From Chloroflexota bacterium (GTDB taxonomy: Bacteria; Chloroflexota; UBA6077; JACCZL01), in NCBI GenBank assembly GCA_020850535.1, contig JADZEM010000005.1:1-64000 (forward strand): a DNA stretch of 64,000 bases. Reading direction: 5' to 3'. Each line of letters opens with the position of its first letter. Position 1 is the stretch's first letter. The notes under the pieces were generated by a model that saw only the letters and a list, made by a program, of their open reading frames with translations, had not been told where the DNA came from and did not search any database. This document shows positions 1 through 64,000 of this stretch, piece by piece. The translations under genes and the position numbers were made by a program.

Positions 1-682
1 CCACCCCCAAGGCCATGGCGGCGACCCGCCGACCCTGGGATCCGCTGCCGGTCACCCTCTACGGCCGGCAGGTCACCCCGCTCGTCTTCGGCTGTACCGC
101 CCTCTGGTACGGCGCGCTCCGCGACCACCCGGTCCGCATCGTCATCGTCAGAGATCCCAGCGGCCGACGCCGTGACGAGGCGTGCTTCTGCACCGACCTC
201 ACCGTCGATCACGCCTTCATCCTGGAGGGCTATGCTCGCCGGTGGACCATTGAGACCGCGCTGGAAGAGGTCAAGGTCCACCAGTGGGCGCACCCCCGCC
301 CGCTCCGCAGCAAGCATCCCCGCGAGGTCGTCCAGGAGGTCTACGGGCTGCTGCTCGCCCACCTCGCCATCCGCACCGTGATGTATCAGGCCGCGTTGCG
401 CGACGGCATCGATCCCGACCGCCTCAGCTTCACCGGCGCCCTGGGCGTCCTGCGCCGCGCCATCCCGCGCGCCCAACGCACGCCGCCCGACCGCCTCCCC
501 AGTTTTCAGCCGGCCTGCTGACCGCAGTGGCCGCCGAGCGCCTCCCGCCACGACGCCCGCGCCACAATCCGCGCGCCGTCAAGCGCAAGATGAGCAATTT
601 CCGCCTCAAGCGCCGCCGCCGAACGGGCCAGCCCCCGCTGCCGCCCGTCGCCGCGACGACCGTCCGCATCCTCTGGCCCTAA
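1..682 (+). pseudogene. IS4-family transposase, 3' part, frameshifted
   Basis: This is the C-terminal part of a DDE transposase of the IS4 family; the reading frame is open at the window edge, so the 5' part lies outside. The IS4 signature Y-(2)-R-(3)-E-(6)-K is seen exactly in YARRWTIETALEEVK (Tyr codon at 231). The first frame stops at 519-521 just after the motif LPSFQ. The expected C-terminal end, with NPRAVKRKMSNFRLKRR, continues in another frame and stops at 680-682. The frame break falls around 500-520, near a TTTT run. This could be a decay frameshift or, less likely, programmed frameshifting; the missing 5' half prevents a firm choice. It runs against minus-strand small genes that it probably interrupted. 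Confidence 0.75.
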
Positions 683-705
683 ACTTATCGGTATTGTCCT
701 TAGCC
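1..705 (+). mobile_element. IS4-family insertion sequence, 3' end
   Basis: The element is inferred from its transposase. Its right end should lie shortly after the transposase stop, in the sequence around 683-705, where base composition drops and a minus-strand host gene (606-1010) begins to make sense. The left end is outside the window, so terminal inverted repeats and a target duplication cannot be matched. The boundary given is approximate. Confidence 0.45.
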
Positions 706-1010
706 CAGTATGGCCCGGCAAGCTTCGCAACACCAACGCTGTCAAGTACATGGCGAGCTGCGTCCGTCTGAATCGTCTCGATCGCTCCAACATCAATCCC
801 CTTGCCGATCACCGAATCGAACACGTGCATTGCGCCAAGATCGATGTCTTTGAGGGCGCCCCGTCCCAGATCGATGAGTGCCGAGCCAGACTCGGACCTG
901 TCCATCAATTCGGCAATCTGCCGCGTTGGCAGGGCCTTCAGCTCGTCAATAGCGTCCCGTGCTGCGTCGATGTCCCTCGGTGAGATCTTCACCTGAGCAG
1001 CGAGGCGCAT
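606..1010 (-). CDS. hypothetical protein, 3' end replaced by IS sequence
   Basis: I do not recognise the family. The first ~105 residues look like a real, mostly alpha-helical soluble protein, starting MRLAAQVKISPRDIDAARD and rich in Asp, Ala and Leu. After about residue 107 the frame enters the insertion sequence and becomes an Arg-rich antisense reading that ends at a chance stop. The native C-terminus is therefore probably lost. The ATG at 1010 lies inside the 3' end of the preceding small gene on the same strand, and an in-frame stop lies a few codons upstream, which limits the start choice. The gene could be part of a small two-gene unit with its upstream neighbour. Confidence 0.4.
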   Translation of the reverse strand: MRLAAQVKISPRDIDAARDAIDELKALPTRQIAELMDRSESGSALIDLGRGALKDIDLGAMHVFDSVIGKGIDVGAIETIQTDAARHVLDSVGVAKLAGPYWAKDNTDKFRARGCGRSSRRRAAAGAGPFGGGA

Positions 1011-1236
1011 GACGTGTTCGACCGTGGCTCAGCTGCACCAACTCTGGCCCCGCGGCGATCTGCTCGAAATCGCCGGCCTCGTTGCTGTCGTTGACGAGCG
1101 CAAGGGCAATGGTTGCCACACTGGAGGGACCGTACTGACGAATCTGCTCTGCAACCGCGGCGAGCGCTTGAGCCTCGGTGGGGAAGGAGGCCATCAGGTT
1201 CCCCGATTCAGTTTCCCACAACTCGTGCGCGTGCAT
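946..1236 (-). CDS. small hypothetical protein
   Basis: The first ~70 residues read as a compact small protein: an opening HELWETESGNLMASF, then a helix TEAQALAAVAEQI and a short acidic segment. Small proteins of this pattern (a tryptophan-containing start, a T/E-rich helix and an Ala-rich end) are, as far as I recall, common in Chloroflexota, but their function is unknown to me. After about residue 70 (LVQLS) the reading turns into an Arg/His-rich tail that overlaps the next gene, so the true end may be earlier and a frameshift near 1025-1035 is possible. The start ATG at 1236 is the only good candidate. Confidence 0.45.
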   Translation of the reverse strand: MHAHELWETESGNLMASFPTEAQALAAVAEQIRQYGPSSVATIALALVNDSNEAGDFEQIAAGPELVQLSHGRTRHAPRCSGEDLTEGHRRSTGRY

Positions 1237-1273
1237 CTTGTATGGTCCCTCGTGTGGCTACTGCGTGCCATAC

Positions 1274-1664
1274 TCAAGCTAAGTCTACGTCGCTCACGGC
1301 ATCCGTGGACATGACACAGCTGGGTAGGACATCCGGATCGCCCCAGAGCGTGTAGTGTCCTTCCTGCGCGCCTGTGCGCCCAAACGTGACGCCGGCATCC
1401 TCGGGAATCGTCATCGTCGAGATAAATGGCGTGCCCCGGTGCTCTTCGGTCCGCGCCGCGATGCTCGAACCGCCTGCACCAGTTCCTCATTGACCGAGAT
1501 GCCCTCAGCCCACCGTGCCTGCTCAGGAGTCTTGACGACGAACATCTTGCCGAGCGCCTTGTAGGACAAAGCGCCTTGTAGGACAAGAAGTCATCCCGTG
1601 TCGGGGGCTTCGCCCTTACCAACCGGTAGAAGGTCCGTGGTGACGATGCCGTGCCCTCCGACAT
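1274..1664 (-). pseudogene. small hypothetical gene broken by a 17-bp duplication and a frameshift
   Basis: Three reading frames must be joined to rebuild one protein of about 120 residues. The 5' part reads MSEGTASSPRTFYRLVRAKP and continues to FLSYKAL. Removing one copy of the 17-bp tandem duplication at 1553-1586 restores GKMFVVKTPEQARWAEGISV and then NEELVQAVRAS. A second frame change near 1455-1465 restores PFISTMTIPEDAGV and then GAQEGHYTLWGDPDVL, ending in DVDLA and a stop at 1274. The rebuilt protein has the look of a small family, function unknown to me, that ends with a GHYTLWGDP motif. Two independent lesions argue for decay and not for sequencing error. Confidence 0.6.
1553..1586. 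repeat. exact 17-bp tandem duplication inside a gene
   Basis: The 17-bp unit agcgccttgtaggacaa occurs twice back to back (1553-1569 and 1570-1586). Seventeen is not a multiple of three, so the duplication shifts the frame of the minus-strand gene that contains it. Confidence 0.95.
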
Positions 1665-2412
1665 GGCTGCTCGGTCGGTTCCATCAGATGCGGGCACCCG
1701 TTGAGCGTCTGCGCTGTATGGCATCGAGCCTGCGACCCGCTTCCCGTCGCGAGTCGCCAACCTTCTTCGACGGGACGTCCTGCGGCCCGAGCAGATAGGA
1801 GTTGCTGCGCTCCGGGCAGCACAGGCCGCCCCGGCGCGTCCCTACCAGATCATCGGACTGAGGATCACGAGTTCTGCTTGGCCCCCGCTCATTCGGCTCG
1901 TACCGAAGTACGACCTGATCGACTCGGCACAGCGGGCCGCTCGGAAAGACTCCTGTGGCCCCGCCGAATCCGAAGTACCGCGGGCCTTCATTGATACAGA
2001 AACCGCCATCGTGTTCGACCGCCCCGGGATCTGCCCATGAGCGAGTGCTATCCTGACCGTGAGGTGACGATCCCAAGTCCACACCTCGCATGAAGCTCCC
2101 GGCTGCTGCCCAGGTGCTTTCACATGTCTGCGAGCATCATACCCAGCGACGCACGCTACGCAGCGAGGCTTCTCAGCTGACCCGACTGGCCGCGCCTCAA
2201 GAACTCCCGTTCGGAATCGGTACGCGACCCACATGGTCGCCGCTGATAAGCGCTTGCGGCTCGCCCTCGGCCAGGTTCTCGATCTGGCCCTGATTCGCGT
2301 TCGCCAGCCCGCCCTCGAACATCGTTCGGGTTCAAGACGACGCCTCACGCGACTACGTGCTCGCTGCGTTATCGTCAACGTCTGCGGTCCGCAGCATAAG
2401 CTGCGAGTCACC
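1665..2412. other. degenerate region without a confident gene
   Basis: No complete gene is supported here. Two stretches have protein-like composition. On the plus strand the frame is open from 1705 to a stop at 2038-2040 and reads in part VANLLRRDVLRPEQIGVAAL, but has no early ATG, GTG or TTG start. On the minus strand 2197-2322 encodes 41 residues starting MFEGGLANANQGQIENLAEG. Both could be remnants of older genes. GC skew and codon use are less regular than in neighbouring genes, as expected of decayed DNA. Confidence 0.4.
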
Positions 2413-2592
2413 CTACTCCCCCTGAGGAGATCGCTCCAGGACAAAGTACCTGGTCACCGGCGCGGTATTCCGGCCCTCAGCGGAGATCGTGAGATCGAAC
2501 GGCAATTGTTCAAGTGAGAGCCGGTAGGGAACATCCTTCACGGGCTGCCCAGTGGAGGCCGTCACCCCTGCGGGCGAGGGCCTCCGGTCCGG
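2413..2592 (-). pseudogene. C-terminal remnant or very small protein after the 2-hydroxyacid dehydrogenase
   Basis: Directly after the stop of the dehydrogenase the same frame stays open for about 59 codons. From a GTG at 2565 it reads VTASTGQPVKDVPYRLSLEQ and then LPFDLTISAEGRNTAP, ending with VTRYFVLERSPQGE and a stop at 2413-2415. The beta-strand-rich pattern looks like the end of a larger protein that has lost its front. It may instead be a genuine ~50-residue protein. I do not recognise the family. Confidence 0.35.
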
Positions 2593-3534
2593 TCAGTAGC
2601 CGCGGCCGAAGTCCACCTGCCCGAGCAGTGGCTGGCCGGCCTCCAGCCGCCGGTAGTTCTCCAGGAAGCGGGCCGCGTTGACCGGGGCATCGTCTGGGCC
2701 GCTCATGTGCGGCGTCACGATGACGTTCTCCATCTCCCAGAACGGGCTGTCCGTCGGCAGCGGCTCCTGCTCAAAGACGTCCAGCACGGCCGCCCGCAGC
2801 CCGCCCGACTGGAGCGACGCGATCAGGTCGTCCTGCTTGACGATGGCCCCACGGCAGATGTTGACCAGCACCGCGCCCTCGGGGAGCATGGCCAGGCGGC
2901 GTGCGTCGATCATGCCGCGCGTGTCAGGTGTGAGCGGCACCACCAGCACGAGGTACTGGGCCAGCGGCAGCACCGAGTCCAGCTCGGCGATGCTCCGTAC
3001 ATCGTCCACGCCGTCGACGGGCGCGCCCGTCCGCGAGACGCCGTAGACGGTCAGCCCGTGCGCCTTGAGGGTCCGCGCCACCTCGCTGCCGATGCTCCCC
3101 AGCCCGACCACGACGGCAGTCGCGCCCCGCAGTTGGGGCGGCCGGAACCCCTTCCAGACCTTTGCCGCCTGCTGTCGCTCGGTGCGGCGGATGTCCAATT
3201 GCACGGCCAGCAGGTGCCCCAGCACGTACTCGGCCATCGCCACGTCGAAGACATGAACCATCCGCGTGACCGGCACGCCCTTCGGCAGCCAGTCTCGCGC
3301 CGCCATCACGTTGTCCACGCCGGCGCCGGTGGAGGAGATCCAACGCAGCTTGGGGGCATCCTTGACCAGCTCTGGCGGGAAGTACCAGGCGTACAGGAAG
3401 TCCATCTCGCGGACGAACTCGGCCACCGACGGATCGTCGACCCTGTAGTGCTTGCACTCAAGCTCGGGCGCTTCCTTCGCGAAGATCTCGATGTACTCGG
3501 GTGCGTCACTACTCACGATCAGCAGCTTGGGCAA
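2593..3534 (-). CDS. D-isomer-specific 2-hydroxyacid dehydrogenase, NAD(P)-dependent
   Basis: Cytosolic oxidoreductase that interconverts 2-keto acids and D-2-hydroxyacids. With the TTG start at 3534 the protein has 313 residues, normal for the short members of the family. The nucleotide-binding domain shows GLGSIGS at residues 144-150. The catalytic triad is complete: Arg228 in NICRGAIV, Glu257 in FEQEPLP, and His276 in TPHMSGP. The start is chosen because GAGGAG stands seven bases upstream of the TTG and the fold begins at once with LPKLLIVSS; the longer ATG at 3606 would run into a tandem repeat array. The substrate cannot be read from the sequence; glyoxylate/hydroxypyruvate-type reductases are the closest in style. 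It stands alone as a transcription unit. Confidence 0.88.
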   Translation of the reverse strand: MPKLLIVSSDAPEYIEIFAKEAPELECKHYRVDDPSVAEFVREMDFLYAWYFPPELVKDAPKLRWISSTGAGVDNVMAARDWLPKGVPVTRMVHVFDVAMAEYVLGHLLAVQLDIRRTERQQAAKVWKGFRPPQLRGATAVVVGLGSIGSEVARTLKAHGLTVYGVSRTGAPVDGVDDVRSIAELDSVLPLAQYLVLVVPLTPDTRGMIDARRLAMLPEGAVLVNICRGAIVKQDDLIASLQSGGLRAAVLDVFEQEPLPTDSPFWEMENVIVTPHMSGPDDAPVNAARFLENYRRLEAGQPLLGQVDFGRGY

Positions 3535-3582
3535 CGTGGTCTCCTCAGGGATGTGGCGTCGCTTGATGATGGACGAGGAATC

Positions 3583-3650
3583 GGAGCAATGTGTCATCCG
3601 GAGCAATGTGTCATCCGGAGCAATGTGTCATCCGGGGCAGTGTGTCATCC
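3583..3650. repeat. four tandem 17-bp repeats
   Basis: Three identical copies of ggagcaatgtgtcatcc (3583-3599, 3600-3616, 3617-3633) are followed by a fourth with two changes (3634-3650). The last eight bases, gtgtcatc-type, match the start of the inverted repeat that follows directly, so the array seems to have grown from the edge of that palindrome. Confidence 0.95.
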
Positions 3651-3738
3651 TGAGCGGAGCGAGCTTGCGAGCGGAGTCGAAGGATCTCACCCGCTGACCG
3701 ACAAGTCTGTGAGATCCTTCGCTGCGCTCAGGATGACA
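3643..3738. repeat. REP-like long inverted repeat
   Basis: Outer arms tgtcatcctgagcg (3643-3656) and cgctcaggatgaca (3725-3738) are perfect reverse complements. Inner arms gaaggatctcac (3679-3690) and gtgagatccttc (3709-3720) also pair exactly. The whole can fold into a cruciform or a long RNA hairpin. Its style is that of dispersed REP or MITE-like elements, here placed between the dehydrogenase and the tnpB element. Confidence 0.85.
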
Positions 3739-3739
3739 G

Positions 3740-3816
3740 TTTGGACGCTCGCTCGGTGCGACAATTGACGGCGATGGTTGGCTGGAAGGTCATGAACTGC
3801 CAGCTAAAGCAGGCAG
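3740..3816 (-). ncRNA. candidate omega RNA 3' region and right-end hairpin
   Basis: In this family the guide RNA overlaps the tnpB 3' end and runs past the right end. Here the arms ctgccagc (3797-3804) and gcaggcag (3809-3816) pair with one mismatch around a TAAA loop, inside the last tnpB codons. The sequence below 3790 would supply the guide. The RNA itself is inferred from the family, not shown by the sequence. Confidence 0.4.
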
Positions 3817-4977
3817 CTTGCAGGTGAAAGCATGAGCAAGCTCAGCTTCCCCCGCGATAGGGTGCATGACTGGCACCCCGTCGTCCCCGGCGATGCCAGG
3901 GGCGACACGGTACTTGGCCGCGATGTTCCTGGCAGCATTCAGGTCAGCGTGAAGCTGGAAGCCACACGCTCGACACGTGAACCAGCCACGAGAGCGGCGA
4001 TTCTTACGCGCGATGTGCCCGCACGAGGAGCACATCGTCGAGGTATTCCGAGGGTCAACCCCGGACACCGTCACGCCCCGCTCTTCGGCCTTGTACTCAA
4101 CGAAGGATCGGATCTGGTCGAACGACCATCCATGCACGCGCCGAGCCTGTTGGCCGTGGCGCACCGTGACGCGCTTCCGGATGTTGGTCAGGTTCTCCAG
4201 GGCAATCGTCCCGCCTGGAGGCGTCGCCTGCACGATGCGCTTGGACAGGACGTGGTCGCAGTCGCGACGGAACCGCGCTTGCGCCCGGCGAGTCATCTTC
4301 AGCCGGCGCTTGGCACTCTTGGTCCCCCGCTGCTGGAGCGCGCGGCGCTGCTGGAAGCGGCGAGCTTCACGGTTCCGCCACGCCTTCTTTCCCAGGAACA
4401 GGCCAGTGCTCGTGACGGCCGGCTGGGCTATCCCCAGGTCAACCCCGACCACAGCGTCGGTGGGGACGATCGCGGGAGCCTCAACGGTCACCACGACATG
4501 CAGCCACCACGCGCCCGCGCGGTACATCAGGTCGGCTGTAGCAACGTCACCACCAACGTAGCGGGCAGCGTAGGTGAACACGTCGAACGGGATGCGCTGC
4601 CGGCCGCTGGTGGTGGACAGGGTGGCGATGCTCGCTTGCCAATCCACCTTGACGGTATGCAGGTTGTAGCGAGGCGGGCAGGCAGCCGACTGAGGCCGGC
4701 CGGTCTTGCGCCCCTGCTTCTGGAGCGCGAGTGCCGACTTGACGGCTTCAGTCGCCTTGACTCGCGCTTGAATATGCAGATCGGAGACAAGCGATGGGTA
4801 CTGCATCTTGAGTGGGCGATAGGTCGCGTGGTGCAGCGTCACCCCGTTCTTTTCGCCATGCTGCCATCCGTGAGCGGCCACGGCGTTGAACGCCAACGTG
4901 AACAGGCGCGCTGTCTCGAACAGGGCAGAAGCCTGTTCAACAGTCGGCCTGAGTCGCACGCGGATCGTTCGTTGCAT
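3790..4977 (-). CDS. tnpB: TnpB, IS200/IS605-family RNA-guided nuclease
   Basis: TnpB is the transposon-encoded RuvC nuclease guided by an omega RNA made from the element's own right end. The protein has 395 residues from the ATG at 4977, a normal length. All hallmark sites are present: RuvC-I Asp180 in VVGVDLGIAQ, RuvC-II Glu261 in TIALENL, RuvC-III Asp345 in HADLNAARN, and a zinc finger with Cys316/Cys319 and Cys335/Cys338 in CSSCGH and CRACGF. The ATG at 4977 is chosen because MQRTIRVRLRPT is the usual N-terminus; a further 29 codons upstream lack family character. No tnpA is present on either side, so the element moves, if at all, with a transposase supplied in trans. A REP-like palindrome follows downstream. 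Confidence 0.92.
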   Translation of the reverse strand: MQRTIRVRLRPTVEQASALFETARLFTLAFNAVAAHGWQHGEKNGVTLHHATYRPLKMQYPSLVSDLHIQARVKATEAVKSALALQKQGRKTGRPQSAACPPRYNLHTVKVDWQASIATLSTTSGRQRIPFDVFTYAARYVGGDVATADLMYRAGAWWLHVVVTVEAPAIVPTDAVVGVDLGIAQPAVTSTGLFLGKKAWRNREARRFQQRRALQQRGTKSAKRRLKMTRRAQARFRRDCDHVLSKRIVQATPPGGTIALENLTNIRKRVTVRHGQQARRVHGWSFDQIRSFVEYKAEERGVTVSGVDPRNTSTMCSSCGHIARKNRRSRGWFTCRACGFQLHADLNAARNIAAKYRVAPGIAGDDGVPVMHPIAGEAELAHAFTCKLPALAGSS

Positions 4978-5070
4978 ACGGCAATTCTCCCAGATGCAGA
5001 CCAGATTCGGTAAGAAAGGGCGGGCGCAGGGCTTGGGAGCCGGCGCGCCGCCGCGCTGTCGCATTCCCCA

Positions 5071-5088
5071 TGCCGCCTGAAGGCGGCA
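5071..5088. repeat. left-end subterminal hairpin of the tnpB element
   Basis: tgccgcc (5071-5077) and ggcggca (5082-5088) pair perfectly around a TGAA loop. In the tnpB direction it reads TGCCGCCTTCAGGCGGCA, a form widely seen at ends of IS200/IS605 elements. Confidence 0.7.
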
Positions 5089-5123
5089 GTCCCCTGCAAC
5101 AGGTTTTGTGGACGGTGACCGGG

Positions 5124-5187
5124 GCGTCGGGTCAGGCTGACATCGGGTCAGGCTGGCGTCGGGTCAGGCTGACATCGAGTCAGGCTG
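5124..5187. repeat. two 32-bp tandem repeats, each made of 16-bp half repeats
   Basis: A 32-bp unit starting gcgtcgggtcaggctgac occurs at 5124-5155 and again at 5156-5187 with one change. Each unit holds two related halves built on gtcaggctg. The array covers the stop region of the LLM oxidoreductase. Confidence 0.85.
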
Positions 5188-6358
5188 GCGTCGGCGCTTC
5201 TCGCTGCTCGAACGTCTGGTGCGCCCGTTCCAGGGCTGCCGTCCGCTTCGTGCTGATCTCCGCACTGTGTTCGACCGACCGACGGTACGAGTCCTGGATG
5301 CCCACCAGCGAGCCCTGGTAGCGCGGCATCACGTACCGTGCGATCAGCTCGTAGCTCTTGAGGATCTTCTCGCGGTTGGCCCACTCGTGGGCGTTGATCA
5401 GGAGCGCCCCGAAGCCGTCTGTTGCCGCGTCGAAGCGCTCGATGGCCGCGCACAGATCGTCCGGCGAGCCGACGATCCAGCCGCCAGACTGCACCATGTG
5501 ATCCACCAGCCGCTCAGGTGGGCCGTCCCAGGCGACCTTCCGCCCGAGCGCCGCCTCCCCGTACTCGTACGCCTGGTTGGCGGCCCCGCGACGGACGTCC
5601 TCGATGGCCTCCTCGCGGGTCTCGGCAATGTGGACGGGCACAACCAGCCGCCAGTCGGCCCGGTTCATAGTCTTGCCGTGCTTCGCGGCCTCGTCCTCGG
5701 CAATGGCCCACATCTTCTTGAGATCGACCTGCCCGCGCTGACCGCCGGTGACGGCCAGCGAGAGGATCGCCGCGCCGTAGCGGCCGGCCGCCAGCGGCCC
5801 AGACGGCGACTCCATGCTGGCAACGGCCAGCGGCGGGTGCGGGTTGGTGAAGGGCCGCAGGTGGAGCGTGGCATCCTTCAGGCGGAACCAGTCCGACTCG
5901 TAGGTCAGCGGCGTGGGATCCGTGAAGAGGCGCATGATGGTGGCCAGCGACTCGTCCATCATCGGGCGCTGGCGGGTCGGCTCGATGCCAAGCATGATGG
6001 CGTCGGTCACGAGCGCGCCCGGCCCCACCCCGAACAGCACCCGCCCCCGTGTCAGGTGGTCGAGCTGGACGATGCGGTTGGCGACCATCAACGGGTGATG
6101 GTACGGCAGGCTGACCACACCCGTGCCCAGCTTGATGTGCCGGGTGCGCTCGGCCGCCGTCGCGATGAACAGCTCGGGCGACGCGATGGTCTCCCAGCCG
6201 GCGCTGTGGTGCTCGCCGATCCAGGCCTCGTCGTAGCCGAGCCGGTCGAGCCACTGGATCAGCTCCAGGTTGCGCTCGAAGCCGAGGGTCGGGTTCTCGC
6301 CGACGCGGTGGAACGGCGCCAGGAAGATGCCGAAACGCATGCGCGCGGGCAGGGTCAT
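5180..6358 (-). CDS. LLM class flavin-dependent oxidoreductase (bacterial luciferase-like)
   Basis: Flavin (FMN or F420) dependent monooxygenase or reductase with a TIM-barrel of the bacterial luciferase family. From the ATG at 6358 it has 392 residues. Seen are the N-terminal strand FGIFLAPFH, the EHHSAGWE segment, the IKLGTGVVSLPYHHP loop and GRVLFGVGPG, all typical of the family, and a C-terminal arm that binds the flavin phosphate region. The start is supported by GGAGGCGA nine bases upstream; the long upstream extension is low-complexity Ala/Arg. The final codons run into a 32-bp tandem repeat, which may have changed the C-terminus. No partner flavin reductase is adjacent. The substrate is unknown; in Chloroflexota such genes are numerous and usually degradative. 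Confidence 0.88.
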   Translation of the reverse strand: MTLPARMRFGIFLAPFHRVGENPTLGFERNLELIQWLDRLGYDEAWIGEHHSAGWETIASPELFIATAAERTRHIKLGTGVVSLPYHHPLMVANRIVQLDHLTRGRVLFGVGPGALVTDAIMLGIEPTRQRPMMDESLATIMRLFTDPTPLTYESDWFRLKDATLHLRPFTNPHPPLAVASMESPSGPLAAGRYGAAILSLAVTGGQRGQVDLKKMWAIAEDEAAKHGKTMNRADWRLVVPVHIAETREEAIEDVRRGAANQAYEYGEAALGRKVAWDGPPERLVDHMVQSGGWIVGSPDDLCAAIERFDAATDGFGALLINAHEWANREKILKSYELIARYVMPRYQGSLVGIQDSYRRSVEHSAEISTKRTAALERAHQTFEQREAPTPA

Positions 6359-6618
6359 GGGGTCGCCTCCAGAGCTCGGCGCACGCTGACGGTGACGCCG
6401 CGGGTCGCCACCTGACGCTCGGGCTGCCGGCCGGGCAGCGCCGTGTGGCTGGGCCGACATGGTACCAGCACCGACTGTGATGCGCCTTGACATATGGGCG
6501 CGACCCGTCTGCAACGTCGTCGTTACAAGCTGTGACGGAGATGTAGCATCCGCGCCCCAGGAAGCCAGCACCCTGCCTGCTACGCTCCGCGCTGCCCAAC
6601 TGGGGCGAGTGGACGGAT

Positions 6619-7824
6619 GTGAGCGCGCAAGCCGACAAGCCAAGACTGGTGAGCCGACGGCGGGCGTTGGCCACGCTTCTCGCAGCGACGCAAGTTCCCC
6701 TCCTGGCACGGCTCATGGGACATGACACGCCCGTCGCATACGCGCAAGTCGATCCGCCTCCGCCAGCCAGCGGCCCCGGCAACAACATCGTCGGGCTGAA
6801 TATCGCACGCTTGCATCAGCCACGGTACATCTGGGCCGCCGCGAACGTGGCGAATGCCAACGGCGGCAGCTGGGGCTACCTGACGATCTTGCTGACCCGC
6901 GAGGACCGCGATTACGAGATGGCGGGCCACTTGTTCCAGCAGGTTCTGGACCGCTGCTACGAGAACCGCGTCCAGCCCATCGTGCGTGTCGGGACACGCT
7001 TTGACGAGGCCACCGGCGTCTGGGACCGCCCGAACGAGACGGATCCGCCCCGCTGGCGCGACCTTTTCGAGCAGGTCACGTTCCCGAACCGGACCGTCTG
7101 GATCGTGCCGGCCAACGAGCCGAACCTGGGCCGCGAGTGGGGCGGCAAGGTCGACGTGCCGAGCTACGTCACGTACCTGAACCAGTTCATGGCGGCGTTC
7201 GCGAGCTCCGACCGGTTCAAGGTCGTGAACGCGCCGTTGAACCTGTCGAACCCGCATCAGTTGCCGATCATGCAGGACGCCTTCGACTTCCTGGTCGAGA
7301 TGATGGCGCTCGACGCCTCGATTTTCGAGCGGCTGCCAGCCTGGGCCACCAACTCGTACAAGGTGGACGGCTTCGGGGATGGCGTGCGGTTCACCCACCG
7401 GGGCTACGAGCTGGAGCTGGAAGTCATCGGCCGCGAGCTGCCGGTGATCGTCACCGAGACCGGCTGGATCAACCGTCGCTCAGACGAGGACATCGCGCGC
7501 TTCTACGCGCAGGCCTACAAGGACTGGCAGGCTGACCATCGCGTGATCGCCGCGACGCCGCTGATCTGGGATCCAGATGTTGACGACCACTGGATGTTCA
7601 CACTGGACCCGGCCGGCAACGTGGCGACCTCGAACGGCGCGTACCAGGCGCTGCGCGGGCTGCCGCGCGCGGCCGGCAACCCGAACAACAGCGCGCCGTT
7701 CGCCAACACGCCGCGCATGTCGGCGGCAGCGGTCCGTTCCAGGCCCCTGCCGATCTTCATGCCAGACGCCGGCGCGTCATCGGGGACGTCGGGCGTGGAG
7801 ATCAGCCGGCCCGTCAGCCCGTAG
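6619..7824 (+). CDS. exported glycoside-hydrolase-like protein (clan A barrel)
   Basis: A GTG start opens a 401-residue protein with a twin-arginine-type leader: SRRRALATLL at residues 12-21, a hydrophobic stretch, and AYAQ near 40-43. The body looks like a TIM-barrel glycosidase: NEPN places a probable acid/base at Glu167 and TETGW a probable nucleophile at Glu280, the usual strand 4 and strand 7 positions of clan GH-A. A Pro/Ser-rich tail follows about residue 355. The substrate is unknown. It stands alone between a divergent LLM gene and a terminator-like hairpin. A surface polysaccharide role fits the downstream glycosyltransferases but is inferred from position only. Confidence 0.72.
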   Translation: MSAQADKPRLVSRRRALATLLAATQVPLLARLMGHDTPVAYAQVDPPPPASGPGNNIVGLNIARLHQPRYIWAAANVANANGGSWGYLTILLTREDRDYEMAGHLFQQVLDRCYENRVQPIVRVGTRFDEATGVWDRPNETDPPRWRDLFEQVTFPNRTVWIVPANEPNLGREWGGKVDVPSYVTYLNQFMAAFASSDRFKVVNAPLNLSNPHQLPIMQDAFDFLVEMMALDASIFERLPAWATNSYKVDGFGDGVRFTHRGYELELEVIGRELPVIVTETGWINRRSDEDIARFYAQAYKDWQADHRVIAATPLIWDPDVDDHWMFTLDPAGNVATSNGAYQALRGLPRAAGNPNNSAPFANTPRMSAAAVRSRPLPIFMPDAGASSGTSGVEISRPVSP

Positions 7825-7842
7825 GGAGACCTCACCCCTGGC

Positions 7843-7863
7843 CCCTCTCCGGCGCGGAGAGGG
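7843..7863 (+). terminator. hairpin after the glycosidase-like gene
   Basis: ccctctcc (7843-7850) and ggagaggg (7856-7863) pair perfectly around GGCGC, 18 bases after the stop. No T-tract follows, so it may be a processing or REP-like hairpin and not a classical terminator. Confidence 0.45.
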
Positions 7864-8117
7864 AGAGGGGGAGGCCGGATGGTGCGCCTGAACCGGCCAT
7901 CCTGGTGCATGCGACCACCCCAAAATCGGTGGTAGAATCGCGAGCATCGGCGGGGAACCATCAGTGCAACGGTTGAGGCCCCGCGCCGCTGTCGCCGCGC
8001 CACGCCATGCTGCGCCGGCCGACTGCCTGTCGCCGCCCAGCCGTGCCGTGGCCGTGCCTGCTGACGACGCTCGAACGTGAGGCTCCCCGTGCCCCCCACC
8101 CCCGCGACGCCTGGAGG

Positions 8118-10064
8118 ATGATGAGCGCGGTCCCCTTGCGCGCATCCCTGACCTCACGGGCCGGCTCGCGCGTCGGCGTCGTCGGCGTGCTCGTCCTGCT
8201 GGCCCTGGCCGTCCCGTCGCGGCTCCTGAACCTCGACGCGTTCGCCGGCAAGTTCGACGAGGGGATCCGCGGCACCCAGTTAATGCTGATGGCAGCCGGC
8301 TACCGACCCTTCCGCGAGATTTTCGCGTCGCAGGGGCCGCTCTCCCTCGACATCTTCTACCCGACCTACCTGCTGTTCGGGCAGACGCTCGGGGCGGCGC
8401 GGCTGGCCCCCGCACTGTTCTCGGTGGTGGGCATCCTGGTGGCCGCCTGGACGGCCCGCCACGCCGGGGGGCTGGTGGCCGGGGCCGTGGCCGGGCTGCT
8501 GCTGACCGTCAGCCCGATCTTCCTGAAGAACTCCCGGCTGGCGCTGGTCGAGGTGCCGGCCCTGGTCCCGGCGATGGCGGCCGTCGGCTGCGCGCTGGCC
8601 TACGGTCGCGGCGGGCGGCAGTGGTGGCTGGCCGGGGCCGGCCTGCTGATGGCCGTCTCGCTGACGATCAAGCCGATGGCCGCGCCGGCGCTTGTGCCCG
8701 TCGGCCTCGCGATCCTGCTGGGCGACGTGCGACGACCGCGTCAGTGGCTCCTGGGTGGCCTGCTGTTCGGCGCGGTGCTGGCGGCGGTCCTGGCCGTCAT
8801 CGTGCTGGCCGTCGGCCCCCAGGGCGTCTATGACCAGATGATCCGCTTCCGGGTGGCCTCGCGGGCCGTCGAGGGCTGGAGCCTGAAGGAGAACTGGGCG
8901 GCGATCTCTGGCGAGATGGCCGACGAAGGGCTGGTGCTGCCAGCCCTGGCCGGGGCAGCGGGTCTGCTGCTGCTCGTCACTCGCTGGCGGCTTGGGCTGC
9001 CGCTCGTCTCGTGGGCCGTGACCTCGCTGGGGCTGCTGCTGGTCTACTCGCCGCTCCAGTTCAAGCACGCCGTGATCCTGCTGCCGCCGCTGACGCTGCT
9101 CGTCGGCGTCGGGGCCGCGGCCGCGTGGCGGATCTGGGAGGAACGCCAGCCGGGCGCGCGGCTACCATGGATCGTGGCGGCCGGCGTGGTGGCGCTCGGC
9201 GGCTGGTATGCCATCAGCCTGCCGCGCATCCTCGAGTTGGACCGGCGGCTGGTGGTCGGCATGCCCGAGACGCGCCCGGAGAGCTTCGACGACGAGATCC
9301 GCCTGCTCTCGACGCTGACCGGCCCGAACGACTTCGTCATCGTGGACGAGCCGGCAGTCGCGTTTCAGGCGCGGCGGCTGGTACCCCCGAACCTGGTGGA
9401 CACCTCGATGGTCCGCATCCGCTCGCGCTCGCTCGACGCCGACGACGTGGTCCGCGCGGCCCGACAGTCGGACGTGCGCGTCCTCTTCCTGTTCAGCGAC
9501 GGACTCCGCAACCTGAAGCCGTTCGCAGCCTGGGTGGACGAGGAGTTTGTCACGATCAAGATCAACGAGCGCCGCAACGGCAAGGACCGCGCCGTCTACC
9601 TGCGCCGCGACGCCGACCTGGACGGGGCGCGCGCTCAGCTTGAGCGGACGCTCGACCGGCCGAGCGGCGCGACGTTCGGCGGCGAGCTGCGCCTGCTCGG
9701 GTACGCCACTGAGCGCGGCGAGGCCCGCCCCGGCGGCAGCCTGACCCTGACGCTGGCATGGCAGGCGCTCCAGGCCCCCGGAGTCGACTACTCCATCGTC
9801 ACGATGCTCAAGGACCGGACCGGGCAGCCGGTCGAGCAGAACCAGCGGGGGCTGGGCGGCGGCGGCGAAGGCACCTCGGCCTGGGAGGCCGGGCGGTGGG
9901 TCTTCCGGACCTCCACCCTGGCGATCAAGGAGCGGACGCCGCCCGGCGAGTACACACTGGCCATCGGCGTCTACGACTCGAAGGCCAGGAAGCTGCTGCC
10001 GGTCGATGGCGCGGCGCCCGGCGAGGAGACCGTGACCCTCGGCACAGTCCAGGTGCGCCCCTGA
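8118..10064 (+). CDS. GT39/PMT-like membrane glycosyltransferase with C-terminal beta domain
   Basis: Integral membrane protein of the ArnT/PMT type that would transfer a sugar from a polyprenyl-phosphate donor to an acceptor outside the membrane. About 648 residues. After the first helix it shows KFDEGIRG, the acidic loop that carries the catalytic Asp in this fold, then ASQGPLSLDIFYP. Around ten hydrophobic segments fill residues 15-400. The last ~130 residues (from GGELRLLGYATERG) are a soluble beta domain ending with PPGEYTLAIGVYDSKARKLL. ATG at 8118 or 8121 follows GGAGG closely; a longer start at 8007 adds a low-complexity Arg/Pro stretch. It overlaps the next gene by one base, so the two form an operon of paralogues. 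Confidence 0.83.
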   Translation: MMSAVPLRASLTSRAGSRVGVVGVLVLLALAVPSRLLNLDAFAGKFDEGIRGTQLMLMAAGYRPFREIFASQGPLSLDIFYPTYLLFGQTLGAARLAPALFSVVGILVAAWTARHAGGLVAGAVAGLLLTVSPIFLKNSRLALVEVPALVPAMAAVGCALAYGRGGRQWWLAGAGLLMAVSLTIKPMAAPALVPVGLAILLGDVRRPRQWLLGGLLFGAVLAAVLAVIVLAVGPQGVYDQMIRFRVASRAVEGWSLKENWAAISGEMADEGLVLPALAGAAGLLLLVTRWRLGLPLVSWAVTSLGLLLVYSPLQFKHAVILLPPLTLLVGVGAAAAWRIWEERQPGARLPWIVAAGVVALGGWYAISLPRILELDRRLVVGMPETRPESFDDEIRLLSTLTGPNDFVIVDEPAVAFQARRLVPPNLVDTSMVRIRSRSLDADDVVRAARQSDVRVLFLFSDGLRNLKPFAAWVDEEFVTIKINERRNGKDRAVYLRRDADLDGARAQLERTLDRPSGATFGGELRLLGYATERGEARPGGSLTLTLAWQALQAPGVDYSIVTMLKDRTGQPVEQNQRGLGGGGEGTSAWEAGRWVFRTSTLAIKERTPPGEYTLAIGVYDSKARKLLPVDGAAPGEETVTLGTVQVRP

Positions 10065-12031
10065 TGCAGTCACGAACGCTCTCCGTCCCCTCAGCCTACG
10101 GTGTGCGGGTCAGCGCGCCGACCTGGCCGGCCGAGACGGTGGTGCTCGGCCTGTTCCTGATCGCCAACGCGGCGATGCGGCTGGTCAGGCTGAGCGGCAC
10201 CAGCGGCGACCTTGACGAGGGCATCCGGGGGATGCAGTTGCTGCTGATGTCGGCCGGCTACCGCCCGATGCAGGAGATCTACTCGTCGCAGGGGCCGCTG
10301 CTGCTCGACATGCTCTTCCCGTTCTACCGGCTGTTCGGCGAGACCCTCGGGGCAGCGCGGCTGGCGGTGGGCGTCTACTCGCTGCTCGGGATCGTGGGCG
10401 TGTACGCAGCGGCACGGGCGGCCGGCGGCCCGGTCGGCGGGGTGGTGGCCGCGCTGCTGCTGACGCTCAGCCCGAACTACCTGCGCTACTCGCGGCAGGC
10501 CCTGGCCGAGGTGCCGGCCCTGGCCCCGGCGATCCTGGCCGTGGCGGCGGCGTTCGCCTATCAGCGGACGGGCCGCTGGCCCTGGCTGGTCATCTCCGGG
10601 CTGCTGCTCGGGACGGCGCTGCTGATCAAGCCGATCGTCCTGCCGGCCGTGGTCGCGGTGGCGCTGGCGGCGCTGTTCGGGCCACGCCTCAGCATCAAGA
10701 TGCTCCTGCTGGTGGGCCTCGTCTCGCTGGCGGTGGTGGCGGCCATCGTCTTCAGCACCGGCTTCTCGACGGTGATGGATCAGATGGTCGAATACCGACT
10801 GCGGAGTCGGGAGGCGAGCGGCTGGAACCTCGCCGAGAACCTGAAAGTGCTCCGCACGACCCTGGTCGCGCGGGATCAGTGGGGCCTCTTCGCGCTGGGC
10901 GGGGCGGGCGCGCTGCTGACGCTGCTGATCCGCCCGCGCATGGCCCTGCCGATCCTCGGGTGGATGGCGGCGTCGGGCGCCCTGCTGGCCGTCTACGCGC
11001 CGCTCTTCCCGAAGCACGTGGTGATCGCCGTGCCGCCGCTGGTGGTGGCGGCCGGCGCCGGCGTCGGCGCAACGTGGCAGGCGCTCAGGGACCGGCGGTT
11101 CGTCGGGATGATGGGCGGCTTCGTGCTGGTGGCGCCCCTGCTGCTGTACGCGTGGTCGCTGCCGGGCATCGCGACGCTGAACGTCGGGTTCATGAACCTA
11201 GATCCCGGGTTCGAGGGCCAGCGGTTCGCCCGTTCGGCAGACATCGCGGGGACCATCGCGGCGCTTTCGCAGAAGGGCGACTTCGTGGTCACCGACGAGC
11301 CAGAGCATGCGTTCCTGGCACAGCGGCTGGTGCCGCCGGACCTGGCGGACCCGTCCTCCAGCCGGGTGCGCGCCCGCCAGCTCACCGGCGAGTCAATCGT
11401 CACCTCGGCCGAGGCGTACAACGTGCGGCTTGTCTCGCTGGCTGGCGACCGCTTTCGCTCACTCCGGAACTTCCGCCTCTGGATCGACGAGAAGTTTGAG
11501 CCGATCAAACTGTACGGTCGGGGCGGAGACGCGCCGCAGGTGATCTATCTGCGGAACGACGTAGACATGCAGCAGGCCCGTCGGGCGCTGGAGGGCTTCA
11601 TCCAGACGCCGACGGCCATCGATTTCGGCGGGACGCTGCGGCTGACGGGGTTCTCGCTCGACCGCCGCGAGCTGACCCGCAACGGCAATGTCGGGGTGAC
11701 CTACGAATGGGAAGCCCTGACCCGGGCCGGCGTAGACTATCACGCGATCACCGAGCTGGTGGGGCCGGACGGCCAGACCTGGAGCGACGAACAGCTCTCG
11801 CTGGGCGGTCGCGGGGCCGGCCTGGACGAGTGGACGCCGGGCCGCTGGCTGTTCCAGTCCTCGACGTTCGACGTATCGGCAACGGCCCCGGCCGGCGAGT
11901 ACGTCCTGCGCGTGGGCATCTACGACAGCAAGGCCAGGGCCGACCTGCCGATCACGGCCGGCGATCCGCGCCTGGGATCGCAGCAGGAGCCGATCCGGCG
12001 GTTCGAGCTGGCCCGGATCCGGGTGCAATAG
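10064..12031 (+). CDS. GT39/PMT-like membrane glycosyltransferase, paralogue of upstream gene
   Basis: A 655-residue paralogue of the preceding protein, starting at an ATG that overlaps its TGA by one base. It repeats the same landmarks in the same order: DLDEGIRGMQ, YSSQGPLLLDMLFP, multiple hydrophobic helices with LLIKPIVLPA, and a C-terminal beta domain from FGGTLRLTGFS to APAGEYVLRVGIYDSKARA. The conserved DE pair after the first helix is the expected catalytic site. The head-to-tail pair looks like an old tandem duplication. Such enzymes decorate lipids, glycans or proteins in the cell envelope; the sugar and acceptor are not visible from sequence. The end of the operon is unmarked: the next gene has its own start region. 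Confidence 0.83.
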   Translation: MQSRTLSVPSAYGVRVSAPTWPAETVVLGLFLIANAAMRLVRLSGTSGDLDEGIRGMQLLLMSAGYRPMQEIYSSQGPLLLDMLFPFYRLFGETLGAARLAVGVYSLLGIVGVYAAARAAGGPVGGVVAALLLTLSPNYLRYSRQALAEVPALAPAILAVAAAFAYQRTGRWPWLVISGLLLGTALLIKPIVLPAVVAVALAALFGPRLSIKMLLLVGLVSLAVVAAIVFSTGFSTVMDQMVEYRLRSREASGWNLAENLKVLRTTLVARDQWGLFALGGAGALLTLLIRPRMALPILGWMAASGALLAVYAPLFPKHVVIAVPPLVVAAGAGVGATWQALRDRRFVGMMGGFVLVAPLLLYAWSLPGIATLNVGFMNLDPGFEGQRFARSADIAGTIAALSQKGDFVVTDEPEHAFLAQRLVPPDLADPSSSRVRARQLTGESIVTSAEAYNVRLVSLAGDRFRSLRNFRLWIDEKFEPIKLYGRGGDAPQVIYLRNDVDMQQARRALEGFIQTPTAIDFGGTLRLTGFSLDRRELTRNGNVGVTYEWEALTRAGVDYHAITELVGPDGQTWSDEQLSLGGRGAGLDEWTPGRWLFQSSTFDVSATAPAGEYVLRVGIYDSKARADLPITAGDPRLGSQQEPIRRFELARIRVQ

Positions 12032-12193
12032 GCGGCGTCGTCCATATCGCCCACCGGGTTTGCAGCTGGGCGCTCCGGTTCAGAGCGTTGACGGATACGC
12101 CGTGAACCACACGTCGCAGCCGGCCTCACGAACCTGCGGTCGCCATCGACCCGTATACTTCGCGGCGCGAGGGCGGCAACGGGGAGGGAAGCC

Positions 12194-13105
12194 TTGCGAG
12201 TGCTGGTGACCGGCGCAAACGGACTGGTCGGGACCAAGGTGCTGGAACAGCTGTTGGGCGATCCGGCCCACACGGCGCTCGGGGCGTACAACCAGAGCCG
12301 CACCAACGCGTTCCTGGGCGAGTTCCCGCACTGGTGGCTCGACGTGACCGACTCCGAGCGCGTCCGCCAGGTGCTGGACGAGGCGCGGCCAGATGCTGTG
12401 ATCCACGCCGGCGCGTTCACGAACGTCGATGCGGCCGAGCGCGAGCGCGACACGGCCCTCGCGGTCAACGCGGCCGGCACGGCCAACCTCGCGCAGGCCT
12501 GCGCCGAGCGCGACATCCGCCTGGTCTACCTCTCCACCGAGTACGTTTTCGACGGCGCCAACGGCCCCTACCGCGAGACCGACCCCGTCCACCCGCTCGG
12601 CTGGTACGCCAAGACCAAGGAGGCCGGTGAGCAGGCGGTGATGGCGGCCGGCGGTCGCTGGGCCATCGGGCGGACGACCGTCGTCTATGGGTATGCGCCG
12701 CACGTCCGGGCCAACTTCGTGCTGTGGCTGGTCGGCAAGCTCAAGGCCGGCGAGCGCGTCAACATCGTGCACGATCAGGTCGGCTCGCCCACCCTGGCCG
12801 ACAATCTGGCACAGATGGTGCTGGCGCTGGCCGGCAGCAACGTCACCGGCATCTTCAACACGGCCGGCGCGGAGGTGGTCTCCCGACTGCAGCTCTCGCG
12901 GCAGATCGCGGAGGTCTTCGGGTTGGACGCGAGCCTGATGGACCCGATCACCACGGCGCAACTGCATCAGGCAGCGCCACGCCCACTCAAGGCCGGTCTG
13001 CTGATGGACAAGCTGCGGGAAACGTTCCCCGATCTGCCGATCCTTGGCCCGGCCGAGGGACTGGCCATCGTGAAGCGGCAGTTCGAGGAGGCCGGCCTCG
13101 TGTGA
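12194..13105 (+). CDS. RmlD-like NAD(P)-dependent sugar nucleotide reductase (extended SDR)
   Basis: A 303-residue extended SDR with the look of dTDP-4-dehydrorhamnose reductase. The N-terminus shows TGANGLVG for NAD(P), then DVTDSERV, HAGAFTNVDAAE, LVYLSTEYVFDG and the catalytic YAKTK, the same motif order as RmlD (LISTDYVFDG and YxxxK). Start is TTG at 12194, preceded by GGGAGGGA at good spacing; the frame is blocked upstream. The -10-like hexamer TATACT stands at 12153-12158. In RmlD-type enzymes the product is dTDP-rhamnose, which fits the neighbouring membrane glycosyltransferases. RmlA, B and C are not in the window, so a different 4-keto sugar substrate is possible. Confidence 0.82.
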   Translation: MRVLVTGANGLVGTKVLEQLLGDPAHTALGAYNQSRTNAFLGEFPHWWLDVTDSERVRQVLDEARPDAVIHAGAFTNVDAAERERDTALAVNAAGTANLAQACAERDIRLVYLSTEYVFDGANGPYRETDPVHPLGWYAKTKEAGEQAVMAAGGRWAIGRTTVVYGYAPHVRANFVLWLVGKLKAGERVNIVHDQVGSPTLADNLAQMVLALAGSNVTGIFNTAGAEVVSRLQLSRQIAEVFGLDASLMDPITTAQLHQAAPRPLKAGLLMDKLRETFPDLPILGPAEGLAIVKRQFEEAGLV

Positions 13106-13225
13106 GGGGACCGGGGCGAGGGAATACCCGCGTGGCTCGTGCGTTATACCTAGTGTCTCGGGAACGATCGAGCGCCGAGGCGGGCACGACGGCGGTGCTT
13201 CACCGCTACACACAGAGGGAACACC

Positions 13226-13561
13226 ATGGCACATCCCGTTGCCGTCACCGACGGCACCTTTGAGTCCGAGGTTTTGCAGTCCGACACGCCGGTCCTCGTC
13301 GATTTCTGGGCCGAGTGGTGCCAGCCCTGCAAGATGATCGCTCCGCACCTGGAGAAGATCGCGCAGGAGCAGGAAGGCAAGCTGAAGGTCGCGAAGGTCA
13401 ACGTGGACGAGAACCCCCAGATGATGGGCGCGTTCCGCATCCGCGGCATCCCGACGCTGATCCTTTTCAAGGATGGCCAGCCGGTTGAGACGCTGGTCGG
13501 GTTCATGCCCGAGAAGCAGATCCTGGCGAAGGTCGAGAAGCACATCGGCGCGGAGGCCTGA
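13226..13561 (+). CDS. trxA: thioredoxin with CQPC active site
   Basis: Cytosolic thiol-disulfide oxidoreductase of 111 residues, the normal size. Seen are VLVDFWAEWCQPCKMIAPHL with Cys32 and Cys35, the conserved Asp25, and the cis-Pro loop RGIPTLILFKDG. The active site reads CQPC where nearly all thioredoxins have CGPC; the residue after the first Cys tunes redox potential, so the enzyme may be somewhat different in activity. It has no signal peptide. The ATG follows AGAGGGA by six bases. A strong hairpin after the stop ends a single-gene unit. Confidence 0.93.
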   Translation: MAHPVAVTDGTFESEVLQSDTPVLVDFWAEWCQPCKMIAPHLEKIAQEQEGKLKVAKVNVDENPQMMGAFRIRGIPTLILFKDGQPVETLVGFMPEKQILAKVEKHIGAEA

Positions 13562-13632
13562 CCGGCGCCCGTCGGCAAACCGCCGACGGCGCTCCGCACC
13601 CGGCCCGCACGGGCCGCCCCCCGAGGCACCAG

Positions 13633-13670
13633 GAAACGCCCGCCTTCCGATACTGGAAGGTGGGCGTTTC
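13633..13670 (+). terminator. terminator hairpin after thioredoxin
   Basis: A 16-bp left arm beginning gaaacgcccgcc (13633-13648) pairs with the right arm 13655-13670 around a six-base loop, with one or two G-T type mismatches. The arms end in AAA and TTT, so the structure could act in both directions. Confidence 0.7.
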
Positions 13671-13788
13671 GCATGCGCCGTCCTCAGAACGTCATCTGAT
13701 GGTTGTGTGAAAGCCATCTCACTGTCATCTTCCGGTATACTCGCGGCGCTTTCCCCCTGTCTTGCGCCGCTCTCTGGAGACCGGACGT

Positions 13789-14019
13789 ATGCGCCGCATT
13801 GCCTCTGTCGGCACCCTGCAACTTGCTCTCGGCCTGATGGCGGGCGCGCCCGCCGCCGCTGGCAGGCCCGGCCAGGACGCCTGGGAGGGCGCCGATCTCC
13901 CGATCACCGCCGTACCGCGGTGGCGAGACGACCCCTTCTGCTGCGAGTGGAACGGCCCTGACGGCGCGCCCTCCTTCCCGGATCACCGCGCGATCTACCG
14001 TCTCGGGCCGCCGAGGTAG
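13789..14019 (+). CDS. possible small exported protein
   Basis: A 76-residue reading frame with a short hydrophobic start, MRRIASVGTLQLALGLMAGA, that could be a signal peptide ending near AAAGRPG, followed by a mature part with a CC pair (DDPFCCEWNGPDG). It sits 17 bases before the next membrane transferase and shares its direction. No family is recognised and the codon usage is only weakly supportive. A promoter-like TATACT stands at about 13736-13741. Treat as a weak call. Confidence 0.3.
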   Translation: MRRIASVGTLQLALGLMAGAPAAAGRPGQDAWEGADLPITAVPRWRDDPFCCEWNGPDGAPSFPDHRAIYRLGPPR

Positions 14020-14036
14020 GAAAGGCGGGGCTGCCC

Positions 14037-15758
14037 ATGAGCACCGCGCGGGCGACCGCGCAGCCATCAGCAGCAGCGACGACGGTTCGTCCAGCCCCGG
14101 CCGCCTCAGGAAAGGTCGCGCTGCTGGTGGTGCTCGGCATCACCGTGCTGGCGTTCGTGATCCGGTGGCCGCACCTCTGGACGATCCCCATCTGGACCGA
14201 CGAGGGCGACGAGGCGATCATCGCCGCGCGACTGGTGCGGACTGGCATCATTCCGCTCGCCAACGACAACCTCTACAACGGCCCGATCTTCAACTACCTG
14301 GCCGCCGTGGCTTTCTGGCTGGCTGGCACACACTACTGGGTGCCCCGGCTGGTGGCCTACGTGTTCGGGGCGCTCACGGTCATCCCGACGTTCCTGCTGG
14401 CCAGTGAGCTGGTCGAGGCCGGACCCGCCGCCCGGCTCGACGAGGCCATGCGCCACCGGGCCGTCCTGGCGGGCGGGCTGGCGGCCGGCCTGCTCCTGGG
14501 CCTGAACGCTGCACACATCGTGGTGAACAGCCACATCGGCTGGGGCCACTGTCTCACACCGTTCTTCACCACCGCCGGCGTCTGGCTGGTGCAGCGCGCC
14601 GTCCGGCTCGGCCGCGATGCGGCCATCAGCCGGCGCATGGCCGGGACCAGCGGCGGGGTGGCCCTGGTGCTGGCCGGCTTCTGTTTGAGCCTCGGGTTTC
14701 AATCCCACCCAACGGTCGCTGTGCTGCTGCCGGCCGTCGTCGTGTTCATGCTGTGGAAGCACCGAGGGTGGCTGGCTTCGCCCTGGCCGTACCTCGCGGG
14801 CGTCGCCTTCGTCATCGGGCAGGCGCCCACGCTGCTCAACTCGTGGCTGCGCGGCGAGCTGGTCTGGCTGAGCGCCGGCATGGATCAGCGCGCCATCTAC
14901 GAAGGCTCCGAGCGCGACACGATGGGCGGCTACATCAGCAACCTCTACGGCGTGGTCGAGTCCATCGGCGCAACGCTGCCGGGCCTGCTCAACCACTTTG
15001 GGCAGCCGGTTGTACCGCTCTGGCATCCGCTGGTCGTGCTGGGTTTCGCCGTCACGCTCGGGACGCTGGCGGCGCTCTGGCTGAGCGGCCGGCCGCTGCC
15101 GGCCCTCCTCGGCATCGCCATGCTCTTCGGGCTGCCGTACCTGCACGGCCAGTTCGAGCCGATCGTGAGCCGTTCGCGCTACGTCGCGCCGCTGACGCCG
15201 CTGCTGCTGGCGGCGTGGGCCGTCTGCGCCGCCGAGCAGTGGGCGCTGTGGACGGCCAGTGCGCGGCGCGCGTTGCGGGGCCGAGTGGCGGCGAGCAGCC
15301 TGCCAGTCGGGCCGTTGCTGGTGGTGGCGGTCGTCGTCCTGGCGGCCGGGTCCAGCCTGTCTCTGGGGCGATTCTATGCGGATGCCCAGCAGGCTGGCCG
15401 CACGAACGACCGACTCCTGGACGACTACGCCCGCTTACAGGCCGCGCGCCGACCGAACGAGATCGTGGCGGTGGACCGCGCGCTCCTGCGTGACTGGACG
15501 CTCACGCAGGGGCGGCTGGGGCGCGTCCTGAGCCAGTGGCTGGAGATCGACGGCATCCCGTTCACCGGCATCGACCTGGGGCCAGACGGGCGCTTCAGTG
15601 GCGGCCTCCAGGAAGTGGGCGGGCTGGCGATCCTGGCCCGTGGCAGCCTCGGTCGCGCGTCGCAAGCATACATCCTGGACGAGATCGCCACGCACGCCGC
15701 CCCGGATGCGCCGCCCGACCGGGGATATGCCATCGTGCGGGCGCGCCGCCGGACCTAA
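14037..15758 (+). CDS. GT39/ArnT-like membrane glycosyltransferase
   Basis: A 573-residue polytopic membrane protein. After a Pro/Ala-rich cytoplasmic start and the first helix (VALLVVLGITVLAFVI) comes IPIWTDEGDEAIIAARL, the acidic loop of GT-C enzymes with the catalytic Asp, then YNGPIFNYLAAVAFWLAG. About ten further helices follow, with NSHIGWGHCLTPFFTTAG, and the last ~110 residues are extracellular. It lacks the C-terminal beta domain of the two paralogues at 8118-12031, so it is a separate branch. It should move a sugar from a polyprenyl-phosphate donor to an envelope acceptor. A perfect hairpin follows the stop, so it is the last gene of its unit. Confidence 0.83.
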   Translation: MSTARATAQPSAAATTVRPAPAASGKVALLVVLGITVLAFVIRWPHLWTIPIWTDEGDEAIIAARLVRTGIIPLANDNLYNGPIFNYLAAVAFWLAGTHYWVPRLVAYVFGALTVIPTFLLASELVEAGPAARLDEAMRHRAVLAGGLAAGLLLGLNAAHIVVNSHIGWGHCLTPFFTTAGVWLVQRAVRLGRDAAISRRMAGTSGGVALVLAGFCLSLGFQSHPTVAVLLPAVVVFMLWKHRGWLASPWPYLAGVAFVIGQAPTLLNSWLRGELVWLSAGMDQRAIYEGSERDTMGGYISNLYGVVESIGATLPGLLNHFGQPVVPLWHPLVVLGFAVTLGTLAALWLSGRPLPALLGIAMLFGLPYLHGQFEPIVSRSRYVAPLTPLLLAAWAVCAAEQWALWTASARRALRGRVAASSLPVGPLLVVAVVVLAAGSSLSLGRFYADAQQAGRTNDRLLDDYARLQAARRPNEIVAVDRALLRDWTLTQGRLGRVLSQWLEIDGIPFTGIDLGPDGRFSGGLQEVGGLAILARGSLGRASQAYILDEIATHAAPDAPPDRGYAIVRARRRT

Positions 15759-15764
15759 ACCGAG

Positions 15765-15804
15765 TCCAATCTGAGAACCGCGGGCAGCCACCGCCCGAAC
15801 GACC
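15765..15804. repeat. dispersed ~40-bp repeat, copy 1
   Basis: This segment starts tccaatctgagaaccgcggg and matches 54844-54883 at about 34 of 38 positions. Both copies begin within about 25 bases of a stop codon. The first copy leads straight into a terminator hairpin. Confidence 0.75.
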
Positions 15805-15837
15805 ATCGCGCGGCCCACGAGTGGGGCCGCGCGATGG
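15803..15837 (+). terminator. GC-rich hairpin between convergent genes
   Basis: ccatcgcgcggccc (15803-15816) and gggccgcgcgatgg (15824-15837) pair perfectly over 14 bp. It lies 45 bases after a plus-strand stop and 34 bases before the stop of the minus-strand gene, so it can serve both. Confidence 0.75.
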
Positions 15838-15870
15838 AAAGCGCGTTGTCCGGGCGAGCCTACGGGTGTA

Positions 15871-16878
15871 CTACGGGATGTACACCGCGTAGACGCCGGT
15901 GTCCATGACGGACGCTGCCAGCGAGTTCGCAAACGGATCGGTCATCAGCTTCGGCGCGATCTGCCACGTTGAATCGAGCGGGTTGAGGTGCGCCATCGTG
16001 ATCAGCGTGTCGTCCAGGCCGACGACGTCCACGTCGGTGTACCTGACGCTCAGGTTGACCTCGCCGGGCAGGGTCGGCATCGGGACGCCCATCGCGTCAG
16101 TCGCATCGATCTGGAAGATCAAGTTGCCAGCCCGGATGCCCGGAGAGGCCGGGAACATCAGCGGATCGACGAGCCGCAGCTTCAGCGTGATGCCGGCCGG
16201 CATGGTCCCGAAGACCTGCACGGCGATGCGGTCGGCCTGCAACGAGAGGGTCGAGTCGATGCCGGTGGTCACCAGCTGAACCTCGGTGGCTGGCACGGGC
16301 GAGGCCGCCGGCGAGGCGGACGGCGACGAGGCCGTACCCATGCCCGGCGGTGGCGCAGCGGCCGTCGTCGGGCCGGTCGCCGTCGTGGGGGTCGGTGCGG
16401 TCACCGAGGCGCTTGGCTCGACGTTGTCGAGCTCATCATCCAGCTCGTCGTCGGCGCTGTCGTCCTCGTCGTCCGCGTCATCTTCATTGTCCGAGTCGTC
16501 ATCGTCGTTGTCGGAGTCGTCGTTGTCCGAGTCATCATCATTGTCGGAATCGTCGTTGTCTTCGTCGTCCTCGTTGTCGGAGTCGTCGTTCTCATCGTCT
16601 TCGTTATCGGAATCGTCGTTGTCTTCGTCGTCCTCGTTGTCCGAGTCGTCGTTCTCGTCATCTTCGTTGTCGTCGTCGTCGTCATCGTCGTCGTTGTCGT
16701 CGTCCTCGTCGTCGTCGTTGTCGTCCTGCGCCGCGACCGTCCGCGTCAGCCCGCCGTTCGGCGGGGTCGTGCTGGCGTAGGTCTCACTGACGCGCGGGCC
16801 GCCAGTCACACTGGCAAGCATCTGCACGACGGCGAACAGGACGGCAACGGCCAGCACGAGGTTCGCACGAAGCCACAT
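15871..16878 (-). CDS. exported protein with a 100-residue acidic Asp/Asn/Glu/Ser repeat
   Basis: A 335-residue protein. Residues 5-28 form a signal peptide or membrane anchor (LVLAVAVLFAVVQMLA). Residues 52-151 consist almost only of Asp, Asn, Glu and Ser in 10-11 residue periods such as DDSDNEDDEDN. A Pro/Thr/Ala/Ser linker (about 152-205) leads to a beta-rich C-terminal domain with LRLVDPLMFPASPG and VYAVYIP at the end. GGAG precedes the ATG at 16878. Repeats of this type resemble the SD or calcium-binding stalks of surface proteins; cation binding or a spacer role is inferred. It is convergent with a glycosyltransferase gene, and no sorting signal was seen. I do not recognise the C-terminal family. 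Confidence 0.72.
   Translation of the reverse strand: MWLRANLVLAVAVLFAVVQMLASVTGGPRVSETYASTTPPNGGLTRTVAAQDDNDDDEDDDNDDDDDDDDNEDDENDDSDNEDDEDNDDSDNEDDENDDSDNEDDEDNDDSDNDDDSDNDDSDNDDDDSDNEDDADDEDDSADDELDDELDNVEPSASVTAPTPTTATGPTTAAAPPPGMGTASSPSASPAASPVPATEVQLVTTGIDSTLSLQADRIAVQVFGTMPAGITLKLRLVDPLMFPASPGIRAGNLIFQIDATDAMGVPMPTLPGEVNLSVRYTDVDVVGLDDTLITMAHLNPLDSTWQIAPKLMTDPFANSLAASVMDTGVYAVYIP
16426..16725. repeat. imperfect coding tandem repeat (about 30-33 bp period)
   Basis: The DNA for the acidic tract is a degenerate tandem array in which gtc, gtt, atc and tcg trinucleotides alternate on the plus strand. Longer 60-70 bp blocks (about 16515-16650) are repeated nearly exactly, a sign of recent expansion by slippage or unequal exchange. 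Confidence 0.85.
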
Positions 16879-17381
16879 AGCTGCTCCTTCTCCGGCGTCG
16901 ATGGGCCGTCCGTCCAGGAGGACAGCAGCACAGCGACGGGATGGACGACCTACCGTCCGAGCAGACAGTCGGCCGCGTTCTCAGCGTGTGAGCGCGGAAG
17001 AGACAGGCGCGTGCACGGGAGCGCTCCACAAAGCGCAACGCTGCCGGCAAACACGGCCCGCTCGTCCGTCGGTGTCATGATGGGGAGATCGAGACACCCT
17101 CTGCAAGAAACGAATGAGCGGGGTGACGGTCGCCTATTGCTGCCCGCTGTCACTTCTCCTCGATGTGGTCGGCCACCTTGCCGCACAATCCGTGCCGCGC
17201 GTCGCTCCACACTCAGCCCGAGCCCCAGCAGAACGCGCAGGCCTGCGCGCCAGGGGGCAGGTTCGTGGTGGCGGCCTCGCTACAATTGCCGCTGCTCATG
17301 CTGGCCCGCGCTCGCCCGCGTGGGCACCCCCCCGGCTGGCCAGCGCCCGCCCAGCCGATTCCGCCGATGGGAGTCCGCCCG
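16879..17381. other. divergent intergenic region, 503 bp
   Basis: This stretch separates the acidic-repeat gene and the thermonuclease gene and should hold both promoters. I see no convincing gene in it. Open frames here on both strands are Arg/Pro/Ala-rich and lack family character. Alternative starts for the nuclease at 17163, 17298 and 17367 lie inside it. Confidence 0.4.
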
Positions 17382-18569
17382 ATGGTCCGCCCGCCTGCCC
17401 ATCGTACCCTTGCGCCGCTCGCTCATCGTACCCTTGCGCCGCTCGCTCATCGCACCCTTGCGCCGCTCGCCCGTCGCACCCTCGTGTTCCTCATCGTCGT
17501 GCTGCTGGCCGCCACACGCCCCGCCCATGCCGACGAGGTCGTCACATTGCCGGTGGTCGTGACGGGCGTCGGCGACGGCGACACCCTCACCGTGCAGCTG
17601 CGCGACGGCCGCTCCGAGGTCGTGCGATTGATCGGCATCGATGCGCCGGAGGTCGATCCGCCAGGGCAGGCTACCGCGTGCTTCGCCAGGGAGGCCGCCG
17701 CGTACACGCGGGCCGCCGCGCTGAACCGGTCGGGCGCCCTGGAGCTTGACGTCCGTGAGCGGGACCGGGCCGGGCGGCTGCTGGGCTACCTGCACCTGGA
17801 CGGGCAGCGCACCAGCCTCAATCAGCAGTTACTGGCCGAGGGATACGCCCTGCCGCTCTCCGTTGGCTCGAACACGGCCTACTCGGACGACTTCCGCGCC
17901 GCCGCGAAGGCCGCGCAGCTCGGCAGCAAGGGTATCTGGTCGGCCTGCGACGTAGGCAGCCGGCCGACGATTGCCACGGCCTACCCCCTGGACGAGACGC
18001 CCGAGCTCTGGGCGACCGACCCGGCCATCCGCCTGCTGCTGGGCACCGAGCGCGGCGGCGACGGCACGGTGCTGACGGTGACCGTCGAGGCGCGGGCGGG
18101 CGTGGGCCTCGATGAGGTGGTGGTGCGCGGCGACCGCCCCGATGACCCGGCCTTCAGCGACGAGCGCTCGGTCTTCTGCGCCGGCCGCACGATCTGCTCG
18201 GACACCTGGACGGCCCGCCCGCGCGGCCTGGGAACGTACCAGTTGGCAGCGCGCGCCCGAACGGCCGATGGGCTGGTGGCCGACGCGCAGGCAGGCCTGC
18301 GGATCGTGGGTCGCTGGCAGATGATCGCGGCGCGAGCATCGGGCGTGCGGGCACGAGCCACCGAGGTCCGCCCGCCGACGCCCGAGCCGCCGGCCACCGG
18401 CCTCAGCGAGACGGCCTGCCCGGACGGCATCCCGATCAAAGCACTGGCGGCCGACGCCAACGGCGTACGACGCTTCGCGCTTCCGACCGACGACGGCTAC
18501 GAGGACGCCATCCCGCAAGCGTGCTTCAAGACTGAAGCCGAGGCCCAGGCGGCCGGCTGGAGCCGCTAG
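17382..18569 (+). CDS. secreted thermonuclease (SNase-like) with C-terminal extension
   Basis: A staphylococcal-nuclease-type phosphodiesterase for nucleic acids, exported. From ATG at 17382 it has 395 residues: three HRTLAPLA repeats, a hydrophobic signal segment LVFLIVVLLAATRPAHA ending near residue 50, and the SNase fold at about 55-195. Active-site landmarks are VGDGDTLTV (65-68), RLIGIDAPE (Arg82, Asp87, Glu90), the DRAGRLLGYLHLDG region and LLAEGYALP. The rest is a beta-rich region with CSDTWTARP and a short C-terminal cysteine-containing segment (ETACPDGIPIKA). GGGAG eight bases upstream supports this start; starts at 17163, 17298 and 17367 would lengthen the positive N-terminus. It stands alone. 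Confidence 0.78.
   Translation: MVRPPAHRTLAPLAHRTLAPLAHRTLAPLARRTLVFLIVVLLAATRPAHADEVVTLPVVVTGVGDGDTLTVQLRDGRSEVVRLIGIDAPEVDPPGQATACFAREAAAYTRAAALNRSGALELDVRERDRAGRLLGYLHLDGQRTSLNQQLLAEGYALPLSVGSNTAYSDDFRAAAKAAQLGSKGIWSACDVGSRPTIATAYPLDETPELWATDPAIRLLLGTERGGDGTVLTVTVEARAGVGLDEVVVRGDRPDDPAFSDERSVFCAGRTICSDTWTARPRGLGTYQLAARARTADGLVADAQAGLRIVGRWQMIAARASGVRARATEVRPPTPEPPATGLSETACPDGIPIKALAADANGVRRFALPTDDGYEDAIPQACFKTEAEAQAAGWSR
17400..17471. repeat. three 24-bp tandem repeats at the 5' end of the nuclease gene
   Basis: Units 17400-17423, 17424-17447 and 17448-17471 are nearly identical and each encodes HRTLAPLA. A fourth, diverged unit opens the hydrophobic signal core (RRTLVFLI). The unit length keeps the frame. 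Confidence 0.9.
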
Positions 18570-18897
18570 CCTGGGATCAAGCCGCTGCACCGCAGCCACG
18601 CCAGCAGCTCGCGAGTGGCAAGCTGGTGGCCGCCCGCCAGCACGACCCGCCCAACCGACCCCGACCGCCGCTGGCCGGGCCGACCAGCAGCAGACACCAT
18701 CGGAGTCAACGACGCAGCACCCTCACGCACGCACTGCCGCCGCACAACGGCAGCGCCGAGGTGCACTTTGTGTTACGTTACGGTGTCAAATGGGAGACGG
18801 TCCGTCATAGTCGAGTGGCAGCATCCGTCGCGGAGGCGCAGAGGAATCGGCAGCGGCGGGGCGCGGGCCGGGAACCGACGCGCCCGAAATCCCGAGC
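18570..18897. other. convergent intergenic region, 328 bp
   Basis: It lies between the ends of the nuclease gene and map. No gene is supported; open frames are short and Arg-rich. The segment 18765-18800 is unusually AT-rich for the window (ttgtgttacgttacggtgtc) and may hold a promoter or remnant of an unrelated insertion, but nothing can be named. Confidence 0.4.
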
Positions 18898-19737
18898 TTA
18901 GATTCGGGTCGCCAGCTCGCGGATGAGCCGCTCTTCGTTCGTCACGTCGGCGTCGTCAGGCTCTGTCAGCACCCACGGACCATCGGGCGTGATCGCCACG
19001 GTGTGCTCGTAGTGCGCGGAGATCTTGCCGTCCAGCGTGACCGCCGTCCAACCATCCGAGAGCATCTGCACGGCCCGACCGCCCAGGTTCACCTGCGGCT
19101 CGATGGCGATGACCATGCCCGGGCGGAGCAGCGGCCCCTTGCCGGGCGCGCCCCAGTGCGAGACCTGCGGCGGCTCGTGCATCGAGCGGCCGACGCCATG
19201 CCCCACGAACTCCTGCACCACCTTGAGACCGCGCTTCTCGACGAATGTCTGGATCGCGTGGCCGATGTCCGAGAGGCGATTGCCCGCCTTCGCCGCGGCG
19301 ATGCCTGCCATCAGCCCGCCGTAGGTGATCGCCATGATCCGCTGCTGATCGTCGTTTGGCTTGCTGCCCACGACCGCCGAGAGCGTCGTATCCCCAACGT
19401 ACCCGCGATACTGTGCCGCCACGTCAAACTTGACGAGGTCGCCATCGTGGATCTTCAACGGCCCGGGGATCCCGTGCACCACCTGGTTATTCACCGAGAC
19501 GCAGATCTGCCCTGGGAACCCGTGGTACCCGAACGCGGTGGACTTCGCACCCTGGCGCTTGAAGCTCTTGAGCGCCACCTGATCCAGATCCTTCGTCGTC
19601 ATGCCGGGCTTCATCGCGGCGACCAGTTCGCGTACCGTGCGGGAAACGACGAGGCCGGATTCGCGCATCATACGCAACTCGGCCGGCGACTTAATGATGA
19701 TCTGGTTCTCGGTGATCGGCTTGAGCTTCATCTTCAT
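18898..19737 (-). CDS. map: methionine aminopeptidase, type I
   Basis: Removes the initiator methionine from nascent proteins. The protein has 279 residues from the ATG at 19737. All five metal ligands are in place: the two Asp in LVKFDVAAQYRGYVGDTTLS, the His in EFVGHGVGRSMHEPPQV, and the Glu in MVIAIEPQ and SAHYEHTVAIT. The substrate-pocket His in YHGFPGQICVSVN is also present. The N-terminus (IIIKSPAELRMMRESGLVV) is typical of type I without the zinc-finger extension. No strong ribosome site precedes it, and ATG at 19731 is an alternative. In many bacteria map follows secY/adk in a ribosomal operon; here it is alone. Confidence 0.95.
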   Translation of the reverse strand: MKMKLKPITENQIIIKSPAELRMMRESGLVVSRTVRELVAAMKPGMTTKDLDQVALKSFKRQGAKSTAFGYHGFPGQICVSVNNQVVHGIPGPLKIHDGDLVKFDVAAQYRGYVGDTTLSAVVGSKPNDDQQRIMAITYGGLMAGIAAAKAGNRLSDIGHAIQTFVEKRGLKVVQEFVGHGVGRSMHEPPQVSHWGAPGKGPLLRPGMVIAIEPQVNLGGRAVQMLSDGWTAVTLDGKISAHYEHTVAITPDGPWVLTEPDDADVTNEERLIRELATRI

Positions 19738-19867
19738 AGTTGACGCGATGATACCAGAACCCTGGCCAGGCCGGATGAATGCCTGCTCACGTTGACCAAC
19801 AAAGGGCACACCCGAAGCCTCGACACAGCCGGAGACCGGCGATACACTTCCGCGCGGAGGGACGCTG

Positions 19868-20050
19868 GTGCAGAGACTTCGCGAGCTTGACGGACTGCGA
19901 GCCATCGCCGCGTTGTCAGTGCTGGCAGCCCACCTCAACGTCGATCCATTCAAGGGAACCGAGGTTGAGGCGTTTGTCCACTGGACGCACAAGTGCAGCG
20001 TGGCAAACGCTCCAGCCGAGCCTGTCGTCCTGGTCGCTCGTGGCAGCTGA
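19868..20050 (+). pseudogene. N-terminal remnant of an acyltransferase 3 family protein
   Basis: From a GTG after GGGACG the frame reads RLRELDGLRAIAALSVLAAH, the standard opening of membrane acyltransferase 3 (OafA/YrhL) proteins, in which a His after the first helix is catalytic. The likeness ends by about residue 25-30; the remaining codons up to 20050 have no family character, and the usual ~350 residues of membrane helices are missing. It looks like a scar of a deletion that joined this gene start to the region before coaE. Confidence 0.5.
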
Positions 20051-20072
20051 GGGGGAGCCGGGTCCAAGAACG

Positions 20073-20693
20073 GTGTCGGGCCGCACACGGCCACGCTTCA
20101 TCGGCCTGACGGGCAACATCGCCTGCGGCAAGAGCACCGTCGGCCGGCTGCTGGCAGCGCGCGGCGCGGAGTACATCGACGCCGACCGCCTCACCCACCA
20201 GTTGCTGGCGGCCGGCACACCCGAGAACGACGGCATCGTGGCACGCTTCGGCTCCGAGGTCCGCGCAGCCGATGGCGCGATTGACCGGCCACGGCTGGGG
20301 AGCATCGTGTTCTCGGACTCAGCCGCCCTGAAAGAGCTTGAAGCGATTCTCCACCCGGGCGTGCGGGCGCTGATCCGCCGGGCGATGGCAGCGGCCACCG
20401 CGCCCATCGTCGTGGTGGACGCCATCAAGCTGTTCGAATCGGGCCTCGCCAGGGAACTCGACACGGCCTGGGTAGTCACCTGTCCGCGCGCCGAGCAGGT
20501 GCGCCGCTTGACGGCGGACCGGGGCCTCACGCCCGAGCAGGCAACCATGCGGATCGACGCGCAGGGAAGCCAGGAGGAGAAAGTCCGGCTGGCGAACGTG
20601 GTCATCGACAACGGCGGCACGCTCGCAGAGACCGAGCGGCAGGTGGACGCTGCCCTGGCCACCTTGCTGGGAACCAGCCACGCCGCGCCCTGA
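20073..20693 (+). CDS. coaE: dephospho-CoA kinase
   Basis: Catalyses the last step of coenzyme A synthesis, ATP-dependent phosphorylation of dephospho-CoA. The 206-residue protein has the P-loop GLTGNIACGKST, the DADRLTHQLL motif, the lid-like HPGVRALIRRAM and a C-terminal VIDNGGTLAETERQV, in the usual family order. Start assignment is uncertain: GTG at 20073 fits the family length, while GTG at 20040 would add 11 residues; neither has an ideal ribosome site, perhaps because a deletion fused this region to a broken acyltransferase gene. It is followed at a distance by the two-component locus. Confidence 0.9.
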   Translation: MSGRTRPRFIGLTGNIACGKSTVGRLLAARGAEYIDADRLTHQLLAAGTPENDGIVARFGSEVRAADGAIDRPRLGSIVFSDSAALKELEAILHPGVRALIRRAMAAATAPIVVVDAIKLFESGLARELDTAWVVTCPRAEQVRRLTADRGLTPEQATMRIDAQGSQEEKVRLANVVIDNGGTLAETERQVDAALATLLGTSHAAP

Positions 20694-20849
20694 CGAACGC
20701 CCCGGACGCAAGCACGGAGGCCCGCACACTGGCCCATCGGCAGACTCTGCGCCGCGGCGCCGACCCACGAGCGCCCTCTTCCCTTCGATCTTCACATTCG
20801 CTTAAACTTCTCTCGATACGATCGATCCCGGAAAGGGGGAGGCCCGACC

Positions 20850-21554
20850 GTGCCCAGACGGCGTGTGCTGGTTGTCGACGACGACGAGAATATCGTGCAA
20901 CTGGTCAAGATGTACCTCGAGCGCGATGGCTACCAGGTCTGGTGCGTCTACGACGGCCCGGCCGCCCTGGCCGAGTATCGACGGTCACGCCCGGATGTGA
21001 TCGTGCTCGATCTGATGCTGCCCGGCATGAGCGGCCTCGACGTCTGCCGCGAGGTTCGCCGTGAGTCGAACACCCCGATCATCATGCTGACAGCGAAAAC
21101 CACCGAAGCCGACAAGCTGACCGGCCTCGACCTCGGGGCGGATGACTACCTTACCAAGCCGTTCAGCCCGCGCGAGCTGCTCGCCCGCATCCGGGCGGTG
21201 TTGCGCCGCGTCCCCGGCACCAACGACCTCGGCCCCGAGGAGATGCGCGTCGGGCCGCTGACGCTGTACCCACGCCGCTTCCAGGCCGAGGTGGACGGCA
21301 AGCCGATCCGCCTGACCCCCACCGAGTTCAACCTGATCCGGACGCTGGCCGAAGCGCCCGGGCAGGTCTTCAGCCGCCCGCAGCTCATCGAGAAGGCGTT
21401 CGGGTACGACTTCGAGGGCTTCGAGCGGAACGTCGACGTCCACATCACCTCGCTGCGCCGCAAGCTCGAGGCGGGCGGCCAGCGGTTCATCAAGACGGTC
21501 TACGGCCTCGGCTACAAGCTCGAGGCTCCCGCCACCGCGTCGAGCCGCGCCTAG
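20850..21554 (+). CDS. OmpR/PhoB-family response regulator
   Basis: A 234-residue DNA-binding regulator with receiver and winged-helix domains. The receiver shows the acidic pocket VVDDDEN, phospho-acceptor Asp54 in IVLDLMLPGMSG, the switch Thr in MLTAK and the Lys in LTKPFSP. The C-terminal domain carries RLTPTEFNLIRTLAEAPGQV, RNVDVHITSLRRKLE and the wing KTVYGLGYKLE. GTG start after GGAGG. It is followed 44 bases later by the kinase-sulfatase fusion gene and is its likely partner. Its targets are unknown; autoregulation of the pair is likely by analogy. A short AT-rich region with cgatacgatcgatc lies upstream (about 20812-20826). Confidence 0.93.
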   Translation: MPRRRVLVVDDDENIVQLVKMYLERDGYQVWCVYDGPAALAEYRRSRPDVIVLDLMLPGMSGLDVCREVRRESNTPIIMLTAKTTEADKLTGLDLGADDYLTKPFSPRELLARIRAVLRRVPGTNDLGPEEMRVGPLTLYPRRFQAEVDGKPIRLTPTEFNLIRTLAEAPGQVFSRPQLIEKAFGYDFEGFERNVDVHITSLRRKLEAGGQRFIKTVYGLGYKLEAPATASSRA

Positions 21555-21598
21555 CGCGAGGCTCGCCCGCCCCATGCGCACTGGGGACACGAACGCTC

Positions 21599-24500
21599 AT
21601 GCCCGGCCGACTCTGGTTCCGCCTCCTGATCGGCACCTGCCTGGTGCTGGCCGTCACGCTGGGCGCCGTCATCCTGCTGGTCAGCCGCGCGCTGACCGGC
21701 AGCTTCCAGGATTATGTCGAGGACCAGCAGTCGGCCCGCGTCCAGCGCGCCGAGAGCATCCTGAGCCGCTACTACGACCGCCGCCGCGAGTGGACGGGCG
21801 TCGAGGGCACCGTGCAGTCGGTCGCCGACCTGATGGGCGAGCGGCTCGTGCTGGCCGACGCACAGGGGCGCATCCTGGCCGACTCCCAGAACCAGTGGGT
21901 CGGGCAGATCGCCCGCGACGACTGGCGCGGCCGGCGCGTCTCGATCCGCTCCCAGGAGTTCGCCGTCGGGACGCTCTACATCTCACCGGCCCGCGTCGAT
22001 CAGCCGGTGCTGGACCCGCGCGCCCACCTCTTCTTGAGCACGTTCGCCGGCTACCTCGTCTGGGCGCTGCTGGTGGGGCTGCTCGCCGCCATCGTCCTGA
22101 GCGTCGGGATGGCCCGGCTGCTGGCCGCGCCGCTCGAAGCACTGACCCGCGCCGTCCGCCGCCTGGAACGCGGCGACACCGTCCAGCGGATCGATACGTC
22201 CGTGGGCGGCGAGGTCGGGGATCTCGCGGACGCCTTCAACTCGCTGGCCTCGTCGCTGGCGCGCGTCGAGCAGCTACGCCAGAACATGGTGTCCGACGTG
22301 GCTCACGAGCTGCGAACGCCGCTCACCAGCATTCGCGGATACCTGGAGGCGATCCAGGATGGCATCGTCGAGCCGGACGAGCAGACGCTGGCGACGATCC
22401 ACCACGAGATGCTGCAGCTCACCCGGCTGGTGGACGACCTGCAGGAGCTGTCGCTGGCCGAGGCCCACCAGCTCCAGCTTGACCGCGACGAGATCGACCT
22501 CGTCGAGCTGGCGGAATGGGAGGTGCGGGCGTTCCTGCCACAGGCCTCGGCCCAGAACATCGAGCTGAAGCTGGACGCGCCGCGCCCGGTCCGCCCCGTG
22601 ACCATCGACGCTGGCCGCATCCGCCAGGTGCTCGGCAACCTCATCCGCAACGCCATCGCGCACACGTCGCAGGGCGAGATCGTGGTCGGCGTCCGCGAGC
22701 ACGACGATGCCGTCGTGATGACCGTCCGCGACACCGGGGCCGGCATCGCCCCGGCCGACCTGGAGCACATCTTCGAGCGGTTCTACCGCGTAGACAAGGC
22801 GCGCTCGCGGCGGGCCGGCGGGACCGGCCTCGGCCTGACCATCGCCCGCGAGCTGGTGCGGGCGCACGGCGGCCACATCGCCGCCGAGAGCGCGGTCGGC
22901 AAGGGTACGACCTTCTCGATCACCCTGCCCTTCGACGCAGCGCCAGCACCGTCGGCTGAGCCAGAGACAGTCCAGCCGATGGAAGGCCAGCACACCCCAG
23001 CCCGCGCCCGACTGTGGCCGGTGGTGGCGCGCGGTGTGCTGGTCGCCTCACTGGTCGGAGCGACGGCCGGCATCGTCGAGGCGCTGATCTCGTCGGCGGC
23101 GTTGCGGCGCGCGAACAGCTTCATGGATCTGTTCGGGTACGCCGTCCTGATCGACGGGCTGGCGTTTGCGCTGGTCGGCGGGGTGGTCACGCTCCTGGCC
23201 GGCATCGCGATGCGGATGGCCGGACGGACGCCGCGGCCCGTCCATGCGACGCTCGGGATGACCTCGGCCGGGCTGGTGCTGGTCGGCCTGCTGATCGGCT
23301 TCCGCTGGAACCAGCTGTTCAACAAGGACATCCCGTTTGACGCGCCCGAATCCCTGTACCCGGTCGCGTTCGTGGTGCTCTCCTGCGCCGTGCTGGCGCT
23401 CGGGGTCGCCTTCGCGCTGGTCGCGATCCGGCAACGCTGGCCGCGCGGCAACCACGTCCTCCGCACTGCCCCCTCGCTGACCCTGGTGGTGATCCTGACC
23501 GCCGCCACGGTGCTCGTCGGGCGGGATCAGGTGGCGCACCGTCTGGCCGAAGCGCCGACCTCGCTGTCTGCCCGCCGGGTGGTGACGCCACGCTCGCCGG
23601 AAGCCCAGCCGCCGGCCCCGGTCGCCCAGGCCGCTGCTCAGCCAGCCGCGCCGCCCGATACCGCCGTCGCGCCGCCCGGGCCGCGCCGCCCGAACGTGCT
23701 GCTGATCACCGTCAGCAGCCTGCGGGCCGACCATCTCGGGGCCTACGGCTACGAGAAGGCCCGCACGCCGTTCATCGACATGCTGGCGCGGCGTGGAACT
23801 CGCTTCGACACGACCCTGACCCAGCAGCCCGACCGCAACGCCGCCCACGCTGCCATCCTCAGCGGGACGTTCCCAGCCACCAACGGCGTCCGGCAGGATC
23901 TGGTGGACCGGCTCGACGCCAACGCCCCGACGCTCGCACAGTCGCTGGCCGAGAACGGCTACCGCACGGGCGCGGTCTACAGCTGGGTCAGCTTCGAGCC
24001 GGGCTACTCCGGGCTGGACCGAGGCTTCCACGACTATCTCGACCTGACGATCAACCGGCCCGAGTACCTGGCGGACAACCGCGCCCAGGTGCTCTCAGCC
24101 ACCTACGAGCGGCTCAAAGCGTACCTCGCGCTGCCGGGCGCGATGAGCGGCGCATTCTCGCTGCCGCGCGGCGTGGACGAGGCGATTGACGGCCGCGCCG
24201 ACGTGACCACCGAGGCGGCCATCGCCTGGTTGGAGCAGTACCAGTCGTCGCCGTTCTTCCTGTGGGTCCACTACGTCGATCCCAGCCCGCCGTTCACGCC
24301 GCCGCACCCCTTCGAGGAGGTTGAGGACGCCGGCTGCGCCGATACCTGCCGCGATGGCAGCACGAAGACGATCCGGGACGTGGAGGACGGCGCGCAGCTG
24401 ACCGCCGCGCAGATCAACCATCTGGTAGCACTCTACGACGGCGAGATCGCCTTCACCGATCAGCAGATCGGGCGGCTGATGGCGCGACTCGAACAGCTCA

Positions 24501-24997
24501 ATCTGGACGACAACACGCTGATCATCCTGACCGGCGATCACGGCGAGAGCTTCGCCGAGCATGACACGTGGTTCTCAGGCTCGACGCTCTACAACGCCAC
24601 CACCCGCGTCCCGCTGATCGTCTCCTTCCCGAGCCGCCTGCCGCGCCAGCGGGCCGTGGCCGCGCCGGCCATGAGCGTCGATCTCGCCCCGACCATCCTC
24701 GACACCATCGGTGCGCCGATCCCAGACGTGTTCGAGGGGCAGAGTCTGCTGCCGCTGATGCTCGGGCACAGCGCTGGCGACGACCGGCTGGCGTTCACCG
24801 AGCTGGCGGACCGCAGCGAGGTCGCCGTGGTGGACCGCTACTGGAAGCTGATCTGGTCGAGTCGCGAGCAGACGGCCAAGCTGTACTACCTCGGAGACGA
24901 TCCGAACGAGCTGCATGACCGCTCCGAAGCCGAGCCGGAGACGACGACCCGGCTGGTGGAAGAGCTTCGGGAGTGGCTCTGGCTGCGGCCGGGATAG
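21599..24997 (+). CDS. sensor histidine kinase fused to a membrane-anchored sulfatase-fold domain
   Basis: One 1132-residue protein. Residues 1-444 are a full sensor kinase: helix 1 (about 10-30), an extracellular sensor, helix 2 (about 150-175), HAMP, HisKA with phospho-accepting His236 in DVAHELRTPLTS, and HATPase with NLIRNAIAH, DTGAGIAP and GTGLGLTIA. A Pro/Ala linker leads to five hydrophobic helices (about 480-660), then a Pro/Ala stalk, then a sulfatase/alkaline phosphatase-fold domain (about 697-1110) with ADHLGAYGY and TGDHGESFAEHD. Five helices take the chain from cytoplasm to outside, so topology is consistent. The usual first metal Asp is Ser706 and the nucleophile position has no Cys, Ser or Thr, so activity is doubtful. 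No stop or frame change interrupts the junction. It follows an OmpR regulator by 44 bases. I know of no described kinase-sulfatase fusion of this form. Confidence 0.88.
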   Translation: MPGRLWFRLLIGTCLVLAVTLGAVILLVSRALTGSFQDYVEDQQSARVQRAESILSRYYDRRREWTGVEGTVQSVADLMGERLVLADAQGRILADSQNQWVGQIARDDWRGRRVSIRSQEFAVGTLYISPARVDQPVLDPRAHLFLSTFAGYLVWALLVGLLAAIVLSVGMARLLAAPLEALTRAVRRLERGDTVQRIDTSVGGEVGDLADAFNSLASSLARVEQLRQNMVSDVAHELRTPLTSIRGYLEAIQDGIVEPDEQTLATIHHEMLQLTRLVDDLQELSLAEAHQLQLDRDEIDLVELAEWEVRAFLPQASAQNIELKLDAPRPVRPVTIDAGRIRQVLGNLIRNAIAHTSQGEIVVGVREHDDAVVMTVRDTGAGIAPADLEHIFERFYRVDKARSRRAGGTGLGLTIARELVRAHGGHIAAESAVGKGTTFSITLPFDAAPAPSAEPETVQPMEGQHTPARARLWPVVARGVLVASLVGATAGIVEALISSAALRRANSFMDLFGYAVLIDGLAFALVGGVVTLLAGIAMRMAGRTPRPVHATLGMTSAGLVLVGLLIGFRWNQLFNKDIPFDAPESLYPVAFVVLSCAVLALGVAFALVAIRQRWPRGNHVLRTAPSLTLVVILTAATVLVGRDQVAHRLAEAPTSLSARRVVTPRSPEAQPPAPVAQAAAQPAAPPDTAVAPPGPRRPNVLLITVSSLRADHLGAYGYEKARTPFIDMLARRGTRFDTTLTQQPDRNAAHAAILSGTFPATNGVRQDLVDRLDANAPTLAQSLAENGYRTGAVYSWVSFEPGYSGLDRGFHDYLDLTINRPEYLADNRAQVLSATYERLKAYLALPGAMSGAFSLPRGVDEAIDGRADVTTEAAIAWLEQYQSSPFFLWVHYVDPSPPFTPPHPFEEVEDAGCADTCRDGSTKTIRDVEDGAQLTAAQINHLVALYDGEIAFTDQQIGRLMARLEQLNLDDNTLIILTGDHGESFAEHDTWFSGSTLYNATTRVPLIVSFPSRLPRQRAVAAPAMSVDLAPTILDTIGAPIPDVFEGQSLLPLMLGHSAGDDRLAFTELADRSEVAVVDRYWKLIWSSREQTAKLYYLGDDPNELHDRSEAEPETTTRLVEELREWLWLRPG

Positions 24998-25102
24998 AGC
25001 CGCCAGGGCCGTCCGGCCGGCCGTCTGCGTTGACCGTTCCCCTGGTCCGGGGCTATCCTCGCAGCGGCCACACCGGTCACGAAGCAGTGAGGAGGCCTCA
25101 GC

Positions 25103-25840
25103 ATGGCCGACCAGTCGACCGCGGAACTCCTGGAAGAGATCTGTACGATTGACACCCCGACGATCACCAACGTCGTCGCCACCTACCCGAAGAACCCGCT
25201 CTGCCTCGGGCTGTACAACCCGTGGACGGAGAACTGGTACACCGACACCTCGATTCGGTGCATCTACCCGGGCATGAAGCCGGTCGCCGGCTACGCCGTC
25301 ACCTGCACCTACGGCCTGCCCGACCCGAACTTCTCCGGCCGGCTGTCGTTCAACGACGTGCTGGACGCGCTCGACGCCAGCCCGAAGCCGACCATCCTGA
25401 TCATCCAGCAGAAGTGGCCGCCGGAGCTGATGGCGAAGGCCGGTCTCGCCGGCGAGATGATGGTCACCCAGATGAAGATCGTCGGGACCGTCGGCATGCT
25501 CTCGAACGGCCCCTCGCGGGACGTCGATGCGATCCGCCGGATGGACTTTCAGCTGCTGCTGGGCGGCGTGACGGCCGGCCACGGCGAGATGGCGGTGCAG
25601 TCTGTGAACGTGCCGGTGTCGGTAGGCGGCATGGACGTCGCGCCAGGCGAGATCGTCCACATGGACGAGAACGGCGCGGTGAAGTTCCCGGCCCAGCACC
25701 TCGCGGCCGTCGTGGCGAACGCCAAGGCGACGCTGGAGAAGGAAGCCCAGCAGGTCGAGCGGTTCAAGACCGCGAAGACGGCAGCCGACCTGCGGGCGCT
25801 GTCGGCCGGCACCACCTACGGCGGCCCGGCCAAGAAGTAG
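25103..25840 (+). CDS. RraA-family protein (HMG/CHA aldolase-like)
   Basis: A 245-residue member of the RraA/dimethylmenaquinone methyltransferase-like fold. In this family characterised members are 4-hydroxy-4-methyl-2-oxoglutarate aldolases or oxaloacetate decarboxylases; RraA itself regulates RNase E. Seen are IDTPTITNVVATYP at the start, the GLAGEMMVTQMKIVGTVGM strand-helix, SNGPSRDVDAIRRMD with the conserved Arg-Asp pair, and VPVSVGGMDVAPGEIVHMD. The usual DG before the Arg is NG-P here, so enzyme activity may differ. It lies after the sulfatase fusion by 105 bases with its own GGAGG and is convergent with a methyltransferase. Confidence 0.82.
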   Translation: MADQSTAELLEEICTIDTPTITNVVATYPKNPLCLGLYNPWTENWYTDTSIRCIYPGMKPVAGYAVTCTYGLPDPNFSGRLSFNDVLDALDASPKPTILIIQQKWPPELMAKAGLAGEMMVTQMKIVGTVGMLSNGPSRDVDAIRRMDFQLLLGGVTAGHGEMAVQSVNVPVSVGGMDVAPGEIVHMDENGAVKFPAQHLAAVVANAKATLEKEAQQVERFKTAKTAADLRALSAGTTYGGPAKK

Positions 25841-25848
25841 AGACCGTG

Positions 25849-25893
25849 CCCCCTGTCTCGCCCACCCCGGCGCGGAGAGGGGGAGACAGGGGG
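25849..25893. terminator. bidirectional hairpin between convergent genes
   Basis: ccccctgtctc (25849-25859) and gagacaggggg (25883-25893) pair perfectly, with a second inner pairing possible. It fills the short gap between the stops of the RraA-like gene (25840) and the methyltransferase (25909). Confidence 0.7.
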
Positions 25894-25908
25894 TGCGGAG
25901 GCGATGGA

Positions 25909-27012
25909 TCACGGGCGCAGCAGGTAGAACCGCCAGAAGTCGTGCTCGATGGGCGCGACCTCGACCTCTGAGAAGCCGGCTTGCATGGCGTAGCGGCGCA
26001 GCGTCTCCGGCCGCATAACGGTGCCGGTGGCCGCCTCGTCGGACTCGGCCAGGGTGGCCGGCAGGCAGTGAATCGCGCTGAAGCCGTAGTTCAGCCGATC
26101 GATCGGCCCGGCCGGCGCCTCGAACGCCTCGGCGACGTTCTCGTCGGCCACCAGCACCACGCCACCGGGCGCCAGCAGCTCGCGCATCTGGCTCAGCGCC
26201 GCCACCGGGCGGCCCATGTCATGGATCGTCTCGAACGCGGTGACGAGGTCGTAGCGGCCCTGGATGTGCGGGCTGGAGGCGTCGCGGACCAGGAACGAGA
26301 CCCGGTCGGAGATGCCGGCCATCGCCGCCTTCTCCTGGGCCGTGTCGATGGACGCCCGATCGGCGTCGAACCCGTGGATGATGGCGTTCGGATAGGCCCG
26401 TGCCAGGGCCAGCGTCGAGTTGCCGGTGCCGCAGCCGGCGTCGAGGATGCGCGCGGCCGGAGCGGCGTGCAGGCGGGCATGCAGGTCAGGGATGCTCGGC
26501 AGCCAATCCTGCCCGAGCAGATTGTCGAACATCGGGCGGTTCATCTCGGCGATGCCCTCACGGGTATCCGCACCGAAGTCCGGGTAGGGGACGCCCGCGC
26601 CGGTCCGGTACGCGTCGAGGACGGCTGAGAGCGGGGAGGCCGCGCCCACGGTCAGCCGGATCAGGCCAGCGAGGCAGTTGAGGCTGTTGCGGTCGGTCAG
26701 CACCTCGCGGTGGCCCTCCGGCAAGGTGAAGCGCCGGTCGTCGGCGGATGCGGCAGCGTCGGCGGCAGACAGGATGCCGCTGGCCGCCTGCTGCTCCAGC
26801 CACTCACGGATGGAGCGCTCGTGGGTGCCGGTGCGGGCTGCCAGCTCGGCAGCCGTCATGCCGCCACCCATGGCCAGGGCGTCGTACAGCCCGAGTCTGT
26901 CGCCGATGTAGCAGGTGACGACATCCATCGTGCCGAGGACCGCGTCGAAGAGTCGTTCAACGAGCGCGTCACGCTCGGCGGTGATCTGCTCGTTGCCGGC
27001 GGCCAGTGCCAT
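25909..27012 (-). CDS. class I SAM-dependent methyltransferase with N-terminal winged helix
   Basis: A 367-residue methyltransferase. The first ~90 residues hold a winged-helix-like dimerisation part (RLGLYDALAMGGGMTAAELA and TGTHERSIREWLEQQ), as in O-methyltransferases of the RdmB/Rv2258c type. The Rossmann core shows ILDAGCGTGNSTLALA for SAM, GFDADRASIDTA, and ETIHDMGRPVAAL. AAGGAG eight bases before the ATG at 27012 supports this start. The substrate is unknown; Rv2258c-like proteins are widespread in actinobacteria and Chloroflexota with no assigned role. It is a single-gene unit. Confidence 0.85.
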   Translation of the reverse strand: MALAAGNEQITAERDALVERLFDAVLGTMDVVTCYIGDRLGLYDALAMGGGMTAAELAARTGTHERSIREWLEQQAASGILSAADAAASADDRRFTLPEGHREVLTDRNSLNCLAGLIRLTVGAASPLSAVLDAYRTGAGVPYPDFGADTREGIAEMNRPMFDNLLGQDWLPSIPDLHARLHAAPAARILDAGCGTGNSTLALARAYPNAIIHGFDADRASIDTAQEKAAMAGISDRVSFLVRDASSPHIQGRYDLVTAFETIHDMGRPVAALSQMRELLAPGGVVLVADENVAEAFEAPAGPIDRLNYGFSAIHCLPATLAESDEAATGTVMRPETLRRYAMQAGFSEVEVAPIEHDFWRFYLLRP

Positions 27013-27169
27013 CTGGAAATCTCCTTGCCTCATGAGCCGGTCGCACAGGCAGCGCCGGCATCGTCGCAGGATCCAGTCTGGCACAAGCCGTCATGACGCA
27101 ACTATCCCCGGCCACACCCGGACGGCGTGCTGCTGGGGACAGTGCAGGAGTCTGTGCGGCGACTCGGAC

Positions 27170-27400
27170 CTACGGACGGGGCGCGCGCTCGTCGTCGGGA
27201 AGCTCAGGGACGACGATCTCCTCGGGCGGCACGATGACGACCTGCCCATCACGCCAGATGGCGATGGATTCGCCGAGAAGCTTGTGCCGGCGCGGCGCAT
27301 CACGAATTCCGTGATCCATAGCTGCCTTCACCTTCCCTGGTGTCGTGAAGACTGCGGCAATGTCGTCCTCGTCGCTACGCCGAGGGTTGTCAATGCTCAT
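27170..27400 (-). CDS. small partner protein of a zeta-like toxin gene
   Basis: A 76-residue acidic protein from ATG at 27400: SIDNPRRSDEDDIAAVFTTP, a helix, then IAIWRDGQVVIVPPEEIVV and an acidic Pro-rich end. Its start overlaps the stop of the upstream zeta-like gene by four bases (ATGA), so the two were translationally coupled. The IWRDGQVV beta segment and the size suit an antitoxin or a small regulator, but no family is recognised, and the function is inferred from position only. If the toxin is dead, this gene may be a relic. Confidence 0.6.
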   Translation of the reverse strand: MSIDNPRRSDEDDIAAVFTTPGKVKAAMDHGIRDAPRRHKLLGESIAIWRDGQVVIVPPEEIVVPELPDDERAPRP

Positions 27401-27974
27401 GTACGCCCCTGTTGCCGCATCAGGTTCCACATCTGGAGATCGTGAACAACGTCGGTGTGCAGTCCACGCCCTTCGGCCACGCGCCGAGCCTCGCTTCCCC
27501 CGGCATGTTCGTACACTTGCCAGTCGTCCGCCAAGCTCTGATAGAGACTGAAGAGATTTTGCAGACCGCGGGCGTACCGACGCCGCACAACCTCCTCATC
27601 GACAACGTGTCCACCGGAGCGACGGCACGCATGCACCCGCTGGACACAGAGGTCTGCGCTTGGCAACCACACATACACCAGTTCGACCCGGTAGCCAGAT
27701 CGCCGCGGTCCTCGGAGGAAAGGGGCGAATGAGCGGCTGGCGAGCGTCGTCTCAAAGGCGAAATCCGCGCGCTGGGTCGCCAGCTCATCAAGCCGTTGCA
27801 GCATGATTCTACCTGCCAGCATGGCGACGCTCTCGGAGTCGAACGCTGAAAGGCCTCTGTCAATCGTATCCGCGTTGACGAACGCGCCGATGGCAAGCAT
27901 TCAGCCACGACGGTAGGGGCGGCGGTCGACTTGCCGGCCCCGTTCGGGCCAGCCAGGATCACGACGGTCGGCAT
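27397..27974 (-). pseudogene. zeta-toxin-like P-loop kinase gene with one frameshift
   Basis: The first frame starts at ATG 27974 and reads PTVVILAGPNGAGKSTAAPT, the Walker A of zeta-type kinases, up to VVAEC. The expected continuation, LAIGAFVNADTIDRGLSAFD with FAFETTLASRSF and then YVWLPSADLCVQRV, lies in another frame (from about 27900 to the stop at 27397). One base is missing between GAATG and CTTGCC near 27896-27903. Joined, the protein would have about 191 residues, normal for this UDP-N-acetylglucosamine kinase-like or AAA family. An ATG at 27900 could start the second part alone, but without the P-loop it would not be active. Overlaps the small partner gene by four bases. Confidence 0.68.
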
Positions 27975-28124
27975 GACCTGAGTGTAGCCCACACTGGCGA
28001 ACCAGCACGGCAGAGTCGCGACAGCAGCCGCACTCCTCGACGGTCAGCCTGTGGCATGACAGAACGGACGGACGGCCCGCTCGCTCGTTCGTTCGTCTGG
28101 CGGGGAGTCGCCGCGATCACCACC

Positions 28125-28621
28125 ATGCAGATGTTGCCTCAGCATTCCGTGCCGCCTGGGACCGTGCGCCGTCGCCTGCTGTTGCTGTTTCTGGCGGTCG
28201 TTCTGGCCGTTCCGATGACCTGGCAGCCGGTTCCGGCGCTCGCGCAGGGCCAGGGGGACCACGGTCTGCAAGGTGGCTGGGTCGTGGACGACAGCGGCAA
28301 CGTCGCCTTCTACTACACGGTGTACAACCAGCTGCCAGCTGCCCCTGATGCGCCAGGCCAGAGCCGGCTGGGTCCGCATCAACTTCCGCCTCGGGGCCTG
28401 CTATCCGAACTGGACCAGTACGAACTGCAACGGGCAGACGGCGCCTCAGGCGTACGACCGTGTCGGGCACGGTCACGATGCAGCTCTGGGTACGTCACAT
28501 CGGCGGCGGCTTCGCCACGGCGCAGCTCGCGGTAGCGGACCGCCGCGGCGACTGGCAGACGATGGTCGGCGGCGGCCCCCGGGCGGGGTTCCAGCTCGCC
28601 ACGACGCACCGCGCACGGTGA
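28125..28621 (+). pseudogene. decayed exported glycosidase-like protein
   Basis: Three frames are needed. Frame one has a signal peptide (RRRLLLLFLAVVLAVPMTW to ALAQGQG) and GDHGLQGGWVVDDSGNVAFY. Near 28335-28345 the frame changes and MRQARAGWVRINFRLGACYP follows, a segment typical of the start of clan-A glycosidase barrels, up to QTAPQAYDRV. At about 28460 a third frame begins, TVSGTVTMQLWVRHIGGGFA and then VADRRGDWQTMVGGG, a beta-sandwich-like C-terminal end with a stop at 28619-28621. The middle of the barrel is missing, so a large deletion and at least one frameshift have destroyed the gene. Confidence 0.55.
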
Positions 28622-28762
28622 ACGTTTGGGAAATACGTCCACCGGGCCGTCACATGCCATCCCAGAAGCGGCGGGCGGGCCGTTTGATCGTGTGACTGGT
28701 GCTCTGGGGAGAGGTACTGGCTGGGCAGAGTGGGATTGCCCGAGGCGGAGGCTGGTGCTCCC

Positions 28763-31240
28763 ATGGGTCAGATTGGTCAGAACGTACGATCGATGGCCAC
28801 GGCTGTGTCACGACGATGCTGCATCGTGCGTATCTGCCGCAGCCTCGTGTTTCTCGCCTGGTACAGCGAGCGCATCGGGCTGACCGCGCGCTTCGGGCTG
28901 GTCGGACTGCTGGTATCGGTCGGCGTCGCGTTTGCGTGTGCCGCGATCATCGAAGATCAGCTGACCGACCACATCCTTCAGTTGACCGTCGAGCGGGCTG
29001 TCGATCAGGTGCAGCTTGGCGCGACCGGCCACATCAGCCTGACCGACTTCGAGCCGCCCTACACCGAGGAGCGCCTCAGGTCGCTCGCCACACGCCTCGA
29101 TCCGTACCTCGGGAAGATGCTCAGCAGCCAGCGCGGCGTCCTCCGTCTGCACGTCTTCGCGCCCGACGGCACGGTGCTGTACTCCGACCTGGAGTCCAAG
29201 CGCGGCATGCGGCAACCGCTTGAGAGCGGGTCGCCCATCAGCCTGGCGCTGCAGGGCGTGACGTCGAGCAAGCACACGACACTGTCCGCGGAGGAGAATG
29301 CCGACCTTCGAGCGCGCTATGACGCCGCCGTGGAAGTCTACGTGCCCATCAGAGTCGCCAACCGCATCGTTGGCGCATACCAGCTCTACGTGGATATCAC
29401 GCCAATTCGGCCGATTCGCCTGCTCGTGTGGACCACGGTGTTGGGTGGCTTCGGCGTGTTGTTCCTGTCGCTCTTTCTGATCGTGCGTGGCGCGGCGAAC
29501 GTCATCCGCCGCCAGCAAACCCAGCACGAAGACCTGATCCACCAGAACGAGCGACGCCTGCGCTCACTCGTCGGCCACACGTCGGATGTCGTCGCCGTGC
29601 TCGACGCGAGCGGCTATATCACCTTCGTCAGTCAGCCGGCCGAGCGCGCCTGGGGCTGTCAACCCGATGCGCTCATCGGCACGGCGCTGGCCGAGCACCT
29701 CCACGACGAGGACCGCGCGGCGCTGTACGTTCTGCTCGATCAGGTGATCGACGAGCCCGGCGCAACCATCACCAGCGAGCTGCGCCTGATCCACGGCACC
29801 GGCGAGTGGCTCGACTTCGAGGTGGTAGCCACGAACGTGCTGGACGATCCTTCCGTCTCCGGCATCGTCGTCGCGTTCCACGACGTGACAGACCGCAAGG
29901 CGTTCGAGCGCGACCTCCAGCAGCTCGCCTTCCACGACATGCTGACGGGCCTGCCGAATCGTGCGCTCTTCCACGACCGGCTCGGACGCGCTCTCGCACG
30001 CGCCGACCGCCGCCACCGCTCGATCGCCGTGATGTTCCTCGATCTCGACAATTTCAAGGTCGTCAACGACAGCCTCGGGCACGACATCGGGGATCGCCTG
30101 CTGGTCGAGGTGGCCAACCGTCTGCGCGACTGCCTGCGCGAGGAGGACACGGCAGCCCGTCTCGGCGGCGACGAGCTGGCTGTGCTCTTCGAGGAGATCA
30201 GCGACGAGAGCGCGGTCGTGGACGTGGCCGAGCGCATCAGCGCGACGATGCGCGAGCCGATCGCCATCGAGGGGCGCTCACTGGTCGTCACGTTCAGTAT
30301 CGGCATCGCCCTGAGCGTCCCTGGACGGGACCGCCCCGACACGTTGCTGCGTAACGCCGACCTGGCGATGTACGGGGCGAAGGCGAACGGGAAGGCCCGC
30401 GTTCAGGTCTTCGACCCGACCATGACCACGAGCGCCATCGAGCGAATGGAGCTGGAGACGGATTTGCGCTCGGCGTTGGGGGCCGGCGAGCTACGTCTGG
30501 TGTATCAGCCGATTGTCTGCCTTGCCAGCGAGAACCTGCTCGGCTTCGAGGCGCTCCTGCGCTGGGACCACCCGACGCGCGGCCCGATCTCGCCATCGCA
30601 GTTCGTGCCGATTGCCGAGGAGACCGGGCTGATCGTCGAGGTTGGCTCGTGGGTGCTGCGCGAGGCCTGCCTGCGGGCGCGCTCCTGGCACCTGCACTAC
30701 AAGAACTCGTCCTCGCTGACGATGAGCGTCAACCTGTCGGCGCGCCAGTTCCTTCAGCCTGACCTTGTGGAGATGGTCGCACAGGTGCTGGCTGAGACCG
30801 AGCTGGAGCCGTCCCGCCTGAAGCTGGAGATCACCGAGACGGTGCTGATGCAGGACATCGACGGCGCAGTGGAAAAGCTCGCGCGGCTCAAGGAGCTGGG
30901 CGTCCACCTCGCCATCGACGACTTCGGAACCGGCTACTCGTCGCTCAGCTATCTGAAGCGCTTCCCGGTTGATACGCTCAAGATCGACCGCTCGTTCGTG
31001 GGCGGGCTCGGCGAGGATGCGAACGACACGGCGATTGTGCGGAGCGTCGTGGCACTGGCGAGGAGCCTCAATCTCGACGTGACCGGCGAGGGCGTCGAGA
31101 CCGAGGACCAGCTCTCGCTGCTGCGGGCGCTCGGGTGCCAGCTCGGCCAGGGGTACCTGTTCGCCAAGCCGCTGCCCGAGCACGATGTCGAGCGTCTCCT
31201 GGCCGAGCGCGGCACGAACACGAAGACGAACGCGGCCTGA
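28763..31240 (+). CDS. membrane PAS-GGDEF-EAL cyclic di-GMP protein
   Basis: An 825-residue signalling protein for making and/or breaking c-di-GMP. Helix 1 (about 42-62), an extracellular sensor (about 65-215), helix 2 (219-241), PAS (about 265-385, with VAFHDVTDRKAFERD at its end), GGDEF (about 390-560) and EAL (about 570-815). The cyclase motif is GGDEL at about 467 in place of GGDEF, with an intact inhibitory site REED five residues before it. The EAL part has FEALLRW, SVNLSARQF, ITETVLM and AIDDFGTGYSSLSYLKRF, so the phosphodiesterase residues look complete. Start is uncertain: ATG at 28763 has GGAGG 12 bases upstream; 28793 is an alternative. It is followed by a tandem repeat. Confidence 0.92.
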   Translation: MGQIGQNVRSMATAVSRRCCIVRICRSLVFLAWYSERIGLTARFGLVGLLVSVGVAFACAAIIEDQLTDHILQLTVERAVDQVQLGATGHISLTDFEPPYTEERLRSLATRLDPYLGKMLSSQRGVLRLHVFAPDGTVLYSDLESKRGMRQPLESGSPISLALQGVTSSKHTTLSAEENADLRARYDAAVEVYVPIRVANRIVGAYQLYVDITPIRPIRLLVWTTVLGGFGVLFLSLFLIVRGAANVIRRQQTQHEDLIHQNERRLRSLVGHTSDVVAVLDASGYITFVSQPAERAWGCQPDALIGTALAEHLHDEDRAALYVLLDQVIDEPGATITSELRLIHGTGEWLDFEVVATNVLDDPSVSGIVVAFHDVTDRKAFERDLQQLAFHDMLTGLPNRALFHDRLGRALARADRRHRSIAVMFLDLDNFKVVNDSLGHDIGDRLLVEVANRLRDCLREEDTAARLGGDELAVLFEEISDESAVVDVAERISATMREPIAIEGRSLVVTFSIGIALSVPGRDRPDTLLRNADLAMYGAKANGKARVQVFDPTMTTSAIERMELETDLRSALGAGELRLVYQPIVCLASENLLGFEALLRWDHPTRGPISPSQFVPIAEETGLIVEVGSWVLREACLRARSWHLHYKNSSSLTMSVNLSARQFLQPDLVEMVAQVLAETELEPSRLKLEITETVLMQDIDGAVEKLARLKELGVHLAIDDFGTGYSSLSYLKRFPVDTLKIDRSFVGGLGEDANDTAIVRSVVALARSLNLDVTGEGVETEDQLSLLRALGCQLGQGYLFAKPLPEHDVERLLAERGTNTKTNAA

Positions 31241-31311
31241 CCACCGGCCTGACCTGACCACCGGCCTGACCTGACCACTGGCCTCACCGCTGGCCTGTCC
31301 ACTGGCCTGAC
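31237..31311. repeat. degenerating 17-bp tandem repeat at a gene end
   Basis: ctgaccaccggcctgac occurs at 31237-31253 and 31254-31270, then decays into partial copies (ctgaccactggcct and related) up to about 31311. The first unit contains the stop codon of the GGDEF-EAL gene. Confidence 0.85.
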
Positions 31312-31334
31312 CGCCCCGCTCCGCGGGTCGCCGT

Positions 31335-31718
31335 TCAGGCAATGGCGATCGCGTCCACCTGGAGCCTCGCACCGCCACCCGGCAGCGCCGCCACGCCGAC
31401 CGTCGAGCGGGCCGGCAGCGTACCCGTGAAAAACTCGGCGTAGACGGCGTTCACCGCCGCGAAGTCGGCGACGTCTGTCAGGAAGATCGTCGTCTTGACG
31501 ACCCGGTCCATCGACGAGCCGGCCGCCTCGACGATCGCCTTGATGTTTTCGAAGACGCGGCGGGCCTGGGCAGCGGCGTCGCCCTCCACCAGCATATTGG
31601 TGGCCGGGTCGAGCGGCATCTGTCCGGCGACGTAGATGGTGTCGCCGACGCGCACGGCCTGGTTGTACGGGCCACGTGGGATCGGCGCGGACGCGGTCTT
31701 GACGGGCTGCAAGTCCAT
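31335..31718 (-). CDS. RidA-family reactive imine/enamine deaminase
   Basis: A 127-residue protein of the RidA/YjgF/UK114 family, trimeric cytosolic enzymes that hydrolyse reactive 2-aminoacrylate-type imines. Seen are GPYNQAVRVGDTIYVAGQMP, the helix VFENIKAIVEAAGSSMDRVV with KTTIFLTDVADF, and the Arg of LPARSTVGVAALPGGGARLQ, which holds the substrate carboxylate. GAGGAG lies seven bases before the ATG. The usual conserved Glu near the C-terminus (VEIEAIA) is replaced by LQVDAIAIA with Asp. Divergent from the molybdenum hydroxylase gene. Confidence 0.92.
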   Translation of the reverse strand: MDLQPVKTASAPIPRGPYNQAVRVGDTIYVAGQMPLDPATNMLVEGDAAAQARRVFENIKAIVEAAGSSMDRVVKTTIFLTDVADFAAVNAVYAEFFTGTLPARSTVGVAALPGGGARLQVDAIAIA

Positions 31719-31965
31719 CAGGTGCTCCTCGTGTCGGGCTGTGTAGAGGCTGTGAGGAGATGGTACGACGGAACCCCTCGCCACGTATGCGGGCGAGGGG
31801 CCGGTGCCAGGGGCCATTCCGCAACGGAACTCGCGGCTCCTGGTACAGTTCGGGTGGTCGGCGCCACCGGCGCCGACTTCTTGTATCCCGCGCAATCTTC
31901 TTCTGGCCTTCTGGGCGCACTCGGCCGTCCAGCATCGACCGGAAACGCCCCAGGAGGCGACTAGC

Positions 31966-34296
31966 GTGGCGGCAGAGCGGTTCTTCGGCAAGCGCATCAA
32001 GCGGTTCGAGGATCCCCGGTTGCTGGTTGGCGGCGGATCGTTCCTCGAAGACCTGACTGAGCCGGCCATGTTGCACGCAGCGTTCGTCCGCAGCCCGTAC
32101 CCGCATGCCGAGATTCGCGAGATCCCGACCGACGCCGCGATGGTCCCGGGCGTCATCGGCGCGTTCACCGCCGCCGACTTCGCCCTGCGGCCCACGCCCA
32201 CGGTGATCCCGCACCCGGCCTACCGACCCTGCAGCCAGCTTCCGCTGGCGCAGGACACCGTCCGTTTCGTCGGCGAGCCGATCGCCGTCGTCGTCGCAAG
32301 CAGCCGCTACGAGGCCGAGGACGGCGCAGCGGCCCTCACCGCCGAGCTGGATCTTGAGCCGCTGGACCCGGTCCCGAACGTCGATGCCGCGCTGGCAGCC
32401 GATGCGCCGGTCCTCCACCAGTCGCTCGGAGAGAACCTCGCCGCGATCTTTGACGTGTCGGTTGGCGACGTGGACGCCGCGTTCGCACGGGCGGCGCACG
32501 TCGTCAAGGGGCATTTCACGGTCCAGCGGTACACGGGCACCCCCATCGAGACGCGGGGCGTCCTGGCGAAGATGGAGGCGATCACCGGTCGCTATCTCAT
32601 CTGGAGCAGTACCCAGTGGCCGCACACGGTCCGCTCGGCGCTGGCGCAGTCGCTCGGCGTTCCCGAGCACAAGGTGCGGGTCATCGCGCCAGACCTGGGC
32701 GGCGGCTTCGGCGTGAAGCAGGATATCTACCCCGAGGAGACCGTCATCCCACTGGTGGCCGAGCGGCTGGGCCGGCCGGTCCGCTGGATCGAGACCCGCC
32801 GCGAGCACTTCGTCTGTACAGCCCACTCCCGCGAGCAGGATCACGAGGTCGAGCTGGCGCTGGACGAGCAGGGCGTGGTCGTCGGGCTGCGGGCGCTGGT
32901 GACGGCGGACCTGGGGGCCTACACGCGCGGGCTTGGGGTGCTCTGCCCGTCGATCACGGGCGGATCGCTGCTCGGGCCGTACCGCATCCAGCACTACCAG
33001 GCCACGATCCGCTGTGCGCTCACGAACAAGGCCCCGGCCGGCGCCTACCGGGGAGCCGGCGGCCCGGAGGCGGTCTTCGCACTCGAACGGACGATGGACA
33101 CCGCCGCCCGTCAGCTGGGCATCGATCCGGCCGAGCTGCGGCGGCGCAACTTCATCCAGCCGGACGAGTTCCCCTGGAAGACCGGCCTCGGCTCGGCCCA
33201 GGTGCCCATCGTCTACGACAGCGGCGAGTACGAGCAGGGGCTGGACCGCGCCCTCGAGCTTGCCGACTACCCGGGCTGGCGAGCGAAGCAGGCGGCGGCC
33301 CGCAAAGAGGGCCGCTACCTGGGGATCGGCGTCTCAAGCTTCGTGCTGCTGGGGGGGCTGGGGCCGTTCGAGAGCGCCGAGGTGCGCGTGGACGCCAGCG
33401 GCGACATCGTGGTCGCGACGGGCGCGCACGCGCACGGCCAGGGCACTGACACGGCCCTGGCGCAGATCGTGGCCGACGAGCTGACGACGACGCCGGACCG
33501 GGTGACCGTCGCACACGGCGATACGGACCAGATCCCGTACGGCGTGGGCACCTACGCCAGCCGCAACGCCGTGATGGCGGGCGGCGCGGTGACGGTCGCG
33601 GCCCGGCAGGTCCGGGCGAAGGCGCAGAAGCTCGCGGCCTACCTGCTGGAGGTCACTGAGGCCGACCTGGAGCTGGACGATAGCGCGTTCCAGGTGATCG
33701 GTGCGCCCGAGCGGAAGGTCACGCTCGGCGCGCTGGCGGCGGCGGCCTCGCCGTGGGCCACCCTGCCGGAGGGCATCGAGCCGGACCTCTTCGCGCGGCA
33801 CTACTTCCAGGCGCCGCTGCCGACGTTCGCCAGCGGCACCCACGTGGCGGTGGTGGAGGTCGACGGCGACTCCGGCGAGGTCACGATCCTGGACTACGTC
33901 TCCGTCAACGACGCCGGCCCGCGCATCAACCCGACCGTGGTGGACGGGCAGATCCAGGGCGGCATCGCGCAGGGGCTGGGCGGCGCGATGATGGAGGAGA
34001 TCTACTACGACGAGACGGCCCAGCCGCTCGGCTCGTTCCTGGACTACGCGGTCCCGCGCGCCACGGACATGCCGGACGTGCGCCAGGATCACCTGGAGAC
34101 GCCCTCGCCGCTCAACCCGCTCGGCGTGAAGGGGCTTGGCGAGAGCGGGACTCTAGCTCCCCCCGCCGTGCTCTCGGCCGCGGTGGAGGACGCGCTCGCG
34201 CCGCTGGGCGTCGAGGTGAAGCGGACGCCGCTGACGGCGGGGAACGTCTGGCGGATGATCCAGCAGGCGAAGGCCTCACGCCCGGAGCGGGGATGA
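31966..34296 (+). CDS. xanthine dehydrogenase-family molybdopterin subunit
   Basis: The 776-residue catalytic large subunit of a molybdenum hydroxylase. The a/b hammerhead domain (about 1-130) starts FFGKRIKRFEDPRLLVGGGS. The cofactor domain has GGGFGVKQ (about 244), APAGAYRGAGGPEAVF (about 355-370) and the catalytic Glu726 in GVKGLGESG. The AYRGAGG loop differs from the CSFR loop of true CO dehydrogenase, so it belongs to the form II/other group with an unknown substrate. GTG at 31966 follows AGGAGG. No iron-sulfur small subunit or FAD medium subunit is adjacent, which is odd for a heterotrimeric enzyme. It overlaps the SDR gene by four bases. Confidence 0.9.
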   Translation: MAAERFFGKRIKRFEDPRLLVGGGSFLEDLTEPAMLHAAFVRSPYPHAEIREIPTDAAMVPGVIGAFTAADFALRPTPTVIPHPAYRPCSQLPLAQDTVRFVGEPIAVVVASSRYEAEDGAAALTAELDLEPLDPVPNVDAALAADAPVLHQSLGENLAAIFDVSVGDVDAAFARAAHVVKGHFTVQRYTGTPIETRGVLAKMEAITGRYLIWSSTQWPHTVRSALAQSLGVPEHKVRVIAPDLGGGFGVKQDIYPEETVIPLVAERLGRPVRWIETRREHFVCTAHSREQDHEVELALDEQGVVVGLRALVTADLGAYTRGLGVLCPSITGGSLLGPYRIQHYQATIRCALTNKAPAGAYRGAGGPEAVFALERTMDTAARQLGIDPAELRRRNFIQPDEFPWKTGLGSAQVPIVYDSGEYEQGLDRALELADYPGWRAKQAAARKEGRYLGIGVSSFVLLGGLGPFESAEVRVDASGDIVVATGAHAHGQGTDTALAQIVADELTTTPDRVTVAHGDTDQIPYGVGTYASRNAVMAGGAVTVAARQVRAKAQKLAAYLLEVTEADLELDDSAFQVIGAPERKVTLGALAAAASPWATLPEGIEPDLFARHYFQAPLPTFASGTHVAVVEVDGDSGEVTILDYVSVNDAGPRINPTVVDGQIQGGIAQGLGGAMMEEIYYDETAQPLGSFLDYAVPRATDMPDVRQDHLETPSPLNPLGVKGLGESGTLAPPAVLSAAVEDALAPLGVEVKRTPLTAGNVWRMIQQAKASRPERG

Positions 34297-35066
34297 GGTC
34301 TCCTGGCAGGCTGGACGGCAAGATCGCGCTGGTCACTGGCGGCGGCTCGGGCATCGGCCGGGCGATCTGCCTCCGGTTCGCCAGCGAGGGCGCACGCGTC
34401 GCCGTAGCCGACTGGCACGCCGACGCCGCCGCCGAGACCGTCCGCCTGATCGAGGCCGCCGGCGGGCACGCCGTCGCCACCAGTGGCGACGTTGCCAGCC
34501 CTGAGGACGCCGGGCGGATGGTCAACGATGCCGTCACCACCTTCGGCGGGCTGACGGTGCTCGTCGCAAACGCCGGCCAGGAGCTGGTCGCCTCGGCCAC
34601 CGAGACCTCGCCCGCCCAGTGGGACCGCGTCATTGGGACCAACCTGTCCGGGTGTTTCCTGGTGGCGCGGGCCGCGATCCCGCCGATGCAGACGGCCGGC
34701 GGCGGCTCAATCGTCCTGACGGCGTCGCAACTGGCGTTCGTGGCAGCCGAGCGGTTCGCAGCGTATGCGGCCTCGAAGGGCGGCGTGCTGAACCTGGCGC
34801 GGGCGCTGGCCCTGGATCACGCGAGGGACCACATCCGCGTCAACGCCCTCTGCCCCGGGGCGGTCGAGACGCCCCTGCTGCTGCGCCAGTTTCAGGGCCA
34901 GGACGGCCCACAGGGCACCCTTGCCGACCTGGCAGCGCTGCACCCGCTGGGGCGGCTCGGGCAGCCGGAGGAGATCGCGGCGGCGGCGCTGTTCCTGGCC
35001 TCGGACGAGGCCTCGTTCGTGACGGGGTCGGCCCTGGTCGTGGACGGCGGCTACCTCGCGCGCTGA
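34293..35066 (+). CDS. classical SDR oxidoreductase
   Basis: A 257-residue NAD(P)-dependent short-chain dehydrogenase. The cofactor motif is TGGGSGIG (15-22), NAG is at 93-95, and the catalytic set Asn117, Ser145, Tyr158 and Lys162 (YAASK) is complete. The C-terminal VTGSALVVDGGYLAR is standard. Asp40 after the second strand (VAVAD) suggests NAD over NADP. The ATG overlaps the TGA of the molybdenum hydroxylase gene (ATGA), so they are co-translated and may act on the same compound in succession. The substrate is unknown. Confidence 0.92.
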   Translation: MRSPGRLDGKIALVTGGGSGIGRAICLRFASEGARVAVADWHADAAAETVRLIEAAGGHAVATSGDVASPEDAGRMVNDAVTTFGGLTVLVANAGQELVASATETSPAQWDRVIGTNLSGCFLVARAAIPPMQTAGGGSIVLTASQLAFVAAERFAAYAASKGGVLNLARALALDHARDHIRVNALCPGAVETPLLLRQFQGQDGPQGTLADLAALHPLGRLGQPEEIAAAALFLASDEASFVTGSALVVDGGYLAR

Positions 35067-35117
35067 CTCGCTACCATTCCCCCGTGGAGCATCTGGGCGA
35101 TGGGGTGAGGAACCGGT

Positions 35118-35870
35118 GTGAACGACCGTCTGACAGCGGGTCTCGATCTGCCGCTCGGGCGGAAGCTGGCGTCCGGGCGCGACGCTGACGTCTTCGAGCT
35201 TGCCGACCCGGCACTGCACGGTCGGGTGCTGCGCCGTCGCCGAGGCGGGCGTCTCTCCGTCCGCGAGGCTGACGTCACGCGGCAGGCACGGGCGAACGGG
35301 TATCCAGCGCCGACCGTCTACGACGTGCGCGGCGCCGATATGCTGGTGGAGCGCATCACCGGCCCGACGATGCTCCAGGACCTCGGGAAGAAGCCGTGGA
35401 TGGTCTGGCGTCACGCCCGGACACTCGCCCGGCTCCACCGGCGGCTCGCGCGGATCCGGCCGCTCGACGGCATGCAGCCGTTCCCCCCGGCCGAGTTCGG
35501 GGGCAGCGTTCCGGACTCCGGCGGCGTGCTGCTGCACCTGGATCTGCACCCGGACAACGTGATCCTCTCGCCGCGCGGTCCGGTGGTGATCGACTGGGAG
35601 GCCGCCCGACGAGGAGAGGTCGATGCGGCCGTGGCACTGACCTGGGTCATCATGGCAACGTCCGAGATCCCCGTCGGCGGTCTGAAAGGCTGGATCTTTT
35701 CGGTGCTGCGCTGGGTGCTGGTCTGGGCGTTTCTGCACCACGCTGGCCGCGCCGGCGCGGTGCGCCACCTGCCGGCCGTGGCCCAGGTGCGCCTGCGTGA
35801 CCGCAACGTCCGCCCGTCGGAGCGGGCAGCGATCCGGAAGCTGCTGGCGCGGCACGGCCTGCCGGCCTGA
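35118..35870 (+). CDS. small protein-kinase-fold (APH/BUD32-like) phosphotransferase
   Basis: A 250-residue kinase-fold protein from a GTG start. It shows a short N-lobe (LASGRDADVFELADP), a catalytic loop HLDLHPDNVIL with Asp142 and Asn147, and the metal-binding VIDWEAARRGE with Asp159. These are the hallmarks of aminoglycoside phosphotransferase-like or lipopolysaccharide/choline kinase folds. The C-terminal half has a hydrophobic stretch (GWIFSVLRWVLVWAFL) that may pack in the fold or touch the membrane. The substrate is not visible. It lies 51 bases after the SDR gene and may share its transcript. Confidence 0.75.
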   Translation: MNDRLTAGLDLPLGRKLASGRDADVFELADPALHGRVLRRRRGGRLSVREADVTRQARANGYPAPTVYDVRGADMLVERITGPTMLQDLGKKPWMVWRHARTLARLHRRLARIRPLDGMQPFPPAEFGGSVPDSGGVLLHLDLHPDNVILSPRGPVVIDWEAARRGEVDAAVALTWVIMATSEIPVGGLKGWIFSVLRWVLVWAFLHHAGRAGAVRHLPAVAQVRLRDRNVRPSERAAIRKLLARHGLPA

Positions 35871-36229
35871 TCCGACATGTCGCAAACCACCGGGCAACGG
35901 ATCGTGAGGTAGCGACCGGCACTGCAATACCAGGTTGCGACAATAGATACAAGAGCGGGCGAGCTGTGTGACGGCTCCGTATCTGGTGAGACGGGGGCTG
36001 AATCGGGTAGAATTGTTGCTGTGAGAACGACGTTCTAGCGGGGGCCGAGCGGCGCGGACGTGCGCCCGACTCGGCCCCGTTTGGTGTCCGCGCGGAACCT
36101 CGGACACCGCGCAGCGCGGGCGGCCGGCTGTGACCGTTGTGCGGTCGCTGGCCCTCGTCAGGATGCAGCAGCACGGACCGCGACCGTGACCGATCCTGGT
36201 CACGCGAACAGGCTCTCCAGGGGGTGCGC
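35871..36229 (+). promoter_or_regulatory. gyrA upstream region with hairpin
   Basis: This 359-bp gap holds no gene. A -10-like TAGAAT is seen at 36008-36013. Just downstream, ggggccgag (36041-36049) and ctcggcccc (36070-36078) pair perfectly and are followed by GTTT, then about 150 bases of leader to the gyrA start. The hairpin may end transcription from upstream or act in the gyrA leader; supercoiling control of gyrA is known elsewhere but is not shown here. Confidence 0.4.
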
Positions 36230-38839
<2,610 letters not shown>

Positions 38840-38850
38840 GGGAAGGCCTT

Positions 38851-38903
38851 CACCCCCGCTGAAGTGGCATTCACCCCCGCTGAAGTGGCATTCACCCCCG
38901 ATG
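38851..38903. repeat. 21-bp tandem repeat after gyrA
   Basis: cacccccgctgaagtggcat plus t occurs at 38851-38871 and 38872-38892; a partial third copy starts at 38893. It lies 12 bases after the gyrA stop. Confidence 0.9.
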
Positions 38904-39073
38904 GCGTTCAGAGAGGACGCCATCCGCACCGCGAGCGTCAGCGAGTCGGACCTTCACCATGCAGGTCCACGCACTGACGCTCGTGGTACGGAAGCGCCAC
39001 GCATGCCAGACTGAACGGCGGTGGCCCTTCACGCCGGCCCGGTCGGGTTCGGAGCTGAGGGCCTTCCCATTGG

Positions 39074-40312
39074 CTACTCGCCCGTCGCGCGCTCCAGCCA
39101 CGCCAGTTGCCCCTGCAGCTCTCGGGCCTTGTACGTGGCGTAGCCGGCCAGCGCCACCAGGCCAACCGCCTGCCCCACCGACGCCCAACCCTGTTCCACC
39201 GCGCCCTCGACTTGCGGCGAGGCAACCGTCACCAACCCGATCCCGCCCGTCAGCGCCGCGAGGATGCCCGCGACCCAGACCACGGTCCAGGCGGCGTTCT
39301 TGTCCAGGCGCAGGTAGCCGGCCACGATCTGCGGCGCAATGCCGCTCAGGTCGTGGTAGGTCTCGCGGGTGCCCAGGCTGCCCCGGTAGACCATCGCCGC
39401 GCCGCCCAGCGCGAGCGCCAGGAACACCGTCAGGCCGATGATGGCCTCCAGCGCGCCGCCGGCCGGCCCGGCGAACGTGACGAGCGTCGCCACGACGACG
39501 AGGGCTGACGGCCCCAGCAGCGTCCAACCGAGCCAGCGCAGCCGCATCCGGCGCTCCAGCATCACCATGTCGGCGCGGGCCGATGCCGGCGCAGCGGCCA
39601 GGGCCAGCCGGTTGCAGACTGCCTGCATCTGCGCCAGCGAGAACGCCCAGACGATGGGCAGCGGGATGACGCTGACCACAAGGCCCAGGTACGGGATCGC
39701 GCCGATCGCGTTGAGGATCGCGAGCGCCGTCGCCAGCCCGCGCGAGGGTGCAGGGCCAGCCTCCCAGAGCTTCGTCTGCAGCGCCAGCCGATCCACCGTG
39801 CGATGGAGCAGCACGAACATCCAGTACAGGTTGAAGAACGGGATGAACAGGAAGCCGAAGCCGCGCCCAAAGGTGAAATCGTCCGGGAGGATGCGGGGCA
39901 GGAACGAGTGCTTGCGGGCGATCATCACCCAGGACGAGAACCCGAACGTCACTAGGTGCAGAAAGATCGCCAGAAACACCGAGAACGTGGCGTGCAGCCG
40001 GTGCTGGCGATACGCCTCAGCCGTCTCGGGTGGCAGTTGCCGAGGGTCGAAGAGGGCGTGGTAGACGTTCGGCGTGTGGCCGTAGGGCGTCCCGTAGCCA
40101 GGCCCGCCCGGCGGCGCGCCCGGCCCCCAGCGTGGCGGCACGCCGGTCGGGGCGGTCCACGGCGCTCCGGCCTGTGGACCGCCCAGGTACGGCGGCGCAC
40201 CCTGGCCTGCAGGCGGACCGGGCGGCGGCGCTGTCGGCGCGAGCAGCTTCCCACAGGCCGAGCACAGCCGAGCCCCGTCGGGCAGGCTCGCCGCGCAGTA
40301 TGGACACGTCAC
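39074..40312 (-). CDS. zinc-ribbon membrane protein, function unknown
   Basis: A 412-residue protein. It begins with a zinc ribbon CPYCAASLPDGARLCSACGK, followed by a Pro/Gly/Ala-rich disordered stretch (about 25-85), then a region with DPRQLPPETAEAYRQHRLHA and seven or so hydrophobic helices, including FGFLFIPFFNLYWMFVLLHR, a pattern of DUF4234/DUF4328-like membrane proteins. GTG at 40312 is chosen because the zinc ribbon follows at once and GGGGGG stands upstream. No enzyme motif is seen. It is convergent with gyrA and followed on the same strand by no close partner. Confidence 0.7.
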   Translation of the reverse strand: MTCPYCAASLPDGARLCSACGKLLAPTAPPPGPPAGQGAPPYLGGPQAGAPWTAPTGVPPRWGPGAPPGGPGYGTPYGHTPNVYHALFDPRQLPPETAEAYRQHRLHATFSVFLAIFLHLVTFGFSSWVMIARKHSFLPRILPDDFTFGRGFGFLFIPFFNLYWMFVLLHRTVDRLALQTKLWEAGPAPSRGLATALAILNAIGAIPYLGLVVSVIPLPIVWAFSLAQMQAVCNRLALAAAPASARADMVMLERRMRLRWLGWTLLGPSALVVVATLVTFAGPAGGALEAIIGLTVFLALALGGAAMVYRGSLGTRETYHDLSGIAPQIVAGYLRLDKNAAWTVVWVAGILAALTGGIGLVTVASPQVEGAVEQGWASVGQAVGLVALAGYATYKARELQGQLAWLERATGE

Positions 40313-40548
40313 GTCGCCCCCCAAGCCCGTCGCCAGGGGAGGGCCAACCGGGACGGCCGCCCCCTGGAACGGAAACCTCTCCCGTGCAGGATACGCAAGG
40401 TCGGGCGGCTCAAGCGAATGCTGCCCGGGAGGCGGGCGGGGCTTGAAAGCCCCGACGACGCTGCACGGACGCGCCCAACGTGCACCTGCCCTGCGCCAGT
40501 CAGCGCTTCGCGTACGCCCGGCTGCACACCCACACTCCTGAACCGAGA

Positions 40549-41631
40549 TCAGGCCGCCTGCATGGCCGCCTGGCGGACGTACCCGAGCGCGAGGTCAAAG
40601 TAGGCGCGGGCGTCCGCCACAACGGACTGCTGCTCTGGCTCGGGCAGCGCGACATCGGCAAGCCGCAGGCTGTCCACCTTGCCGCGCACGAACGCGCGGT
40701 AGCAGCGGTAGAAATCGAGCAGCGCCAGCAGCTCCGGGTCACGGCTCGCGCTGACGTAGGCCCGGACGAACGCATTCGCGAGGTCACGGCGACCGTAATG
40801 GTCGAGATCCATCGCCAGGAACGCCACCTCGGCGGCCACATCCGAGCAGCGGAAGCGTGGCAGGAACTCCAGGCAGTCGAAGAGGTACACCTGACCATCT
40901 GCCACGCAGACGCTGCCGGCGTGCAGGTCACCGTGGCAGTCACGGATGCGCCCTTCGGCCACGCGGCGCTCGAAGAGGGGGCGCTGCACGGTCAGCAGGC
41001 GGCGGACGCAGCGGGCCGTCTCGCCAAAGACCTCAGGGAGGATCGTCCGTCCGACGAACGGCATCACCTGCCGGAAATTCTCGTCCCAGTTCGCTTTGAT
41101 GGTGGCGACGGTCCCATACTCGTCTACGCCGGGGCCGGTCTCAGCCCGCTCGTGGAAGGCAGCGAGCATCGTGGCGATCCGCTCCACCAGCGCGGTCGGG
41201 ACAGCGTCCCGCGCGAGCATCGCGGGCAGCATCCCGTCGGCGGGAAGACGCCGCATCCAGACGGCCGGCTCGGCACCGGGCGCGAGGACGGCGTGCCGGT
41301 CGAGCGGCTCAGCGAGGCCGGATGGATCGAGCTCCGCCAGCGTCACGCGGTACCGGCCGTCCCGATGCTCGACGGGCACGACCCCGAGGTACACGTCCGG
41401 ACAGAGCCGGCGATTCAGGCGGACCTCGGCCGCGCAGTCCGCGTAGCGCGCTGCCCGCGACGTGAAGTCGACGAACCCGAAGTCGACGGGCTTGTGCAGC
41501 TTGAAGGCGTACGGCCCGGCCAGCAGCACCCACGAGATGTGGGTCTCGTGGAGGGTAATGTTGCCGGCCTCGAACGGGTAGGCGTCCGGTTGGAGCAGCG
41601 CCGAGATGAGCGGCGGGAGCGTCTGTGGCAT
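40549..41631 (-). CDS. APH-like kinase-fold protein (COG2187 type)
   Basis: A 360-residue member of the uncharacterised aminoglycoside phosphotransferase-like group. It has an N-lobe with YAFKLHKPVDFGFVDFTS (Lys44 or Lys47 for ATP), the catalytic loop RDCHGDLHAGSV with His233 and Asp235, and the metal-binding FDCLEFLPRFRCSDVAAE with Asp252. The usual Asn five residues after the catalytic Asp is Ser240, a change that could lower activity. The family often carries a C-terminal AAA kinase domain, which is absent here. The substrate is unknown. The gene lies before the anion transporter in the transcription direction reversed, 78 bases after its stop. Confidence 0.75.
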   Translation of the reverse strand: MPQTLPPLISALLQPDAYPFEAGNITLHETHISWVLLAGPYAFKLHKPVDFGFVDFTSRAARYADCAAEVRLNRRLCPDVYLGVVPVEHRDGRYRVTLAELDPSGLAEPLDRHAVLAPGAEPAVWMRRLPADGMLPAMLARDAVPTALVERIATMLAAFHERAETGPGVDEYGTVATIKANWDENFRQVMPFVGRTILPEVFGETARCVRRLLTVQRPLFERRVAEGRIRDCHGDLHAGSVCVADGQVYLFDCLEFLPRFRCSDVAAEVAFLAMDLDHYGRRDLANAFVRAYVSASRDPELLALLDFYRCYRAFVRGKVDSLRLADVALPEPEQQSVVADARAYFDLALGYVRQAAMQAA

Positions 41632-41709
41632 CGTCGGCCTCGCTTCCGCTGTGAACGGGGACGCCCCCGCCGGGCGAACGACGGGGGCGTCAGAGGGTAG
41701 GAGAGGGAA

Positions 41710-43197
41710 TTACCAGAGGCCCAGCACCTTCCACCACAGGCCGCCGAGCACCAGCCAGATGACGACGTTCACGACGCTGACGACGAAGCCGAGCTTCCAC
41801 CACGTCCCGATGTCCACATAGCCAGCCCCGAAGAGCACCGGCGCCGGGCCGGTCCCGTAGTGGGTCATGCTGCTCATCAGGTTGCTGAAGAACGCGAGCA
41901 CCAGCGCGGCGAGGACGGGCGGCGTGCCGACAGCCACCGAGACCCCGAGGAAGGCGGCATACATCGCGCCGACGTGGGCGGTGTTGCTGGCGAACATGTA
42001 GTGGCTGTACAGGTACACGAGGCTGAGGGCGAGGAACGCGTAGACCCAGTTGACGCCAGCCAGGCTGTCGCCAACGGCCTTGCTGAACCACGGCACCAGG
42101 CCGAGCTTGTTGAGGAAGCCCGCCATCATCACGAGGGCGGCGAACCAGACCAGGGTGTCCCAGGCGCCGGTCTCTTCCTGGACATCCTTCCAGGAGAGCA
42201 CGCCAACCAGGAGCAGCACGCCGAGGCCGACGAGCGCAGCGGTGGTTGCATTGAGGTTGCCGAGCTGCGGGCCGAAGATCCAGAGGACCAGCAGCAGGCC
42301 GAACGTGCCGAGCATCATCCACTCATCAGCGGACATCGGGCCCATCTTGGCGAGTTCGGTCCTGGCCATCTCGGCGGCGGCCGGGGTGCTCTTGATCTCC
42401 GGAGCGTACAGCTTGTAGAGCAGCGCCGGAACGATGATCAGGCTGGCGAGGCCCGGGACCAGCGCCGCGACGGCCCAGTTGGTCCAGCTGATGGCGATGC
42501 CCATATCGGCGGCGAGCTTGGCGGCCAGCGGGTTCGCGGCCATCGCCGTCAGGAACATGGCGCTGGTGATGATGGTGCCCTGGAACGCCGTGATGGTCAG
42601 ATAGGCGCCCATCTTGCGGGCGGTGCCGTCTTCGGCACGGCTGCCGTAGGCGGTTGACAGCGACTTGAGGATCGGGAAGACTACGCCGCCGGCGCGGGCG
42701 GTGTTACTGGGGATAGCCGGCGCGAGTACCAGGTCTGTCGCGATCAGTCCGTACCCCAGACCGAGGGTCCGCGTGCCGAGCATCCGCACGAACTGGTACG
42801 CGATGCGGCTGCCGAGGCCGGTCTTGATGAACCCACGCGCGATGAAGAACGCCAGGACGATCAGCCAGATCGTGGTGTCCTGGAAGCCCGACAGCGCATC
42901 CGCGATCGTCAGCGTATTGGTCAGCGCGGTAGCCGTCACGCCGAGGATCGCGACAGCGCCCATCGGCAGCGGCTTGGTGATGATGCCGACGATGGTGGCG
43001 ACGAAGATCGCCAGGAGGTGCCACGCCTTCGCGATGTTCGCGCCCTGGGGCAGCGCATCGGCGGCAACCTGCGGCGGAGGGATCATCCAGAGAATCGCAC
43101 CGACAGCCAGCGTGATCAGCAACGGGACCAGCTTGACGCCATGCCATGGGAAGTGCGGTAGGGAGAGATGGGGGCGATGATGCGCGACGGTAGCCAT
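41710..43197 (-). CDS. DASS-family (SLC13) dicarboxylate/anion transporter
   Basis: A 495-residue inner membrane transporter with about 12 hydrophobic segments. The two signature loops are present: AIPSNTARAGGVVFPIL in the first half and SNLMSSMTHYGTGPAPVLFG in the second, matching the SNT-type motifs that bind sodium and carboxylate in the divalent anion:sodium symporters and citrate/succinate antiporters. The Pro/Asn/Thr-rich first loop and the MTHYGTG second loop are closest to 2-oxoglutarate/malate or CitT-like members. GAGGCGG precedes the ATG at 43197. It likely imports di- or tricarboxylates. The downstream USP gene is transcribed towards it with a 91-base gap. Confidence 0.9.
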   Translation of the reverse strand: MATVAHHRPHLSLPHFPWHGVKLVPLLITLAVGAILWMIPPPQVAADALPQGANIAKAWHLLAIFVATIVGIITKPLPMGAVAILGVTATALTNTLTIADALSGFQDTTIWLIVLAFFIARGFIKTGLGSRIAYQFVRMLGTRTLGLGYGLIATDLVLAPAIPSNTARAGGVVFPILKSLSTAYGSRAEDGTARKMGAYLTITAFQGTIITSAMFLTAMAANPLAAKLAADMGIAISWTNWAVAALVPGLASLIIVPALLYKLYAPEIKSTPAAAEMARTELAKMGPMSADEWMMLGTFGLLLVLWIFGPQLGNLNATTAALVGLGVLLLVGVLSWKDVQEETGAWDTLVWFAALVMMAGFLNKLGLVPWFSKAVGDSLAGVNWVYAFLALSLVYLYSHYMFASNTAHVGAMYAAFLGVSVAVGTPPVLAALVLAFFSNLMSSMTHYGTGPAPVLFGAGYVDIGTWWKLGFVVSVVNVVIWLVLGGLWWKVLGLW

Positions 43198-43287
43198 AGT
43201 TCCGCCTCTTCTTGCGCCTGGGGCTGGTGAGGACCGGGCCAATCCCGTCCTGCCAGCCCCTGAATTCACAACAGCTTCATGAACATC

Positions 43288-44448
43288 TCAGCGGGCGCCG
43301 ACCGGATCGGCAAAGGACGGTGCGCGGGCGGCTCGGAGCTTCGCCAGCAGCTCGCGCGTCGTTTCGGCGTAGCGGGGATCGACTGGTTCGCTGTGGAAGC
43401 GCTCGCCAAGCGCGAGGATCAGGGTATTCAGCTCCTCGGGCGTCAGCGCGACGGTCACGGTCGGCTCGGTCTCTCCGGCCTCGGCAGGCTCGGTCAGCAT
43501 GTCGGGCATCGGCATCGCCGTCTCGGCCGGGCGAGCTTCGGTCGCGGTGAGCCCCGCGTCGCTCTGCTCGATGCGGGCCAGCTCGTCCGGACGGACCATC
43601 AGCACGGGGATCTCGCTCTGCTTGAGGGTTGCCGAGGCGACGCTGCCCATGACCGCGCGGGCGAGGCCGCCTCGGCCATGCGTCGCCATCACGATCAGCG
43701 AGGCCTGAAGCTCAGCGGCCAGCATCGCCACCCCGAAGAACGGCGAGCCGAACATGGCCGAGACCTCGACCTTGCGGGTGTCGGTGCGGATCGTCGCCGC
43801 GACCTCCTGGAGGTACTCGCGGCTGACGGCCAGGGCATTCTCTGTTGGCGCGGGATCGACGAACGTGTACCCCTCGGCGTAGGCGGCGTAGTGCGGGAAG
43901 GTCACGACCGACCCGAGCACCAGCGTCGCGTCGAGGCTGTCGGCGAGCCGGGTGGCAGGCCCGAGCGCCGACAGTGCGAGCGCCGATCCGTCCAGCGGCA
44001 CGAGGATTTTGACGGGGCCATCTTCCTTCAGCTCAGGGCTGCCATGTGGGGGGATAATCAGCACCGGCACCGGCGCATCCCGCAGCACAGCGTCAGCCAC
44101 GCTGCCGTAGATCCAGCGGCCCAGCCCGCTGCGCCCGTGCGTGGACATCACGATCAGGTCAACCTCGTCGTCCTCCGCGGCTTCGAGGATGGCGACCTCC
44201 GCCGGGGCATCCACGACCCGGGTGGTGATGGTCAGGCCACGGTCTGCCAGCGTTGCGGCGTAGGCTTCGAGGGCGTCGGCGGCCTCGTTCACGAGGATCT
44301 GCCCCTCGCGGTAGGTCGGGGCGGCCAGCGTGTTGACGGCTCGCAGCAAGAGTACGGAGCGTCCATCGCGCCTGGCGATCCCGAGTGCGAAAGGAACGGC
44401 GCGCTGGGCTAGCTCAGAGCCATCCAGCGGAACGAGCACAGTGGTCAT
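43288..44448 (-). CDS. tandem universal stress protein with C-terminal extension
   Basis: A 386-residue protein with two UspA domains. The first starts MTTVLVPLDGSELAQRAV and ends at STHGRSGLGRWIYGSVADAV; the second starts VKILVPLDGSALALSALG and ends at ATHGRGGLARAVMGSVASAT. Both keep the ATP-binding Gly-rich loop. Beyond residue ~305 an acidic Thr/Glu-rich linker leads to a helical end (LTPEELNTLILALGERF to RELLAKLRAARA) that is not part of the USP fold. AGGAGG precedes the ATG at 44448. These proteins bind ATP and help survival under energy or oxidative stress; the extra helix may mediate binding to another protein, which is speculation. Confidence 0.93.
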   Translation of the reverse strand: MTTVLVPLDGSELAQRAVPFALGIARRDGRSVLLLRAVNTLAAPTYREGQILVNEAADALEAYAATLADRGLTITTRVVDAPAEVAILEAAEDDEVDLIVMSTHGRSGLGRWIYGSVADAVLRDAPVPVLIIPPHGSPELKEDGPVKILVPLDGSALALSALGPATRLADSLDATLVLGSVVTFPHYAAYAEGYTFVDPAPTENALAVSREYLQEVAATIRTDTRKVEVSAMFGSPFFGVAMLAAELQASLIVMATHGRGGLARAVMGSVASATLKQSEIPVLMVRPDELARIEQSDAGLTATEARPAETAMPMPDMLTEPAEAGETEPTVTVALTPEELNTLILALGERFHSEPVDPRYAETTRELLAKLRAARAPSFADPVGAR

Positions 44449-44661
44449 TGTGAGCCTCCTCACTGGGGCGCTCATCCGTCCCACTGAAGCGTAACGCAGA
44501 CGGCGGGCCTACGCGTTGAGGCATCTGCCCCGGGATCAGCGGGATATTCGTCCGCCCTGTCGGGACACGAATGGGCGCCCTCGCGGGAAGAGCCTCACCC
44601 GCCGCTCCGCTGCGCGGCGCGAGGGGGAGCACACCAGGCGAGGGCCTTCTTCGACCACGTC

Positions 44662-46293
44662 CTACTCCTGCGGGATGTGCACCCGGACCGTCATCCCGGC
44701 CCGCAGGTCCGGCGGCGTCCAGTCCAGATCCACGATGACCGGGTAGTGCAGGTCGCCGTCCGCATCCCGCTCGGAGCGCAGCGCCACGCTGCGAACCCGC
44801 CCGCGCAGCTCCCGCCCCTCGATGGCGTCCACCGTCACGGTCACGCTCTGGCCAGTCCGGATCCGCGCCACCATGAACTCGTCCACGTCGTCCGTCTCGA
44901 TGCGCAGCCGGCTGATGTCCCCGACCGCCGCGATGGTCGCGCCGGCCGTGACGGTGTCGCCGGTGTGGACCGGCAGGTTCGTGACGCTGCCCTGCCACGG
45001 CGCCGTGATGACCGTGATGGCCCCGTCCGGGGTCCGCACCCGGGCCAGCTCCTGGTTCTCGACCACGGTCGAGCCGATGCTCACCGACAGGCCGGTCACC
45101 ACGCCGCCGACCAGCGTGCGGACCGTCGCCTCGCTCTCGGGGCGCAGCTCACCGCGTGCCACGTTCTTGGTCGTGGTCGCCTGCTCGGTCGGGGCCGGCG
45201 TCGAGCCTGCCGAGCCGCCGTACCGGGTGTAGGCGACTCCGCCCGCCGCCACCAGCCCGATCGCCAGCGCCGCCGTGACCAGCAGGCGCGGCCAGCGCCT
45301 GGACGAACGGCGACGAGCCGTGGCGACCGGAACCGCGGCCATCGGCGTGCCGGCCGTCGGCACGGTCGGCGCTGGCGCGGCGGACGCCGGCGTCATGGCG
45401 GTCGGCGCGTCGCCCGGCGGCAGCGGCGACAGGCCGTTGGCGTACGCCTGCGCGCCGCGCGCCTCGGCTGGGGCAACCTCATGGTGCTCGGCAGGCGTGC
45501 CGTCCGGCAGCAGGATCACGGCGCGGCGGCGCTCCAGGCGCGTCGGCTCGCTGCCCCCGCCAGCGGCAGCCATAGCGAGCGGCTGAGCGGCGTCGGCCAG
45601 CGTCGTGGCGTTGGTGATCTCGGCCACCTGCCCGTCGCGGATCTCGATCTGCCGCTCGGCGGTGGCGGCAACCTCTTTGTCGTGGGTGACCATCACGATC
45701 GCCCTCCCCTCGGCGTGGAACTGCTGGAACAGCGCCAGCACGCGAGCCTTATCTTCGGAGTGCAGCTCGCCGGTCGGCTCGTCGGCCAGGATGATGCGCG
45801 GGTTGTTCGCCAGCGCCCGCGCGATGGCGACCCGCTGCCGCTGCCCGCCGGACAGGCGCGACGGCCGGAACTCCATCCGCTCGCCCAGACCGACCGCCCG
45901 CAGCAGCTCGGCGGCGCGGGCGCGGCGCTCGTTCAGCGGGACGCCGGCCGCCTCCATCGGCAGCTCGACGTTCTCGGTGGCCGTCAGGTCGTTGAACAGG
46001 TGGAAGCGCTGGAAGACGAACCCGAGCGTCGTCAGGCGCAGGCGCGTCTGCTCGGCGTCGCTGAGTGCGCTCAGATCCTGCCCGTCGAGCAGCACTGCGC
46101 CGGAGGTCGGCCGGTCGAGCAGCCCGATGATCTGCAGCAGGGTGCTCTTGCCAGAGCCTGACGGCCCCTGAATGGCGACCATCTCGGCCGCGCCGATGGT
46201 CAGCGACACGTCGTCCAGCGCGACGACGGTCGTCTCGCCAGCCTCGAACGTCCGCCGGACGTGGCGAAGCTCCAGCAGCGGCTCATGCGTCAC
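44662..46293 (-). CDS. MacB/LolD-type ABC ATPase fused to MacA/HlyD-like adaptor
   Basis: A 543-residue fusion. Residues 1-225 are an ABC ATPase: GPSGSGKST (43-51), the FQRFHLF Q-loop, LSGGQRQRVAIA (from 147), Walker B with Glu172 in IILADEPTGE, and His204. The D-loop reads GELHS where GNLDS is usual. A Pro/Ala linker (about 245-325) leads to one helix (337-356, LLVTAALAIGLVAAGGVAY), and then a periplasmic-adaptor part (about 375-543) with two half lipoyl-like segments (TLVGGVVTGLSVSIGSTVVE and GSVTNLPVHTGDTVTAGA) and a beta barrel, but no coiled-coil hairpin. In known MacAB systems the adaptor is separate and the ATPase is fused to the permease. Start overlaps the upstream permease by 11 bases. 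Confidence 0.88.
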   Translation of the reverse strand: MTHEPLLELRHVRRTFEAGETTVVALDDVSLTIGAAEMVAIQGPSGSGKSTLLQIIGLLDRPTSGAVLLDGQDLSALSDAEQTRLRLTTLGFVFQRFHLFNDLTATENVELPMEAAGVPLNERRARAAELLRAVGLGERMEFRPSRLSGGQRQRVAIARALANNPRIILADEPTGELHSEDKARVLALFQQFHAEGRAIVMVTHDKEVAATAERQIEIRDGQVAEITNATTLADAAQPLAMAAAGGGSEPTRLERRRAVILLPDGTPAEHHEVAPAEARGAQAYANGLSPLPPGDAPTAMTPASAAPAPTVPTAGTPMAAVPVATARRRSSRRWPRLLVTAALAIGLVAAGGVAYTRYGGSAGSTPAPTEQATTTKNVARGELRPESEATVRTLVGGVVTGLSVSIGSTVVENQELARVRTPDGAITVITAPWQGSVTNLPVHTGDTVTAGATIAAVGDISRLRIETDDVDEFMVARIRTGQSVTVTVDAIEGRELRGRVRSVALRSERDADGDLHYPVIVDLDWTPPDLRAGMTVRVHIPQE

Positions 46294-47545
46294 GGAGCAC
46301 CTCCACGGGATCGACTCGAACGGCCTGCCGGGCCGGGCCGAGGCTTGCCAGCGCGCCCAGCGTCAGCGAGAGCGCCACGACGGTCACGATCAGGGTGCGG
46401 TCGGCGGCGTAGAACTCCTCCTGGCCGTAGGCCGGCGCAACGTAGCCGTTGATGATCGTGCCGAACAGGGTGGCGACCACGACCCCGACGACCGAGGCCG
46501 CCGCACAGATCGCCAGCGCCTCGCCGGCCACCGACAGCAGGATCGTGCGGCTCGGCACGCCGATGGCCCGCAGCGTCGCCAGCTCCAGCCGGCGCGCCTC
46601 GACGGACCCGCCAAGCATGTTGTTGACGAAGATCGCGGCGACGCTCAGGATCATGAGGGTCATCGTCCAATGGCTGACGACGTCGCTCTCCAGGGCCTTC
46701 TCGGCCAGACGGACCGTCTCGGGCACGTCGTAGACGGAGACGGCGTCGAGGTCGGCCAGCCGGGCGCGCGTCGCCTCCGGCCGTGACGAGTCCACCGCGA
46801 TCACGTTGACGACATCCCCGAGGTCAGCTCGCTGCCGCAGGCTCTGCCGGTCGAGGTAGGCGATGCTGTCGGCCTGGAAACCGAAGCCGCGCAGCTTGCC
46901 GATGCCGACCACCTGGAAGTCGCGCCCGCCCAGGCGGACGCTCTGCCCGAGCGTGATGCCTTTCTCGCGGCTCAGCCGGCTCCCGACCACCAGCTCATCC
47001 GACCGCCGGAGCCAGCGCCCGCTGTCGATGACCACCGTGCCGTCGATCTTGTCCGGCTCGCCGTCGATGCCCATCACGCCGACCAGCTCGGCCGGCTGGT
47101 CCGTGCGCTTCGGGCCGGGCCGCTCGCGCTCCAGCTCCCAGGAGACCGCGCCAACGGCCTGGATCACCCCGGGCATCCCGCGGATCTGGGCCAGCCGGCT
47201 GGTGGCGTGCTTGAGCGTGCCGGGCGAGTCGCTGGGCAGCAACGGAACGAGGGTGCCGCCCTGCTGAATGACGCGGAAGTCCGCCCCCGAGAGGCGATAC
47301 TCCCGGGTGTAGAGGTCGAGCGTGGCCGTGTTGACGCCGAGCATCGTCATCCCGATGCCCAGCGCGATACCGACGCCCAGCACCATACCGATCGTGCCGC
47401 GCCAGCGCCGGAGAACGGTCCGGACCGCGTATGGCAGGGCCAGCAGCGGAATCGGCTGGCGCGCCGTGTCCAGGCCTGACGGGCTCGGCTGGTCCGGACT
47501 GGCCCCATCCAGGTGCGCGGTCACGCCGCGGCGGTACGTCGTCAC
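46283..47545 (-). CDS. FtsX/MacB-type ABC permease, second of operon
   Basis: A 420-residue permease. GTG at 47545 follows GGAGG in the end of the upstream gene. After a short cytoplasmic start comes helix 1 (GTIGMVLGVGIALGIGMTML), a ~230-residue extracellular MacB-type domain (residues about 70-300), then three helices including AAIFVNNMLGGSVEARRLELATLRAIGVPSRT region pieces and a C-terminal RVDPVEVLRDA, the standard FtsX ending. It is a paralogue of the upstream permease. Together they can form a heterodimer that works with the ATPase-adaptor fusion, with which its stop overlaps. Confidence 0.92.
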   Translation of the reverse strand: MTTYRRGVTAHLDGASPDQPSPSGLDTARQPIPLLALPYAVRTVLRRWRGTIGMVLGVGIALGIGMTMLGVNTATLDLYTREYRLSGADFRVIQQGGTLVPLLPSDSPGTLKHATSRLAQIRGMPGVIQAVGAVSWELERERPGPKRTDQPAELVGVMGIDGEPDKIDGTVVIDSGRWLRRSDELVVGSRLSREKGITLGQSVRLGGRDFQVVGIGKLRGFGFQADSIAYLDRQSLRQRADLGDVVNVIAVDSSRPEATRARLADLDAVSVYDVPETVRLAEKALESDVVSHWTMTLMILSVAAIFVNNMLGGSVEARRLELATLRAIGVPSRTILLSVAGEALAICAAASVVGVVVATLFGTIINGYVAPAYGQEEFYAADRTLIVTVVALSLTLGALASLGPARQAVRVDPVEVLRDA

Positions 47546-47546
47546 C

Positions 47547-48800
47547 TCATGCCTCCCGCAGCACCTCGACGGGATCGACCAGCGTCGCCCGCCGGGCCGG
47601 CCCCAGGCCGGCCAGCAGCCCGATGCCCAGCGCCAGCCCGCCAACCCCCAGGAAGAGCGTCGGCCCGGCCACGTACATCGTCTCGATGCCGTACTGCGGC
47701 GCGAGGTAGCGGTCGAACAGCCAGCCCAGCGACAGGCTGAACCCGATGGCCACGACCGTCGCCAGGGCCGTGACAGCCAGCGCCTCGCCGGCGATCAGCA
47801 GCAAGATCGACGTGCGCGGCACGCCGATGGCCCGCATGGTGGCCAGCTCGGTGCGGCGGGCCGTGACGGACCGGCCCAGCATGTTGCTGACGAACAGACC
47901 GGCGATGGTCAGCGTCAGCCCGACGATGATGCCCTGCATCACACGGCTGGACTCCAGGAGCTTCTCGGCCTGCCGGACGAGGTCGTCAGGGCTGGAGACG
48001 GCGACCGACTCCATCCGCTCGACGCGGGCACGGGTGTCGGCCGGCTGGCTGCTGTCCACCACGATCACGTTCATGGCGTCGCCGAACTCGGCCCGCTGCC
48101 GCAATGCCCGGTACTCCATGTACGCCAGGCCGTCCGAGCCCCAGCCGGAGCTGCGCAGCCGCCCGACGCCGACCACCCGAAAATCGCCCTCGTTGAGGCG
48201 AATGGTGTCGCCAAGGCTCAGACCTTTCTCGCGGGCCAGCGTCAACCCGACGACGACCTCGTCAGCCCGCCGGATCCAGCGGCCGGACTGCAGGAGCAGG
48301 GTATCGGTCATCAGGCTGGGGTCGCCGTCCACGCCGACGACGGTCACCAGCTCGGTCGGCTCGCCGATGCGGCGGCGACGGTCGGCCCGCTCCCGTTCGA
48401 CGCTCCAGGTCATCGTCCCGAACGCCGACCGGACGCCCGGCATGCTCCTGATCTGCGAGAGCTTGCCGCGCGCGCTCTGGAGCTTGCCGGGCGAGTCGCC
48501 AGGGAGGATCGGCATCAGCGTGCCGCCCTCAGCGTGGACGTACAGGTCCGCGCCCGAGCGGGCGAAGTCGCCGGCGAGCAGGTTCACGGACGCGCTGCTG
48601 ACGGCCATGATCGTCATGCCGATGCCGAGCGCAACGCCGACGCCGAGGATCATGCCGACGAGCGTGCGCCAGCGGCGGACCACCGAGCGCAGCGGAAACG
48701 GCAGGCCGCGCAGCACGCCGCCGCTCGCCGCGGACGCCGGGAACGGCTCCGCGAGACGCACCGGGCGCGCACCGTGCAGGAATCCGCGCATTGCGGACAT
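47547..48800 (-). CDS. FtsX/MacB-type ABC permease, first of operon
   Basis: A 417-residue permease from ATG at 48800. It shows helix 1 (TLVGMILGVGVALGIGMTIM), an extracellular MacB-like domain (about 75-295) with ADEVVVGLTLAREKGLSLGD, and a three-helix C-terminal FtsX domain with LFVSNMLGRSVTARRTELAT, AIGVPRTSILLLIAGEAL and the ending VDPVEVLREA. It is the first gene of a three-gene unit; its stop lies one base before the GTG of the next permease. The substrate could be a lipoprotein, lipid, peptide or drug; the family gives no more detail. Confidence 0.92.
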   Translation of the reverse strand: MSAMRGFLHGARPVRLAEPFPASAASGGVLRGLPFPLRSVVRRWRTLVGMILGVGVALGIGMTIMAVSSASVNLLAGDFARSGADLYVHAEGGTLMPILPGDSPGKLQSARGKLSQIRSMPGVRSAFGTMTWSVERERADRRRRIGEPTELVTVVGVDGDPSLMTDTLLLQSGRWIRRADEVVVGLTLAREKGLSLGDTIRLNEGDFRVVGVGRLRSSGWGSDGLAYMEYRALRQRAEFGDAMNVIVVDSSQPADTRARVERMESVAVSSPDDLVRQAEKLLESSRVMQGIIVGLTLTIAGLFVSNMLGRSVTARRTELATMRAIGVPRTSILLLIAGEALAVTALATVVAIGFSLSLGWLFDRYLAPQYGIETMYVAGPTLFLGVGGLALGIGLLAGLGPARRATLVDPVEVLREA

Positions 48801-49133
48801 GGGCCTCTCCGATCTCTCCCCTTCATCTCACCGCGTTCGCCCGCACGCGGACAGGGACGACTGTCACGGATCGTGCGGGCCACCCATCTCAGGGGCGGCG
48901 GCACGGCGGCGTAGACTCTCGGCGCTGCGAGCGACCTGTGCGACAATGGGCCAGCTCAGGGAGTCAACTGGCCCGATGTGGTGCGATCCCGACAGGAGAC
49001 GGTGAGCGTCCCGACCAGAACATGACATCTGTCAGGACGCACATTCGCCCGCCGATCCGTAACCTGAATGGGAAGTTGACAACTGTTGGTGCTGTTGCGC
49101 GCCGTGGGCGCGCGTCGAGAAAGGTCTTGGATC
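48801..49133. promoter_or_regulatory. divergent promoter region with inverted repeat
   Basis: This 333-bp gap separates the ABC export operon and the acyl-CoA synthetase gene and should hold both promoters. gggccag (48948-48954) and ctggccc (48968-48974) form a perfect inverted repeat with a 13-base spacer, a possible operator. TTGACA at 49076-49081 could be a -35 box for the plus-strand gene, but no good -10 follows. No gene is supported in the gap. Confidence 0.35.
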
Positions 49134-51827
49134 GTGAGCGTGACCTACCCAACCCACCGAGAAGCCGATGTTGCGCTACGAGACGGCTCTACCGTTCACG
49201 TTCGCCCCATCCGCCCGGACGACGAGGGGCGGCTGCTGACGCTGCTGGCCTCGCTGTCCGTGGATGCGCGGGTGCTCCGGTTCTTCAGCGCGGGCGTCAA
49301 CCTGGAAGCGATTGCCACCAAAGACAGTCACGTCGATTACGAGCAGACGTTCGGAATCGTGGCGACGACGGGCGCCGATGGGCGCATCGTCGGACACGGC
49401 GCCTACGCCGTGACCGATGGTGACCGCGCCGAGGTCGGTTTTACCATCGCGGAGGACTTCCAGGGGCGCGGGCTGGGCACCATCCTGCTCGGCCACCTCG
49501 CGGAGGTCGCGGCCACGCACGGCATCTACCACTTCGAGGCCATCGTGCTGCCGGCCAACTACCGGATGCTCGGGCTGTTCCGCGACTCCGGTTTCCCGAT
49601 CCAGCTCCACACTGACCCGAACGAGATCCGCGTCGAGCTGCCAACCTCGCTCACCGAGGAGGCCATCGAGCGGTTCGAGCACCGCGAGCAGCTGGCCGTC
49701 GTCAGCGCCATGACCCACTTCCTGCGCCCGACCTCCGTCGCGGTCGTCGGCGCGTCGAAGCGCAAGGGCACCGTCGGCGCGGCGGTCCTGCGGAACCTGC
49801 TCTCGGCCGGGCTGGACGGCCCGGTCTACCCGATCAACCCGACGGCGAAGGTCGTCCAGAGCGTGCTGTCCTACCCGACTGTCGAGGACGTGCCGGGTCC
49901 GGTCGACATGGCGGTGATCGCCGTGCCGTCGTCGCTGGTGCTCGAAGTCGCCGAGCAGTGCGGGCGCAAGGGCGTGCGAACGCTGGTCGTGCTGACGGCC
50001 GGCTTCGGCGAGGTCGATGGCAGCGGCCGTGACCGCGAGAAGGAGTTGCTGCGGATCTGCCGGGCCAACGGCATGCGGATGATCGGCCCCAACTGTATCG
50101 GCGTGCTCAACACGACGGCCGGCCTCAACGCGACCTTCGGCCCGACGATGCCCCCGGCCGGCCGGGTGGCGTTCGCCTCGCAGAGTGGCGCGCTCGGGCT
50201 GGCCGCGATCCAGGAGGCGAAGCGGCGTGGCATCGGCATCTCGGACTTCGTCTCGATGGGGAACAAGTCAGACATCTCGGGCAACGACCTGCTCCAGTAC
50301 TGGGAGTCCGCATCCGAGACCGACGTGATCCTGCTGTACCTGGAGTCGTTCGGAAACCCGCGCAAGTTCGGGCGGATCGCCCGGCGGGTGGCTCAGAGCA
50401 AGCCGATTGTGGCGATCAAGAGCGGCCGGTCCTCGGCCGGGGCGCGCGCGTCAGCCTCGCACACGGGCGCGCTGATCGCGGCCTCGGATGTGACGGTGGA
50501 CGCGCTCTTCCGGCAGGCGGGCGTCATCCGCGCGGACACCATCGACAGCCTGTTCGACATCGCGACGCTGCTGGCGAAGCAGCCGGTCCCGATGGGCGGG
50601 CGCGTCGGCATCGTGACGAACGTAGGCGGGCCGGCCATCCTCTGCGCCGACACCTGCGAGGCCGAGGGGCTGGTCGTGCCGCCGCTCTCACCCGAGACGA
50701 CGGCGGCCCTGAAGGCGCTGCTGCCGGCCGAGGCCAGCGCCGTGAACCCCGTCGATATGCTGGCGGCCGCCAGCGCCGACCAGTACCGGCAAGCCATCGA
50801 GATGGTGGCCGCCGACCCGGGCATCGACGCCGTCGTGGCGATCTTCATCCAGCCGCTCTCGGTACAGCTTGAGGATGTCGCCCGTGAGATCCGCGCGGCG
50901 TCTCGCAACCTGGCCGGCAAGAAGCCGGTCCTCGCCGTCTTCATGTGCGCCGACCAGGTGCCCGGCGCAACAGCCGATCAGGTAGACGTGCCGATCTTCT
51001 CCTCGCCCGAGCCGGCTGCTATCGCGCTCTCGCGGGCGGCCCGCTACGGCGCGTGGAAGGCCGCCCCGCCGATCCCAGCCAGCCGCCCGGATGACATCCG
51101 CCGGGACGAGGCGGCGGCGCTCGTGGCAACGGCCCTCGGACGGGGCGGCGGCTGGCTTGAGCCAGATGAGGTTGCCGCCTTGCTGGACTGCTACGGGCTG
51201 CCCCAGGCGAAGCAGCGGGTCGTCTCGACGATCCAGGAGGCGGCGCAGACGGCCGACGAGTTCGGCGTGCCCATCGCGTTGAAGGGCATCGCGCCGGGGC
51301 TGCTCCACAAGACGGACGCGGGAGCCGTCAAGCTCAATTTGAGCGGCAAGGACGAGGTCACCGAGACCGCCCTGGCGATGAGCGAGCGGCTGGCGGCTGC
51401 CGGACAGGCCCCCACCGGCTACGTCGTGCAGCAGATGGTCAGCGGCGGCGTCGAGATGATCGTCGGCCTCGTGCAGGATCCAAGCTTCGGCCCGGTCCTG
51501 GCCTGCGGCGCTGGCGGGGTCACGGCAGAGCTGATCAAGGATGTCTCAGTGCGGCTGCTCCCGCTCTCCGAGCAGGATGTCAGCGGCATGGTCCGGGAGC
51601 TCCGGACCTATCCGCTGCTCAACGGCTACCGTGGCGCATCGAAGGCGGACGTGGCGGCGCTTGAGGACATCCTGAGGCGGCTGGGCGCACTGGCCGAAGA
51701 CGTGCCGCAACTGGCTGAGATGGACTGCAACCCCGTCAAGGTGCTGGAGACCGGTGCCTACATTGTGGATGCGCGCATTCGCGTGACAGCCGTTGATGCG
51801 CCTCGTCCGCTGGGCGCTCGCCGGTAG
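49134..51827 (+). CDS. GNAT acetyltransferase fused to ADP-forming acyl-CoA synthetase-like protein
   Basis: An 897-residue fusion. Residues 1-190 are a GNAT acetyltransferase (VHVRPIRPDDEGRL, GFTIAEDFQGRGLGTILLGH). Residues about 200-670 hold the CoA-binding and succinyl-CoA ligase-like domains (SVAVVGASKRKGTVGAAV, MRMIGPNCIGVLNT, SASHTGALIAASD with the phospho-His candidate). About 680-890 is an ATP-grasp domain (GLPQAKQRVVSTIQE, IALKGIAPGLLHKTDAGAV, EMDCNPVKVLE). This order, with GNAT first, differs from Salmonella Pat, where it is last, but occurs in many bacteria. Roles known for the group are protein lysine acetylation and reversible acyl-CoA/ATP conversion. A GTG start at 49134 is chosen; a long hairpin follows the stop. 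Confidence 0.9.
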   Translation: MSVTYPTHREADVALRDGSTVHVRPIRPDDEGRLLTLLASLSVDARVLRFFSAGVNLEAIATKDSHVDYEQTFGIVATTGADGRIVGHGAYAVTDGDRAEVGFTIAEDFQGRGLGTILLGHLAEVAATHGIYHFEAIVLPANYRMLGLFRDSGFPIQLHTDPNEIRVELPTSLTEEAIERFEHREQLAVVSAMTHFLRPTSVAVVGASKRKGTVGAAVLRNLLSAGLDGPVYPINPTAKVVQSVLSYPTVEDVPGPVDMAVIAVPSSLVLEVAEQCGRKGVRTLVVLTAGFGEVDGSGRDREKELLRICRANGMRMIGPNCIGVLNTTAGLNATFGPTMPPAGRVAFASQSGALGLAAIQEAKRRGIGISDFVSMGNKSDISGNDLLQYWESASETDVILLYLESFGNPRKFGRIARRVAQSKPIVAIKSGRSSAGARASASHTGALIAASDVTVDALFRQAGVIRADTIDSLFDIATLLAKQPVPMGGRVGIVTNVGGPAILCADTCEAEGLVVPPLSPETTAALKALLPAEASAVNPVDMLAAASADQYRQAIEMVAADPGIDAVVAIFIQPLSVQLEDVAREIRAASRNLAGKKPVLAVFMCADQVPGATADQVDVPIFSSPEPAAIALSRAARYGAWKAAPPIPASRPDDIRRDEAAALVATALGRGGGWLEPDEVAALLDCYGLPQAKQRVVSTIQEAAQTADEFGVPIALKGIAPGLLHKTDAGAVKLNLSGKDEVTETALAMSERLAAAGQAPTGYVVQQMVSGGVEMIVGLVQDPSFGPVLACGAGGVTAELIKDVSVRLLPLSEQDVSGMVRELRTYPLLNGYRGASKADVAALEDILRRLGALAEDVPQLAEMDCNPVKVLETGAYIVDARIRVTAVDAPRPLGARR

Positions 51828-51834
51828 GCTCTCC

Positions 51835-51883
51835 ACATGATGGCGTCGAGACGTGCCGCGCACACGTCCCGACGCCATCATGT
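51835..51883 (+). terminator. long hairpin after the acyl-CoA synthetase fusion gene
   Basis: A 21-bp left arm (51835-51855, starting acatgatggcgtc) pairs with 51863-51883 (ending gacgccatcatgt) around a seven-base loop, with one mismatch. It starts eight bases after the stop. No T-run follows; either a Rho-independent terminator of GC type or an RNA-stabilising end. Confidence 0.7.
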
Positions 51884-52015
51884 CAGTCTCTGAACAACCT
51901 CTGAACAAGGCGTCCCAGACCGATTGTCCGGCGCGTTAGACGATGTGGGATCGTGCAAAAAGGGCACATGGTTTCCCCAGGGAGTTTCCTCTCTGAGCGG
52001 GGATGATCGGGCGAG

Positions 52016-53599
52016 ATGATGGCACTGGAGCGTGAGCAGCAGACGATGAGCCAGACGCCCGCCATCGTGTCGCCGGCCCAACCACACGCGCGCATCCTGA
52101 TCGTGGATGACGAGCCGGCGAACGTCCATATGCTGGCGCGTCTGCTCGAGTCGTATGGCTACGGGCAGATCATCTCGATCACCGATCCACGTCAGCTGCT
52201 GCTCTCCTTCCTGGAGCTTGAGCCGGACATCCTGCTGCTCGATCTGCACATGCCGCACCTCGATGGGTTCGCGGTCCTGGAGCTGCTGCGGGACTGGCTC
52301 CCACCGGATGACTACTTCCCGATTGTCGTCCTGACGGCGGATGTCACCGTGGAGGCACGGCGGCGGGCGCTGGCAGCCGGGGCCACCGACTTCCTGACCA
52401 AGCCGGTGGATGCCGTCGAGGTCGCCTTGCGGGTCGAGCATCAGCTCCGCACGCGCCGCCTGCACCGGGCGCTCCGCAAACGCACCGACATGCTCGAGGG
52501 CCAGCTCCAGACGGTCCTCGACTCGCTGGATCAGATCGTCTGGGCGGCGGACCCTGAGGGGCAGCTCATCTACGTCAGCGAGGCCGCGCAGACGGTGCTC
52601 GGGCGCGTCATCCCCGTCGGCGATGGCGCAGCCGCCTTCTGGCTGCAGTATCTGCACCCCGATGAGCGCGACGTCGCCGGCGGCTGGCTCTCGAAGCTAC
52701 GCATCATGGGTCGCCTGGATGTCGAGCACCGGATCGTGCGGCCGGACGGCGAGGTGCGCTGGCTGGAGACGCGCTCGCGCATGACCCGCGACGATACGGG
52801 CCGGCCGGTCCGGATCGACGGCCTGAGCACCGATGTCACCGGACGGCGACGGCTGGCCGACGAAGTCGCGCGCCTGGCCGCCCAGCGCGAACGGGACCGG
52901 ATGGCGTCGGAGCTGATCGCCACCGTGTCCCACGAGCTGCGCACGCCGCTCTCGTCGCTGCTCGGCTTCTCGGAGCTGCTGCTCGACAGCGGCGTCGCCG
53001 AGGCCGAGCGTACCAGCTGGACCGAGGTCCTGCACAACGAGGCGCGGCGTCTTGCCGAGCTGGTGGACGACATCCTGGATGTCTCCCACCTGGACGCCGG
53101 GCGCGTCGGGCTGTCCCTGCGCACGATCGATGCCTACGACATCGCGGATCGAGCGCTGCTGCCCTTCGAGGCCGGCCCCAACGGACACCGGTTGGTGCGG
53201 CGCTTCACTGGCGACACGGCGCAGCTCACCGCGGACGCCGAGAAGGTTCGCCGCATCATCACCAACCTCGTCGGCAATGCCCTGAAGTACTCGCCGGGCG
53301 GCGGCAGCGTCGAGCTGGCCGTGTGCAAGACGGATGGGCACGTCACGTTCACGGTCACGGACCAGGGCCTCGGCATGGACCGCACCGACATCGACCGCCT
53401 CTTTCAGCGATTCCAGCGGGTCGGCACGGTCGAGCGCGAGGGTATCCCTGGCTCGGGGCTGGGCCTGTACATTGCGAAGCAGCTCGTGGAGCTGCACGGC
53501 GGGCGCATCTGGGCTGAGAGCCCGGGGCGCGGCCACGGCTCGACATTCTCGGTGGAGCTGCCGGTCGGCGGCCCCCCGGCGACAGGCGCAGAGGCATGA
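52016..53599 (+). CDS. REC-PAS sensor histidine kinase
   Basis: A 527-residue soluble kinase with an N-terminal receiver. REC (about 25-145) has IVDDEPAN, Asp76 in LLLDLHMPHLDG and LTKPVDA. PAS (about 165-285) begins LDSLDQIVWAADPEG and ends DGLSTDVTGRRRLADE. HisKA carries His305 in ATVSHELRTPLSS, and the HATPase domain (about 395-520) has NLVGNALKYSP, DQGLGMD and GSGLGLYIAK. It has no membrane segment, so it senses a cytosolic signal or is driven through its receiver. The REC resembles that of the HD-GYP protein encoded convergently at 54928. First gene of an operon with an OmpR regulator and an Hpt protein. Confidence 0.93.
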   Translation: MMALEREQQTMSQTPAIVSPAQPHARILIVDDEPANVHMLARLLESYGYGQIISITDPRQLLLSFLELEPDILLLDLHMPHLDGFAVLELLRDWLPPDDYFPIVVLTADVTVEARRRALAAGATDFLTKPVDAVEVALRVEHQLRTRRLHRALRKRTDMLEGQLQTVLDSLDQIVWAADPEGQLIYVSEAAQTVLGRVIPVGDGAAAFWLQYLHPDERDVAGGWLSKLRIMGRLDVEHRIVRPDGEVRWLETRSRMTRDDTGRPVRIDGLSTDVTGRRRLADEVARLAAQRERDRMASELIATVSHELRTPLSSLLGFSELLLDSGVAEAERTSWTEVLHNEARRLAELVDDILDVSHLDAGRVGLSLRTIDAYDIADRALLPFEAGPNGHRLVRRFTGDTAQLTADAEKVRRIITNLVGNALKYSPGGGSVELAVCKTDGHVTFTVTDQGLGMDRTDIDRLFQRFQRVGTVEREGIPGSGLGLYIAKQLVELHGGRIWAESPGRGHGSTFSVELPVGGPPATGAEA

Positions 53600-53753
53600 A
53601 CAGCATAGCACGCCACACGTCCCACCAGCGACCCGGCCAGCGCGGGGACGGTGATGCGCGGAGGCACACACGAGGTCAGGATCGGGGCGCCGCGGGAGTC
53701 AGCACGCCGCCTCCCGTGGCGCCAGTGCCCCCGGCCAGTGATAGGAGCGAGCC

Positions 53754-54461
53754 ATGAGTGGACCTCTTTCCATTCTGGTCGTCGAGGATGAAGCGTTCAC
53801 CCGCCAGTTGATCTGTGTGGCGCTCCAGGCGACCGGGTACGCCGTACGGGACGCCGCGGACGCCGAGACGGCGCTCCAGATCGCCGCCGAGGAGCGACCT
53901 GATCTCGCGCTGTTGGACGTACGCCTCCCTGGGATGGACGGCTGGGAGCTCTGCTCGCGCCTGCGCGAGAGCCAGGAGCTGCCCGTCATCTTCCTGACCG
54001 CGCTCGGAGACGAGGAGCACATCGTCAAGGGACTGCGGGCCGGCGGTGACGACTACCTCGTCAAGCCGTTCTCGCCGGCGGTGCTGGTGGCGCGCGTCGA
54101 AGCGGTGATGCGGCGGGCGGCTGGCCCGCGCGCCAGCATCATCCGCCTCGGCGATCTGACCGTCGATCTCGGGAGCGGCCGGGTCGAGCGGAACGGCCGC
54201 GCGCTCAACCTGACGGCCACCGAGTTGCGTATCCTGTCAGCGCTGGCACGACGGCCGGGCGTCATGGTGAGCGCCCAACAGCTCGTTGCCGAGATCCAGG
54301 GCCACCACATCCCTGAGCGGGAGGCCCGCCCGCTGATGAAGGTCCACGTTCGGAACCTCCGCATGAAGATCGAAGAGTTCCCGGAGCAGCCCCGCCACAT
54401 CATCACGGTGCGCGGCCTCGGCTATATGTTCAACCGCCGCGTGACGGACCACGCATCATGA
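53754..54461 (+). CDS. OmpR-family response regulator
   Basis: A 235-residue regulator. Receiver: VVEDEAFTRQ, phospho-acceptor Asp55 in LALLDVRLPGMDG, and LVKPFSP. The winged-helix domain has LNLTATELRILSALARRPGV, MKVHVRNLRMKIEE and ITVRGLGYMFNRR. The gene lies 154 bases after the kinase and overlaps the Hpt gene by four bases (ATGA), so all three are probably one transcript. The gap before it contains no gene. It is the likely DNA-binding output of this operon. Confidence 0.94.
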   Translation: MSGPLSILVVEDEAFTRQLICVALQATGYAVRDAADAETALQIAAEERPDLALLDVRLPGMDGWELCSRLRESQELPVIFLTALGDEEHIVKGLRAGGDDYLVKPFSPAVLVARVEAVMRRAAGPRASIIRLGDLTVDLGSGRVERNGRALNLTATELRILSALARRPGVMVSAQQLVAEIQGHHIPEREARPLMKVHVRNLRMKIEEFPEQPRHIITVRGLGYMFNRRVTDHAS

Positions 54462-54820
54462 GCCGGCCACTGCTCGACCGCGAGGAGTTCGACGCCCTCC
54501 AGGAGCTGCCCAATCCTGAGGAGATGGTGCCGCGCCTCGTCAGCGTGTTCTTGCGCGAAGCCGAGGGCCTGATCCTTGAGGCGCGGGAGGCGCTTGCGGC
54601 CGACGACCTTGTGCGAGTCGCGCGGGCGGCACACGGTCTGCGGGGCAGCGGCAGCTTCGTCGGGGCGGCCCGCCTGACCGAGGAGGCTCGGCTGCTGGAG
54701 CAGGCAGCGGATCGCCAGGAACGCTCGGAGCTGGAGGCCGGCGTCGACAGGCTGGCGGCCACCTTCGGCGAGACGCGCGTCCTGTTGCTGGCCGCACTGG
54801 AGCAGGTGACGGCAGCGTAG
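54458..54820 (+). CDS. Hpt-domain phosphotransfer protein
   Basis: A 120-residue all-helical protein with one histidine phosphotransfer domain. The phospho-accepting His59 lies in VARAAHGLRGSGSFVGA, the conserved HxLKGSxxxxG pattern with Arg in place of Lys. Two helices on each side complete the four-helix bundle. Stand-alone Hpt proteins pass phosphate between a hybrid kinase receiver and a final regulator. The hybrid kinase encoded convergently at 56007-59297 ends in a receiver and has no Hpt of its own, so this protein is the obvious partner. The start overlaps the OmpR gene stop. Confidence 0.9.
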   Translation: MSRPLLDREEFDALQELPNPEEMVPRLVSVFLREAEGLILEAREALAADDLVRVARAAHGLRGSGSFVGAARLTEEARLLEQAADRQERSELEAGVDRLAATFGETRVLLLAALEQVTAA

Positions 54821-54843
54821 CCCAGGCGTCGCCCAACATCAAT

Positions 54844-54883
54844 TCCAACCTGAGAACCGCGGGCTGCCATCGCCCTGACGACC
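54844..54883. repeat. dispersed ~40-bp repeat, copy 2
   Basis: Starts tccaacctgagaaccgcggg; the partner is at 15765-15804. It lies 24 bases after the Hpt stop, the same placement as the first copy, which follows its gene's stop by seven bases. Confidence 0.75.
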
Positions 54884-54927
54884 TCGGATGCGTGCCATCT
54901 GGGTTTTGGCGTGACCCTGGCGGCCGG

Positions 54928-56007
54928 TCAGGCCACCACGCGCGCGTTCAGGCGCGGGCTGCCCGGCTCCACCAGCACCTCGCCACGGCGGTGCAGCTCC
55001 AGAAACACGGCCACCAGCTCCGGGTCGAACGCCTGCCCGGCCAGGCGCCTGATCTCGCCGATCGCCTCGTTGAGCGGCCAGGCCGTCTTGTAAGGCCGCA
55101 CATGGGTCAGCGCGTCGAAGACGTCCACGATGCTGACGATACTGGCCTCGCGAGGAATCGCCGCACCGGCGACGCCGTGGTAGCCGTCACCATCCCAACG
55201 CTCATGGTGGAAGCGGGCGATGCGTTCGGCCAGTTGGAGCACCGGCGAGCCGCTGTCCGCGAGGATGCGCGCACCGATGAGCGTGTGCTCGCGGATGACC
55301 GCGTACTCGTCCGGGGTCAGGCGGGACGGCTTGAGCAGGACGTGGTCTGGAATCCCGACCTTCCCAACGTCGTGCAGGGGGGCGGCCCGGCGGAGCAGCT
55401 CGACGGCGTCCGCGCTGTCCCCAAGCGCCGCCGCGAGCCGCGCGGCGTTCTCCCCGACGCGCAGCATGTGACGGTGGGTCAGGTCGTCACGGGCCTCCAC
55501 CAGCGTGCTGAGCCGCTCCAGCATCTCCAGGCGAGACTGCTCGACCTCACGGGTTCGCTCCTGGACCTTCTCCTCAAGTCGGGCGTTCTGGCGAAACAGC
55601 GTCGTGTGCAGCGCACGTGTCTCCAGGAGGTTCTCGACACGCAGCAGCACCTCGGTCGCGTCGAACGGCTTGGTCAGGAAGTCCTTTGCGCCGCCGGCCA
55701 GCGCCCGGAGTCGCGTGTCGCGGGTGGCGTCAGCGGTCAGCACCAGGATGGGCAGCAGCGGGCCATCGGCGAGCCACGGCTTGAGCAGCTCCATCACGGC
55801 GAACCCGTCCAGGTGCGGCATGTGCAGATCGAGCATGATCAGGTCGGGCGGCGTCTCCAGCATCAACACCAGGATGTCACGTGGATCGGTCGTCGCCTGG
55901 ATGTTGCCAAACCCGTGCTGGTTGAGCAGGCGCGTGAGGACCGCGCAGTTCGCTGGCTCGTCATCGACAATCAAGATGTGCGAGCTTCGATACAGCGGGC
56001 TCTCCAC
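54928..56007 (-). CDS. REC-HD-GYP probable c-di-GMP phosphodiesterase
   Basis: A 359-residue response regulator with an HD-GYP output domain. The receiver (about 8-130) has IVDDEPAN, Asp60 in IMLDLHMPHLDG and LTKPFDA. A coiled coil (about 135-165) leads to the HD-GYP domain: HD at 211-212 in APLHDVGKVGIPDHVLLKP, REHTLIGARIL, and HHERWDGDGYHGVAG. The GYP triad is GYH, a change seen in some active and inactive members, so activity is not certain. The GTG start at 56007 overlaps the stop of the hybrid kinase by one base, so the proteins are co-translated and the kinase may control it. Confidence 0.9.
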   Translation of the reverse strand: MESPLYRSSHILIVDDEPANCAVLTRLLNQHGFGNIQATTDPRDILVLMLETPPDLIMLDLHMPHLDGFAVMELLKPWLADGPLLPILVLTADATRDTRLRALAGGAKDFLTKPFDATEVLLRVENLLETRALHTTLFRQNARLEEKVQERTREVEQSRLEMLERLSTLVEARDDLTHRHMLRVGENAARLAAALGDSADAVELLRRAAPLHDVGKVGIPDHVLLKPSRLTPDEYAVIREHTLIGARILADSGSPVLQLAERIARFHHERWDGDGYHGVAGAAIPREASIVSIVDVFDALTHVRPYKTAWPLNEAIGEIRRLAGQAFDPELVAVFLELHRRGEVLVEPGSPRLNARVVA

Positions 56008-59000
56008 TACGACGCCTCCTGCAAGAATCGGTCGACGATGCCCAGGAACGCACGCACGTCAAACGGCTTGGTGAGGTAGGCGTGAGCGCCCGCCGCGAGC
56101 AACCGGTCGATCTGCTCGCGGTTGGCGTCGGCGCTCAGGACGACGACGGGGATGTGCGCCGTATCGGGAGCAGACCGCAGCTCGGCCAGCAGCTCCGCGC
56201 CAGACATGTCTGGCAGGTGCAGGTCTGCCAGGATCAAGAGTGGATGCTGTGCACGCGCGAGCGCCAGTCCCTCGCTGGCCGTCTCGGCGGTCAGCAGGCG
56301 GACCTGTGGCCGCCACGCCAGCGACCGCTCAACCAGCAGGGCGTTCGGTCGGTTGTCCTCCACGTAGAGGATGCTCTGCCGTAGGGTCGGCGGAGCCGGC
56401 GCCGGGTCTTCCGTCGTCGGTGGGAGGACACTCAGCGTCGGGCGTGCGTTGGCAGCCAGGGGCAGTTGCACCCAGAACGTCGTACCCTGGCCGACGGTGC
56501 TCTCCACGCCGATCTCGCCGCCCATCGCCTCAGTGAGCGACCGCGCGATCACCAGCCCGAGGCCGGTGCCCTGGACGCCCGTTCGCTCAGCGCCGAGCCG
56601 GTCGAACGGATTGAAGAGCTGGCGCATGCGCTCCTGCGAGATACCGTCACCGGTGTCCCGGACGGCCAGCTTCACCTGCTCGCCGTCGACCGGCTCGGCG
56701 CTCAGCGTGACCCTGCCGCCCTCATGGTTGTACTTCACGGCGTTGCTGAGCAGATTCAAGAGCACCTGCCGCAGATGCTGGCGATCCCCCAGGACGGACA
56801 GCTCATCCAGCCCGTACGTTCTGATCGTGACCGAGCGCCCGTTCGCAGTCGGCTGCACGAGGTCGAGCAGCTCGCCGACCAGATCGGCAACGGGCAGCGG
56901 CTCGAGGTTGATCGGCAGCCGCCCCGCCTCGATGCGCTCGATGTCCAGCACGTCGTCGATCAGCCCGAGCAGATGCTTGCCCGCGTGGAGGATGTGGCCC
57001 ACCGCTTCGGCGTCGCGGGCCTCCAGCCGGGCCATCCCCAGGATCTGGGCGAAGCCAAGGATGGCGTTGAGCGGCGTCCGCAGCTCGTGACTCATGCGGG
57101 ACAGGAATTCGCTCTTGGAGCGGTTGGCCTGCTCCGCAAGCTGCCGGGCCACCGTCTCAGCTTCGTAGAGGAAGGCGTTACGCACGGCCACGGCCGCCAG
57201 CGCCACGAAGCTGTCGAGCAAGTCGCGGTCGCCTTCGGAGAAGTGGAAGCGGTCAGTGCCGTAGAGCGCCAGCAGACCGAGCAACTGGCGATCGTCTCCG
57301 ACAATGGGCACGCCGTAGTAGGTCTTGAGACCGTGGCGCGCCCACCACGACGGCATCGCGATGCGCTGATCCTCGACGGCGTCGGCGATCTCGACGTGTG
57401 TCCAGGCGTCCGGGACGCAGTCGCCGAAGCCGGCCTCGAAGAGGGTCAGCGTGCGCGAGCGGAGCGCCAGGCCGATCTCGTCGTCGGAGAACGCTTGCGA
57501 CTTCAACGTCTGGGTCTCCGGATCGAGCACCCAGAACGCCACGAACGGCGCTTCGAAGATCTCGGCGGCGGCCCGCGCGATCTCCGCCAGCACGGTCTTG
57601 CGGTCGAGCGTGGAGAAGATAACCTGATTCAGCCGCGTCAGCGCGTGCATCCGCGAGAGTTGCGCGGCGATGCCGACATACAGGCGCGTGGTTTCCAGGG
57701 TGGCGGCGGCTTGATCCGCGAGGAGGCCGACGAGGCGGACATCGTCGGCGTCGAACGGGCGCTCATCCTCGGCGTTCGCCCCGACCATCAGCACGCCGAT
57801 GCGGTGTCCGGCGTGGCGCATCGGCACGGCAAGCGCCCGTCGCACCTTCGAGGCTCTCCCGCTCGGTGCAGCGCCGCTCCAGGCCGGGTAGTCGTTGACG
57901 ATCAGCGCCTCGCCAGACGCGAAGACCTGCCCGACGATGCCCTCACCTGGGCGCAACGGCAAGCTTGCATGCTCGGCTGGGATACCCCAGGCACGTACCC
58001 GTCGCAGTCGCTGCGTGTCCTCGTCCCAGACGTGGAAGGTTGCGCCGTCGCCAGCGCCGACGAGCGCAACCGCGCTCTGCAGCACCTCATCCAGCACCGT
58101 GTTCACGTCCAGCGTGTCGCCGCTCAGTTGCGCGGAGACGCGGTGGAGCGTCAGCAGCCGCTCAGACTCCCGTTCGAGACGTGAGCGCCCCTCTTCGAGC
58201 GAGTGCTCCAGGGCGTGGTGCTCCTCGTCACGGCGCTGCAGCTCGTAGGCCATGATGTCGAACGCCTTGGCCAGCTCGCCCAGCTCTCCGTCGTTCCGGG
58301 TCACGCCCGTCCGCGCGCCCAGGTCGCCGGCTGCCAGCCGGCGCGTCGCGTGGAGAATGCGCTCGACACGCTTGAGGATGATCGCCTCGCCGCTCAGCCA
58401 GGCGATGAGCAGCGCCAGCCCGCCGATGAAGATCAGGGCCATGATGCCCTGCGCCAGCATCAGGTTCGCCGGGCCGTAGGCAACTTCCGTCGGAATGCCG
58501 ACCACCACCGTCGGGCTGCGCGCCTCGCTCGGCGCGAGCGGTTGGAAGGTGTAGAGGCGCGCCCGTCCGTCCAGGCCGGACGTCTCGGTGGCGCCCTCGC
58601 CGCCGCTGGACTTGATGGCCAGGAACAGCGGATGCTCCGCGATCGACTGCCCGATGACGCCGTTCCCCGGGGGGTAAGCGGCGAGAACGGTCCCATTGGG
58701 GTCCAGGACTTTGAGCGTCGATCCCTCAGGCAGATTGGCGCGCGCCGCCATCTGCCCGATAGCTTCCAGGTCGATGGCCGCGATGACGACCGACATCACG
58801 TCGGACGTATCGTCCAGGATCGGCATGGCGATGTTCAGCGACGCCTTGCCGCTTGCCCGCCCGATCACGAAGTCCCCGATGCCCAGCGCCTTCTGATCGA
58901 CGGCTGCCCGGAAGTGGCGACGGTCTGAGAGGTCGACCACCGGAGACGGGATGCTGCTGCAGACGAAACGGCCGTCCGGCATCGCCACGCCCATCACGGT

Positions 59001-59297
59001 GTAGATGGGTGACTGCGAATGCACCATTCGCATGACGCGCTCGCAGGACGGGCCTGCCGAGCGCACGTCGGGCGCCTGCGAGAGCCCCACCAGCAGGTTA
59101 CGCGTGCTCGCAATCAGGCTGTCCAGCTCGGTCGATGCGAGCATGGCAACGCGAACCGAGGTGGCCTGCACCTCGGAGGTGTCAGCGCGACGCCGCTGGA
59201 TGCTCAAGCCGGCCACCAGCATGAACGAAGGCACCGAGGCCAGAAGCACGAGCAGCAGCAGGTGGAAGCGAAGACCGCGAAACATCGTGAACCGCAT
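56007..59297 (-). CDS. hybrid sensor histidine kinase with double GAF and C-terminal receiver
   Basis: A 1096-residue membrane kinase. Helix 1 (about 8-28), a large extracellular Cache-like sensor (about 30-280, with SPVVDLSDRRHFRAAVDQ), helix 2 (282-304), HAMP, two GAF domains (about 393-545 and 559-700), HisKA with the His near 733 in SRMSHELRTPLNA, HATPase (NLLSNAVKYNHEGG, DTGDGIS, GTGLGLVIARSL) and a receiver (about 976-1093) with VEDNRPN, LADLHLPDMSG and LTKPFDV. ATG at 59297 is chosen; it starts the first helix directly. The terminal receiver requires an Hpt; one is encoded next door on the other strand. Third gene of the CheW-REC-kinase-HD-GYP unit. Confidence 0.93.
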   Translation of the reverse strand: MRFTMFRGLRFHLLLLVLLASVPSFMLVAGLSIQRRRADTSEVQATSVRVAMLASTELDSLIASTRNLLVGLSQAPDVRSAGPSCERVMRMVHSQSPIYTVMGVAMPDGRFVCSSIPSPVVDLSDRRHFRAAVDQKALGIGDFVIGRASGKASLNIAMPILDDTSDVMSVVIAAIDLEAIGQMAARANLPEGSTLKVLDPNGTVLAAYPPGNGVIGQSIAEHPLFLAIKSSGGEGATETSGLDGRARLYTFQPLAPSEARSPTVVVGIPTEVAYGPANLMLAQGIMALIFIGGLALLIAWLSGEAIILKRVERILHATRRLAAGDLGARTGVTRNDGELGELAKAFDIMAYELQRRDEEHHALEHSLEEGRSRLERESERLLTLHRVSAQLSGDTLDVNTVLDEVLQSAVALVGAGDGATFHVWDEDTQRLRRVRAWGIPAEHASLPLRPGEGIVGQVFASGEALIVNDYPAWSGAAPSGRASKVRRALAVPMRHAGHRIGVLMVGANAEDERPFDADDVRLVGLLADQAAATLETTRLYVGIAAQLSRMHALTRLNQVIFSTLDRKTVLAEIARAAAEIFEAPFVAFWVLDPETQTLKSQAFSDDEIGLALRSRTLTLFEAGFGDCVPDAWTHVEIADAVEDQRIAMPSWWARHGLKTYYGVPIVGDDRQLLGLLALYGTDRFHFSEGDRDLLDSFVALAAVAVRNAFLYEAETVARQLAEQANRSKSEFLSRMSHELRTPLNAILGFAQILGMARLEARDAEAVGHILHAGKHLLGLIDDVLDIERIEAGRLPINLEPLPVADLVGELLDLVQPTANGRSVTIRTYGLDELSVLGDRQHLRQVLLNLLSNAVKYNHEGGRVTLSAEPVDGEQVKLAVRDTGDGISQERMRQLFNPFDRLGAERTGVQGTGLGLVIARSLTEAMGGEIGVESTVGQGTTFWVQLPLAANARPTLSVLPPTTEDPAPAPPTLRQSILYVEDNRPNALLVERSLAWRPQVRLLTAETASEGLALARAQHPLLILADLHLPDMSGAELLAELRSAPDTAHIPVVVLSADANREQIDRLLAAGAHAYLTKPFDVRAFLGIVDRFLQEAS

Positions 59298-59414
59298 AGC
59301 TGGAGTCCTCAGGCGCGACCGTTGGCGCTCACCGCCAGCACATTTCCCACTCAAGGAACGGACGGGGGTGGGATTCCGGGATGCCAGCCAACGCCCGTGA
59401 GGCCCGCGCGAGCG

Positions 59415-59828
59415 TCAGGCGGGCAGATCGTGCCGACAGGTGGCACCCAGCAGCGCGTCGAGGCAGTTCAGGAGCGTCGATCTCCGCAGCGGCTTGCTCA
59501 AGTACGCGTCGGCGATGGCGCTGGGATGGGCGTAGTCGAGCATGCCCTCGAAGATGCGCGCGCTGATCATCACGATGCGCAGGTGCGCTGTCTGTGGGTC
59601 GGACTTCAAGACCCGACACGCTTCCTGACCATCCATGACAGGCATGTCGAGGTCCAGCAGCACGGCATCCGGCATCGACAGCCGAGCCTCCTCGACGGCC
59701 TGAAGTCCGTTGGCAACCTGCGCCACTCGGTAGCCTGCGCTCTCCAGCATGGCCTGGAGAACGCAGCGCAGCAAGACCGAATCGTCGGCTATCAGCACGG
59801 TCCGCTGGCGACGTGCGTCGGCGTTCAC
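59415..59828 (-). CDS. single-domain CheY-like response regulator
   Basis: A 137-residue receiver without output domain: VLIADDSVLLRCVLQAM, phospho-acceptor Asp59 in VLLDLDMPVMDG, MISARIF and YLSKPLRR. The GTG start overlaps the CheW-like gene stop by four bases (GTGA). Single receivers act as CheY-like allosteric outputs or as phosphate sinks in relays. Coupling to a CheW-like protein suggests a chemosensory-type complex, although no CheA or MCP is in the window. Confidence 0.92.
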   Translation of the reverse strand: MNADARRQRTVLIADDSVLLRCVLQAMLESAGYRVAQVANGLQAVEEARLSMPDAVLLDLDMPVMDGQEACRVLKSDPQTAHLRIVMISARIFEGMLDYAHPSAIADAYLSKPLRRSTLLNCLDALLGATCRHDLPA

Positions 59829-60283
59829 CTCACCGCCTCGAGCAGGGGCCGGCGCTGTTCGAGCAGCATGTACGGATCGATGATCACGATCATCCGTCCG
59901 TTGACCTTGGCGACGCCCAGGATCAGCTCGCCCTCGCGGGCGGTCAGCGCGTCTGGGGCGTCAACCTGGTCCGGCGAGATGCTCAGAATCTCGGAGACAC
60001 CGTCCACCACCAGCGCCACCGTCTCGATACCGACATCGGTGACGACGAGCCGGCTGTGCGGCGAGGCAGCGGCGGTCCGCACGCCGAGGCGGCGGCGCAA
60101 ATCGACGACGGGGAGCGTCGCGCCGCGCAGGCAGGTGATGCCGTCGATGTCGGCCGGGGCATCCGGGACGGAGCGTGTCGGTTGGAGGCGAACGATCTCT
60201 TGAATGTGGCTGATCTCGATGCCGTAGGCCTCGTCGCCCAGCTCAAGCACGACGACCTGGATGGTTGAATCCGAAAGCGGCAT
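59825..60283 (-). CDS. cheW: CheW-like coupling protein
   Basis: A 152-residue protein with the twin beta-barrel CheW fold: QVVVLELGDEAYGIEISHIQ, the conserved EIVR and ITCLRGATLPVVDLRRRLG, then VALVVDGVSEIL and a C-terminal KVNGRMIVIIDPYMLL. CheW bridges chemoreceptors to CheA. No receptor, CheA, CheR or CheB is found nearby, so it probably joins an array encoded elsewhere, or serves a stand-alone scaffold role for the hybrid kinase of its own operon. First gene of the four-gene minus-strand unit. Confidence 0.93.
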   Translation of the reverse strand: MPLSDSTIQVVVLELGDEAYGIEISHIQEIVRLQPTRSVPDAPADIDGITCLRGATLPVVDLRRRLGVRTAAASPHSRLVVTDVGIETVALVVDGVSEILSISPDQVDAPDALTAREGELILGVAKVNGRMIVIIDPYMLLEQRRPLLEAVR

Positions 60284-60652
60284 GTTCGCGATGCTCCTTG
60301 CGACGCCCGTCGCTCTGCCTCTGAGTCAGCCCCTGGGCATTCAGCCCCTGGGCATAGGGTCCAGGTTCCTCACGTTCTCGCGACCCTTCTCTACTGTCAG
60401 GATCGCCGCTGTACGGGAAACTGGCGAGCATCGCAGGTAAAGAGATCGGAAAGAATGCGCGGTGAGTCGCACGCCGTGCGCGGGACAGGCGGCACACCAC
60501 ATTCGGGACCGTTGACACGGTCCACAGCGCCGCCAGGAGGTGCACAATGCGATGAGCGCGGCGTCATCGGCGACGGTCCGTCGCACGGCGCGCAGGCGTT
60601 CTGGCAAGCACGAGTGCGCGTACGGCGCGTGTACCGGACAGGGAGCGACGCG
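60284..60652. promoter_or_regulatory. divergent promoter region with palindrome
   Basis: A 369-bp gap between cheW and the USP gene without a supported gene. It contains two copies of the 15-base tcagcccctgggcat (60326-60340 and 60341-60355) close to cheW, and a perfect inverted repeat ggaccgt-tgac-acggtcc at 60506-60523, 130 bases before the USP start. The palindrome has the form of an operator for a dimeric regulator. Confidence 0.45.
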
Positions 60653-61561
60653 ATGTTCAGCACAATTCTGGTTCCCCTCGACGGCTCGGACCTCGCGCGC
60701 CACGCCCTGCCGTACGCCACCACGCTGGCGAAAGCGACTCATGCCCGGCTGGTGCTCCTGCACGCCTACGTGGCGCGGGAGTCCGGCGCACAGCCCGATC
60801 CCGAGCTCGACGTCATCATGGAGCTGAGCGATCTCGCCAGCGACCTCCGCGCGCAGGGCATCAACGCCTCGACCTGGCTGGTCTACGAGGCGGCCGGGAC
60901 CGCCATCGTGCAGGCGGTGTCGGATCTCCGCGTCGATCTGGTGGTCATGTCCACCCACGGGCGAGGCGGCCTGAGCCGCCTGCTGCACGGGAGCGTGGCC
61001 GAGGCCGTGCTGCGGCACGTCACCATCCCGGTGCTGCTCGTCTCCCGCCTGTCCGAGCCGCGCTGGCACACCGACACGCCGCTGACGGTGATCGCGCCAC
61101 AGGACGGCTCGGCCTTCGCCGCCGGCGCGCTGGGGCTGACCCAGGAGCTTGCGCGGGCGCTCGGCGCCGAGATCGTGCTGCTGCGGGCGCTCGAACCGGG
61201 CGACGAGGCGAGCGGCCCCCTCTCGCTGCCGTGGCGGCGCGGCCAGCCCAGCCTGCCTGATCTGATCCGCGCGCCGCTCGAAGCTGACGCAACCCGACTG
61301 CGGGAGGCGGGCTGCCAGGTCCGCGTTCAGGTCGATGTCGGTGAGCCGGCCGACGCCATCGTCCGGCTCGCCAACGCCCTTCCAGCAGCGCTCGTGGTGA
61401 TGACGACCCACGGGCGCGGGACGCTCTCCCGCCTGATGCTGGAGAGCGTGACCATGGATGTCCTCCAACACGTGCAGGCGCCGCTCCTGCTGGTGCGGCC
61501 CGCCATGCCTGCCTCAACCGACGAGTCTGAGACGGAGCAACGCGAGCAGATCTCCGTCTGA
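60653..61561 (+). CDS. tandem universal stress protein
   Basis: A 302-residue protein with two UspA domains. The first starts MFSTILVPLDGSDLARHALP and contains VVMSTHGRGGLSRLLHGSVA. The second (LTVIAPQDGSAFAAGALG to VVMTTHGRGTLSRLMLESVT) has ESVT in place of GSV, so its ATP site may be altered. GGGAG precedes the ATG. It lies 28 bases before a P-type ATPase gene in the same direction and is probably co-transcribed. A pairing of USP with cation ATPase is common in stress or starvation units, but the signal is unknown. Confidence 0.93.
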   Translation: MFSTILVPLDGSDLARHALPYATTLAKATHARLVLLHAYVARESGAQPDPELDVIMELSDLASDLRAQGINASTWLVYEAAGTAIVQAVSDLRVDLVVMSTHGRGGLSRLLHGSVAEAVLRHVTIPVLLVSRLSEPRWHTDTPLTVIAPQDGSAFAAGALGLTQELARALGAEIVLLRALEPGDEASGPLSLPWRRGQPSLPDLIRAPLEADATRLREAGCQVRVQVDVGEPADAIVRLANALPAALVVMTTHGRGTLSRLMLESVTMDVLQHVQAPLLLVRPAMPASTDESETEQREQISV

Positions 61562-61589
61562 GGCTGTCGAGGACGGTCTACACAAGTCC

Positions 61590-64000
61590 ATGAATATGCA
61601 GCGCGGATCCACCAGCGTGCAGGAGCGATCAGAGCAGACTCACATCAGTCCATCGCCGGAAGTTCCGCCACACAGCCGCTCCGCCGACGACGTTCTCACG
61701 GGTCTCGGGGTGGAGCCGAGCGCCGGCCTCTCCTCCGCTGAGGCCGAATCCCGGCTGCTCCGCGACGGCCTGAATCAACTCAACGTCGAGACGCCACCGG
61801 GACTGCTCACCCTGGCGATTCGCCAGTTCAAGAGCGCCATCGTGCTGCTGCTCGTCGTCGCCGCCATCATCTCGCTGCTCGCGGGGGATGCCAAGGACGC
61901 CGTGGTCATCCTGGCGATCCTCATCATCAACGCCGCGATTGGCGCGGTGCAGGAGGCCCGCGCCGAGCAGGCGTTGGCAGCCCTGCGCGAGATGACGCCG
62001 GCCCAGGCACGCGCCCGGCGCGACGGCCACGAGCACGATCTGCTGGCGCGCGATCTGGTGCGCGGCGACATCGTGCTGGTCCGCTCGGGTGACGTGGTCC
62101 CGGCCGATGGACGGCTGATCTCCGCCGTCTCGCTGACGGTGGACGAGAGCACGCTCACGGGCGAGTCGCTGCCCATTGAGAAGGACCCCGCAGCCCTGGC
62201 CGAGCCGGGCGCGGTGCCCGGCGACCGTGTCAGCATGGCGTTCCAGGGAACCGCCGTCACCGGCGGCCACGGCGAGCTGGTCGTGACCGCCACCGGCCTC
62301 AAGACGGAGATGGGGCTGATCGCCGCGTCGCTGGCGTCGAGCGCGCCGCCACAGACCCCGCTCGAACGGCAGGTGGACTGGCTCACGCGATTCCTGTCCT
62401 TGCTGGCCGTGGGCGCAGCAGTCGCCGTATTCCTGCTCGGGCTGGCGCGCGGCGAGTCGCTGGAGAACCTGTTCCTGGTCGCGCTGAGCCTGGCGGTGGC
62501 CGCCGTCCCAGAGGGACTGCCGGCCGTCGTCACCATCGTGCTCGCCCTTGGCGTGCAGCGGATGGCGCGCCGGCAGGCCATCGTGCGGCGGCTGGCGGCC
62601 GTCGAAGCGCTCGGCTCGGCCACCGTCATCTGCACCGACAAGACGGGCACGCTGACGCTGGGTGAGATGCAGGTGACCGAGATCCTGGTAGATGGCCGGG
62701 CGCTGGCCGTCTCGGGCAGCACCGTCCACGAGGGCACGACCCAGGTCGATCCAACCACCGCGCCGGCCCTGCCGGACCTGCTCGTCGCAGCCGTGCTCTG
62801 CAACAACGCACAGGACGGATCGGCGTCGGCCGGTGACCCGACCGAGCGCGCCCTCCTGCACCTGGCGCAGCGGCTTGGCATCCAGGTGGCCCTGCTGCGC
62901 GACGAAGCACCGCGCACCCACGAGATCCCGTTCGACTCGGTGCGCAAGCGTATGGCGACGGTCCACTGCAAGCCAGATGGCGGCACGATCTACGTCAAGG
63001 GCGCGCCGGACGTGGTGCTGGCGCTCTGCACGCGGCAACTGACGGCCGACGGAGAGCATGCCCTGACGTCCGACGCCCTGTCTCAGGTACACGCCGATCT
63101 GGAGACGCTGGCGCGACAAGGGCTGCGTACGCTGGCGCTAGCCCGCCGCCCGATGCAGGCTTCCGACGAGGATGCGTGCGCCGACGATCCGGCGCGGGCC
63201 GGCGACGCCCTCGAACGCGAACTGACGCTGCTCGGCATCCTCGGACTGATGGATCCGCCGCGCCCGGAGGCCCGGGCCGCCCTGGCCGAGGCCCACGACG
63301 CTCGTATTCGCACCATCATGGTCACCGGCGATCACCCGGTCACGGCGCAGGCCATCGGCCTGCAGTTGGGCCTGATCCACGAGGGAGAGTCCCGCATCCT
63401 GACCGGTATCGAGCTGGCCCAGCTTGACGGCCCGGCGCTCCAGCGAGCCACCGAAGACGTGGCGATCTGCGCCCGCGTCGCGCCGCAGCAGAAGGTCGAG
63501 ATCGTGCGGGCGCTTCAGGCGAGCGGCGAGGTGGTGGGGATGACGGGCGACGGCGCGAACGACGCCCCGGCCCTGCGGCTGGCCGACATCGGCGTCGCGA
63601 TGGGGCAGCGCGGAACCGCCGTCTCGAAGGAGGCAGCGGCCATCGTCCTGGCAGACGACAACTACGCCACCATCGTCTCGGCCATCGAGGAGGGGCGGAC
63701 CATCTACGCCAACCTCCGCAAGACGATCATCTATCTGGTCTCAGGCAACGTGGGCGAGGTACTGACGATCCTGGTGGCGATGCTGGCCGGCCTGCCGCTG
63801 CCGTTCCAGGCGATCCAGATCCTGTGGATCAACGTGGTCACGGACTCCCTGCCGGCCATCGGGCTGGCGATGGAGCCGGCCGAGCCGGGCGTCATGCGCC
63901 ACCCCCCACGGGCGCGCGGCGAGCCGTTCCTGCCGCGCTGGATCATGCCGCTGATGCTCGTCCCCAGCGTCCTGCTGGCGGCCATCAGCCTGATCGCCCT
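61590..64000 (+). CDS. P-type (P2A-like) cation-transporting ATPase, cut by window end
   Basis: The first 803 residues of a P-type ATPase; the last helices are beyond the window. It has an actuator domain with LTGESLPIEKD, the P2-type helix-4 motif AAVPEGLPAVVTIVLALG, phosphorylation site Asp350 in ICTDKTGTLT, nucleotide-binding EIPFDSVRKRMATVHC and YVKGAPDVVL, and hinge MTGDGANDAPALRLADIG. The motifs match Ca2+-ATPases of the PMR1/LMCA type, though Mn2+ or Na+ cannot be excluded. ATG at 61590 follows the USP stop by 28 bases; 61596 is an alternative. The C-terminal helix-6 motif LQILWINVVTDSLPAIGLA is also present. Confidence 0.94.
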   Translation, partial: MNMQRGSTSVQERSEQTHISPSPEVPPHSRSADDVLTGLGVEPSAGLSSAEAESRLLRDGLNQLNVETPPGLLTLAIRQFKSAIVLLLVVAAIISLLAGDAKDAVVILAILIINAAIGAVQEARAEQALAALREMTPAQARARRDGHEHDLLARDLVRGDIVLVRSGDVVPADGRLISAVSLTVDESTLTGESLPIEKDPAALAEPGAVPGDRVSMAFQGTAVTGGHGELVVTATGLKTEMGLIAASLASSAPPQTPLERQVDWLTRFLSLLAVGAAVAVFLLGLARGESLENLFLVALSLAVAAVPEGLPAVVTIVLALGVQRMARRQAIVRRLAAVEALGSATVICTDKTGTLTLGEMQVTEILVDGRALAVSGSTVHEGTTQVDPTTAPALPDLLVAAVLCNNAQDGSASAGDPTERALLHLAQRLGIQVALLRDEAPRTHEIPFDSVRKRMATVHCKPDGGTIYVKGAPDVVLALCTRQLTADGEHALTSDALSQVHADLETLARQGLRTLALARRPMQASDEDACADDPARAGDALERELTLLGILGLMDPPRPEARAALAEAHDARIRTIMVTGDHPVTAQAIGLQLGLIHEGESRILTGIELAQLDGPALQRATEDVAICARVAPQQKVEIVRALQASGEVVGMTGDGANDAPALRLADIGVAMGQRGTAVSKEAAAIVLADDNYATIVSAIEEGRTIYANLRKTIIYLVSGNVGEVLTILVAMLAGLPLPFQAIQILWINVVTDSLPAIGLAMEPAEPGVMRHPPRARGEPFLPRWIMPLMLVPSVLLAAISLIA

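Follow-up and report, generated by a model that had tools for sequence, protein, structure and literature searches.

We describe a locus from a Chloroflexota bacterium that probably encodes a MacAB-like exporter (MacB superfamily, type VII) in a cell with no outer membrane. Members of its clade have a histidine in the D-loop of the ATPase, and in this genome the permease is duplicated and the ATPase is fused to the adaptor; export and substrate are suggested by homology. More broadly, and with somewhat less than even confidence, we propose an outer-membrane-less clade of ABC exporters whose ATPase dimers have histidine at both D-loop aspartate positions, balanced by a new aspartate three positions further on (LH(S/T)xDK), which would rewire the contact between the two ATPases, with one lineage also joining motor and adaptor covalently 1:1. 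The clade, with its rewritten D-loop and hairpin-less adaptor, is the larger and better-supported novelty when compared with the fusion, and its D-loop change lends itself better to testing.

Locus organization and permeases

The window, i.e. the whole stretch of DNA analysed, comprises 64,000 nucleotides of contig JADZEM010000005.1. Three minus-strand genes lie head to tail between positions 48800 and 44662, with the following features:

47547..48800, minus strand: permease 1, FtsX/MacB type, 417 aa (PF12704, E 7e-17; PF02687, E 4.6e-17)
46283..47545, minus strand: permease 2, FtsX/MacB type, 420 aa, GTG start (PF12704, E 2.3e-15; PF02687, E 4.2e-14)
44662..46293, minus strand: ATPase-adaptor fusion, 543 aa, GTG start, single frame (Pfam, AF2)
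45610..46293, minus strand: ATPase domain, residues 1-228, with Walker A, Q-loop, signature, catalytic Glu and H-loop all present
45748..45783, minus strand: end of Walker B and D-loop, DEPTGELHSEDK, residues 171-182; in the alignment His178 replaces the D-loop Asp, and Asp181 is invariant in the family
45289..45609, minus strand: low-complexity Ala/Pro-rich linker of about 105 aa, residues 229-335, predicted to be disordered (pLDDT mostly below 50)
45516..45519, minus strand: out-of-frame GTGA at codon 259 with GGAG 12 nt upstream, resembling the ATGA/GTGA gene junctions of relatives
45226..45288, minus strand: single transmembrane helix from hydropathy, residues ~336-356, with RRRSSRRW just before it
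44665..45171, minus strand: adaptor, lipoyl halves with a short loop between them, then a beta-barrel at which the chain ends (HlyD_3/HlyD_D23, AF2, Foldseek)

Permease 2 starts 1 nt past the TGA of permease 1, and the GTG of the fusion gene overlaps the stop of permease 2 by 11 nt. Coordinates and Pfam thus agree with an earlier sequence-only reading, which had described two FtsX-type permease genes overlapping or abutting the fusion gene. Both permeases carry MacB_PCD and FtsX domains above the Pfam cut-offs and four transmembrane helices each by hydropathy fit, and so combine the FtsX fold, the extracytoplasmic MacB_PCD domain and the four helices of MacB-superfamily (type VII) permeases. 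Since the two are 50% identical and sisters in the tree (support 89/93), a tandem duplication of one permease in this lineage is their most likely origin. Most of the 109 family-conserved permease positions are kept, with 14 and 16 deviations, respectively, and the permeases of the window and of split-gene Chloroflexota operons form one clade.

A gene for a two-domain universal stress protein (43288-44484, minus strand, with an ATG near 44448 behind AGGAGG) lies 3′ of the fusion gene. The stretch between them (44540-44660) is GC-rich and inverted-repeat-like, possibly a terminator.

Domains of the ATPase-adaptor fusion

Pfam places ABC_tran at residues 26-174 of the fusion (E 3.6e-35), Biotin_lipoyl at 397-456, HlyD_D23 at 428-503 (2.3e-13) and HlyD_3 at 428-533 (2.7e-13). 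The ATPase has the complete motif set of the MacB/LolD type, with Walker A GPSGSGKST (43-51), Q95, the signature LSGGQ (147-151), D171/E172 of Walker B and H204 of the H-loop, and the closest solved chains are those of MacB (5lj9, E 1.3e-64). The MacB equivalog NF007826 was not reached (263.5 bits, cut-off 966), the ATPase being joined to the adaptor and not to the permease, and neither were those of LolCDE (LolD 230.7 against a cut-off of 307.75; LolCE 22.5 against 362.45). The only hydrophobic segment of the fusion, residues 337-355, marks the single helix, and the basic stretch preceding it predicts an N-in/C-out topology in which ATPase and linker are cytoplasmic and the adaptor lies outside. 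In an AF2 model of the full-length protein, ATPase and adaptor were both predicted with confidence, and ~130 low-confidence residues, the helix among them, lay in between. Because the combined alignment behind this model put ~38 adaptor residues into the ATPase part, the adaptor fold was read from a separate model of the adaptor.

This adaptor model (pLDDT 92.7) is all beta save for one helix of four residues and contains no coiled-coil hairpin. Foldseek returned BesA first (E 4.7e-11), followed by MacA (4.1e-10) and then ZneB, while a PDB profile search ranked a MacA chimera first (7.4e-23). A split lipoyl domain and a beta-barrel after an N-terminal membrane anchor identify a membrane fusion protein of the HlyD/MacA kind; since the chain ends at the barrel, it has no membrane-proximal domain. 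The features of a MacA-type tripartite adaptor are absent, as the model holds no alpha-hairpin or long helices and the genome no outer-membrane efflux protein (OEP). Pfam, AF2 and hydropathy hence bear out the claim that one gene joins a MacB/LolD-type ATPase, a Pro/Ala linker, one helix and a hairpin-less lipoyl adaptor.

Searches of the genome gave no match to the OEP/TolC or Omp85 families, each of which was found in 7 of 14 control genomes. This fits a cell without an outer membrane; a TolC-docking hairpin would be without a partner here. The proposal that the arrangement suits a cell lacking an outer membrane tunnel accordingly holds for the missing TolC and Omp85 matches and the hairpin-less adaptor, but not for the fusion, which is not general in such relatives.

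Split-gene relatives in Chloroflexota

Adaptor searches of 61 and then 400 genomes, together with a scan of 84,980 species genomes, revealed the same system in 13 other genomes, which were Chloroflexota in every case with a name shown. Their complete loci consist of one FtsX permease, the ATPase and a short hairpin-less adaptor, and the ATPases of the family form one clade (support 100/99). In each of the 12 relatives with a visible junction, ATPase and adaptor have a gene each, and six of the eight junctions inspected are ATGA/GTGA overlaps; in one genome (G007) the two genes lie on different contigs. Given these split junctions and single permeases, we consider fusion and permease duplication to be private to the genome studied here. 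The nearest matches of its adaptor sit in split-gene operons of the same clade, whereas other Chloroflexota adaptor operons have adaptors of mostly 370-530 aa and GxLD D-loops. The adaptor search gave no match in two genomes of the same family (G001, G002).

A census of ATPase-adaptor fusions, which the sequence-only reading had suggested, returned none beyond this genome: no open reading frame with both domains occurred among the 12 relatives or among 67 adaptor loci (84,980 species genomes scanned with non-exhaustive patterns), and none of the best 5,000 plasmid records had one place covering 80% of the query. On these results we rejected the fusion as a common architecture. The sequence-only reading had named, as evidence against it, a related genome set that always keeps the two genes apart; the 12 split junctions thus count against a reshuffled form in general use, but do not refute a fusion in this genome. 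A search of a literature library found no ATPase-adaptor fusion either. We regard it as a rare variant, possibly unique.

Some further open frames were inspected. In an Anaerolineae MAG, a single open frame (L105:3607-5946) has two strong adaptor-domain matches. The 462-codon open frame around the adaptor at L042:2031-3416 was rejected as a fusion, as its overlap with the ATPase gene is out of frame. The operons of two relatives (L188 and L190, from G244 and G153) have frame breaks within ATPase, adaptor or permease that probably reflect errors in the MAGs or decay of the genes.

The reading frame through the linker

A missed stop near 45300-45560 would have separated ATPase and adaptor. None was found in frame, and the fused frame runs through the linker with no clear frame break and a coherent GC3 of 0.83-1.0; the GTGA at 45519-45516, out of frame, is a caveat. 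Codon likelihood favours the fused frame over both alternatives at residues 228-258 and 259-335, being uninformative in the short low-complexity stretches 231-249 and 296-339. We consider the fusion probably genuine. It is known from one MAG only, and a single-base error just before codon 259 could mimic it.

If an error of assembly or base calling, or a frameshift that one strain acquired very recently, had joined the frames, the true genes would be an ATPase of ~258 codons and an adaptor of ~285 codons, coupled through that GTGA. The split junctions of the relatives and their 4-nt overlaps, the GGAG in front of the GTGA, and the frame breaks in the same operon at L188 and L190 all speak for this reading. 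On the other hand, the fused frame is clearly preferred at residues 246-274, which confines any error to the few codons before 259, and the ATPases of the relatives stop about 30 residues earlier. The adjacent long open reading frames (398, 417, 420, 519 and 913 aa) are all intact, arguing against a high error rate in this region, and a GTGA is, at a rough estimate, no unusual chance event over about 110 GC-rich codons. We regard this explanation as unlikely.

The gene might also yield two products if translation began at GTG259 or ATG241 as well, so that a free adaptor was made beside the fusion and mixed complexes held more adaptors than ATPases. GTG259 is in frame behind its GGAG, the free adaptors of the relatives begin at a GTG or ATG at the ATPase end, and MacA is hexameric (PMC5985334), a 1:1 fusion alone being insufficient for six adaptors per transporter. 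The 12-nt spacing between GGAG and GTG is long, however, and a hairpin-less adaptor may need no hexameric tube; we give this possibility very little credence.

An aspartate-to-histidine change in the D-loop

The ATPase of the fusion was noted early on to read GELHS in place of GNLDS, and this reading was confirmed within 45748-45783. The canonical D-loop Asp (GNLD/GALD), which is usual for type VII systems without strictly defining them, is absent from the fusion ATPase, which has His178. Comparison of D-loops, as had been proposed, extended the change to the whole family: all 14 ATPases read G(E/A)LH(S/T)xD, whereas 31 of 31 related ATPases have Asp. Among ten aligned members, His occupies the D-loop Asp site in 10/10, Asp follows three positions further on in 10/10 and Lys next to it in 9/10; at the same three sites the 31 related ATPases carry Asp in 31/31, then Ser/Thr for the most part with no Asp at all, and finally Gly/Ala. 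The D-loops of four later additions to the family read GALHS(E/D)DK. Its occurrence across the family rules out GELHS as a sequencing slip or an oddity of the window. Judged from the alignment, the change is unrelated to the fusion, since it is common to every relative, fused or not, and the paired replacement (His for Asp, with an Asp gained three positions on) suggests compensation.

The string DEPTGELH occurred in 8 of 301 genomes of the phylum, always in this operon, and a reversed control gave zero among the matches listed. Within the class, DEPTGxLD was found ~90 times in 29 genomes, compared with nine true cases of DEPTGxLH. DEPTGLFH in G002 was rejected as a chance match, the region having no ABC or adaptor match. 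With the loose pattern LHxxDK in 400 genomes, 20 loci that were read proved to be non-ABC, so that the pattern by itself carried no information, although four other matches were true family members by their adaptor matches. A plasmid search with the D-loop stretch gave nothing above 60% identity, and a search of a literature library found no natural D-loop His. What the D-loop must do would be revealed by a His version that is active with its Asp relocated.

Proposed mechanism

FtsX-type systems can be signalling devices and not exporters, as in FtsEX. A transenvelope signalling device of this kind, with the outer adaptor domain as a lever driven by the ATPase cycle, would be in line with the permease superfamily shared with FtsEX and with a covalent link between ATPase and adaptor; the D-loop substitution could slow hydrolysis, and a universal stress protein gene lies 3′ of the operon in this genome and flanks that of L043. 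However, this adaptor fold is familiar from efflux and secretion systems, and none of the few annotated neighbours is a gene for a peptidoglycan hydrolase, a histidine kinase or cell division. We consider signalling quite improbable and favour export.

In the exporter, each ATPase would have an adaptor of its own, attached through a flexible cytoplasmic leash and a single membrane helix, and two fusion chains would pair with two permeases, probably as a heterodimer. That one adaptor would go with each ATPase, as the sequence-only reading proposed, is plausible. Through mechanotransmission, ATP binding and hydrolysis would shift the extracytoplasmic domains of the permeases, and a substrate picked up at the membrane's outer face might be pushed past two short adaptors. 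The leash would make the contact of adaptor and ATPase permanent with two adaptors per transporter, and we therefore favour a mechanotransmission exporter whose short adaptors act as stimulators or guides over one with a six-membered tube. In MacAB-TolC the ratio of adaptor to motor is six to two. If the fusion is true, this ratio is fixed, and the system tests the need for a hexameric tube without an outer membrane.

The tether may also hold the adaptor helix, the ATPase-stimulating part in MacAB-like pumps, at the motor. ATPase activity of the pneumococcal MacAB-like pump is doubled by the full-length adaptor but not by one lacking the membrane helix (PMC5768738), and the stimulation depends on the adaptor helix and cytoplasmic region (reviewed in PMC5985334), so the tether could well have a function. 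Toxic peptides or amphiphiles are suggested as candidate substrates after YknWXYZ and Spr0693-0695; the few annotated neighbour genes gave no conserved substrate clue.

Comparison with known systems

With MacAB(-TolC) the window shares the MacB-type ATPase (best PDB match), the MacB_PCD and FtsX permease fold and a MacA-like lipoyl and beta-barrel adaptor. In MacB, however, ATPase and permease are fused and the adaptor is separate, whereas here ATPase and adaptor are fused and the permeases are separate; furthermore, the long hairpin of MacA docks to TolC, while the window adaptor is hairpin-less and no TolC homologue was found. LolCDE is similar in its LolD-type ATPase score and in two related permeases per operon (LolC/LolE), but is a diderm system with a separate ATPase and no adaptor of this kind. 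BesA of Borrelia burgdorferi, the closest solved fold to the adaptor, likewise combines lipoyl domain and barrel and is a known hairpin-less adaptor, but retains a membrane-proximal domain, is not joined to a motor and works in a tripartite pump whose duct is TolC-like (PMC3807786). The Gram-positive MacAB-like pumps Spr0693-0695 and YknWXYZ also have separate ATPase and permease chains, an adaptor and no outer membrane, but their adaptors are separate proteins, and Spr0693 forms a nanotube channel (PMC5768738). The split-gene relatives (L037-L045, L134, L187-L190) share the related permease, the D-loop signature and the short adaptor with the window, and differ from it in having one permease and three separate genes.
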